From: Acidimicrobiales bacterium
Lineage (GTDB): Bacteria; Actinomycetota; Acidimicrobiia; Acidimicrobiales; RAAP-2
DNA: 37,635 nt
Reading direction: 5' to 3'
NCBI GenBank assembly: GCA_030043315.1
Contig: JASHYA010000132.1
Coordinates: 1-37,635 of the forward strand
Part shown: in pieces, positions 1 to 37,635 of the stretch
Layout of the letters: each line of letters begins with the position of its first letter
Numbering within the stretch: the first letter of the stretch is position 1
Translations under genes and position numbers: made by a program
Notes under the pieces: model-generated
Databases searched by the model: none
What the model saw: only the letters and a program-made list of their open reading frames with translations
Told to the model about the DNA's origin: nothing

Positions 1-801
1 CTGGCATCGTTGGCGCCGGGGCTCCGCTCGGACGACGTGGTCGTCGCTGCCTACGAGCCTCGTGGCGGCTTCGGGGACGGAGCGGTCGTGGCCGGTGATT
101 TCCTCGCCTCCGCTCGCGACGGCGGGGCACGGTTCTCCCCGGGCGTCTCGGTGCGCCAGCTGCTCCTCGACGGTGGCAAGGTCCGGGGGGTCGTGACCGA
201 CCAGGGCGTCCTACGGGGGGACGTGGTCGTGCTGGCCACGGGGCCTTGGACGCCGACGCTGCTCGAGCCGTGTGGCGTCAACCTGCCAATCGAGCCGGAG
301 CTGCACCACGTGGCGGTGACCCGCCATCCGCTGGGTGGCGGCGCGCCGTTGGCGTGCATCGACTCGACCACGGGGACCTACTTCCGTCCTGACCGGGCCG
401 GTGAGACCACGGTGATCGGCACCTTCTCGGGTACGCGTCCGGCCGTCCCGGCGGACGCCGAAGTAGATCCGTCGCAGGAGTCGCTCGCCGAGCTGGTGGC
501 TGCGGCTGCGGTCCGGCTCCCGGCGCTGGAGAACGCTGGCATCGGCCGAGGCATCGCGGGTGTCTACGACATGACCCCCGACGCAAGGCCCCTCGTTGGT
601 CGCCTCGCGGGCCTCGACGGGCTCGTCGTCGCTGTGGGATTCTCTGGCATGGGGTTCAAGATCTCGCCGGCCGTCGGCGAGGCCGTGGCGGAGCTCCTCG
701 TGTACGGCAGTTCGCGGGAAGTCGACCTGAGGCCATTGCGCCCCAGCCGGTTCGCCGAGGGCGCGCCTATCGATCCCGCCTGGGCGTACTCCGATGACTG
801 A
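1..801 (+). CDS. FAD-dependent oxidoreductase, DAO family (glycine/sarcosine oxidase-like), 5' truncated by window edge
   Basis: ORF 10..801, open to the window edge; C-terminal motif DMTPDARPLVGRLAGLDGLVVAVGFSGMGFKISPAVGEAVAELL is typical of DAO-family enzymes. Confidence 0.85.
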   Translation: MASLAPGLRSDDVVVAAYEPRGGFGDGAVVAGDFLASARDGGARFSPGVSVRQLLLDGGKVRGVVTDQGVLRGDVVVLATGPWTPTLLEPCGVNLPIEPELHHVAVTRHPLGGGAPLACIDSTTGTYFRPDRAGETTVIGTFSGTRPAVPADAEVDPSQESLAELVAAAAVRLPALENAGIGRGIAGVYDMTPDARPLVGRLAGLDGLVVAVGFSGMGFKISPAVGEAVAELLVYGSSREVDLRPLRPSRFAEGAPIDPAWAYSDD

Positions 802-836
802 ACCGGCGACCACCTGCGCAGGGACGGTCTCGGCTC

Positions 837-1073
837 GCCGGTGGCGTCTCGGCTCGTCCCCTGCTCGGGGAAGTCGGCCTAGAGTCCCTGATCGCGCCGT
901 CTGCGGTCAGGGAGTCGATCGAGGCCCACGTGGGCGGTCGGCTCGACGGCGCGGGGGACATCAACCCCTTCAGGTCGAGCCGATTCGCAGAGGACCGACC
1001 CATGCGGCCAGAATTCACGTACGTCTCCGAGGAGCCGGCGTCGTACGCCGACCAGGATCGCGAGCAAGGATAA
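837..1073 (+). pseudogene. C-terminal remnant of a second DAO-family oxidoreductase
   Basis: Frame ending TAA at 1071-1073 reads ...ESLIAPSAVRESIEAHVGGRLDGAGDINPFRSSRFAEDRPMRPEFTYVSEEP, matching the upstream gene's C-terminus (SPAVGEAVAELL...LRPLRPSRFAEGAPIDPAWAYSDD); no catalytic or FAD-binding part is present. Confidence 0.6.
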
Positions 1074-1102
1074 GCACAAAAGGTAGAAACGGGGGGAAAC
1101 AA

Positions 1103-2008
1103 GTGAACAACTCAGCCCTGCTGACGTCCGGCCACAAGCTGGTCCGCATCTCATGCATCCCGATCGCCGTCGTACTGATGACGGCCGCACTCTTGACGGC
1201 AGGTTGGAGCTCTGGCATTGCCGGAGCACATGAGAGATCCGGTTCCACACCAGCCAGCCTGGTGACATCGACCATCCGACATCGCGGAACCATCGATGCG
1301 ATCACGACACCGTATCCACCGGCAGAGTTCCTGGAGAAGAACGGCAAGACCTACACCGGTTGGGAGATTCAGCTTACGAACGCCATTGCCAAGCTGCTGC
1401 ACCTCCACGTCACCTACATCACGGCCACCAACACAGACGACATTCCCAGCGTCCAGTCGGGACGCGTGCAGATCAGCCCTGGGTCGTGGACCGTCACCGC
1501 ACAGCGGGAGAAGATCGTGGAGTTCGTGACGGACTTTCTCGCGGGAACACAGTTCTTCCTCAGCAAGACGAGCACCCTCAAGGTGAACTCCAAGACATCA
1601 CTTTGCGGTTTGACGCTCGCAGTTCTGGACGCCACGATCGAGGCGACCGCCGCTCAAGCCCAGACAAAGAAGTGCACGGCCGCGGGCAAGGCCAAGATCT
1701 CCATCCAGGAATACCCGACGGAAGCAGCCGTGACCCTGGCCATCGAGAGCGGACGAGCAGAGGTGGCGTGGACAGGCGCTCCCCAAGCGGAGTACCTCGT
1801 CCGAGAGCAGCCCACCAAGTTCAAGCTGGGGGGAAAGGACTTCACAGTCGTGCCCTTGGGGATCGTTGTGTCCAAGAAACTCCCGAAGCTGGCAGACGCC
1901 ATGGCAGCGGCGATGAACATCTTGCTGAAGAACGGAACGTACGCCCACATCCTCCACGAGTGGGGAGTCTCGTCAGGAAGCATCCACCATTCCGTGGTGG
2001 ACAAGTAA
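1103..2008 (+). CDS. Amino-acid ABC transporter substrate-binding protein (family 3 solute-binding)
   Basis: ORF 794..2008; likely GTG start at 1103 followed by a signal peptide; motifs YPPAEFLEKNGKTYTGWEIQLTNAIAKLL and EKIVEFVTDFL... Confidence 0.85.
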   Translation: MNNSALLTSGHKLVRISCIPIAVVLMTAALLTAGWSSGIAGAHERSGSTPASLVTSTIRHRGTIDAITTPYPPAEFLEKNGKTYTGWEIQLTNAIAKLLHLHVTYITATNTDDIPSVQSGRVQISPGSWTVTAQREKIVEFVTDFLAGTQFFLSKTSTLKVNSKTSLCGLTLAVLDATIEATAAQAQTKKCTAAGKAKISIQEYPTEAAVTLAIESGRAEVAWTGAPQAEYLVREQPTKFKLGGKDFTVVPLGIVVSKKLPKLADAMAAAMNILLKNGTYAHILHEWGVSSGSIHHSVVDK

Positions 2009-2125
2009 GAGGGTCCCGCGCGGGTGCGCGATCGCTGGACAGTCCCGTAGCTGAGCGTCAGTGAACCAAGCCGAATTGTCGAAACTGGGCCGGCACGGCA
2101 AGAAGCGTCCGGCTCATCCCGCAGT

Positions 2126-3052
2126 GTGATGCGGGTCCTCTCGAAGAGAACCAGGCGTGTCGCGGAGATGCTGGAAAAGGGCGCGGCTGCGGACTTGAGC
2201 ACCCTGAAAGCGCGCCCCGTTCCTCGACCGAGCCGATGGATCGCAACGGTCGTCGTCGCGGTGCTGATCGCAATGCTCTTCCACGGCCTCGTGACGAACA
2301 GCGCGTTCGGGTGGGGTACGGTCGGCCAGTACTTCTTCTCGCCGCTGATACTGTCCGGTGTTCGCCTGACGGTGATTCTCACGGTCGTCTCGATGGCCGC
2401 CGGCATTGCTATCGGGATCCTGGTCGCCGTGATGCGGATGTCGAGGAATCCGCTGATGGCGAATGCGAGCCGACTGTACATCTGGTTCTTCAGGGGGACG
2501 CCGCTACTGGTACAGCTGATCTTTTGGTACAACATCGGCGCGCTCTACCCGAAGCTCTCGGTCGGCATACCATTCGGCCCATCCTTCGTGTCCGTCAGCG
2601 CGAATCACGTGCTCACCGCGCTTGTTGCGGCACTCATCGGTCTCAGCTTGAACGAGGGTGCCTACATGGCCGAGATCGTTCGGGCGGGCATCCTGTCTGT
2701 CGACGCGGGTCAGACGGAGGCCGCCCGCGCAACCGGCATGCATCACCGACTCATCATGCGGCGAATCGTCCTGCCCCAAGCAATGCGTGTCGTGATTCCG
2801 CCGACCGGCAACCAGGTGATCACAATGCTCAAGAGCACCTCGCTGTGCAGTGTGCTCGCCATTGCAGAGCTTCTGTACACGGCAGAGATCATCTACTCCC
2901 GCAACTTCGAGACCATTCCACTCTTGATCGTGGCGAGCCTTTGGTATCTCCTGATGACGACCGTCTTGACGATCGGGCAGATGTACCTCGAGCGGCACTT
3001 CGGCAGAGGTCAGACGACAATGTTGAGCCTCATGGAGCGGAACCCGTGGTGA
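2126..3052 (+). CDS. Amino-acid ABC transporter permease (HisM/GlnP type)
   Basis: Hydrophobic protein with [53 protein letters not shown], the EAA loop of polar amino-acid permeases. Confidence 0.92.
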
Positions 3053-3879
3053 ATTCGTCCGTTCCGTCGTCGGTCAACGGAGATGGTCCGCCGACATATG
3101 GTGGGTTCGTCCGAATCGTGAAGGCCTCGAAATGGTTCGGTTCGACGCGGGTGTTCGAGAACATCGACATGGTTGTCGATCGGGGAAAGGTGCTCTGCAT
3201 CATCGGCCCCTCTGGCGCTGGAAAGAGCACCCTGTTGCGTTGCATCAACTCGCTCGAGCGACTGAGCGCGGGGAGGATCTACGTGGGCGGGGAGCTCATG
3301 GGCTTCAGGGAACGAGGGGACAAGCTCTACGAATTGACGGACAAGCAGATCTCGGCTCAGCGGTCGAAGATAGGGATGGTGTTCCAGCGCTTCAATCTCT
3401 TCCCTCACATGACCGCCATCCAGAACGTCGCAGAGGCACCGATCCGGGTGTTGCACCAGGACAAGGCAGACGTGATGAGACGGAGCAGGGAGCTTCTCGC
3501 CCGCGTGGGACTCTCCGACAAGGAGAAGGCGTACCCGGCGCATCTCTCCGGGGGTCAGCAGCAGCGCGTGGCGATTGCGCGTGCCTTGGCGCTCCAGCCT
3601 CAGCTGATGCTGTTCGATGAGCCGACGAGTGCGCTGGATCCGGAATTGTGCGGAGAAGTGCTCGACGTCATGCGGCAGTTGGCCCACCACGGCATCACGA
3701 TGATCGTGGTGACGCACGAGATGGGCTTCGCAAGGGACGTCGGGGACGAGGTCGTCTTCATGGATGGCGGCGCGGTCGTCGAGCAGGGAACGCCGACCGA
3801 CGTCCTCGAGCACCCGGCTGAAGAGCGAACGAAGAAGTTCCTGGGAAGCGTCCTCGGACGTTCTCCGTCGGCGGTGTGA
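3049..3879 (+). CDS. Amino-acid ABC transporter ATP-binding protein (GlnQ type)
   Basis: Walker [10 protein letters not shown], signature [15 protein letters not shown], Walker [18 protein letters not shown] start overlaps the permease stop (GTGA). Confidence 0.93.
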
Positions 3880-4065
3880 AGTTCACGCGGGGGTTGCGGC
3901 GTCGGGGAAGCGGGGGCGGCACGTGTCTGCGAGTGGGCCGTCGCTGCGGGGAGGAATCTCGCTGGAAGGGATGCTCGCCGCGGGTCGTCACCCGGTGCCA
4001 GCGCCTTGCACCAGCGCTGCTCGGCGGGTGCGACCCCGGTCAGGTCACGAGCGATCTCTTACCGC

Positions 4066-4854
4066 TCAAGCGTTAGCCGGTGGCAATACAATTTTCGACA
4101 CCATGAGCACTTGTCCGGGCTCGCCCGGTTCGAGGAGCCAGACAGACCATTCGTTGTCCTTGCGTTCGGCCGCGAGGAGCGGTTTGGCGCCCGGGTCGAT
4201 CGGCGCGTGGTGCTCGAGCAGTGCGAGAAGCGAATCGACACCCCTCACATCGACAGAATCCTCGACCGCCGCCCACGCGATGGCGTTGTTGACGTGGCCC
4301 CAGGCGTCGAAGTCGCTGCGCCGAAGCGGCCATGGCCGAGCGGCGCGAGCGACCATCGGATCGGGTGCGCTCAGGGCGAGCCTCGCCGACGCGTGCCGAC
4401 CGCTGGCAGACGGCCCGTAGATCGAGAAGAACCAGTCACCGAGACGAGCCGGGGCACCGGTCTCCGTGTCGACGGCGACCCAAATCGATACTGCACGGAA
4501 CTGCGCGCCCTCGGAGCCGTGCGCGACGGTGGTCCGTTCCGCCCACCTGCTCGCGGTGGCTGAGCAGAAGGTGCGCAGCGTGAGCTCCTCGCCGAGTGAC
4601 GGGAATCGACCGATGTCGATCCGCGTGCTCCGAAGGACCCAGCCGATGGTCGAAGGCAGTGTCGCACCTGCTGCGTCGTCTTCGGCCACGTCGTGGAGGT
4701 AGCGGGCCAGGGAGTCGAGCCGCGCCCGGCGGTCCGCTCCGACGTCCGACATGCGAACCTTGCGCAAGCTCTCGACCACGCGACCACGTTCAGGGAGCTC
4801 CCCGTCCCGGTGCGTGCTTTGCGCGTCCGCCGCATAGCCGGGATGCGTCGTCAT
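4066..4854 (-). CDS. Acyl-ACP thioesterase-like hotdog protein
   Basis: ORF 4066..5004; motifs GWVLRSTRIDIGRFPSLGEELTLRTFCSATASRWAERT and RRSDFDAWGHVNNAIAWAAVED (hotdog thioesterase); start uncertain. Confidence 0.75.
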   Translation of the reverse strand: MTTHPGYAADAQSTHRDGELPERGRVVESLRKVRMSDVGADRRARLDSLARYLHDVAEDDAAGATLPSTIGWVLRSTRIDIGRFPSLGEELTLRTFCSATASRWAERTTVAHGSEGAQFRAVSIWVAVDTETGAPARLGDWFFSIYGPSASGRHASARLALSAPDPMVARAARPWPLRRSDFDAWGHVNNAIAWAAVEDSVDVRGVDSLLALLEHHAPIDPGAKPLLAAERKDNEWSVWLLEPGEPGQVLMVSKIVLPPANA

Positions 4855-5054
4855 CGGGGCGAATCGTCGCGGGCCCGAGCAAATCCTGCAAGGCCGTTGC
4901 CGGATGACGATCCGTCGGCCGGCGGATCTCCGGGGCCGTACCTGGTGTTCGGCGCCCGGCCTTCTCCGGATCCGGTCCGCCCTGCCCTCGAAGGAGCCGG
5001 TCAACCACCTCTGGCCGGAGCCGAGGCGCAGGTCGTGGGGGGCGAGGCGGGGGC

Positions 5055-5480
5055 TTACGTGGCCACGACCTGGCCCTGGCCGGACTCGAGGGTGCCCTTC
5101 ATCGATTTAAGGCCGACGCTCATCACCTCGCCGATCCGATCTCCCAGCTCCTCGGGAAGGACGTCGGTGATCCACAGGAAGCGGCAGCGGTCGGCGGTTT
5201 CATGGATGATCTGTGCCGACGAGTTGTGGTGTGAGCTGCCGAGCGGGCTCTCCACCACCGTGTAGGCCAACCGCATCAGCCCGTCGTCGACGCCGACGAG
5301 GCGTTCCCGCGCGACTGCCCCCGTGAAGAAGGTGATCCGCCGATCCCGGTCGCCGACCACCTCGAGGTCGGTGACGAAGCCGCTGGCAAGCCGCTTGTGG
5401 AGTGAGAAGAAGTCTTCGAGAGCCCCCCAACATGTGGAGGCGGGCAAGTTGATCACCGCTGTACGCACGATGGTTACCAC
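5055..5480 (-). CDS. SRPBCC (START/polyketide cyclase-like) family protein
   Basis: 141-aa ORF with INLPASTCWGALEDFFSLHKR and ...RITFFTGAVARERLVGVDDGLMRLAYTVVESPLGSSHHNSSAQI. Confidence 0.75.
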   Translation of the reverse strand: MVTIVRTAVINLPASTCWGALEDFFSLHKRLASGFVTDLEVVGDRDRRITFFTGAVARERLVGVDDGLMRLAYTVVESPLGSSHHNSSAQIIHETADRCRFLWITDVLPEELGDRIGEVMSVGLKSMKGTLESGQGQVVAT

Positions 5481-5683
5481 GTGGACCCCCTTTGCCCTCT
5501 CGGTCCCAGCGACCGGGACGCGTTGCGAACCAGGCGAAGACCTTGGCTGAACTCGTGGTCGCCGGGTGCAGGTCGACCAATTGTGGCGCGAACGGAGCCG
5601 TTTCCGTTCCCGAGCTGCCTCTCCCGGGCTCGACTCGGCGGTGGTGCTGGTCAGCGTCCAGTCCTTTGGTATAGGAAAGTGCC

Positions 5684-6583
5684 ATGCTGCTCCTCGGTAC
5701 CAACCGCCATCTCGAGGACCTCGACCGGCAGCTCTCCATCGCCGAAGATGTCTCGGTCACCGCCATCGTGGCCGGTACGGGGAGCGGGGTCTGGGGCGCC
5801 TACGTGCTGCTCGATGGCAATCGCATTGCGAGAGTCGACGAGTACGAGTTGGCTCCTGTCGCGCGCGTCGAGCTCGGTAACGGTCAGAGCATGGCAGCCG
5901 TCGACGGTGGGCTGCTCCTCGGGCTCGAAGGCGCCCGGCTCGGGCGATTGGACCTCTTCGAAGGGGGGATGTCAGCAGTGGAGTCCTTCGACGCGGTGCC
6001 CGGTCGCGCCGCATGGGAGAACCCCGCTGGCCTGAGCCCGGATCTCCGGTCGATCGCGGTCACGGACGCAGGGACGTGGCTGGTCAACGTGCACGTGGGC
6101 GGCGTCTGGAGATCGACCGACCGCGGCGCGACGTGGGCGAACGTCGTCCCTGCCGACGACGATGTCCATGAAGTCGCCGAAGGGCTGTCCGGTGTCGTGG
6201 TCGCGGCGGCCGCAAGGGGCTTCGGATGGAGCCTCGACGACGGGGCGACCTGGCGGTGGACGACCGAGGGCCTTCACGCGGGCTACTGCCGAGCGGCGGC
6301 CGTCGACGGCGATGTCGCATACCTCACCGTGTCGACGGGGCCGTCGAGCCGCGACGGGCGCCTGTACCGGGCGACACACATCGGCGATCCGTTCGAACCG
6401 TGCGGAGGTGGACTGCCGGAGTCGTTTCCCTTCAACCTCGACACCGGCTGTCTCGCGGCTCGTGAGGGTGAAGTCGCGCTCGGGACGCCTGACGGTCAGG
6501 TGTGGCGCTCTAGGGACCGAGGTGGCGGATTTGAGGCCGTCACGGAGCGAGTCGGACGAGTGCGCGTCTTGCGGTTCGTCTGA
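5684..6583 (+). CDS. BNR/YCF48-like beta-propeller repeat protein
   Basis: Repeats such as GGVWRSTDRGATWANVVPADDDVHEVAEG, GFGWSLDDGATWRWTTEGL and GQVWRSRDRGGGFEAV. Confidence 0.75.
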   Translation: MLLLGTNRHLEDLDRQLSIAEDVSVTAIVAGTGSGVWGAYVLLDGNRIARVDEYELAPVARVELGNGQSMAAVDGGLLLGLEGARLGRLDLFEGGMSAVESFDAVPGRAAWENPAGLSPDLRSIAVTDAGTWLVNVHVGGVWRSTDRGATWANVVPADDDVHEVAEGLSGVVVAAAARGFGWSLDDGATWRWTTEGLHAGYCRAAAVDGDVAYLTVSTGPSSRDGRLYRATHIGDPFEPCGGGLPESFPFNLDTGCLAAREGEVALGTPDGQVWRSRDRGGGFEAVTERVGRVRVLRFV

Positions 6584-6648
6584 TCGTGCAATGGTTGCAC
6601 TAGTGAAGAAACGGGCCTCGAGCCGCAAGAGGCGTACCATCGGGTCTC

Positions 6649-7080
6649 ATGTCGACCGCAGCTGAAACTCTGGTGAAGGTGCCCCTGTTCTCCATGCTCT
6701 CCAAGCGGGAGCTCGAAAAGCTCGCGCGCGAGGCCCACGATCGGACGCTCCCGGCCGGCAGCGTGCTGACCGAGGAGAACGAGTACGGGACGATCTTCAC
6801 CGTGATCGCCCAGGGGCAGGCGACGGTCACGGTCCGCGGCAGGGTCGTGCGCGTTCTCGGGGAGGGGGACTTCTTCGGTGAAATGGCGTTGATCGACCGT
6901 TCTCCGCGCTCTGCGACCGTTACCGCCGACACCGAGCTGCGGTGCCTGATGCTGACCCAGCCCGTTTTCCGCCCGTTCGCGGTATCGCATCCCGAGACGA
7001 TGTGGGCCCTCCTCGAGCTGATGGTCCAGCGTGTCCGCGATGCCGAGGCGAGGGACGCAGACGATCTGATTCCGGGGTGA
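6649..7080 (+). CDS. Stand-alone cyclic nucleotide-binding domain protein
   Basis: LFSMLSKRELEKLAREAHDRTLPAGSVLTEENEYGTIFTVIAQGQATV...GEGDFFGEMALIDRSPRSATVTADTEL, a cNMP-binding fold; no HTH domain follows. Confidence 0.88.
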   Translation: MSTAAETLVKVPLFSMLSKRELEKLAREAHDRTLPAGSVLTEENEYGTIFTVIAQGQATVTVRGRVVRVLGEGDFFGEMALIDRSPRSATVTADTELRCLMLTQPVFRPFAVSHPETMWALLELMVQRVRDAEARDADDLIPG

Positions 7081-7114
7081 GGCGGGTCCGACACGGTCTG
7101 GCGCGACCTGCCCA

Positions 7115-8782
7115 TTACCCGATGAAGCGATCCGACCCTTCCCAGTAGGGGCGCCGGATCTCGCGCTTCAAGATCTTGCCCGAGGGTCCACGCGGAAGCG
7201 ACTCGGCGAAGTCGATCGACTTCGGACACTTGTACGCGGCGAGCCGCTCACGACAGAAGGATACGAGGGCGTCGGGGTCAGGATCGGTGTCGGGTACCCG
7301 GACGACGACGGCCTTCACCGCTTCGCCCCACCGCGTGTCAGGGACCCCCACGACTGCGACGTCGGCAACCTCGGGATGCGCCATGAGGGCGTTCTCCACC
7401 TCCGCGGGATAGACGTTCTCGCCCCCCGACACGATCATGTCCTTCACCCGGTCGTAGAGGTAGAGATAGCCCTCCGCGTCTTGGTAGCCCGCGTCACCCG
7501 TTCGTAGCCAACCATCCGGGGTGACTGCCAGATGCGTGGCCGCGGGGTTGTGCCAGTAGCCCGCCATCACCTGGCGGCACCGGACCCACAGCTCGCCGAC
7601 CGAGCCCTCGCCTTCGCCGTGGACGTCGGCGCCCGTGTCAGGGTGCACGATGCGCACCTCGACCCACGGATAGGGCCTGCCGCACGAGCGAAGGAGGTCA
7701 GGACGGCGGACGGGGTCATGCTCCCAACTTTGCAGCTGGGTCACCGCGCCGGTCGTCTCCGTGAGCCCGTAGACCTGGATGAGATCGCACCCGATGAGGT
7801 CCAGCGCCTTCGTGAGCACCGCATCAGAGATCGGCGACGCGCCATAGACCAGCGTTCGCAAGGACGCGAAGTCCTGCCTAGTCAGACCCGGGGACTCGAG
7901 AAGGAACTGGATCACGGCCGGCACCATGAACGCATGGGTCACCCCTCCTCGCACAGCCTCGAGGATCTTGCCCACGTCCACGTCGCGCAGGACTACCGTC
8001 CGACAACCGTACGCGAGGCCGACCATGCTCCAGGCGAGTCCGGCGATGTGGAAGAGCGGCATGACCGCAAGATTCACTGAATCGTTGGGATCGAGCTTCC
8101 ACCACCGGTTCACCTGGTCGAGCACGCAGAAGAGGTTGTCGCTGGTGAGCATGACGCCTTTGGGCAATCCCGTCGTGCCCGACGTGTACAGCTGTATCGA
8201 GATGTCGTGTGGCGCGGCGACGATCCCCGGATCGCTGGCGTCGTGGGCACCCAGCCACGACTCGTACGATCTCCACCTCGGGTGGTCGCCGACGACGAGG
8301 ACGGTGCGGACATGGCGGAGGTCCCGCTCGAGGCTCTCGACGACCGGCGCGAATTCCTCTCCGACCACGAGGAGACTGGCCTCGCTGTCGTCGAGGATCA
8401 GGGCGATCTCCGGCGGTGCGAGCCGCCAGTTGAGCGGCACGGCGACGGCATTGCGCATGGCCGCGCCGAAGGTGAGTTCCAGAATCGGGATGCTGTTCCG
8501 TGCGAGCACGGCCACGCGTGGCTGTCCTACTGCTGGGTCGAGGGCATCAACGGCTGTGGCCGCCGGAAGGTTCTCCTCTCCGAGCGCACTGGCAACCCGG
8601 GCGCACCGGTTCAATAGTTCGCCGAAGGTGCGACGCTCTCCCTCGCACTCGACCGCGGGCGCCTCAGGCCGCACGCGTGCCTGGACGCGCACGATGTCGG
8701 CCATGCAGCGGATTCCGGGATCGAGCGACGGCGCGCTCCTTCGCGCGTGCCCTTTCGACGAGGCGCGTGCGGCGTCGGTCAT
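7115..8782 (-). CDS. AMP-dependent acyl-CoA ligase/synthetase
   Basis: ORF 7115..9037; motifs YTSGTTGLPKGVMLTSDN, YGLTETTGAVT, GWLRTGDAGYQDAEGYLYLYDRVKDMIVSGGENVYPAEVE, PRGPSGKILKREIR. Confidence 0.93.
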   Translation of the reverse strand: MTDAARASSKGHARRSAPSLDPGIRCMADIVRVQARVRPEAPAVECEGERRTFGELLNRCARVASALGEENLPAATAVDALDPAVGQPRVAVLARNSIPILELTFGAAMRNAVAVPLNWRLAPPEIALILDDSEASLLVVGEEFAPVVESLERDLRHVRTVLVVGDHPRWRSYESWLGAHDASDPGIVAAPHDISIQLYTSGTTGLPKGVMLTSDNLFCVLDQVNRWWKLDPNDSVNLAVMPLFHIAGLAWSMVGLAYGCRTVVLRDVDVGKILEAVRGGVTHAFMVPAVIQFLLESPGLTRQDFASLRTLVYGASPISDAVLTKALDLIGCDLIQVYGLTETTGAVTQLQSWEHDPVRRPDLLRSCGRPYPWVEVRIVHPDTGADVHGEGEGSVGELWVRCRQVMAGYWHNPAATHLAVTPDGWLRTGDAGYQDAEGYLYLYDRVKDMIVSGGENVYPAEVENALMAHPEVADVAVVGVPDTRWGEAVKAVVVRVPDTDPDPDALVSFCRERLAAYKCPKSIDFAESLPRGPSGKILKREIRRPYWEGSDRFIG

Positions 8783-9089
8783 CGCCGGGAACCAGTCGTA
8801 GGAACCAACAGTAGTTCGGCCGGGCGCGCTCTCGTCCCGGTGGAGACGGAAGTTGCAAGGTCGGCGGTGGAAGGATGCCGAAAGACGCCGTGACGCTCCG
8901 GATACCTCCGACCCGTCCCAGGTTGAGGCAGCGGGAGGTCGGAGAGAGGGCCGTTCTCCCGGCACCGCCTCTTCGGGCTCAGCGGCATCGCACCGGATCC
9001 GCGATCTGCAGGTCATGCCGCGACATTCGAGGTACAAGCTTCAGCCGTAAGACGACGGACGCGCGCTATCGTTTTCGGCGGCGATCGTC

Positions 9090-10172
9090 GTGTCGAGCGA
9101 GAACGATCGTCATGGAGGCACGTTGGCCGTGGACGCCAGGGAGGCCGTGACGCTCCGGGACGTGGCCCGTGCCGCGGGCGTGCATCCGGGCACCGCGTCG
9201 CGGGCGCTCAATGACGCGACTCGTTCATTGGTGCGTCCCGAGACCGTCGAGCGTGTCGTGCGGGCTGCAAACGCGTTGGGCTACCGGCCCAACCACCTCG
9301 CCAGAAGCTTCAAGACGCGCCGGACCCGTTCAGTGGGTGTCGTCATCCCGGACATCAACAACCCGCTGTTCCCCCCCATCGTGCTCGGTGTCGAGGACAG
9401 GCTGGCGAATGAGGGGTACGTGACGCTCCTCGCCAACACCCAAAACGACCCCGTGAAGCGGGTGCGGATCTTCGAGGAGATGGTCGAGCGCCACGTCGAC
9501 GGGCTCATCGTGGCGACCGCTCGCCGCGAGGACCCGGATCTCGTCGGCCTGTTGGAGCAAGGAGTTCCAATCGTGCTCGTGAACCGGGTCGTCGAGGACC
9601 GATCCTTCTCGTCGGTTTCGGTCGACGACGCAGCTGGCATCCGCGCGGTGGTGGAGCACCTCGTCGAGCTCGGCCACGAGCGAATCGGTCACGTGGCCGG
9701 CCCCCAGTCCATGTCGACCGGATACGCCCGCTGCGAGGGATATCTCGCGAGCATGCAGGCGGCAGGCCGGTCGGTGCACCCGTCGCTCATCTCTTCCGCC
9801 GAGGGCTTCACGATCGCCGAGGGGGAGAGCTGCGCGGCCGAGCTGGTATCGCAGCCGAATCCGCCGACGGCGATCATCGCGGCGAACGACATGCTTGCGC
9901 TCGGCTGCTACACGGCGCTGCACGCTGCCGGCCTGCGCTGTCCAGAGGACGTATCGGTAGTGGGGTTCAATGACATGCCCTTCATCGACCGGTTGAGCCC
10001 CCCGCTCACCACCGTCCGGATCCCGCACTACGAGATCGGGGCGCAGGCGGCGGAGCTCCTGGTCGATCAGATGCGCCACCCAGATGAGCCGTTGAAGGTC
10101 CTGCTCCTCGTCCCTTCTCTGGTGGTGCGCGGCTCGACGGCCCGCGCCCCGGTCGCCGTGGGGGTCGGCTGA
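9090..10172 (+). CDS. LacI-family transcriptional regulator
   Basis: HTH VTLRDVARAAGVHPGTASRALN plus periplasmic-binding-like sensor domain; start may be GTG 9090 or TTG 9123. Confidence 0.93.
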   Translation: MSSENDRHGGTLAVDAREAVTLRDVARAAGVHPGTASRALNDATRSLVRPETVERVVRAANALGYRPNHLARSFKTRRTRSVGVVIPDINNPLFPPIVLGVEDRLANEGYVTLLANTQNDPVKRVRIFEEMVERHVDGLIVATARREDPDLVGLLEQGVPIVLVNRVVEDRSFSSVSVDDAAGIRAVVEHLVELGHERIGHVAGPQSMSTGYARCEGYLASMQAAGRSVHPSLISSAEGFTIAEGESCAAELVSQPNPPTAIIAANDMLALGCYTALHAAGLRCPEDVSVVGFNDMPFIDRLSPPLTTVRIPHYEIGAQAAELLVDQMRHPDEPLKVLLLVPSLVVRGSTARAPVAVGVG

Positions 10173-10238
10173 GATCCAAGGAGCCGGGCGTCGAGGCACT
10201 CCTTGACACTGACGATTCCGCTTCGGATACTGGACGGG

Positions 10239-11201
10239 ATGCAAACGGTTGCCGAACCGGGCGGCCCTAGTCTCACGCTGGGATGGATCGGCGCGGGCCG
10301 GATGGGAACGGCGATGGCCGCACGCGCGCTCAAGGCGGGGCACGAGTTGACCGTCTTCAACCGCACCCGATCGAAGACGGGACCGCTCGTCGCGAGGGGC
10401 GCCAAACTGGCCGAGACCGTCGGCCAGTTGGCTGACCGCGACGTGGTGTTCGTCACCGTCGCGTCGTCCGACGATCTGTTGACGGTGCTCGTCGGTGACG
10501 GAGGGCTCCTGACGGGGTCCGAGGTGCCGCGGATCATCGTCGACTGCTCGACCGTCTCGATGAACGCCTCTGCCGAGGCGCGGGCCGCCGCTGACGAACG
10601 GTTCGTGGGTTTCCTCGCCGCACCCGTGAGCGGCAACCCGAAGGTCGCCCGCGCGGGACGGCTCTCAATGGTGGTCTCCGGTCCTCGGCCGACCTTCGAG
10701 GAGGCGGAAAGCGCCCTTCGCCACGTCGCTAAGGAGGTGACGTACGTCGGGGAGGGCGAGGTCTCGCGGCTCGTGAAGCTGTGTCACAACCTGTTCCTCG
10801 GTGTCATGATTCAGTCGCTGGCCGAGGTGACCGTGCTCGCCCAGAAGGGCGGGGTCCGCCGGACGGACTTTCTCGCCTTCCTCAATTCGTCCGTTCTCGG
10901 CTCGGCGTTCACGCGCTACAAGAGTCCCGCCATCGTCAACTTGGACTTCGAACCGACCTTCACGTCCCGGTTGCTGTGGAAGGACTTCGACCTCGGGCTC
11001 CACGAGGCAAGGCGCCTCGAGTCGCCGATGCCGGTTGCGGCGCTGGTCCATGAACTGCTCGGGCAGTCGATCGGTTGCGGGTTCGGTGACGTCGATTTCG
11101 CGGCCCTCGTCGAGATGATCGCCAAGGGCGCCGGCCTGGAGCTCGAACCCGAGGCGCGGAGCACCCTCGGGGGCGGGTGTGGCAGCGGCGCCGGATCTTG
11201 A
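10239..11201 (+). CDS. NAD(P)-dependent beta-hydroxyacid dehydrogenase (3-hydroxyisobutyrate dehydrogenase-like)
   Basis: LGWIGAGRMGTAMAARALKAGHELTVFNRT (Rossmann), FLAAPVSGNPKVARAGRLSMVVSG, LCHNLFLG. Confidence 0.9.
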   Translation: MQTVAEPGGPSLTLGWIGAGRMGTAMAARALKAGHELTVFNRTRSKTGPLVARGAKLAETVGQLADRDVVFVTVASSDDLLTVLVGDGGLLTGSEVPRIIVDCSTVSMNASAEARAAADERFVGFLAAPVSGNPKVARAGRLSMVVSGPRPTFEEAESALRHVAKEVTYVGEGEVSRLVKLCHNLFLGVMIQSLAEVTVLAQKGGVRRTDFLAFLNSSVLGSAFTRYKSPAIVNLDFEPTFTSRLLWKDFDLGLHEARRLESPMPVAALVHELLGQSIGCGFGDVDFAALVEMIAKGAGLELEPEARSTLGGGCGSGAGS

Positions 11202-11801
11202 GCGCCCGGAACGTCATCCAGAGCGAGTTCGAAGTCCTCACGCGCGGTCGTTCCTCTTGTAGATGGCGTTCCAGACGAACCGGGCGCCAGCCAGCAACTG
11301 GCCGGAGGAGCTCGACTACGCGGTCCGCACCTACGACGTCGGCGTCTCAGGGTTTGGCGTCTACTCCTCGATCGATTGCGCGCTCGTCTTCCAGACCGAG
11401 GGAGGACCCGTCACCGCGGTCTCGGCGGGCACGGTCGCTGGCCTGAGGAGATACTGCGGCTCGGACTCGACCTGCACCTCCGCCGCTTCGTGAGCGACGT
11501 CCCTGGCTTCTCGTGGCGACGCCGACGGTCGGTGACCCGGACGGCCGCCGATCATCTCGACCCCGTGGCGGATGCGCCGAGCGGTCCGCACGAGCTCCGT
11601 CGGGTCGTGGTCGACTGCCGCAGCGCACCCACCAGCGCAGAGACGCCGGGCGGCGCGGGCCGGCATGGCCCGTCGAGCACCGCCCGCGGCACCGGTTCCA
11701 TAAAGACCCTCCTCCGATCGGCCGATTGCTCGTCCAGCTCTAGCGGCCAGAGGGTGCATGCGGCAATCGTTTGTCACTACAGTCCGAAGGATGGTGCGGC
11801 G

Positions 11802-12860
11802 ATGACGGAACTCCGGGACCGGTCGGATGCGGGCGGCCCAACGACCGGCGCGGTCGGGGGAGGTGCAGGCCTCCCCGCACCTGCGCCGCTCGAGGTGCGG
11901 ATCGCCGTTTACAAGATGATGGTCGAGATGCGCGACTTCGAGTCGCGCGCCTACGACCTCTTCATGCAAGGGCTCGTGAAGGGCACGAGCCACCTCGGTC
12001 TCGGTCAGGAGGCCGTCGCCGCAGGCTTCGCCGCCGCGATGCGACCATCGGACTACACGTTCGCCACGTACCGTGGGCACAACCACACGCTGGCTCGCGG
12101 TGCCTCGATGACCGCGATGATGGCCGAGCTGATGGGGCGTCGGGCCGGCCTCATGGCTGGCAAGGGTGGCTCGATGCACCTGACGAGCGTGCCGCACAGG
12201 ATGATGGGCTCTTACGCGATCGTCGGTGCGCACCTCACGATCGCCAACGGTGCAGCGTGGTCGTCCAAGGTACGGCGCACGGGCGACGTGACGGTCTGCT
12301 TCTTCGGCGACGGCACCACCAACATCGGGGCCTTCCACGAGGCGCTGAACCTGGCCGCCGTCTGGAAGCTGCCGGTTGTCTTCGTCTGTGAGAACAACCG
12401 GTGGATGGAGTACACGCCGATCTCGTCGGTGACGGCGGTCGCGCGTCCAGCGGCCGACCGCGCGCCCGCCTACGGCCTGGACCCGGTCCTCGTCGACGGC
12501 AACGATGCGGACGCGACCCTCGCGACCGCGAGCGCCGCGATCCAGCGGTGCCGCACAGGAGCCGGCCCCGTCCTCGTGGAGGCAGAGACCTACCGGCACG
12601 GCGGCCACTCGCGGGCTGACCCCGGGAAGTACCGGCCCGACGAGGAGGTCAAGGCGTGGCTCGCACGCGACCCGATCCCTCGCTTCCGCGCACGCCTGCT
12701 CGAGTCGGGGGTCGAAGAGGTGGTCCTCCAACGCATCGAGGAGGGCTCGCGTGTCGCGGTCGACGCCGCCGTGAGGGAGGCTGAGGCGAGCCCGCCACCG
12801 GACCTCTCGCTCGTCGAGTCCGACGTCTGGGCGGACGGAGGGTCCTCGTGGCGGAGATGA
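11802..12860 (+). CDS. Thiamine-dependent dehydrogenase E1 component alpha subunit
   Basis: MVEMRDFESRAYDLFMQGLVKGTSHLGLGQEAVA; TPP motif GDGTTNIGAFHEALNLAAVWKLPVVFVCENN. Confidence 0.92.
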   Translation: MTELRDRSDAGGPTTGAVGGGAGLPAPAPLEVRIAVYKMMVEMRDFESRAYDLFMQGLVKGTSHLGLGQEAVAAGFAAAMRPSDYTFATYRGHNHTLARGASMTAMMAELMGRRAGLMAGKGGSMHLTSVPHRMMGSYAIVGAHLTIANGAAWSSKVRRTGDVTVCFFGDGTTNIGAFHEALNLAAVWKLPVVFVCENNRWMEYTPISSVTAVARPAADRAPAYGLDPVLVDGNDADATLATASAAIQRCRTGAGPVLVEAETYRHGGHSRADPGKYRPDEEVKAWLARDPIPRFRARLLESGVEEVVLQRIEEGSRVAVDAAVREAEASPPPDLSLVESDVWADGGSSWRR

Positions 12861-13822
12861 CGTACCGCGACGCGGTCGCCCACGGGATCGCCCAGGAAAT
12901 GGACCGCGATCCCACGGTCGTGCTGATCGGCGAAGACGTCGGTGCAGCAGGCGGCGTGTTCAAGGCGACGGTGGGCTTGTTCGACCGGTTCGGTCCGGAT
13001 CGGGTGGTCGACACCCCGATCTCCGAGCAGGCGATCCTCGGCGCGTCGATGGGCGCGGCGATGACCGGGCTGCGTCCGATCGCCGAGGTCATGTTCTCCG
13101 ACTTCTTCGCGGTGTGCTGGGACCTCGTGGCGAACGAGATCGCGAAGACCCGTTACATGACCAACGGCCAGGTGTCACTACCCCTCGTCATCCGCTCCGC
13201 CAACGGCGGCGGTGCGCGCTTTGGTGCTCAGCACTCCCAGAGCGTGGAGAACTGGGCGATGGCGGTCCCGGGCCTCAAGGTGGTGGCGCCCTCCACGCCC
13301 CGTGATGTCGTCGGACTTCTCGCGGCCGCCGTCAGGGACCCGGATCCGGTCCTCTTCTTCGAGCAGAAATCGCTGTACCCGACGAAGGGGGATGTGCCCG
13401 AAGGCGAGCTCGTCGACGAGCTCGGGGTCGCAGCCGTGCGTCGCCATGGCGGGCACGCGACTGTCGTCGCGCTCGCCGCAATGGTGCCCCGCGCGCTCGA
13501 GGCCGCCGACCACCTGGCCGAGGAGGGCGTGGAGGTCACGGTGATCGACCTCCGGTCACTCGTGCCTCTGGACGTGACGACGGTCGCGACGTCGGTCAGG
13601 CAGACCGGTCACCTCGTCACCGTGGAGGAGAACCCGCGGCTCTGTGGATGGGGGGCCGAGGTCGCCTCGATCGTCGCCGAGGAGTGCCTGTTCGACCTCG
13701 ACGGCCCGATCGTCCGCGTGACGACGCCCCACGTGCCCCTGCCCGCTGCCGACGCGCTGGAGGACGCGGCGATGCCCTCCGTCGCGCGCATCGTGGAGGG
13801 CGTCCGCCGCTCGCTCTGCTAG
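12848..13822 (+). CDS. Dehydrogenase E1 component beta subunit (transketolase central/C-terminal domains)
   Basis: MTYRDAVAHGIAQEMDRDPTVVLIGEDVGAAGGVFKAT...DTPISEQAILGASMGAAMTGLRPIAEVMF; overlaps the alpha subunit stop. Confidence 0.94.
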   Translation: MAEMTYRDAVAHGIAQEMDRDPTVVLIGEDVGAAGGVFKATVGLFDRFGPDRVVDTPISEQAILGASMGAAMTGLRPIAEVMFSDFFAVCWDLVANEIAKTRYMTNGQVSLPLVIRSANGGGARFGAQHSQSVENWAMAVPGLKVVAPSTPRDVVGLLAAAVRDPDPVLFFEQKSLYPTKGDVPEGELVDELGVAAVRRHGGHATVVALAAMVPRALEAADHLAEEGVEVTVIDLRSLVPLDVTTVATSVRQTGHLVTVEENPRLCGWGAEVASIVAEECLFDLDGPIVRVTTPHVPLPAADALEDAAMPSVARIVEGVRRSLC

Positions 13823-13867
13823 GGGCGTCGCTCGAGTCGACCCAGGGATCGGCTCCGCCGCGATCGC

Positions 13868-14512
13868 TCAAGACGGCGCGGGAGCTCCCGACCAGTGCCC
13901 GTGGTGGAGTCGTGCGCCGCCGTCGGGTCGGGGGCGGTCGAGCGACCTGGAGCGGGGGTCGACGCCCGCGGGATACCCGAGCGCCACCGCGCCGAAGAGG
14001 CGCCATTCCGCAGGTGCGCCCAACGCAGTGAGCACGGCGGTCTCCGACCGGAAGTTTCCGAGGAAGCATGCGCCGAGCCCCGCTGAGGTCGCACCGAGGA
14101 GAAGGGTCATCACGCCGAAGGCGGCGTCGCCGAACCAGTAGGGGACCGGCCACGCGGCCTCCGACCTGCCGAGCCCAACGTCAGACGATCCCCCGACCTT
14201 GTCGGCTTCGGCGTAGCGGGCGAGGTACGCACGCGGTGAAGCAAGAGAAACCGCGATCACCGGCGCACGGGAGAGTCCGGCCCAGCGCCGCGAGGTCGCG
14301 CGCCAGGATTCGGTCGTCGCGGCGCTCCAGTAGTGCGTCGTCTCGTCCGGACCGACGAGCACTACCCACGCCGTCCCGCAGGCGTTGCCGGCGGTGGGGG
14401 CGCGCAGCGCGTCCTTGAAGAGCCGGTCGAGGACCGCAGCCGGCACCGGCCGACGAGAGAAGCTGCGCACCATCCGCCGGCCCCGGACTGCGTCGTGCAC
14501 TTCCACGGGCAC
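13868..14512 (-). CDS. Nitroreductase family protein
   Basis: VHDAVRGRRMVRSFSRRPVPAAVLDRLFKDALRAPTAGNACGTAWVVL...; likely GTG start at 14512. Confidence 0.85.
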   Translation of the reverse strand: MPVEVHDAVRGRRMVRSFSRRPVPAAVLDRLFKDALRAPTAGNACGTAWVVLVGPDETTHYWSAATTESWRATSRRWAGLSRAPVIAVSLASPRAYLARYAEADKVGGSSDVGLGRSEAAWPVPYWFGDAAFGVMTLLLGATSAGLGACFLGNFRSETAVLTALGAPAEWRLFGAVALGYPAGVDPRSRSLDRPRPDGGARLHHGHWSGAPAPS

Positions 14513-14628
14513 AGTTTGCCGACCTCGAGGTGCCCGGTCCCAGGACCCACCCGGAGACCCGTTCACGGCCAGCTCGGGCCGGAGTCCGACTGCGGCCAAA
14601 TGTTGACCTGACCAGTAACATATACGTC

Positions 14629-15786
14629 ATGACGACGCCTCGCGAGCTGCTGGCCCAGGCGAAAGCCGCGATCTCGGAGGTGGACCCCGAAGAGGCCGCA
14701 GGGAGGGTCGGCACCGCGACCTTCCTCGACGTCCGAGAGCCCGACGAGTACGAGCAGGGCGCGATCCCAGGTGCTGTCCACCTTCCGCGGGGCAACCTCG
14801 AGTTCAGCGTGGAGGGCATGATCCCGGACAAGGAGGGGCCACTCGTCGTCTACTGCGCAGGCGGCGTGAGGTCCGCGTTCGCAGCGAAGACCCTTGTCGA
14901 TCTGGGTTACAAAGACGTCGTCTCGATGGTGGGCGGCTTCAACCGTTGGAAGGACGAGGGTCGGCCGTGGAGCGCGCCCCGTACGCTCACGAGCGAGCAG
15001 AGGAACCGCTACCAGCGTCATCTCCTCCTCCCTGAGGTGGGGGAGAAGGGCCAGCAGAAGCTCTTCGACTCCAAGGTGCTGCTGCTCGGCGCGGGCGGTC
15101 TCGGGTCGCCCGCGGCGCTGTACCTGGCGGCAGCGGGTGTCGGCACGATCGGCATCATCGACATGGACGTCGTGGACGAGTCGAACCTGCAGCGCCAGAT
15201 CCTGCACAACATGGACCGGGTGGGCGACCGAAAGGTCGACTCTGCCAAAAAGACCATCGGCGCGCTGAACCCCGACGTCGTCGTCGAGACCTTCGACGTT
15301 CGGCTCGGGGCCGATAACGTTCTCGACATCTTCGAGGGCTACGACCTGATCGTCGACGGCACCGACAACTTCCCGACGCGCTACCTGGTCAACGACGCGT
15401 CGCTCCTCAAGCGGACGCCGGTCGTCCATGGGTCGATCTTCAGGTTCGAGGGTCAGGTCACCGTGTTCGATCCCTACAACGGTCCCTGCTACCGGTGCCT
15501 GATCCCCGAGCCCCCGCCCGCTGAGCTCGCACCGTCGTGCGCCGAGGCCGGCGTGCTCGGGGTCCTGCCTGGAATCGTCGGGTCGATCCAGGCCATCGAG
15601 GCCATCAAGATGCTGCTGGGGCTCGGCGATCCGCTGGTCGGAAGGCTCCTCGCGTACGACGCGCTCGAAGAGACCTTTCGCACGTTCAGGGTGCGCCGGG
15701 ACCCCGAGTGCCCAGCGTGCGGCGAGCACGCCGGGGAGATCGTCATTGCGGAGTACGACGAGCTCTGCATGCCCCACGCGCGCTGA
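14629..15786 (+). CDS. moeB: N-terminal rhodanese / C-terminal ThiF-MoeB adenylyltransferase fusion
   Basis: Rhodanese FLDVREPDEYEQGAIPGAVHLPRG...VVYCAGGVRSAFAAKTL, then RYQRHLLLPEVGEKGQQKLFDSKVLLLGAGGLGSPAALYLAAAGVGTIGIIDMDVVDESNLQRQ and zinc-binding CYRC/CPAC. Confidence 0.92.
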   Translation: MTTPRELLAQAKAAISEVDPEEAAGRVGTATFLDVREPDEYEQGAIPGAVHLPRGNLEFSVEGMIPDKEGPLVVYCAGGVRSAFAAKTLVDLGYKDVVSMVGGFNRWKDEGRPWSAPRTLTSEQRNRYQRHLLLPEVGEKGQQKLFDSKVLLLGAGGLGSPAALYLAAAGVGTIGIIDMDVVDESNLQRQILHNMDRVGDRKVDSAKKTIGALNPDVVVETFDVRLGADNVLDIFEGYDLIVDGTDNFPTRYLVNDASLLKRTPVVHGSIFRFEGQVTVFDPYNGPCYRCLIPEPPPAELAPSCAEAGVLGVLPGIVGSIQAIEAIKMLLGLGDPLVGRLLAYDALEETFRTFRVRRDPECPACGEHAGEIVIAEYDELCMPHAR

Positions 15787-16326
15787 TCCCTCAGCGTCCC
15801 CCACCTGGTCGTCAGGTCGTCGCAATTGTCGCGAACTGAACGCGGACGCATGTCGCCCCGTTTCTGGTAGGCCTGCGTCTCCCAGGGCACGCTCCGACGA
15901 GGTCCAGGCCGAACCGGGAACAACACAGCAGTACTCCGGACGGACCGTCGACCGAACCGGAGAGGACAGCGTCGCGTGCGGCGCTCGAGTGCGACGGGAA
16001 GCCACATATACGTTGCACATCGCCGCCTGGGACCTTTCCGGCTGATGCGGCTAAAAGTTGGATAAGAGAGATTGCAAGGCCGGATAAGAATCGCGAGCTT
16101 CCAGCAGAAACAAACCGCTCTGCCCTTGCCGGTACGGGGTGTGCTCCTCGACACTGGGCTGATGATGCGAGCGTTGCGCAAACACATCCGCGTGGGCCAT
16201 CGTATGGAGCGTGGGCGAGCGCGTTGGCATCACCAGAATTGTCGACGTGCTCTTGGGCTGCCGATCGTCTCGCTTCGCTCTTGGTCCTTCGCTTGGGTGT
16301 GCCAAAGCAGTGAACTCGGGTCGTCT

Positions 16327-18099
16327 GTGAAGGCAAACTTGACAACCTCCGATGCTCGTCGTCGACGCGAGATCCACCCCGTTGAAACGTGCGTGAGACG
16401 AGGATTCCGACTCCGGTATCGCGTATCGCACATCGCCGCACTCGCTGCCACCACGATCCTCGCCGGGGTTATCGCTGTCCCCGCATCTGCGGCGGCGTCC
16501 GGTGGCCGCGCGACCGTCGAGCGGAGAGCGCCCGGGTTCAAGGCCACGCAATTGCCAAGGCTGCGCAGCAAACCAATGGTGCAACTCCAGGCTCAGCCGC
16601 TGCCTGTCCCCGATCAAGGCCTCGACCTGCGAGTGGGACAACGGGAGAACGGCGTCGTGCACGCCAGCGACGAATCGGCAAACTGGGCGGGCGAGATCGA
16701 CCTCGGCAGCACGTACAGCTCGGTCGCGGGGAGGTGGACCGTTCCTGCGGTCGTGCCCTCTTCGGCCGTTGAGGTTGCATCCAACTGGGTCGGGATTGGC
16801 GGCGACGGCATCACACAGCTGATCCAGGTCGGCACCGATTCTGTGAGCGGCGACGGTTCGACCACATACGTCGCGTGGTACGAGCTGCTCCCAGCGACAG
16901 CGATCACAATTCGAGAGCCTGTCTCACCAGGTGATGAGATGTCGGCGAGCATCGAAGAGACGTCCGCGAACCGCTGGTTCATCAGCATCGAGGACGTCAC
17001 GAAGGGCTGGACCGCGACAGGGACCTTCAGCTACACAGCCGGCCGGGCGAGCTCGGCAGAATGGATCACCGAGCGCCCATACACAGAAACCAGTCGAACA
17101 CTCGCCACGCTCGCCGATTTCGGTTCCGTGCGGTTCGATAACCTTCGAGCTAACGGTGCTGCCGTGGCAACGGCGGCCCTCACACCGGTGGAGATGGCTA
17201 ACCCCACAGGGAAGATCGTCGCGTACCCTGGGAAGCCCACCACCACAACAACAGGCAACTTCACCGTCTACTACGGCGGGCCGTCGACATCGACATCATC
17301 AACACCCAGGGTGCCGACACCGCCAAAAACGGCCCCCATTGTCACGGGCGTGTCGCCGTCGTCAGGTCCGACCGCGGGGGGGACCGCGGTCACGGTTATT
17401 GGGTCCAACTTCGTCGCAGGGGCAACGGTGCGCTTCGGCACGAAGGCGGCGACCCACGTCACGGTCACGGGTGCCACGAGGATCACGGCTACGAGCCCGC
17501 CTCACACCGCCGGTTCAACCAGAGTGACGGTGACGACCTCCGGTGGGACGAGCGTTGCCTCGGCGGCCGAGTTCTCGTACCTGGCACCGAAGGTGACCTC
17601 TGTCACGCTGCACAACGGGCCCACCGCGGGCGGGACCGTGGTCACGGTGATCGGATCCAACTTCGTCGCAGGGGCAACGGTGCGTTTCGGCACCAAGGCG
17701 GCGACCCACGTCACGGTCACGGGTGCAACGAGGATCACGGCTACGAGCCCGCCTCATACCGCCGGTTCCGTCGACGTGACCGTGACCATCCCCGGTGGGA
17801 CGAGCGTCGCCTCGCCCGCCGCCCTATTCGAGTATCTGGCACCGAGAGTGACCTCCGTGTCGCTGCACGAAGGACCGACCTCGGGCGGCACCGTGGTCAC
17901 GATCACCGGGTCCAATTTCGTTCGTGGAGCCACCGTGCGCTTCGGGACGAGGGCGGCGACGCATGTCACCGTCGTGAGCCCCACGAGGATCATGGCCACG
18001 AGTCCGACGCACACTGCCGGTTCCGTCGACGTGACCGTGACCATCGCGGGTGGGAAGAGCATGGCAACGCCTGCTGATAAGTTCAGATACCTTTCGTGA
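16327..18099 (+). CDS. Secreted G1 (eqolisin/glutamic) peptidase-like protein with three C-terminal IPT/TIG domains
   Basis: ORF 16072..18099; signal-peptide-like segment (AALAATTILAGVIAVPASAAA); G1-type motifs ESANWAG, GRWTVPAVVPSS, SNWVGIGGDGITQLIQVGT, WYELLPA, SAEWITERP; three IPT/TIG modules; exact start uncertain. Confidence 0.82.
   Translation: MKANLTTSDARRRREIHPVETCVRRGFRLRYRVSHIAALAATTILAGVIAVPASAAASGGRATVERRAPGFKATQLPRLRSKPMVQLQAQPLPVPDQGLDLRVGQRENGVVHASDESANWAGEIDLGSTYSSVAGRWTVPAVVPSSAVEVASNWVGIGGDGITQLIQVGTDSVSGDGSTTYVAWYELLPATAITIREPVSPGDEMSASIEETSANRWFISIEDVTKGWTATGTFSYTAGRASSAEWITERPYTETSRTLATLADFGSVRFDNLRANGAAVATAALTPVEMANPTGKIVAYPGKPTTTTTGNFTVYYGGPSTSTSSTPRVPTPPKTAPIVTGVSPSSGPTAGGTAVTVIGSNFVAGATVRFGTKAATHVTVTGATRITATSPPHTAGSTRVTVTTSGGTSVASAAEFSYLAPKVTSVTLHNGPTAGGTVVTVIGSNFVAGATVRFGTKAATHVTVTGATRITATSPPHTAGSVDVTVTIPGGTSVASPAALFEYLAPRVTSVSLHEGPTSGGTVVTITGSNFVRGATVRFGTRAATHVTVVSPTRIMATSPTHTAGSVDVTVTIAGGKSMATPADKFRYLS
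17404..17516 (+). repeat. IPT/TIG-coding repeat, copy 1
   Basis: 113-bp segment repeated at 17656-17768 with 4 mismatches counted by eye (offset 252 bp). Confidence 0.9.
17656..17768 (+). repeat. IPT/TIG-coding repeat, copy 2
   Basis: Near-identical to 17404-17516; a more diverged third copy begins near 17911 (offset 255 bp). Confidence 0.9.
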
Positions 18100-19291
18100 G
18101 CTGGCGCTCGCTTACCGGTATCAATCGGTGATCCCCGGCCAGACCGAGGGACCACCCAGTTCGCGTTGAGCGGCGACCCCGTCCAGGTGATGCGAGTCGG
18201 TGAAGGTTGGCCTCGATGTCCATCTTCACGACTGTCAGCACGTCAAAGTCACGCACTGTGATCACCCGATAGCTGAACATCGACTCTCGTACAGAATGCC
18301 GAGACGAGATCACGGGGTACTCGCGACGGCAAGAGCCGCCGGAAAGAAGCTCCTCTTGGATGAGTTGGCATCTGGCCTCCATGTCCGCGCATCTCGTCTC
18401 ACGAACTGACCGACTGCGCGGCACGGAACACGGCCACGACGTTCTTCCCACGCGTGCCAACTGCGCGACGAGTCTTCTCTTGTCACAGCCGAGAGTCGTG
18501 TAGTTCGAATTCTCCACCCTCATCGCCGACGTGACGGAGGTTGCACGACACACACCACCGTGCGTTGCAAGTAGCGCGAGCGAGACTCGATCTGAAGAAG
18601 TCAAGAAATCCCAACAGAAAACGAGGGGGAGTTGGTTTACGTCAAAGCCGGATGGGCAAAGTCTGCACCTGATGTGCTCACGTCTCTCTCCTTAGTGCAC
18701 CGCATATCACGTCATCCAATGTTTGGGAGATCCGGATGACAGCGCGGGTGCGGCGAAAGAGGCTGGGTGTCATCGGGTTCGGCAATCGCTTGTCGCGTTC
18801 AGCATTCCTGTTCGCCACTTGTGACGCAGCCCACCGTTCGACCACAACCGCGGAAGGTGTTTCGTGCGACGCGAATGGACAGCGCGTTCCACTCAACGGG
18901 CGCCGGCGCAATGCCGGGCGGTGTGCGCACTCAAGCTGGTACGTCGGGAGCAATTGCCCGGGTCCTGACGTCTACAAGCGATCGAAGATCTTCAACATCA
19001 ACTACTTCGCCGCCTTCTACAAGGAGGTTGACGGGCGGCGCACTTCTCGGGATGCGGTGCGCGGGATTGTTCCCCCACTCTCGGGGCGGAACGCGCCGTC
19101 GCACCGCGCTCCCGTGAGCGACCGGCACGGTAGCCGGTGGAACGGGTGACGGTGATCCAGGAATTGCCACCGCTCACTCGGAATGCGAGGTCGGGGGTCT
19201 GTCTCCCGGCCAGCTGAGGACCGGCGGGCAGCGGCCCTCAGTGACTCATGACCCGCAGTACCCCTAGGAAGAAAGCCAGGAGGAGAAGAAG

Positions 19292-19825
19292 ATGAAACTT
19301 CCGAATGTCAAGAGGAAGGTTGTCGTAGGCGCGCTCGCTGCAGGCCTCGTCATGGGGGTCGGAGGAGTGGCCGCGGCCTACTTCCTCAGCAATACGGCCT
19401 CGGCTACGGGTTCGGGGAAGATCGGAAAGCCCGCTACATCTTCCATTTCGATGACGGAGGCGACGACTGGACCGACATTGGTGCCAGGAGGGACACCGCA
19501 AACGTACACCTTCACGGTGACGAACAAGAGCAAGACAAAGGGCTTCACACTGACAGCCACGTATACCTTTGCGACGGCTACAACAGCAGGCGCGAAGGTT
19601 ATCGTCACAGATACGACGACAAAGCCCGTTCCGGGCTGCAAGGCGACATGGTTCAAGGTCACCTACAAGACAGGGGCGGCACCGACACCCAACCCGTATC
19701 CGTTCAAGGTCACAGCGGCAGGAACGTACACACTCATCTACCAGCTGTACTTCCTGACAACAGCGACCACCAATCAGGTTGCGTGCGCGACAGCGGTGCC
19801 CAGCGTCAAGGTCACAGTCAAGTAG
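19292..19825 (+). CDS. Secreted protein with SipW-type-like signal peptide
   Basis: MKLPNVKRKVVVGALAAGLVMGVGGVAAAYFLSNTASATGSGKIG then a beta-rich Thr-rich domain; preceded by aggagg. Confidence 0.8.
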   Translation: MKLPNVKRKVVVGALAAGLVMGVGGVAAAYFLSNTASATGSGKIGKPATSSISMTEATTGPTLVPGGTPQTYTFTVTNKSKTKGFTLTATYTFATATTAGAKVIVTDTTTKPVPGCKATWFKVTYKTGAAPTPNPYPFKVTAAGTYTLIYQLYFLTTATTNQVACATAVPSVKVTVK

Positions 19826-19886
19826 TGACCACTGTCGTTCGGGATTCGAAGAGGCGAGTCACACCCCAGAACGCATAGTGCGGCTG

Positions 19887-19920
19887 CCGGGTCACGGGAC
19901 CACGTGGTCCCGTGACCCGG
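19887..19920. repeat. Perfect 34-bp palindrome (candidate terminator/attenuator hairpin)
   Basis: ccgggtcacgggaccac/gtggtcccgtgacccgg, exact 17-bp arms with no spacer; no following T-tract. Confidence 0.9.
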
Positions 19921-20020
19921 ACTAGCCGGGTCGGTTCCATCAGAGCGATCGAGTGATTGGTAGACGACGTTGAACGATGAACCCGGCGCGACGAGTGGTC
20001 ATGCAAAGAGGGCAGGTGAC

Positions 20021-20557
20021 ATGCCGCACCGTATGGAACGTCTTCATCGACGATTGGGTCGCCCTGTTCTTGTCGGGGCGGCTGTGGCCCTCTTCCTCGG
20101 GTTCGGTGGCGGCAGCGCCTGGGCATACTTCGCAGCTACCGCTGGCTCGGCAACGGGGGCAGGGCGAGTCGGACACGCGGAAAGTCTGATCGTCGTCGAC
20201 GCGACCGGGGCGCCGACCACGAAGCTGCAACCCGGCGGCACAGCCGGTCTCCTCTTGAAGTTGAAGAACCCAAATGACACGCCGGTCACGATCACGTCAA
20301 TCACCGAGGGTGCAGGACGCTTAGAGGTGGAATTGGGAGACCGGAGAGAAGGGGGGACCAACCGCTTCAAGAAGAACGACTGCACCCCGTCCAACGCTGG
20401 AGTCTCAGTCAACTCGGAGACCGGCCTCGACATCACGGTCGCACCTGGTTTCCACACCGTCTCTGTCACAGGTGCCGCGCACATGGCGACATCGTCCTCT
20501 GACGCTTGCCAGGGGGCGGTCTTCCACTTGTCGGTCAGGGTCACGGTGAAGTCGTGA
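20021..20557 (+). CDS. Secreted protein with SipW-type-like signal peptide, paralogue-like to 19292-19825
   Basis: GRPVLVGAAVALFLGFGGGSAWAYFAATAGSATGAGRVGHAES then a beta-sandwich-like domain (LQPGGTAGLLLKLKNPNDTPVTITSI); ATG 20021 in frame of ORF 19970..20557. Confidence 0.75.
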   Translation: MPHRMERLHRRLGRPVLVGAAVALFLGFGGGSAWAYFAATAGSATGAGRVGHAESLIVVDATGAPTTKLQPGGTAGLLLKLKNPNDTPVTITSITEGAGRLEVELGDRREGGTNRFKKNDCTPSNAGVSVNSETGLDITVAPGFHTVSVTGAAHMATSSSDACQGAVFHLSVRVTVKS

Positions 20558-22305
20558 GCCGGGACCTCCACCGCCCGTTCAGGGTGCGTCTCCTGGGTGT
20601 CATGGGATGGGAGACGTTGTTCGTAGGTGCCTTCCTCGTCGCGTGCGTTGGCGTCGCGGGCGCCTATTTCGCGGTGAGGCCTGTGTACGCCGACTCCACT
20701 CCCGCGGTGGCGCAAGCCGCTAGGTTGTCACCCCCAACGACAATCCAAGCGACCGAAGGGTCCGCGGGATCGATCGACGTCACGTGGGACCCTCCTTCGA
20801 CACAGGTAGCCGGAGCCACCTACGAGGTGTTCGCCGGATCATCCATGACGCCAGTTCCGGGGTGCACATCCTTGAGCGCCCCTCCCTGTCAGGCGACCGG
20901 TCTCGCCGGCAAGACGTCGATCTTCAGCGTGGAGGCGGTGCTCCACACATGGCATTCCGCCCCCGCCAGCACTGGTTCTCCGTCTAGTCCGACGGTAACG
21001 ACGACCCCACCCTCGAAAGTGACCTCCAAGCCGTCGAAGGCGTCGAGCCCAACCGCGCCGTCGACGACGACCACGCGATCGACCCCACCCACGCGGTCGA
21101 CGACGACAACCACGCCGTCGACGGTGATGACGACTCCGCCTTCGAAAGTCACCTCCAAGCCATCGAAGCCGGCGACCAAGCCATCGAAACCGGAAACCCG
21201 GCCATCGAGGCCGACCACGTCGTCGACGACGACCACGCCGTCGAAGAGTTCGGCACCATCCACTGTCACCCCGGCAACCACGGAGTTCGCCCTTGAGATC
21301 GGCGGGAACCGTTCCGCGACCGTCCCTTCGGGGCAGACGGCGACGATCTCCGAGACAGGGCTCCCGTCTGGAGCGGCGGGAACCGTCGTGGTCACCTCGT
21401 CCAGGCCGAAGACGAGGCTATGCACGATCCAGCTGCCGAAGACGAGTTGCGCCACGATCTCAACACTTCCTCCGGGCACCTTCAGCGGCATCACCGGCAC
21501 CTTCGTCGATACGACAGGGGGCTATTCGGGCTCCGTTTCCTCTGACGTCCTCTCTGTCACGGTGACCGAGGCACCTACGTTCACGAGCGGTTCGTCGATC
21601 GACTTCACCGCGGGGACCCCAGGCTCTTCCACCGTCGCCACTTCGGGCTACCCGAGCCCCACGACGCTCACGGAGACCGGGGCCCTTCCCTCGTGGCTGA
21701 GTTTCTCGACACAGCACGACGGGACCGCGACCCTGGCAGGGACGCCCCCTCTCGGCACCAAGGAAAGCACCAGCTTCTCGGTCACTTCCTCGAACGGAAC
21801 CGCGCAGGACGCCACTGAAGTCATTACGGTCACCGTGACGACACCTGTGGTGGGCATTGCGTTCGTCGACCCGAGTGGAGGGACGGCCACCTGCGACGTC
21901 GCGGCCCCTGCTCAGGTGACCTGCGCCCTCGTGACAATCGGTTCAGGCGGGAGCTTCAGTGCAAAGGTTGAACTGGTGAACGCGGCCGGTCAGCCAGTCT
22001 CGGAGGCGAACGGGGCGGCAATATTGGTGACAGCAACCCTGGTGAAGTTGACGACAGCTTCGCTGACCCCGCCCTCTTCGACGATCACAGAAGGACAGAG
22101 CGCAACCAAGACAGCGTTCGTCCTGACTGAGGATGGTCCGACATCGAGCGGAATGGTCGTCCTCACCGTCACCGTGGGAGGAAGGACCTACACCATCGCC
22201 GCTACCGACGGTGCGGTGCGCACAACGACGAACGATCGACCGCACCACAAGGGTCGTGGGCACACGGGAGGCCACGGCGCGCCCCGCCGGCCGCCCGCCG
22301 GATGA
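20554..22305 (+). CDS. Large secreted modular surface protein (FN3-like, Ser/Thr/Pro/Lys-rich linker, Ig-like domains)
   Basis: GTG start overlaps previous stop (GTGA); N-terminal hydrophobic segment ending GAYFAVRPVYADS; FN3-like SIDVTWDPPSTQVAGATYEVF; linker TTPPSKVTSKPSK...; putative Ig ALPSWLSFSTQHDGTATLAGTPP; basic tail. Confidence 0.75.
   Translation: MSRDLHRPFRVRLLGVMGWETLFVGAFLVACVGVAGAYFAVRPVYADSTPAVAQAARLSPPTTIQATEGSAGSIDVTWDPPSTQVAGATYEVFAGSSMTPVPGCTSLSAPPCQATGLAGKTSIFSVEAVLHTWHSAPASTGSPSSPTVTTTPPSKVTSKPSKASSPTAPSTTTTRSTPPTRSTTTTTPSTVMTTPPSKVTSKPSKPATKPSKPETRPSRPTTSSTTTTPSKSSAPSTVTPATTEFALEIGGNRSATVPSGQTATISETGLPSGAAGTVVVTSSRPKTRLCTIQLPKTSCATISTLPPGTFSGITGTFVDTTGGYSGSVSSDVLSVTVTEAPTFTSGSSIDFTAGTPGSSTVATSGYPSPTTLTETGALPSWLSFSTQHDGTATLAGTPPLGTKESTSFSVTSSNGTAQDATEVITVTVTTPVVGIAFVDPSGGTATCDVAAPAQVTCALVTIGSGGSFSAKVELVNAAGQPVSEANGAAILVTATLVKLTTASLTPPSSTITEGQSATKTAFVLTEDGPTSSGMVVLTVTVGGRTYTIAATDGAVRTTTNDRPHHKGRGHTGGHGAPRRPPAG
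20997..21265 (+). repeat. Low-complexity Thr/Ser/Pro/Lys linker-coding repeats
   Basis: Encodes TTTPPSKVTSKPSK twice (near 21001 and 21128) within a Thr/Ser/Pro-rich stretch. Confidence 0.75.
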
Positions 22306-22405
22306 TCGCTGGGGACCCCGTCAAACGGCGGCTGAACCCGCGAGGTGCCACTCGGCGCCCTCAGAGAACCTGCGGACCGGCATGCTCCCCGTCTCTCCAC
22401 ATCCA

Positions 22406-23614
22406 TTACATGAAGTTGCGGGTGTGGAGAGCGGAAAGCTCGGCGGCCTCGGTGGTGGCGAAGCCGAGCCGGACGAGACGTCGACGGCGTCCGTCATCCA
22501 TTTCCTCTTGAAGCCTGGCGACCTGCGCCCAGCCGCGGCTGATGGCCTCCTGCGACCACTCGCCTGCCGCGAGGACGACGAGCGCATCGTGGACTGCGTC
22601 CGACAGGCCTGCCGTCCTGGCCAGTACGTCGTGGCGCCGCCGGACCGCCGCCGCCAGCCGATGGCGGAGCGCCGGATCGCTCCTCAGGTGCTCTCCGAGA
22701 TGTCCCATCGCGAACGCCACGTGCCGCGCCTCGTCTTGGAGCGAGAGCTGGGCGATGCGTGCAGTCACGTGATCAGGGGCGTGGCGCTCGAGGAAGGACA
22801 GGAGCGAGAGGAACGTCCCTTCGCCGAGGACCGAGAGCAGGAAGGCGGCGACGGGCCACTCCGGTTCGTCGAGCAGCGTCTGCAGCGACGCACGCCCGCC
22901 GGCTCCCGAAACGCCAAGCTGCCGCCCGCAGAGACGGGCCCGCCGGGTGAACACCTCCACGTGGCGGGCTTCGTCGGCGAGCTGGGTGGCGAGGAACTGC
23001 ACCACCTCTCGGAAGTGCGGGTGGACCCGCCCGACGAAGCGGGCCGGTACGGCGAGCGCGGCCTGTTCGTTCTCGACGAGGTAGGTCATGACCTGGACGA
23101 CCGCATCTTCGACTTCGTCGGGAAGGTGTGGCGGGGTCCAGTCGACCGCGGTGGCGGGATCCCACTGTCCAGCGGCCGCCTGTGCGTACAACTTGGGGGC
23201 GAGCTCGGTCCAGACCTCCTCGCGCCGGTCGAGGTCCGCACCGACGAGGGGAGGGGCGCCCTGCTCGATCACCGCCCCACGCGCGGCCAGACTCCACGTC
23301 GCAGGTGCTCGCTCGGCGACCCGGTCCGGTGTGCCCGCCCGCTCCGCTCCGACCAACCGTCGATCTCCGGCGTCCCCCCGGACGACCAGGCTCCCCTCGA
23401 CGCGGTGGCCGCGCCGTCTGGCCCAGGCGCCGAGATGGACGGCCAGGTGGGGATCGCCGCCGACCACGCGGAGGGTGCTGCCGGGTGACAGCCCTGCCAG
23501 CGCGTGGTCGAGGAGCAAATGACCACCGCCATCGAGCCCGAGCGGCCCGAGATCGAGCTCTGGCACACGATCGGCCCCTGCCCCGACCTCGGGCAACTCA
23601 GGGCCGGTAGCCAT
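22406..23614 (-). CDS. TusA-like domain fused to ferritin-like diiron domain
   Basis: N-term LDLGPLGLDGGGHLLLDHALAGLSPGSTLRVVGGDPHLAVHLGAWARRRGHRV (TusA-like, Cys-Pro motif absent); C-term two E...DEARH pairs (NEQ..ADEARHVEVF; GEGTFL..QDEARHVAF). Confidence 0.7.
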   Translation of the reverse strand: MATGPELPEVGAGADRVPELDLGPLGLDGGGHLLLDHALAGLSPGSTLRVVGGDPHLAVHLGAWARRRGHRVEGSLVVRGDAGDRRLVGAERAGTPDRVAERAPATWSLAARGAVIEQGAPPLVGADLDRREEVWTELAPKLYAQAAAGQWDPATAVDWTPPHLPDEVEDAVVQVMTYLVENEQAALAVPARFVGRVHPHFREVVQFLATQLADEARHVEVFTRRARLCGRQLGVSGAGGRASLQTLLDEPEWPVAAFLLSVLGEGTFLSLLSFLERHAPDHVTARIAQLSLQDEARHVAFAMGHLGEHLRSDPALRHRLAAAVRRRHDVLARTAGLSDAVHDALVVLAAGEWSQEAISRGWAQVARLQEEMDDGRRRRLVRLGFATTEAAELSALHTRNFM

Positions 23615-24419
23615 CGGCGGTGATCGCCCCCTTGGGGTCGTAGAAGCCGACCCGGTCAACGGCCGCCTCGAGCGCGGCGTAGCCGGTCACGCGTCCGGGC
23701 AACCAGCGCGTGAGTCCCTCGAGGTCCATGAGCGGTCGCGCGGCGGGATCGGCGTAGTCCATGGCGAGCAGGAGCGCCACGAACCGATCGACCAACGGGT
23801 GGTCACCCGCCACCGACATGTTGCAGTGGTCGAACGGGGACGTCTGGGCGATCACGCGGGTGCCGCCTGCCGGAAGCGTGCCCTCCTGGCTGAAGAGGAG
23901 GTGGTTGGCGTCGAGCATGCAGGCGGCGTCGACGTCGCCTGCCGCCAGCGCACGGGCGGCGTCCCGCTCGCCGCCCACGTGGTCCCCGTGTAGACCGACC
24001 CCAACTTCGAAGCGCCGGACCTCCACGTCGACCCCTTCGAGGAGCCCGAGCGGCAGCAGCGTGCCCTGGGGTGAGTCGACGGCGCCGGTGGCGACGGTGG
24101 CCCCGGCGAGGTCAGCGGGCTGCTCGATCGTCGAAGTGGCTCGCACGACGAGCACCGACGTGAGGTCCCGGTCGGTGTCGCGCATGGCAACCGCGCGCGC
24201 TCCGGGCACCATGCGGCGGGTGCGGATCCATGCCAGCGGAGAGTTCCAGGCGGCGTCGATGCGCCCAGCCACCAGGTCCTCCACTTGGCGCTCGTAGTGG
24301 GAGTACAGGACGTAATCGAAGTCGAGGCCCTCGTCGGCAAACCAGTGGCGGAACCCGTCCCAGATGGTGACCACCTTGGGGTCATAGGCCACCGCCCCCA
24401 TGAGCAGCGGCGGGCTCAC
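23598..24419 (-). CDS. PhnD/SsuA-like substrate-binding-fold protein without obvious export signal
   Basis: MGAVAYDPKVVTIWDGFRHWFADEGLDFDYVLYSHYERQVEDLVAGRIDAAWNSPLAWI...LAGATVATGAVDSPQGTLLPL; starts directly in the mature fold. Confidence 0.75.
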   Translation of the reverse strand: MSPPLLMGAVAYDPKVVTIWDGFRHWFADEGLDFDYVLYSHYERQVEDLVAGRIDAAWNSPLAWIRTRRMVPGARAVAMRDTDRDLTSVLVVRATSTIEQPADLAGATVATGAVDSPQGTLLPLGLLEGVDVEVRRFEVGVGLHGDHVGGERDAARALAAGDVDAACMLDANHLLFSQEGTLPAGGTRVIAQTSPFDHCNMSVAGDHPLVDRFVALLLAMDYADPAARPLMDLEGLTRWLPGRVTGYAALEAAVDRVGFYDPKGAITADGYRP

Positions 24420-25531
24420 AGGAGGGCCATCCCGTTGATCGCCCGGCCGACGAAGTCGAGCAGGGCGTCGGTCGTGGGCGCCATGACGCGGGCGGCCCTA
24501 GCGTCGCGGAACCGGCGCTCGATGCCGAGCTCCTTGCGGAACGCCGAACCGCCGCAGAGCTTCATCGCCAGCTCGGTGACCGTGATTGCCGTCTCGCCTG
24601 CGGCCGCTTTGACCTCGAGCGCGCGAAGCGGCGCCTCCGGACGTCCGGCGGCGATGGCTGCCACCGCCTCGCCCACCAGTGCCGCCACCTGGTCGGTGGC
24701 GATCCGCATGCGAGCGTGGTCGGCCCGGGCCATCGGCTGGTCCACCAGCCGCTCGCCGAGGTGCTCGAGGCGCGTGGCCGTGAGGTGCGAGCCGGTCTCG
24801 GTCGTCACCGCGTCCATGAGGCCGACGCCGAGGGCGCCGCTCAGGACGAGGAACCACGGCAGCACCATCTGCAGGGCGAGGTCAAGGCCGGCGCCGTCGG
24901 CGCCGAGGGCGGCGTCCTCGGGCACGACGACTCCGGTGGCCTCGACCGGTGAGGAGCGGTTGCCGCGCAGTCCGAGCCCGTCGAAGCGCCCGGGTGGCGA
25001 AAGACCCGGTGCGTCCGAGGGCACGAGCCATAGCGACATGGGCCCTTCGCCGGCGACGGGACGGCTCGACCACACGTAACTGTCGGCCTCGCCCGCGGCG
25101 GTGATCCAGCTCTTCTTGGCGTCGAGGCGGATGCGGCCGTCGGTCCGGGTGGCCGTCGACAGCGGGGCCCAGAATTGGCTGCGAGACCCCTCCTCGGAGA
25201 AGGCCAAGGTCGTCAGGTGCTGACCGCTGCCGATCGCTTCGCGTACCGTCTCGTCGCCGTAGCCATCGAGGAGGGCGGCGGCGGCGTAGTGCATGAGCAC
25301 CACCATGGCCGTGGATCCGCACGCTTCCGCCAGCCGTCGGACGACGTCGACGGCGTCGGCGAGGCTGCCTCCGCCGCCCAAGGGCTCGGCGATGGTGAGG
25401 CCGAGGATGCCGGCCTCACCCAGCGCGTCGATGCCCCGGCGCGGGAAGGTGCCGTCGGCGTCGACCGAGGGGGCGTCCGGGCGGACGATGTCGTTGATGA
25501 CGCGCTCGAGCGCGTCGAGGTGGTTCGGCAT
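24416..25531 (-). CDS. Acyl-CoA dehydrogenase-like flavoprotein
   Basis: LGEAGILGLTIAEPLGGGGSLADAVDVVRRLAEACGSTAMVVLMHY; TLAFSEEGSRSQFWAPLSTA; KLCGGSAFRKELGIERRFRDARAARVMAPTTDALLDFVG; 4-bp overlap with the next gene. Confidence 0.88.
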   Translation of the reverse strand: MPNHLDALERVINDIVRPDAPSVDADGTFPRRGIDALGEAGILGLTIAEPLGGGGSLADAVDVVRRLAEACGSTAMVVLMHYAAAALLDGYGDETVREAIGSGQHLTTLAFSEEGSRSQFWAPLSTATRTDGRIRLDAKKSWITAAGEADSYVWSSRPVAGEGPMSLWLVPSDAPGLSPPGRFDGLGLRGNRSSPVEATGVVVPEDAALGADGAGLDLALQMVLPWFLVLSGALGVGLMDAVTTETGSHLTATRLEHLGERLVDQPMARADHARMRIATDQVAALVGEAVAAIAAGRPEAPLRALEVKAAAGETAITVTELAMKLCGGSAFRKELGIERRFRDARAARVMAPTTDALLDFVGRAINGMALL

Positions 25532-25727
25532 GTGGCATTCCTTCGTGAGGGTGAGCTGGTCAGTGGGAGGTGCACCCGGTGCGAACGGCCAGTCGGCCCG
25601 ACGGTCGGGCGGGCCGCGCACGGGCGTGCCGAAGTCCGGTGGCGCACGACGCGCCGCGGGCTATCGGTCTCGTTCAGGTGCAGGCTGAGAGGCGAGAGCC
25701 ACCCGACCGGGCGACCGAATCGCGCGC

Positions 25728-25745
25728 TCAGCGACGTAGGCGCAT
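25728..25745 (-). promoter_or_regulatory. Candidate leader mini-ORF MRLRR* with strong Shine-Dalgarno
   Basis: Reverse strand GGAAGGAGGACCGC-ATGCGCCTACGTCGCTGA, ~200 nt upstream of the ACAD-like gene. Confidence 0.4.
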
Positions 25746-25774
25746 GCGGTCCTCCTTCCGGTCGACTCGGACGG

Positions 25775-25803
25775 ACTTTAAGCTGCCACCTCGCGAGCGG
25801 CAA
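25775..25803 (-). promoter_or_regulatory. Candidate sigma70-type promoter for the ACAD/PhnD/TusA-ferritin operon
   Basis: Reverse strand TTGCCG -17 nt- TAAAGT, ending ~30 nt upstream of the mini-ORF. Confidence 0.4.
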
Positions 25804-25995
25804 CTTCTGCTCGATCACCCGCGATCGGGCGATCGACGCAGGTCGTCGTCGCGACCTCGAGCATCGGCCGGGGGGCCGACGTCGGGGTGGTCGGTAGGAA
25901 GCCACGGCTAGGGATAGGAGATCTGGAGCCGAGCGCGGCCCGCGCTGCTCGTGCCCCCGGCGGCGGCTACCGTGCCGGCGCGTAAAGGAGGACCT

Positions 25996-27075
25996 GTGCC
26001 CCTCTTTCTCGTCAGGCTGCTGAACCTTCGACCTCGGCGGCACGCGCTGTTGCTGATCGGCGCGGCGGTCGTCGTCGTCGTCGTGGGAGGGGAGGTCTTC
26101 GCCGCCACTCAGCACATACCCGTGACGAGGGGGTGGTACTGGGCGATCACGACGGCGACGACCGTTGGCTACGGGGACGTGATCCCCAAGAACGCGTCAG
26201 GCCGGTTCGTCGCGTCCGTCGTGATGTTGACGTCGATCCCGTTGCTCGCAGGCGCGTTCGCCGCAGTCACGGGCTCTGCTGTTGCGAGTGGAGTGAGGAG
26301 GCTGCTGGAGATGGGAACAAGATTCCCCGAGGGCTCGTACGTTCTGATCCTCGGCATGCACCCCGCGGTGCCCGTCGTGCTCGAGGAGCTGGGAGCCGCC
26401 GGCGAGGCGGTCATCGTGGTCGCGGACGTCGATCCGTCGAGCGTGCCGCACCACGTCCACTTGATCAGGGGAGATCCCACGTTCGAGGCTGTGCTCGCCC
26501 GCGCGCGTCCCGCAGGTGCGTCGAGGATCCTCATCTCGGCGGAGGACGACGGTGATGTCCTTGTGACCGCGGTGCTCGTGCGTCAGGAGGCACCCGGCGT
26601 CCCTGTCACCGCGCTTGTGAGCTCACGCCGTCTCATTCCGGCCCTGAAGGATCTCGGCGTCCTTCAGGTCCTGTCCCCAGACGACCTCACCGGGCATACC
26701 GTCGCAAAGGGGCTCGAGGCCCCCCACGCCGGCGAGCTGCTCATGCACCTCGTCCGAGGCGAGGAGCACCGACTGGTCGAGCGCAGGGTCGAAGCCGACG
26801 AGCCGACCCGACTGCTCAGCGCGTTACGCGGGGAGTTGCACGAGCTCGTACTCGGCGTGGTGCGGGGTTCCTTCGTGTCTCTCGGCGTTGCGGACGACCC
26901 GGAAGTCGGGCCGGGTGACCTCCTCTTGGTGGTGGAGCCGAACGGTCGTGGAGGAGGACGTCACGAACGGGGAAGCGATCACGGTGCCGACCGCGCGAGC
27001 GGCGCGCACGACCGGGTGGGGTCTTCCGACGACAGGGCGGGCGGCGCGGCCGGTGATCCGCGAGGGGACGGCTGA
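25996..27075 (+). CDS. Two-TM potassium channel with TrkA-N/RCK regulatory domains
   Basis: Pore filter TTATTVGYGDVIPKN; RCK-like domain; GTG start preceded by aaaggagga. Confidence 0.9.
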   Translation: MPLFLVRLLNLRPRRHALLLIGAAVVVVVVGGEVFAATQHIPVTRGWYWAITTATTVGYGDVIPKNASGRFVASVVMLTSIPLLAGAFAAVTGSAVASGVRRLLEMGTRFPEGSYVLILGMHPAVPVVLEELGAAGEAVIVVADVDPSSVPHHVHLIRGDPTFEAVLARARPAGASRILISAEDDGDVLVTAVLVRQEAPGVPVTALVSSRRLIPALKDLGVLQVLSPDDLTGHTVAKGLEAPHAGELLMHLVRGEEHRLVERRVEADEPTRLLSALRGELHELVLGVVRGSFVSLGVADDPEVGPGDLLLVVEPNGRGGGRHERGSDHGADRASGAHDRVGSSDDRAGGAAGDPRGDG

Positions 27076-27292
27076 CCGTACTGCGCTCGTGGCGCACGCC
27101 CGAGATCGTCCCCCTACCCCAGGACGGGGGCGGCGCCTCTTCCCAACGGTTCGTCGAGACAAGCGAAGTCCTGACGCAATGGGAATTGCAGTCTGCACCC
27201 TCGAATCCGGCTTCGGCGCGTGGCGCCGTTCTTAGGCACTTCTTCACGCGTTTTCAGCCTTCGTTCACCCGATCCCTATGGGTCTCTCATGT

Positions 27293-27357
27293 TGCGATGT
27301 GATTATGGATCGCATGAACGACCGGCATGCTTGTAACGTGACCGCAATATCTGTAAC
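27293..27357. promoter_or_regulatory. Candidate operator region upstream of phosphatase/ComA operon
   Basis: Inverted repeat TGCGAT-N10-ATCGCA (27293-27314) and direct repeat TGTAAC at 27332 and 27352 (20-bp period). Confidence 0.35.
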
Positions 27358-27380
27358 CTTGTGGTCATGAGGATTCGGTC

Positions 27381-27980
27381 ATGACCCTGGGGAATGACCT
27401 TGCGGAGGACCGCGGCGTCTGGCTCGTTCGTCACGGAGAGAGCACGTGGAACGCGAGGGGACTCGTGCAGGGCCAGATGGACCCGGGCCTGAGCCGTGCC
27501 GGGCGCCAGGAGGCGGCCGAGTGCGCCCGGACCCTCGCCGCAGAGTCGAGGCCCGAGGCCCTCTACTCGAGCGACCTACGACGCGCACTCGACTCGGCGG
27601 CACCGATCGCCGAGGCGCTCGGGCTCGAGGTCCGTGTCGACTCGGACCTGCGGGAACGGTCGCTGGGCGAAGCCGAGGGAACTCCATGGCCGATGCTCGG
27701 TGCCGAGCGCTCGGGGATCGCAGAAGGGCGGGTGGTCGCGCCGGACGCCGCCCCCTCGGACGGCGAGTCGGTGCGACAGCTCTACGAGAGGGTCGCGTCG
27801 TGCGCGGCGCGGATCCTGTCTGCACACCGCGGAGACGTCGTGCTCGTCTGCCACGGCGGGGTCGTGCGGGTCCTGTCCGCGTGGCTCGAGGGCGTCGGGC
27901 CCGACGAGATGGCGTGGCCCGACGTCCCGAACGGAGTCCCGATCCTTCGCAGGGTTCCCCGCGCAGTGAATTGCGCCTGA
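27381..27980 (+). CDS. Histidine phosphatase family protein
   Basis: VWLVRHGESTWNARGLVQGQMDPGLSRAGRQEA; LYSSDLRRALDSA; VLVCHGGVVRVL. Confidence 0.93.
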   Translation: MTLGNDLAEDRGVWLVRHGESTWNARGLVQGQMDPGLSRAGRQEAAECARTLAAESRPEALYSSDLRRALDSAAPIAEALGLEVRVDSDLRERSLGEAEGTPWPMLGAERSGIAEGRVVAPDAAPSDGESVRQLYERVASCAARILSAHRGDVVLVCHGGVVRVLSAWLEGVGPDEMAWPDVPNGVPILRRVPRAVNCA

Positions 27981-27994
27981 GTCAAGGAGGACAG

Positions 27995-28768
27995 ATGAAC
28001 CGAACGACGCTCGCCTTGCCCGACCGTGCGACGAAGCCGCGACGCACTGGGCTGACGATGGTGGTCGACGGAGGTGTACCGCTTGGCACGTTGCGCGACA
28101 TCGTCGCCAGCGCCGGCGAGTACTTGGACTTCGTGAAGTTCGGCTGGGGAACCGCACTTGTGTCGGGCGAGCTCGGTGCCAAGATCGAGCTCCTCCGCGC
28201 GAACGACATCGATTTCTATTTCGGCGGAACGCTCTTCGAGAAGCACATCTATCAGGGACGCTTCGACGATTTCCGGGCGCTGTGCAACGAGTGGTCGTGC
28301 AGGTACGTCGAAGTGTCCAACGGCACCATCGAACTGTCGAACTTCGAGAAGACCGGCTACGTCCGGAAGCTGGCCGAGGAGTTCACGGTGATCTCGGAGG
28401 TCGGCTTCAAGGAGGCGGAGAGGTCGGACCGGCTCATGCCGCGTCGCTGGATCGAGTACGTGGAGGATGACCTCTCGGCAGGCGCGTGGCTCGTCACGCT
28501 CGAGGCGCGTGAGAGCGGGAGCTCGGGGATCTGCCATGCCGACGGCCAGCTGCGGGTGGGTTTGGTGGAGGAGATCGTGAGCGAGCTGGCCGTCGATCGC
28601 TTGCTTTTCGAAGCTCCTACGACGCCGCTACAAGCGCACATGGTGCGGCGCATCGGTCCCAACGTGAACCTCGGCAATGTCTCGCCCACCGGGGTGCTGG
28701 CTCTCGAGACGCTCCGGCTCGGGCTTCGAGCCGACACGCTGACCGACTTCGAAGGCGCAGAACCGTGA
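27995..28768 (+). CDS. comA: Phosphosulfolactate synthase (ComA family)
   Basis: LTMVVDGGVPLGTLRDIVASAGEYLDFVKFGWGTA, GGTLFEKHIYQGRFDDF, ISEVGFKEAE, LEARESGSSGI, LLFEAPTTPLQ, NVNLGNVSPTGVLALETLRLGLRADTL; strong SD aaggagg. Confidence 0.92.
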   Translation: MNRTTLALPDRATKPRRTGLTMVVDGGVPLGTLRDIVASAGEYLDFVKFGWGTALVSGELGAKIELLRANDIDFYFGGTLFEKHIYQGRFDDFRALCNEWSCRYVEVSNGTIELSNFEKTGYVRKLAEEFTVISEVGFKEAERSDRLMPRRWIEYVEDDLSAGAWLVTLEARESGSSGICHADGQLRVGLVEEIVSELAVDRLLFEAPTTPLQAHMVRRIGPNVNLGNVSPTGVLALETLRLGLRADTLTDFEGAEP

Positions 28769-29163
28769 GGGACCATCTCTTCCACCTCGCGATCCCGGTG
28801 ACGGACCTGGACGAGGCTCGCAAGTTCTATGTGACACAGCTCGGGTGCAAGCTCGCACGGACGTACCCCGACAGGATCACGCTTGACTTCTTCGGCGACC
28901 AGGTGGTCTGTCATCTCGCAGATCCCGAGCCACGCAGTACGCCGCTCTCGCTCTACCCGCGTCATTTCGGCATCACCTTCCGCAAGCGCAAGGAGTTCGA
29001 TCTCCTCTACGACCTCGCGCACCTGCGCAAGATCCGGTTCTTCCGTGACGTCTCCACTCGGTTCGACGGGACGGCGGAAGTGCACCAGACGTTCGTGCTG
29101 CAGGACCCGTTCGACAACCTCCTGGAGTTCAAGCACTACCGGGACCCGAGGATGGCGTACTGA
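28765..29163 (+). CDS. VOC (glyoxalase/dioxygenase superfamily) protein
   Basis: HLFHLAIPVTDLDEARKFYVTQLGCKLARTYPDRITLDFFGDQVVCHL...FVLQDPFDNLLEFKHY; GTG start overlaps the comA stop. Confidence 0.9.
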   Translation: MRDHLFHLAIPVTDLDEARKFYVTQLGCKLARTYPDRITLDFFGDQVVCHLADPEPRSTPLSLYPRHFGITFRKRKEFDLLYDLAHLRKIRFFRDVSTRFDGTAEVHQTFVLQDPFDNLLEFKHYRDPRMAY

Positions 29164-29164
29164 G

Positions 29165-30712
29165 GTGACCCTGACCATCCGTTCCGCCGAGACGACGATA
29201 CGCGCTGGGTCTGTCGGCGAGCTCCTTCGGCTCCGTTCCGACTTTTCGCGCGAAGCCGCCTACCTCGAGTACGCCGGCGGGGGTCGAGCTCCCGCGGTCA
29301 GCTACGGAGAGCTCCACCGAATGGCGGCTCGATGGGCGGCTTTCTTCAAGGAGCTGGGCGTCGGCCCCGGTGGGACCGTCGGGCTGGTCGTGTCTGACCC
29401 GGTGGAGATGGCGGTCGTCTTCCTCTCCGCGCTCGCGGCCGGACGAACGGTCGCACCGTTCGACTACACGGCGAGCGACGGTGAGCTCGTCGCCGCGTGC
29501 GCACGCACGGCGCCGCGGATCGTGATCTCCGACCGGAGCGCACCAGACGGCAATCGAACCAAGTGGGTCACGATGTTCCCCGGAGAGTGCTTCGGTCCGG
29601 GCGCACCCTTGTACGGCGGTGCAATGCCGTGCGCCGGTACAGGGGGAGTTGTGCTCTCCACGTCGGGGACGACCGGGGTTGCCAAGGTCGTCCGGCTCGA
29701 CGAGGCGCAGCTCCTCCACGCCGCGACCTCCATCGCCGATCACTTCGACCTCTCGCCCGGCGATCGCGGCTTCAACCCGTTGCCGCTCTTCCACATCAAC
29801 GCAGAGGTGGTCGGGCTGCTCGCGACGCTGGTGTCGGGCGGCACGATCGTGCTCGACGACCGGTTCCACCGTCAGGGGTTCTGGGCGGCCATGGCCTCCC
29901 AGGGGATCACGTGGATCAACGCAGTGCCTGCGATCCTCGCCAGGCTCGCCGTGCTCGAAGGCGGAGAGCGTGTGCCTGCCGGTATCCGCTTGGCACGGTC
30001 AGCGTCGGCGCCGTTGCCGGTGCCGGTGCTGGAGCGCTTCGAGCGAGCGACGGGGATCCCCGTCGTGGAGACCTACGGGATGACGGAGGCGGCCAGCCAG
30101 ATCACCGCTAATCCCCCACGTGGCCCGCGCAAGCCAGGCTCGGTGGGTGTGCCGGTGACCGCCGAGGTGCGTGTCGTCGCCGGAGAGGGTGTGCTGGCGC
30201 TCCCTGGCGAGGTCGGTCGGGTCGGGGTCCGCGGTCCGAGCGTGATCCGCGCCTATGCGTCGCCGGGCTACGAGGACCGGGTCGATGCCGATTGCTGGCT
30301 CGACACCGGCGACCTCGGCTACCTCGACGGCGACGGCTACCTCTTCCTCGTCGGCAGGGTGGACGACGTCATCAACCGAGGTGGCGAGAAGGTCTACCCC
30401 AAGGAGGTCGAGGACGCAGTCCTCGGCGAGCCGGGGGTCAGGTCGGTCGCCGTGGTTGGACGGGACCACGAGGTGCTGGGCAGCGTGCCGGTCGCGTACA
30501 TCGTCGCGGACGGCGTTCGGGGCGAAGGGGACGAACAGCTCGCGGGGGCCGTCGTCGCCCGCGTCCACGAGCGGTGCACGCGGCTGTTGGCGCGTCCGAA
30601 GCGCCCGGTCGCGTACCACGTCGTCGAGCGGTTGCCAGCGGGGCCGACGGGCAAGGTCCGCCGGAGCGGGGTCAACGGTGTGCCGGTGATCTTCTCGCTG
30701 CTCGTGCCGTAA
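29165..30712 (+). CDS. AMP-forming acyl-CoA synthetase/ligase
   Basis: ORF 28883..30712 with GTG start at 29165; STSGTTGVAKVVRL, VETYGMTEAASQ, CWLDTGDLGYLDGDGYLFLVGRVDDVINRGGEKVYPKEVEDAV, PTGKVRR. Confidence 0.92.
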   Translation: MTLTIRSAETTIRAGSVGELLRLRSDFSREAAYLEYAGGGRAPAVSYGELHRMAARWAAFFKELGVGPGGTVGLVVSDPVEMAVVFLSALAAGRTVAPFDYTASDGELVAACARTAPRIVISDRSAPDGNRTKWVTMFPGECFGPGAPLYGGAMPCAGTGGVVLSTSGTTGVAKVVRLDEAQLLHAATSIADHFDLSPGDRGFNPLPLFHINAEVVGLLATLVSGGTIVLDDRFHRQGFWAAMASQGITWINAVPAILARLAVLEGGERVPAGIRLARSASAPLPVPVLERFERATGIPVVETYGMTEAASQITANPPRGPRKPGSVGVPVTAEVRVVAGEGVLALPGEVGRVGVRGPSVIRAYASPGYEDRVDADCWLDTGDLGYLDGDGYLFLVGRVDDVINRGGEKVYPKEVEDAVLGEPGVRSVAVVGRDHEVLGSVPVAYIVADGVRGEGDEQLAGAVVARVHERCTRLLARPKRPVAYHVVERLPAGPTGKVRRSGVNGVPVIFSLLVP

Positions 30713-30731
30713 CCGTGCCCGTGGCCGAACT

Positions 30732-31961
30732 GTGACCCAACGGAGCACCAAGCCGCGCCTCGACCACGTCGACGCGATGCGACCGGTGAAGCAGGCAGGC
30801 GTGGTGTCGACGCACACGCTGCTCTTCTTCGCGCCCGGAGCCGCGATCTCGGTGGGAGGGGCTCTCATGCTGCTCCATGTCACCCGGGAGGCGTTCCTCT
30901 TCATCTCGGCGTGCATGCTCACGTACAGCTACTCGGACTTGCAGCGAATCGGCTACCGGTACTTCTATCGGCGCCGTTTCGTCTCGGTCGCCGTGCCGTA
31001 CGTGTGCTGGACCCTGATCTACTTCGCGGTGTCCCTGCCCGGTTCCGGGCTGGGGGCGTGGAGCGGGCTCCGCCATCTCGGCTTCCTATTGGGCACGGGC
31101 TACTACCAGCTGTACTACCTGGTCGTCATCATGCAGTTCTACATCCTCTTCCCGGCGCTCTACTGGATCGTTCGGCGTTTCGCGCACCGACCCTGGGCGC
31201 TCGTAGCGGCCGCGTTCGCGGTGCAGGTGCTCGTGGTGAGCCTCATGCACTGGCACGTCCTCCCGCCACAGATGCGAGGTGCCTCGGCCACCAGGGAGGT
31301 CACGTCCTACCTCTTCTACCTCGTGGCCGGGATGGTGGTAGCGCTCAACCTCGACGCAGTGCACGGCTGGCTCCTTCGCAACGGGTGGAAGGTCTTCGGC
31401 GCCACGGTGATCGCCGCCGTGGTCGCCGAAGCGTGGTACGGCGCGGCCCACGGCCACCTCGTCTCGTGGTTGGGCAACGCGACAGACCCCTTCCAACCCG
31501 TGGTGATCCCCTTCAACGTCGGGGCGATCGCGTGTGTCTACCTCTTCGGCGTGTGGCTCGTCGAGAAGCGACGCCCCCGCTGGATCCGGGCCATGGCGAA
31601 GTCAGGTTCGGACAACTCCTACAGCGTCTACCTCGCGCAGATGCTCTTCGTCTACGCGCTCTCGGACCTCGGCTGGCGCTCACTCGACCATGTCCTCCCG
31701 TGGCCGGTGGTGGCCGCCATGGCCGTGGCCATCGTCTTCCTCTCCTGCGTGCTGTTGTCCAGCGTGCTCGCACGCACGCCGCTCGCGCTCGCCCTGACCG
31801 GGCGAAGGCGCGAGCGTTGGTCCACCTGGCTTCCCCGGGGCTGGCGCCGCTCCGAGGACGGCGAGGGGAACACGTCGGCGTCGCCGATCGACCTCGACCT
31901 CGAGCGCGTCCCCGCGGCGTCGTGGACGGACGCGGCACCCGTGGCTGCCCGCGGCGGTTGA
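30732..31961 (+). CDS. Membrane acyltransferase (acyltransferase 3 family)
   Basis: ~10 hydrophobic segments; DHVDAMRPVKQAGVVSTHTLLFF; RRRFVSVAVPYVCWTLIYF; SYSVYLAQMLFVYAL. Confidence 0.82.
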   Translation: MTQRSTKPRLDHVDAMRPVKQAGVVSTHTLLFFAPGAAISVGGALMLLHVTREAFLFISACMLTYSYSDLQRIGYRYFYRRRFVSVAVPYVCWTLIYFAVSLPGSGLGAWSGLRHLGFLLGTGYYQLYYLVVIMQFYILFPALYWIVRRFAHRPWALVAAAFAVQVLVVSLMHWHVLPPQMRGASATREVTSYLFYLVAGMVVALNLDAVHGWLLRNGWKVFGATVIAAVVAEAWYGAAHGHLVSWLGNATDPFQPVVIPFNVGAIACVYLFGVWLVEKRRPRWIRAMAKSGSDNSYSVYLAQMLFVYALSDLGWRSLDHVLPWPVVAAMAVAIVFLSCVLLSSVLARTPLALALTGRRRERWSTWLPRGWRRSEDGEGNTSASPIDLDLERVPAASWTDAAPVAARGG

Positions 31962-31983
31962 GCGCCGTCGCCGTCGCTCATCG

Positions 31984-32925
31984 TCACCGACGGCCCGCGC
32001 CCGACCGGACCGGCCGTGGGAGCCCAGCGCTGCGTTCCTGTCCGGCGGCGGTCGCTCCGGCACCAGCGATCGCGGCCGCAACCGCGTGGGCGATCACGCG
32101 GTAGCCGGCCGGGGTGGGGTGGATGTTGTGGTCGGTGCACATCCACGTGTTCGCGCATGCGTTCAGGACGGCGTGGAACCCGAGCCGCCCTCTCGAGGCT
32201 GGCGCGTGGGCGACGACCGCACCTGCAGCGGTGTAGGCGGCGGCGAGGGCGTCGTTCAACCGGTCGAAGACGCCGACCGTCTCCTGGGCGAAGCCCACGT
32301 GCCCGAAGAGCGCGTCCGCCACGTACGGGTCCGCATGCTGGAGGCCGACCATGACCAGATCCGGGCCGCCAGCCGCGCGCAGCTCCGCCAGGATGCTGGG
32401 GATCGCCGTGGAGATCCGGCTCAGTGCGGCGTCGACGCAGGCTTCGTCGACCGTGTGGTGCACGAGGCACGGCCAGATGTCGTTGAAGCCGAGGTCGACG
32501 GTGACGAAGGCGACATCACCCTCGTGGGCCTTGATGAAGTCCACTGCTGTGGCGACCTCCGAGCCCGCCACGTACCGGCACGCCCCGTCGCCGTCGAGGG
32601 CTCCCTGTGCCGTGATGCCCGGGCAGCCGAAGTCGACGAGCCGGAGCCCGGGCCAGCGGCTCTGTTCGCGCCTCGTGAGATCGTCGGCATACCCCTGATC
32701 GGTCCGCACCCCGTGACGGTCCCACGGGACGGGCTGGACCCCGACGGCCTCGGACGCGCCGATCGCGACGTACCAGGGCCCCGGCCGCACGGGGATCGCT
32801 TCGCCGGCTCCCGCCGCCGTCGCTGAGCCTAGGAGAACGGCGAGCGCGATCACCGTCCCGCAGGCTGCCAGCGAGGCGCGAGCGGCGAAGTGCCGTCGAG
32901 ATGGACCCGGTATCCGCCGACCCAC
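31984..32925 (-). CDS. Secreted SGNH/GDSL hydrolase
   Basis: Signal-peptide-like N-terminus; YVAIGASEAVGVQP, FVTVDLGFNDIWPC, CTDHNIHPTPAGYRVIA; GTG start at 32925 inferred. Confidence 0.82.
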   Translation of the reverse strand: MGRRIPGPSRRHFAARASLAACGTVIALAVLLGSATAAGAGEAIPVRPGPWYVAIGASEAVGVQPVPWDRHGVRTDQGYADDLTRREQSRWPGLRLVDFGCPGITAQGALDGDGACRYVAGSEVATAVDFIKAHEGDVAFVTVDLGFNDIWPCLVHHTVDEACVDAALSRISTAIPSILAELRAAGGPDLVMVGLQHADPYVADALFGHVGFAQETVGVFDRLNDALAAAYTAAGAVVAHAPASRGRLGFHAVLNACANTWMCTDHNIHPTPAGYRVIAHAVAAAIAGAGATAAGQERSAGLPRPVRSGAGRR

Positions 32926-33081
32926 TGAAATGAACGTAGCGGACGCGTCCCTCGCCGGCCCAATACCGGGGTCGTCGTGCCGGTGACGGCGCCGGGCGGC
33001 CGATCCGTCCGAGGAGGAGGCGGAGCCCTGCCCACCAGTTGTGCCACGTGGCCGGTGCAGCGCGCCGCATAGCCTGGATCC

Positions 33082-34674
33082 GTGGCCGCGCGTGACGAGA
33101 TCACCCGCCGGACCGACTCGGGCATCGTGGTCCGGACGGTGTACGGCCCCTCCGACCTCGAGGGGTGGGACCCGGCGGAGCGGCTCGGCGAGCCAGGAAG
33201 GTACCCCTACACGCGCGGCGTCCACCCGGACATGTACCGGCGACGGCTGTGGACCATGCGCCAGTACGCGGGGTTCGGCACGGCCGATGCCACCAACGCG
33301 CGGTTCAAGTTCCTCTTGCAGCACGGCCAGACCGGGCTCTCCTGCGCGTTCGACCTGCCGACGCAGATGGGCTACGACTCCGACCACCCCCGAGCGGAGG
33401 GGGAGGTCGGCAAGGTCGGTGTCGCCATCGACTCGCTCGCCGACATGCGCCTACTCCTCGGCGGGCTCCCGCTCGACACGGTCACGACGTCGATGACGAT
33501 CAACGCGACCGCCGCCATCCTGCTTCTCCTCTACCAGCTGGTCGCCGAAGAGCAGGGCGTCAGTGGCCACAAGCTGGGCGGGACGATCCAGAACGACATC
33601 CTGAAGGAGTACGTCGCCCGCGGCACCTACATCTATCCGCCGCGACAGTCGATGCGCCTGGTCGTCGACACCTTCGCCTACTGCCGCGACCAGCTCCCGA
33701 ACTGGAACACCATCTCGATCTCGGGATACCACATCCGCGAAGCCGGCTCGACGGCGGTTCAAGAGGTCGCCTTCACCCTCGCGGACGGGATCGCCTACGT
33801 GGAGGCCGCGCTCGCGGCGGGGCTCGCGGTCGACGACTTCGCGCCGAGGCTGTCCTTCTTCTTCAACGCCCACAACGACCTCTTCGAAGAAGTCGCGAAG
33901 TTCCGCGCCGCCCGGCGGATGTGGGCACGGATCATGACCGAGCGCTTCGCGGCGGCGGACGACCGCTCCAAGGTGCTCCGGTTCCACGCGCAGACCGGGG
34001 GCTCGACGCTCACCGCGCAACAGCCGGAGAACAACATCGTCCGCGTCACCGTCCAGGCGCTCGCAGCGGCGCTTGGGGGCACGCAGAGCCTGCACACGAA
34101 CGGTTTCGACGAGGCGTTGGGGCTGCCGACCGAGCGTGCGGCGAAGCTGGCCCTCCGCACGCAGCAGATCGTCGGCTTCGAATCGGGCGTCGCCGACACT
34201 GTCGACCCTCTCGGAGGCTCCTACTACCTCGAGACGCTCACGGACGAAGTCGAGCGCGGCGCGCTCGCGTACCTGGAGCGGATCGACGAGTTCGGAGGTG
34301 CCGTGGCCGCCATCGAGGCCCGCTTCCTCCAGGAGGAGATCGAGGCCGCGGCGTACGCCTACGCCAAGGCCGTCGACGACGGGGAGAAGGTCGTCGTAGG
34401 GGTCAACCGCTTCGTCGACGAGGACGTGGAGGCCGCTGAGGTGTTCCCGGTCGACCCGGAGCTGCAGCGAGCGCAGGTGGAGCGTCTCGCCCATGTCCGC
34501 GCAGAGCGCGACGCGGGAGGTGTCGCTGCGGCGCTCGACGACGTGCGCGCGGCCGCCCGCGGCACCCAGAACCTCCTCGTCCCGATGAAAGTGGCGCTCC
34601 GGCGGATGGCCACGCTCGGCGAGGTCTCCGACGCCCTGCGCGACGAATGGGGCACCTACCGGCCCGGAGGGTGA
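33082..34674 (+). CDS. Methylmalonyl-CoA mutase-type large subunit (no B12-binding domain)
   Basis: [106 protein letters not shown]; protein ends without the DxHxxG B12 domain. Confidence 0.93.
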
Positions 34675-34680
34675 GCCCGG

Positions 34681-34740
34681 CTCAGGTCGCGTCAGGTCAC
34701 GTCAGGTCGCGTCAGCTCACGTGAGGTCACGTCGGTCACG
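34681..34740. repeat. Six-copy 10-bp tandem repeat (consensus gtcaggtcac)
   Basis: ctcaggtcgc gtcaggtcac gtcaggtcgc gtcagctcac gtgaggtcac gtcggtcacg. Confidence 0.9.
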
Positions 34741-34771
34741 AGATGTCCGCGGACGGAGCGCCGGCAGCCGG

Positions 34772-35866
34772 TCAGCGGGCACTGAAGACGGCATCGGTGG
34801 CCGCCGCGATCGCCGCGCTGCGACTGACGACGCCGAGCTTGCGGTAGATGTGCTGGAGATGCTTGCTGAGCGTCGACGACCTCACGTCGAGCTGGCGTGC
34901 CGCTTCCGAAGTCGAGAGGCCCCGCATCATCAGCGCGAGGATCTCGGCCTCGCGTGACGTGAGGCCGAGCCGGCGGAGCTCGGTTGCGACGCGTTCGGGC
35001 TCCTGCTCGTCGACGGCCAGGACGTCGGGCCGCTCCCCGCCGCCCGGAAGGAACCGGACGACCAGCTGGCGGTCGGCGTCGCCGCTCACGAGCGGCCGGT
35101 GGATCCTCGGGCGGCCGTCGTCGAACGTGCGATGCCGCTCCTCTGCGACCCAGTCCGCCACCGGTTCGGGCAGGCTGCCCGCACGCGGTGCTCCGAAGTG
35201 CCTGGCGAGCGCCACCTGCGCGCGCGGCGAAGCCCGGGTGTCGACCCCGGCCTTGCCGAGGACCACGAGCGCGCGGCCGGACTCGGCGAGGACGTCTTCG
35301 ATCCCGCGAAGCACGGTCAGCAGCTGCGCGTTGCGGTAGGTCTGGGCGAGGTGAGGACGAAGCGCGTCGAGCAGCCGCACATCGTCGTCGGAGAAGTCGC
35401 GGCTTTCGCGGTTCAATGCGAAAGCGACGGTGACCGGGTCTTTGATCGCGAGGGCCATGGCGAGCTGGTACTCGACGTGCAGGTGTTGGTACACCTGCTG
35501 GTAGAGGGCGAGCTCATGGAGTTCGTCGGCCGTGACGAAGTCGGACAGACGGTGCGCGCTCCGGTCACCCGTCGTCTCCTGGTGTCGAAGGATCGGGTTC
35601 TCCAGGACGAGCCGAGGGAACGCCTGTTCGTCCGCGCCGCCGTGCGGCGTTCCGAGCGGCCACTCGCAGAAGTAGGCGGTGTTCGTCGAGGTGTCGAGCT
35701 CGTTGTACGAGGCGTGGTCGAAGTCGACGGCCATCGAGACGGCCTCGAGCGCCAGGTAGCCGAAGGACCCGGCGTCGTCGATCTCGTCGAGCGCGCCGAT
35801 CACGCGCAGGACGGCCTCCGGGTCCACCCCCACCGCGCCCCCGGCGCGATGGAGCGAGCTTTCCAT
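34772..35866 (-). CDS. LuxR-family transcriptional regulator
   Basis: C-terminal HTH LTSREAEILALMMRGLSTSEAARQLDVRSSTLSKHLQHIYRKLGVVSRSAAI. Confidence 0.9.
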   Translation of the reverse strand: MESSLHRAGGAVGVDPEAVLRVIGALDEIDDAGSFGYLALEAVSMAVDFDHASYNELDTSTNTAYFCEWPLGTPHGGADEQAFPRLVLENPILRHQETTGDRSAHRLSDFVTADELHELALYQQVYQHLHVEYQLAMALAIKDPVTVAFALNRESRDFSDDDVRLLDALRPHLAQTYRNAQLLTVLRGIEDVLAESGRALVVLGKAGVDTRASPRAQVALARHFGAPRAGSLPEPVADWVAEERHRTFDDGRPRIHRPLVSGDADRQLVVRFLPGGGERPDVLAVDEQEPERVATELRRLGLTSREAEILALMMRGLSTSEAARQLDVRSSTLSKHLQHIYRKLGVVSRSAAIAAATDAVFSAR

Positions 35867-35934
35867 GGACCCGCAACGGTAATCCTCGTGCGTCGCGCGC
35901 TGCGCGATGGACGGCGAGCCGCAAACCGGTTCCT

Positions 35935-37125
35935 TCAGGCAAGCAAGTGGTCGCGGAGGTCCCGCTTCGTCGCCGCGTCGATCGCCGTCCATGCCATGGC
36001 CGTTGCAGCGTCGTGGACCGCGAGGTCCGCGGAGGGGGTGACGCACGCCGCGGCGAACGCGTGCTGATGGTTGACCGCACCGTTGCTGTCGATCGCGATC
36101 AGCGGGTGGATCGTCGGGACCCGCAGCGACACATTGGCCATGTCGGTGGAGAACGTCGGGAGCGGCGCCCCTTCGTCGTCGAGGGCGAAGCGACGCCCGA
36201 GCGCTTCGGCGTTCGAGCGGTACGCAGCCAGAAGTGCGGGGTCGCTCTCCATGTGCGAGTAGGGAGGCGACAGCTCTTCGTACGCGACGGTCGCGCCCGT
36301 TGCGTGCGCGCCGGCGTCGAAGCAGGCGCGCACTCGGGCGTCGAGCTGCTCGAGATCGGCGAACGTCGACGTGCGGCACATGAAGCGGCCGCGCACGCGC
36401 TCAGGGATGACGTTCGCCGCGACGCCGCCCTCGAGCACGACGCCATGGACCTGGTCACCCGGCCGGAGCTGTTGGCGCAGGAGGCCGATCGCCACCTGCG
36501 AGATCGTCATGGCGTCGAGCGCGTTCACCCCCTCCCAGGGTGCCGCCGACGCGTGCGCCTCTCGCCCGGAGAATCCAACGTCGAAGTGGGAGACGGCCAG
36601 GCACCGTCCCGCAAGGCGTTCGTTCGGCCAGGGGTGGACCATCATCGCCGCGTGCACGCCGTCGAACGCGCCGCGCTCGAGCATGAGGATCTTGCCACCC
36701 CCGCACTCCTCGGCAGGCGTCCCGAGAACGAGGACGGTGAGGCCCGCTTCGTCCGCGACCTGCGCGAGCGCGAGGCCGGCCCCCACGGCGGCGGCGGCGA
36801 TGACGTTGTGGCCGCAGGCGTGACCCACGTCGGGCAGCGCGTCGTACTCGGCGCATACGGCGACGACCAGCGGACCAGAGCCGGCCCGGGCGGAGAAGGC
36901 GGTCGGCATGCCGTAGGCGCCAGCCGTGACGTCGAAGCCCTCCAGCATCTCCGCGACCGCCGCCGCGGACCGGTGCTCCTCGAACCAGGTCTCGGGATGT
37001 GCGTTGAGGTCGTGGCTCAGGGCGATCAGGTCGTCCATGTGCCGGTCGACAACGGACCCCGCCTGCTCCTTTGCGTTCGCGTTCGTTGTGTCCACGGTGG
37101 CGATCCTCGCGTTCGGTGCGTCCAC
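35935..37125 (-). CDS. M20D family amidohydrolase/peptidase (AbgB/hippurate hydrolase-like)
   Basis: LSHDLNAHPETWFEEHRSAAAVAEML; AVCAEYDALPDVGHACGHNVIAAAAVGAG; GTPAEECGGGKILML. Confidence 0.92.
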   Translation of the reverse strand: MDAPNARIATVDTTNANAKEQAGSVVDRHMDDLIALSHDLNAHPETWFEEHRSAAAVAEMLEGFDVTAGAYGMPTAFSARAGSGPLVVAVCAEYDALPDVGHACGHNVIAAAAVGAGLALAQVADEAGLTVLVLGTPAEECGGGKILMLERGAFDGVHAAMMVHPWPNERLAGRCLAVSHFDVGFSGREAHASAAPWEGVNALDAMTISQVAIGLLRQQLRPGDQVHGVVLEGGVAANVIPERVRGRFMCRTSTFADLEQLDARVRACFDAGAHATGATVAYEELSPPYSHMESDPALLAAYRSNAEALGRRFALDDEGAPLPTFSTDMANVSLRVPTIHPLIAIDSNGAVNHQHAFAAACVTPSADLAVHDAATAMAWTAIDAATKRDLRDHLLA

Positions 37126-37129
37126 GGCG

Positions 37130-37635
37130 TTAGTCGACGACGGCGACCACGTCGCCGGTGCCGACCGAGTCCCCGGCTGCGACGCGGAGCTCCTTCACCA
37201 CGCCGTCGCGTTCGGCACTGATGGCGTTCTCCATCTTCATGGCCTCCAGGATGCAGATCGTCTGGCCGGCCTGGACGGAGTCACCGACGGCCACCAGCAC
37301 CTTCACGACGGTGCCCTGCATCGGGACGGTGACCACGCCCGACCCGGCCCCCGGCGTCGACGTGTGCGCGGCGTGGAGACGTGCGCGCCCCGGCGCTCGG
37401 GCCCCGGCCGTGACCTGCGGGGCGGCCCCCGCGGGAGGATTGGCGGGGACCCACAGCTTCAGCCGGTAGCGGCGTCCGTCCACCTCGGCCGTGACCTCAC
37501 GTGCCTCCAGCTCCTCGGCTGCCCCCGGAGGGGCCGGAGCCTCCGTGTCGGCTGCGTTCGTCGCGAGATGGGAGAGATCGAGACGCTCCTCGACCCACCT
37601 GGTCGAGTGGCGCGCCCGCGCGAAGTCCGGATGCG
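37130..37635 (-). CDS. Acyl-CoA carboxylase alpha subunit (biotin carboxylase/BCCP), C-terminal part, truncated by window edge
   Basis: HPDFARARHSTRWVEERLDLSHL continues off the window edge; biotinylation motif ILEAMKMENAISAERDGVVKEL. Confidence 0.9.
   Translation of the reverse strand, partial: HPDFARARHSTRWVEERLDLSHLATNAADTEAPAPPGAAEELEAREVTAEVDGRRYRLKLWVPANPPAGAAPQVTAGARAPGRARLHAAHTSTPGAGSGVVTVPMQGTVVKVLVAVGDSVQAGQTICILEAMKMENAISAERDGVVKELRVAAGDSVGTGDVVAVVD

Follow-up and report, generated by a model that had tools for sequence, protein, structure and literature searches.

Five neighbouring genes of an Acidimicrobiales bacterium, coding for a histidine phosphatase, a homologue of the phosphosulfolactate synthase ComA, a VOC-fold protein, an AMP-forming acid ligase and an AT3-family membrane acyltransferase, form what our comparison of relatives supports as a conserved unit, distinct from coenzyme M (CoM) synthesis. 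We propose, with a probability of roughly 40%, that this is a dedicated operon for a sulfonated modification of the envelope, in which sulfolactate would be made, activated and transferred by the AT3 protein to an envelope acceptor. On this reading, the surface of the cells that carry it may bear a new sulfonated group. ComA homologues occur widely among bacteria that lack CoM, and what they do there, Bacillus spores aside, is still an open question; the conserved operon offers a concrete and testable route that would combine sulfonate synthesis, acid activation and membrane acyl transfer. A literature search on sulfolactate together with acyltransferases brought up no paper that describes a cluster of this kind.

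Layout of the locus

The window, that is, the whole stretch of 37,635 nucleotides that was analysed, belongs to a genome that is 59% complete. All five open reading frames that the sequence-only reading had described on one strand were found where it had placed them (Table 1), with a spacing of 14 nt between the phosphatase and ComA, a 4-nt GTGA overlap between ComA and the VOC protein, 1 nt between the VOC protein and the ligase, and 19 nt between the ligase and the AT3 protein. A promoter and terminator scan gave no signal above chance. The reading frame of the neighbouring esterase has a signal-peptide-like N-terminus, and its true start probably lies inside the frame. Three further genes were rejected as operon members: those for a methylmalonyl-CoA mutase (33082-34674) and an M20-type hydrolase, which are neighbours in the window's genus only, and a ThiF/rhodanese gene, which is present in congeners only.

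Table 1. Features of the ComA locus, in window positions
Feature	Position	Strand	Basis
Histidine phosphatase, branch 1; proposed phosphosulfolactate phosphatase	27381..27980	+	PF00300, E 5.9e-45
Shine-Dalgarno-like AAGGAGG 5' of the ComA ATG	27984..27990	+	Direct read of the letters
ComA, (R)-phosphosulfolactate synthase homologue	27995..28768	+	PF02679, E 1.6e-80
VOC-fold metalloenzyme candidate	28765..29163	+	PF00903, E 1.5e-12
AMP-forming acid ligase, ANL superfamily	29165..30712	+	PF00501, E 1.3e-52, and PF13193
AT3-family integral membrane acyltransferase	30732..31961	+	PF01757, E 4.9e-30
GDSL/SGNH esterase, convergent neighbour; associated, not core	31984..33387	-	PF13472/PF00657

Conservation of the gene set

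The genes lie together in 27 genomes, which represent at least five families of mostly uncultured actinobacteria, and overlaps between consecutive genes recur across these relatives, so the arrangement is not due to chance. The gene set is gained and lost together as a unit: ComA of the operon's clade (clade A), the VOC protein (at 51% identity or more) and the ligase occur in the identical 19 of 101 relatives and in none of the other 82, and the acyltransferase is found in 18 of these 19, the nineteenth locus being cut by a contig end. Within a sample of the phylum (n = 398), an orthologue of the VOC protein is present in exactly the six genomes that have clade-A ComA, which include one family outside the order Acidimicrobiales. 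The question had been raised whether the five-gene order is conserved without comB, comC and comDE; conservation largely holds, for the gene set but not for the order, of which the relatives show four.

A natural fusion and 4-nt overlaps support the view that the ligase and the acyltransferase belong together. In relatives the overlaps between these two genes, like those between ComA and VOC, measure 4-8 nt, and in one genome a single protein of 868 aa (L048:10361-12967) unites AT3 and ligase. Given this fusion, the acid activated by the ligase is very probably the group that the AT3 protein moves.

The ComA homologue

The claim of a close, full-length match to ComA stands, with one qualification. 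The protein matches PF02679 with 270.5 bits (cut-off 25.2) over positions 2-243 of 243, and shares 48% identity with B. subtilis YitD (1u83) and 36% with M. jannaschii ComA (1qwg); however, its score of 222.9 bits lies under the cut-off of 280 for TIGR03849, the equivalog model of archaeal ComA, a result that weakens only the claim of an archaeal-type CoM ComA. In the ComA tree, clade A and YitD group together with support of 100/99, apart from the Xcb-type ComA of CoM synthesis. The core positions D20, K43, E79, E103, E133, K137, E168, R170, E205, N224, N227, R240 and R244 (M. jannaschii numbering) are invariant across clade A. Judging by this conserved catalytic core and the chemistry of the family, the enzyme would convert sulfite and phosphoenolpyruvate to (R)-2-phospho-3-sulfolactate, and the prediction that the operon makes sulfolactate is well supported.

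The phosphatase and the search for ComB and ComDE

A histidine phosphatase had been thought to occupy the place of ComB. This fits most clusters, in which the position is taken by members of two distinct histidine phosphatase subfamilies, but none adjoins the cluster in L033, L049, L097 and L098, which counts against the envelope-modification pathway. The RHG, LRE and H158 motifs are invariant in 20 cluster homologues; the best named model is the alpha-ribazole phosphatase CobC, with a score under the cut-off, and the nearest PDB entry is a glucosyl-3-phosphoglycerate phosphatase.

As the sequence-only reading had stated for the window, neither comB nor comDE lies beside the clusters of relatives. 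It had named their presence elsewhere in the genome as grounds for refutation; the genome searches gave weak matches for ComB and none over the cut-off for ComDE. ComB (PF04029) was not found in the window's incomplete genome; weak matches, distant from the operon, occur in 5 of the 25 clade-A ComA genomes searched (four congeners and G659), so that such a gene is present in 4 of the 8 congeners searched. These distant ComB-like genes likewise speak against the proposed pathway. Sulfopyruvate decarboxylase, ComDE, exceeded the TIGR03846 cut-off in 0 of 30 genomes.

The ligase, the acyltransferase and the VOC protein

The ligase has both the AMP-binding and the C-terminal domain, and its C-terminal GK motif with the catalytic lysine K497 is invariant. 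In the PDB it comes closest to oxalate-, succinylbenzoate- and malonate-CoA ligases and to FadD13, and it is also similar to FadD7. Sulfolactate being a small dianion, the proximity to ligases of small dicarboxylates favours sulfolactyl transfer, and the resemblance to the fatty-acyl ligases FadD13 and FadD7 disfavours it.

In the AT3 protein, R17 and H28, which correspond to the R-X10-H motif defined in PMC9833829 for the first transmembrane helix, are invariant in 22 homologues, and a search of the PDB with the AT3 profile returned spurious matches only. Between the two types of cluster, the AT3 proteins share just 26-31% identity, so their acceptors may differ. AT3 enzymes acylate hydroxyls, and the acceptors of the characterised members are mostly sugars outside the cytoplasm. 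For the relatives ExoH, OpgC/MdoC and IcaC, succinyl transfer has been shown or proposed; OPGs bear succinyl and methylmalonyl groups, and some AT3 proteins use longer acyl groups, such as the isovaleryl of CarE (PMC9558356).

The VOC protein matches the VOC fold and retains H7, H67 and E121 as invariant residues resembling His/Glu metal ligands of a putative metal. An NCBIfam scan assigned it to no named family.

Proposed pathway and alternatives

Once ComA has formed phosphosulfolactate, the histidine phosphatase would remove the phosphate in place of ComB. The VOC protein, whose gene is almost always coupled to that for ComA, might, speculatively, bind or isomerise the anionic intermediate. 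The ligase would then form sulfolactyl-AMP or sulfolactyl-CoA, and the AT3 protein would take this acyl group through the membrane and attach it to a hydroxyl of an extracytoplasmic glycan or lipid, much as ExoH, OpgC/MdoC and IcaC do, or have been proposed to do, with succinyl. That the ligase activates sulfolactate itself, for transfer to a glycan or lipid, is a tentative reading, at somewhat under even odds. We are a shade more reserved about its consequence, an O-sulfolactylation not previously described, by which surface glycans or lipids of Acidimicrobiales and of actinobacteria related to them would receive a C3-sulfonate ester of strongly acidic character. GDSL or PHB-depolymerase-like esterases adjoin the clusters of many relatives, and a secreted enzyme of this kind may trim or finish the ester; these exported neighbours count in favour of the pathway, although they do not distinguish a sulfolactyl ester from an O-acyl-sulfolactate. 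No consistent gene for a glycosyltransferase or other acceptor function was found near the clusters of relatives, which argues against the pathway. If true, the proposal would give AT3 surface chemistry a new acyl group, and would add a new source of organosulfonates.

A product of a different kind would result if free sulfolactate were the endpoint, serving as a compatible solute, a spore-like protectant or a sulfite sink in the manner of Bacillus yitCD, with the ligase and AT3 protein as an independent travelling module. We regard this as fairly unlikely. YitD falls in the same ComA clade, sulfolactate makes up ~5% of the dry weight of B. subtilis spores (PMC517825), and the f80 genomes (L095, L096) have isolated copies of ComA that lack the ligase/AT3 module; against this, wherever a clustered locus is not truncated by a contig end, the ligase and AT3 genes accompany clade-A ComA, and they are absent along with it, and reordered clusters still hold all the genes together. 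It is unlikely, too, that the acid activated by the ligase is a fatty acid or another one that the AT3 protein then attaches to the hydroxyl of sulfolactate or of a sulfolactate conjugate; the product would in that case be a sulfonolipid or surfactant of the O-acyl-sulfolactate type. Such a role would suit the similarity to FadD7 and FadD13, the acylation of hydroxyls by AT3 enzymes and the longer acyl groups that some of them use, but the top PDB matches of the ligase are dicarboxylate ligases, and sulfolactate would form inside the cell, away from the usual extracytoplasmic sugar acceptors.

A changed substrate of clade-A ComA, with another nucleophile added to phosphoenolpyruvate or another enolate used and a product other than sulfolactate, is decidedly improbable; the retention of 68 of the 100 residues common to YitD and M. 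jannaschii ComA and the score below the archaeal cut-off would permit it, whereas every position of the conserved core, including the equivalent of Lys137, is invariant. Least probable by far is ordinary CoM biosynthesis from scattered genes. Methanogens and Xanthobacter-type bacteria do begin CoM synthesis with ComA (PMC8727900), but ComDE is missing above the cut-off throughout the genomes searched, ComB from most, and the Xcb lyase and PLP-enzyme genes adjoin other ComA clades and not clade A. On the strength of the ComB and ComDE searches and the ComA tree, we reject CoM biosynthesis.

Comparison with known systems

The nearest parallel to the proposed sulfolactate operon is yitCD of B. 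subtilis, with a ComA of the same clade and phosphosulfolactate as the presumed first product. That system uses ComB (YitC), whereas the clusters here mostly have a histidine phosphatase and no adjacent ComB, and, unlike yitCD with its spore sulfolactate, they are not linked to sporulation genes. To our knowledge, no ligase, AT3 or VOC protein has been described with yitCD. The bacterial CoM clusters (xcb of Xanthobacter Py2; etn/xcb of Mycolicibacterium chubuense) also begin with a ComA homologue, but one of a separate clade, and continue with lyases of the fumarase/aspartase type and with PLP enzymes, none of which the operon contains. With the archaeal pathway of ComA, ComB, ComC and ComDE it shares the first step, but ComDE was not found over the cut-off and ComB is mostly missing in operon-bearing genomes.

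The VOC protein is 67% identical to PDB 3rri, a VOC protein of Alicyclobacillus acidocaldarius for which we know of no function on record; all 44 invariant residues checked are retained, and the operon, if our reading is true, would provide a pathway context for this orphan family with a solved structure. ExoH, OpgC/MdoC and IcaC share PF01757 and the R-X10-H motif with the AT3 protein and, in the proposed model, an anionic acyl donor (PMC9558356). They draw succinyl-CoA from central metabolism, whereas the operon has its own genes for acid synthesis and activation, the latter once fused to AT3.

Conservation of the operon

The five open reading frames, their strands and the gaps between them are exactly as the sequence-only reading described, on contig C215 of a genome that is incomplete (59%). 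Its ComA was used as query against 101 relatives, 398 genomes across the phylum and 299 across the order, with a neighbourhood of about 20 kb examined for most matches. A constant set of companion genes accompanies homologues with more than about 52% identity (clade A), whereas those at 38–48% are without it. Across the 27 genomes with clustered clade-A loci, ComA and the ligase are always present, the VOC gene is found in 26 (L100 is the exception), the acyltransferase 3 (AT3) gene in 25, the other two contigs stopping within the ligase, and the histidine phosphatase in 22. These loci occur in the window's genus and three further genera of its family, in families f16, f22 and f31 of the same order, and in f80, outside it. 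A separate VOC search (at least 51% identity) recovered exactly the 19 of 101 relatives holding clade-A ComA; the ligase at E ≤ 1e-60 marks the same 19, with 14 candidates scored per genome and the ranking of weak paralogues therefore non-exhaustive. AT3 is present in 18 of them, the contig of the nineteenth ending within the ligase, and two congeners without ComA (G009, G010) lack VOC, ligase and AT3 too. In the phylum sample, a VOC orthologue occurs in 6/398 genomes, the six with clade-A ComA. Given shared ancestry and position, these counts are evidence of the genes being gained and lost together rather than of independent events. We regard the five genes as a conserved unit, with a probability of about 0.95.

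The sequence-only reading named a gene order not conserved in relatives as refuting it; the gene set is conserved, but the detailed order is not. Overlaps of 4 or 8 nt are usual between ComA and VOC, and a 4-nt overlap is frequent between ligase and AT3. A single 868-aa ORF in L048 joins AT3 (Acyl_transf_3, 12–340) to the ligase (AMP-binding, 419–723). Given this fusion, found in one genome and possibly an assembly error, the ligase very probably feeds AT3. Two phosphatase subfamilies (LRER and LREV types) and two AT3 groups with only 26–31% mutual identity fill their respective slots, which suggests that selection acts on activities and not only on sequences.

Genomes of family f80 (L095, L096) carry a second, stand-alone clade-A ComA in addition to the clustered copy, in both cases with a DNA methylase gene nearby, and in L096 also an SBP_bac_5 protein.

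Features of the operon, its relatives and the window
Feature	Location	Domains or arrangement
Histidine phosphatase	window	PF00300
ComA	window	PF02679
VOC protein	window	PF00903
AMP-binding ligase	window	PF00501 + PF13193
AT3	window	PF01757
Order 1	window type	phosphatase-ComA-VOC-ligase-AT3
Order 2	L045, L047	ComA-VOC-ligase-AT3; phosphatase downstream, opposite strand
Order 3	f16, L048	AT3-ligase-ComA-VOC-phosphatase
Order 4	f22, f80	ligase-AT3-ComA-VOC
Second AT3, congener	L035:5080-6189	
Second AT3, congener	L037:5605-6696	
Second AT3, congener	L038:8736-9845	
Second AT3, congener	L040:13554-14648	
Second AT3, congener	L041:13774-14895	
Pair similar to M. tuberculosis Rv1680 (substrate-binding-like) and Rv1679 (FadE16)	window 23598-25621	below model cut-offs
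Peptidase A4 protein	window 16072-18099	acid glutamic peptidase family; TIG domains C-terminal
ComA-bearing protein, Legionella lytica plasmid	L137:3847-6759	~970 aa, ComA C-terminal

Proposed acyl transfer and the VOC protein

The ligase's closest solved proteins are oxalate-, succinylbenzoate- and malonate-CoA ligases and FadD13. The R-X10-H motif known from AT3 proteins (PMC9833829) is invariant among the AT3 homologues. Such proteins acylate extracytoplasmic sugars using acyl-CoA at the membrane, succinyl being a known anionic group transferred (PMC9558356). Sulfolactyl-CoA as the putative donor for AT3 would be the simplest reading that uses all the genes; the transfer of a sulfolactyl group to the envelope, close to what the sequence-only reading proposed, we hold tentatively, at somewhat below even odds. 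Beside the cluster, the window's genus, further genera of its family, L046 and L049 encode a GDSL/SGNH hydrolase whose start resembles a signal peptide; a PHB-depolymerase-like esterase with a hydrophobic N-terminal segment follows the cluster in L048, L097, L098, L101, L102 and L104. These esterases, taken to be exported on inspection of their sequences by eye, point to an ester that would lie outside the cytoplasm. Congeners also have a second AT3 (31–32% identical) between that of the operon and the GDSL gene; this second copy is absent from the window.

The VOC protein matches no named family model. Besides M1, 44 positions are invariant among 22 sequences, many of them Arg or His, and the pattern of charges is in keeping with a small, negatively charged substrate; the invariant H7, H67 and E121 are likely metal ligands. 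It is 67% identical to PDB 3rri (Alicyclobacillus acidocaldarius), which retains all 44 residues. comA has been reported in Alicyclobacillus isolates (PMC10562698). That the protein is an epimerase or isomerase is our guess. L100 (genome G715), keeping ComA, ligase, AT3 and phosphatase with no space for a VOC gene, is a natural VOC-less variant.

Sulfolactate or coenzyme M

The operon phosphatase is a generic branch-1 histidine phosphatase. Its best named models (CobC, bifunctional RNase H/acid phosphatase and PspA) all score below cut-off, and its closest solved protein is glucosyl-3-phosphoglycerate phosphatase, a C3 phospho-acid context. In the sequence-only reading, comB, comC or comDE elsewhere in the genome would indicate ordinary synthesis of coenzyme M (CoM) or sulfolactate. 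comDE is absent, with none of 30 genomes reaching the TIGR03846 cut-off; ComB (PF04029) is missing from most genomes searched, with rare weak matches distant from the operon (G001, G002, G005, G012, G659). Its absence from the window's genome alone means little at 59% completeness, and the argument is carried by near-complete relatives.

Induction of the annotated ComA homologue cg2797 of C. glutamicum (3.2-fold at pH 6.0; PMC2627906) makes an acid-stress link for bacterial ComA possible. The window's Peptidase A4/TIG protein would suit an acidic habitat.

CoM-type-clade ComA occurs in other Acidimicrobiales/Actinomycetota (L114, L116, L120, L121, L125–L134), adjoined in L125 by lyase, PALP, AIR-synthase-like and amino-acid-kinase genes. 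Another clade (f61, f81, f84; L105, L106, L108, L110 and tree neighbours) has a conserved, different context without CoM genes, with a LysR regulator and an FAD-binding_2 oxidoreductase alongside in several genomes. The L. lytica gene lies downstream of an aminotransferase gene and upstream of one annotated as ComB.

The window's ComA shares 48% identity with B. subtilis YitD and 36% with M. jannaschii ComA, and retains 68 of the 100 positions identical between those two, including the conserved core with Lys137, the proposed catalytic lysine. Because this core is kept and clade A groups with YitD in the maximum-likelihood tree (100/99), separate from known CoM loci and their relatives, the expected product would be sulfolactate, not CoM, and we think it probable, at good odds, that the operon makes sulfolactate. 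Lyases and PLP enzymes adjoin ComA in those CoM loci and in related ones, a cluster with a CoM role (PMC8727900). YitCD of B. subtilis is connected with spore sulfolactate (PMC517825).
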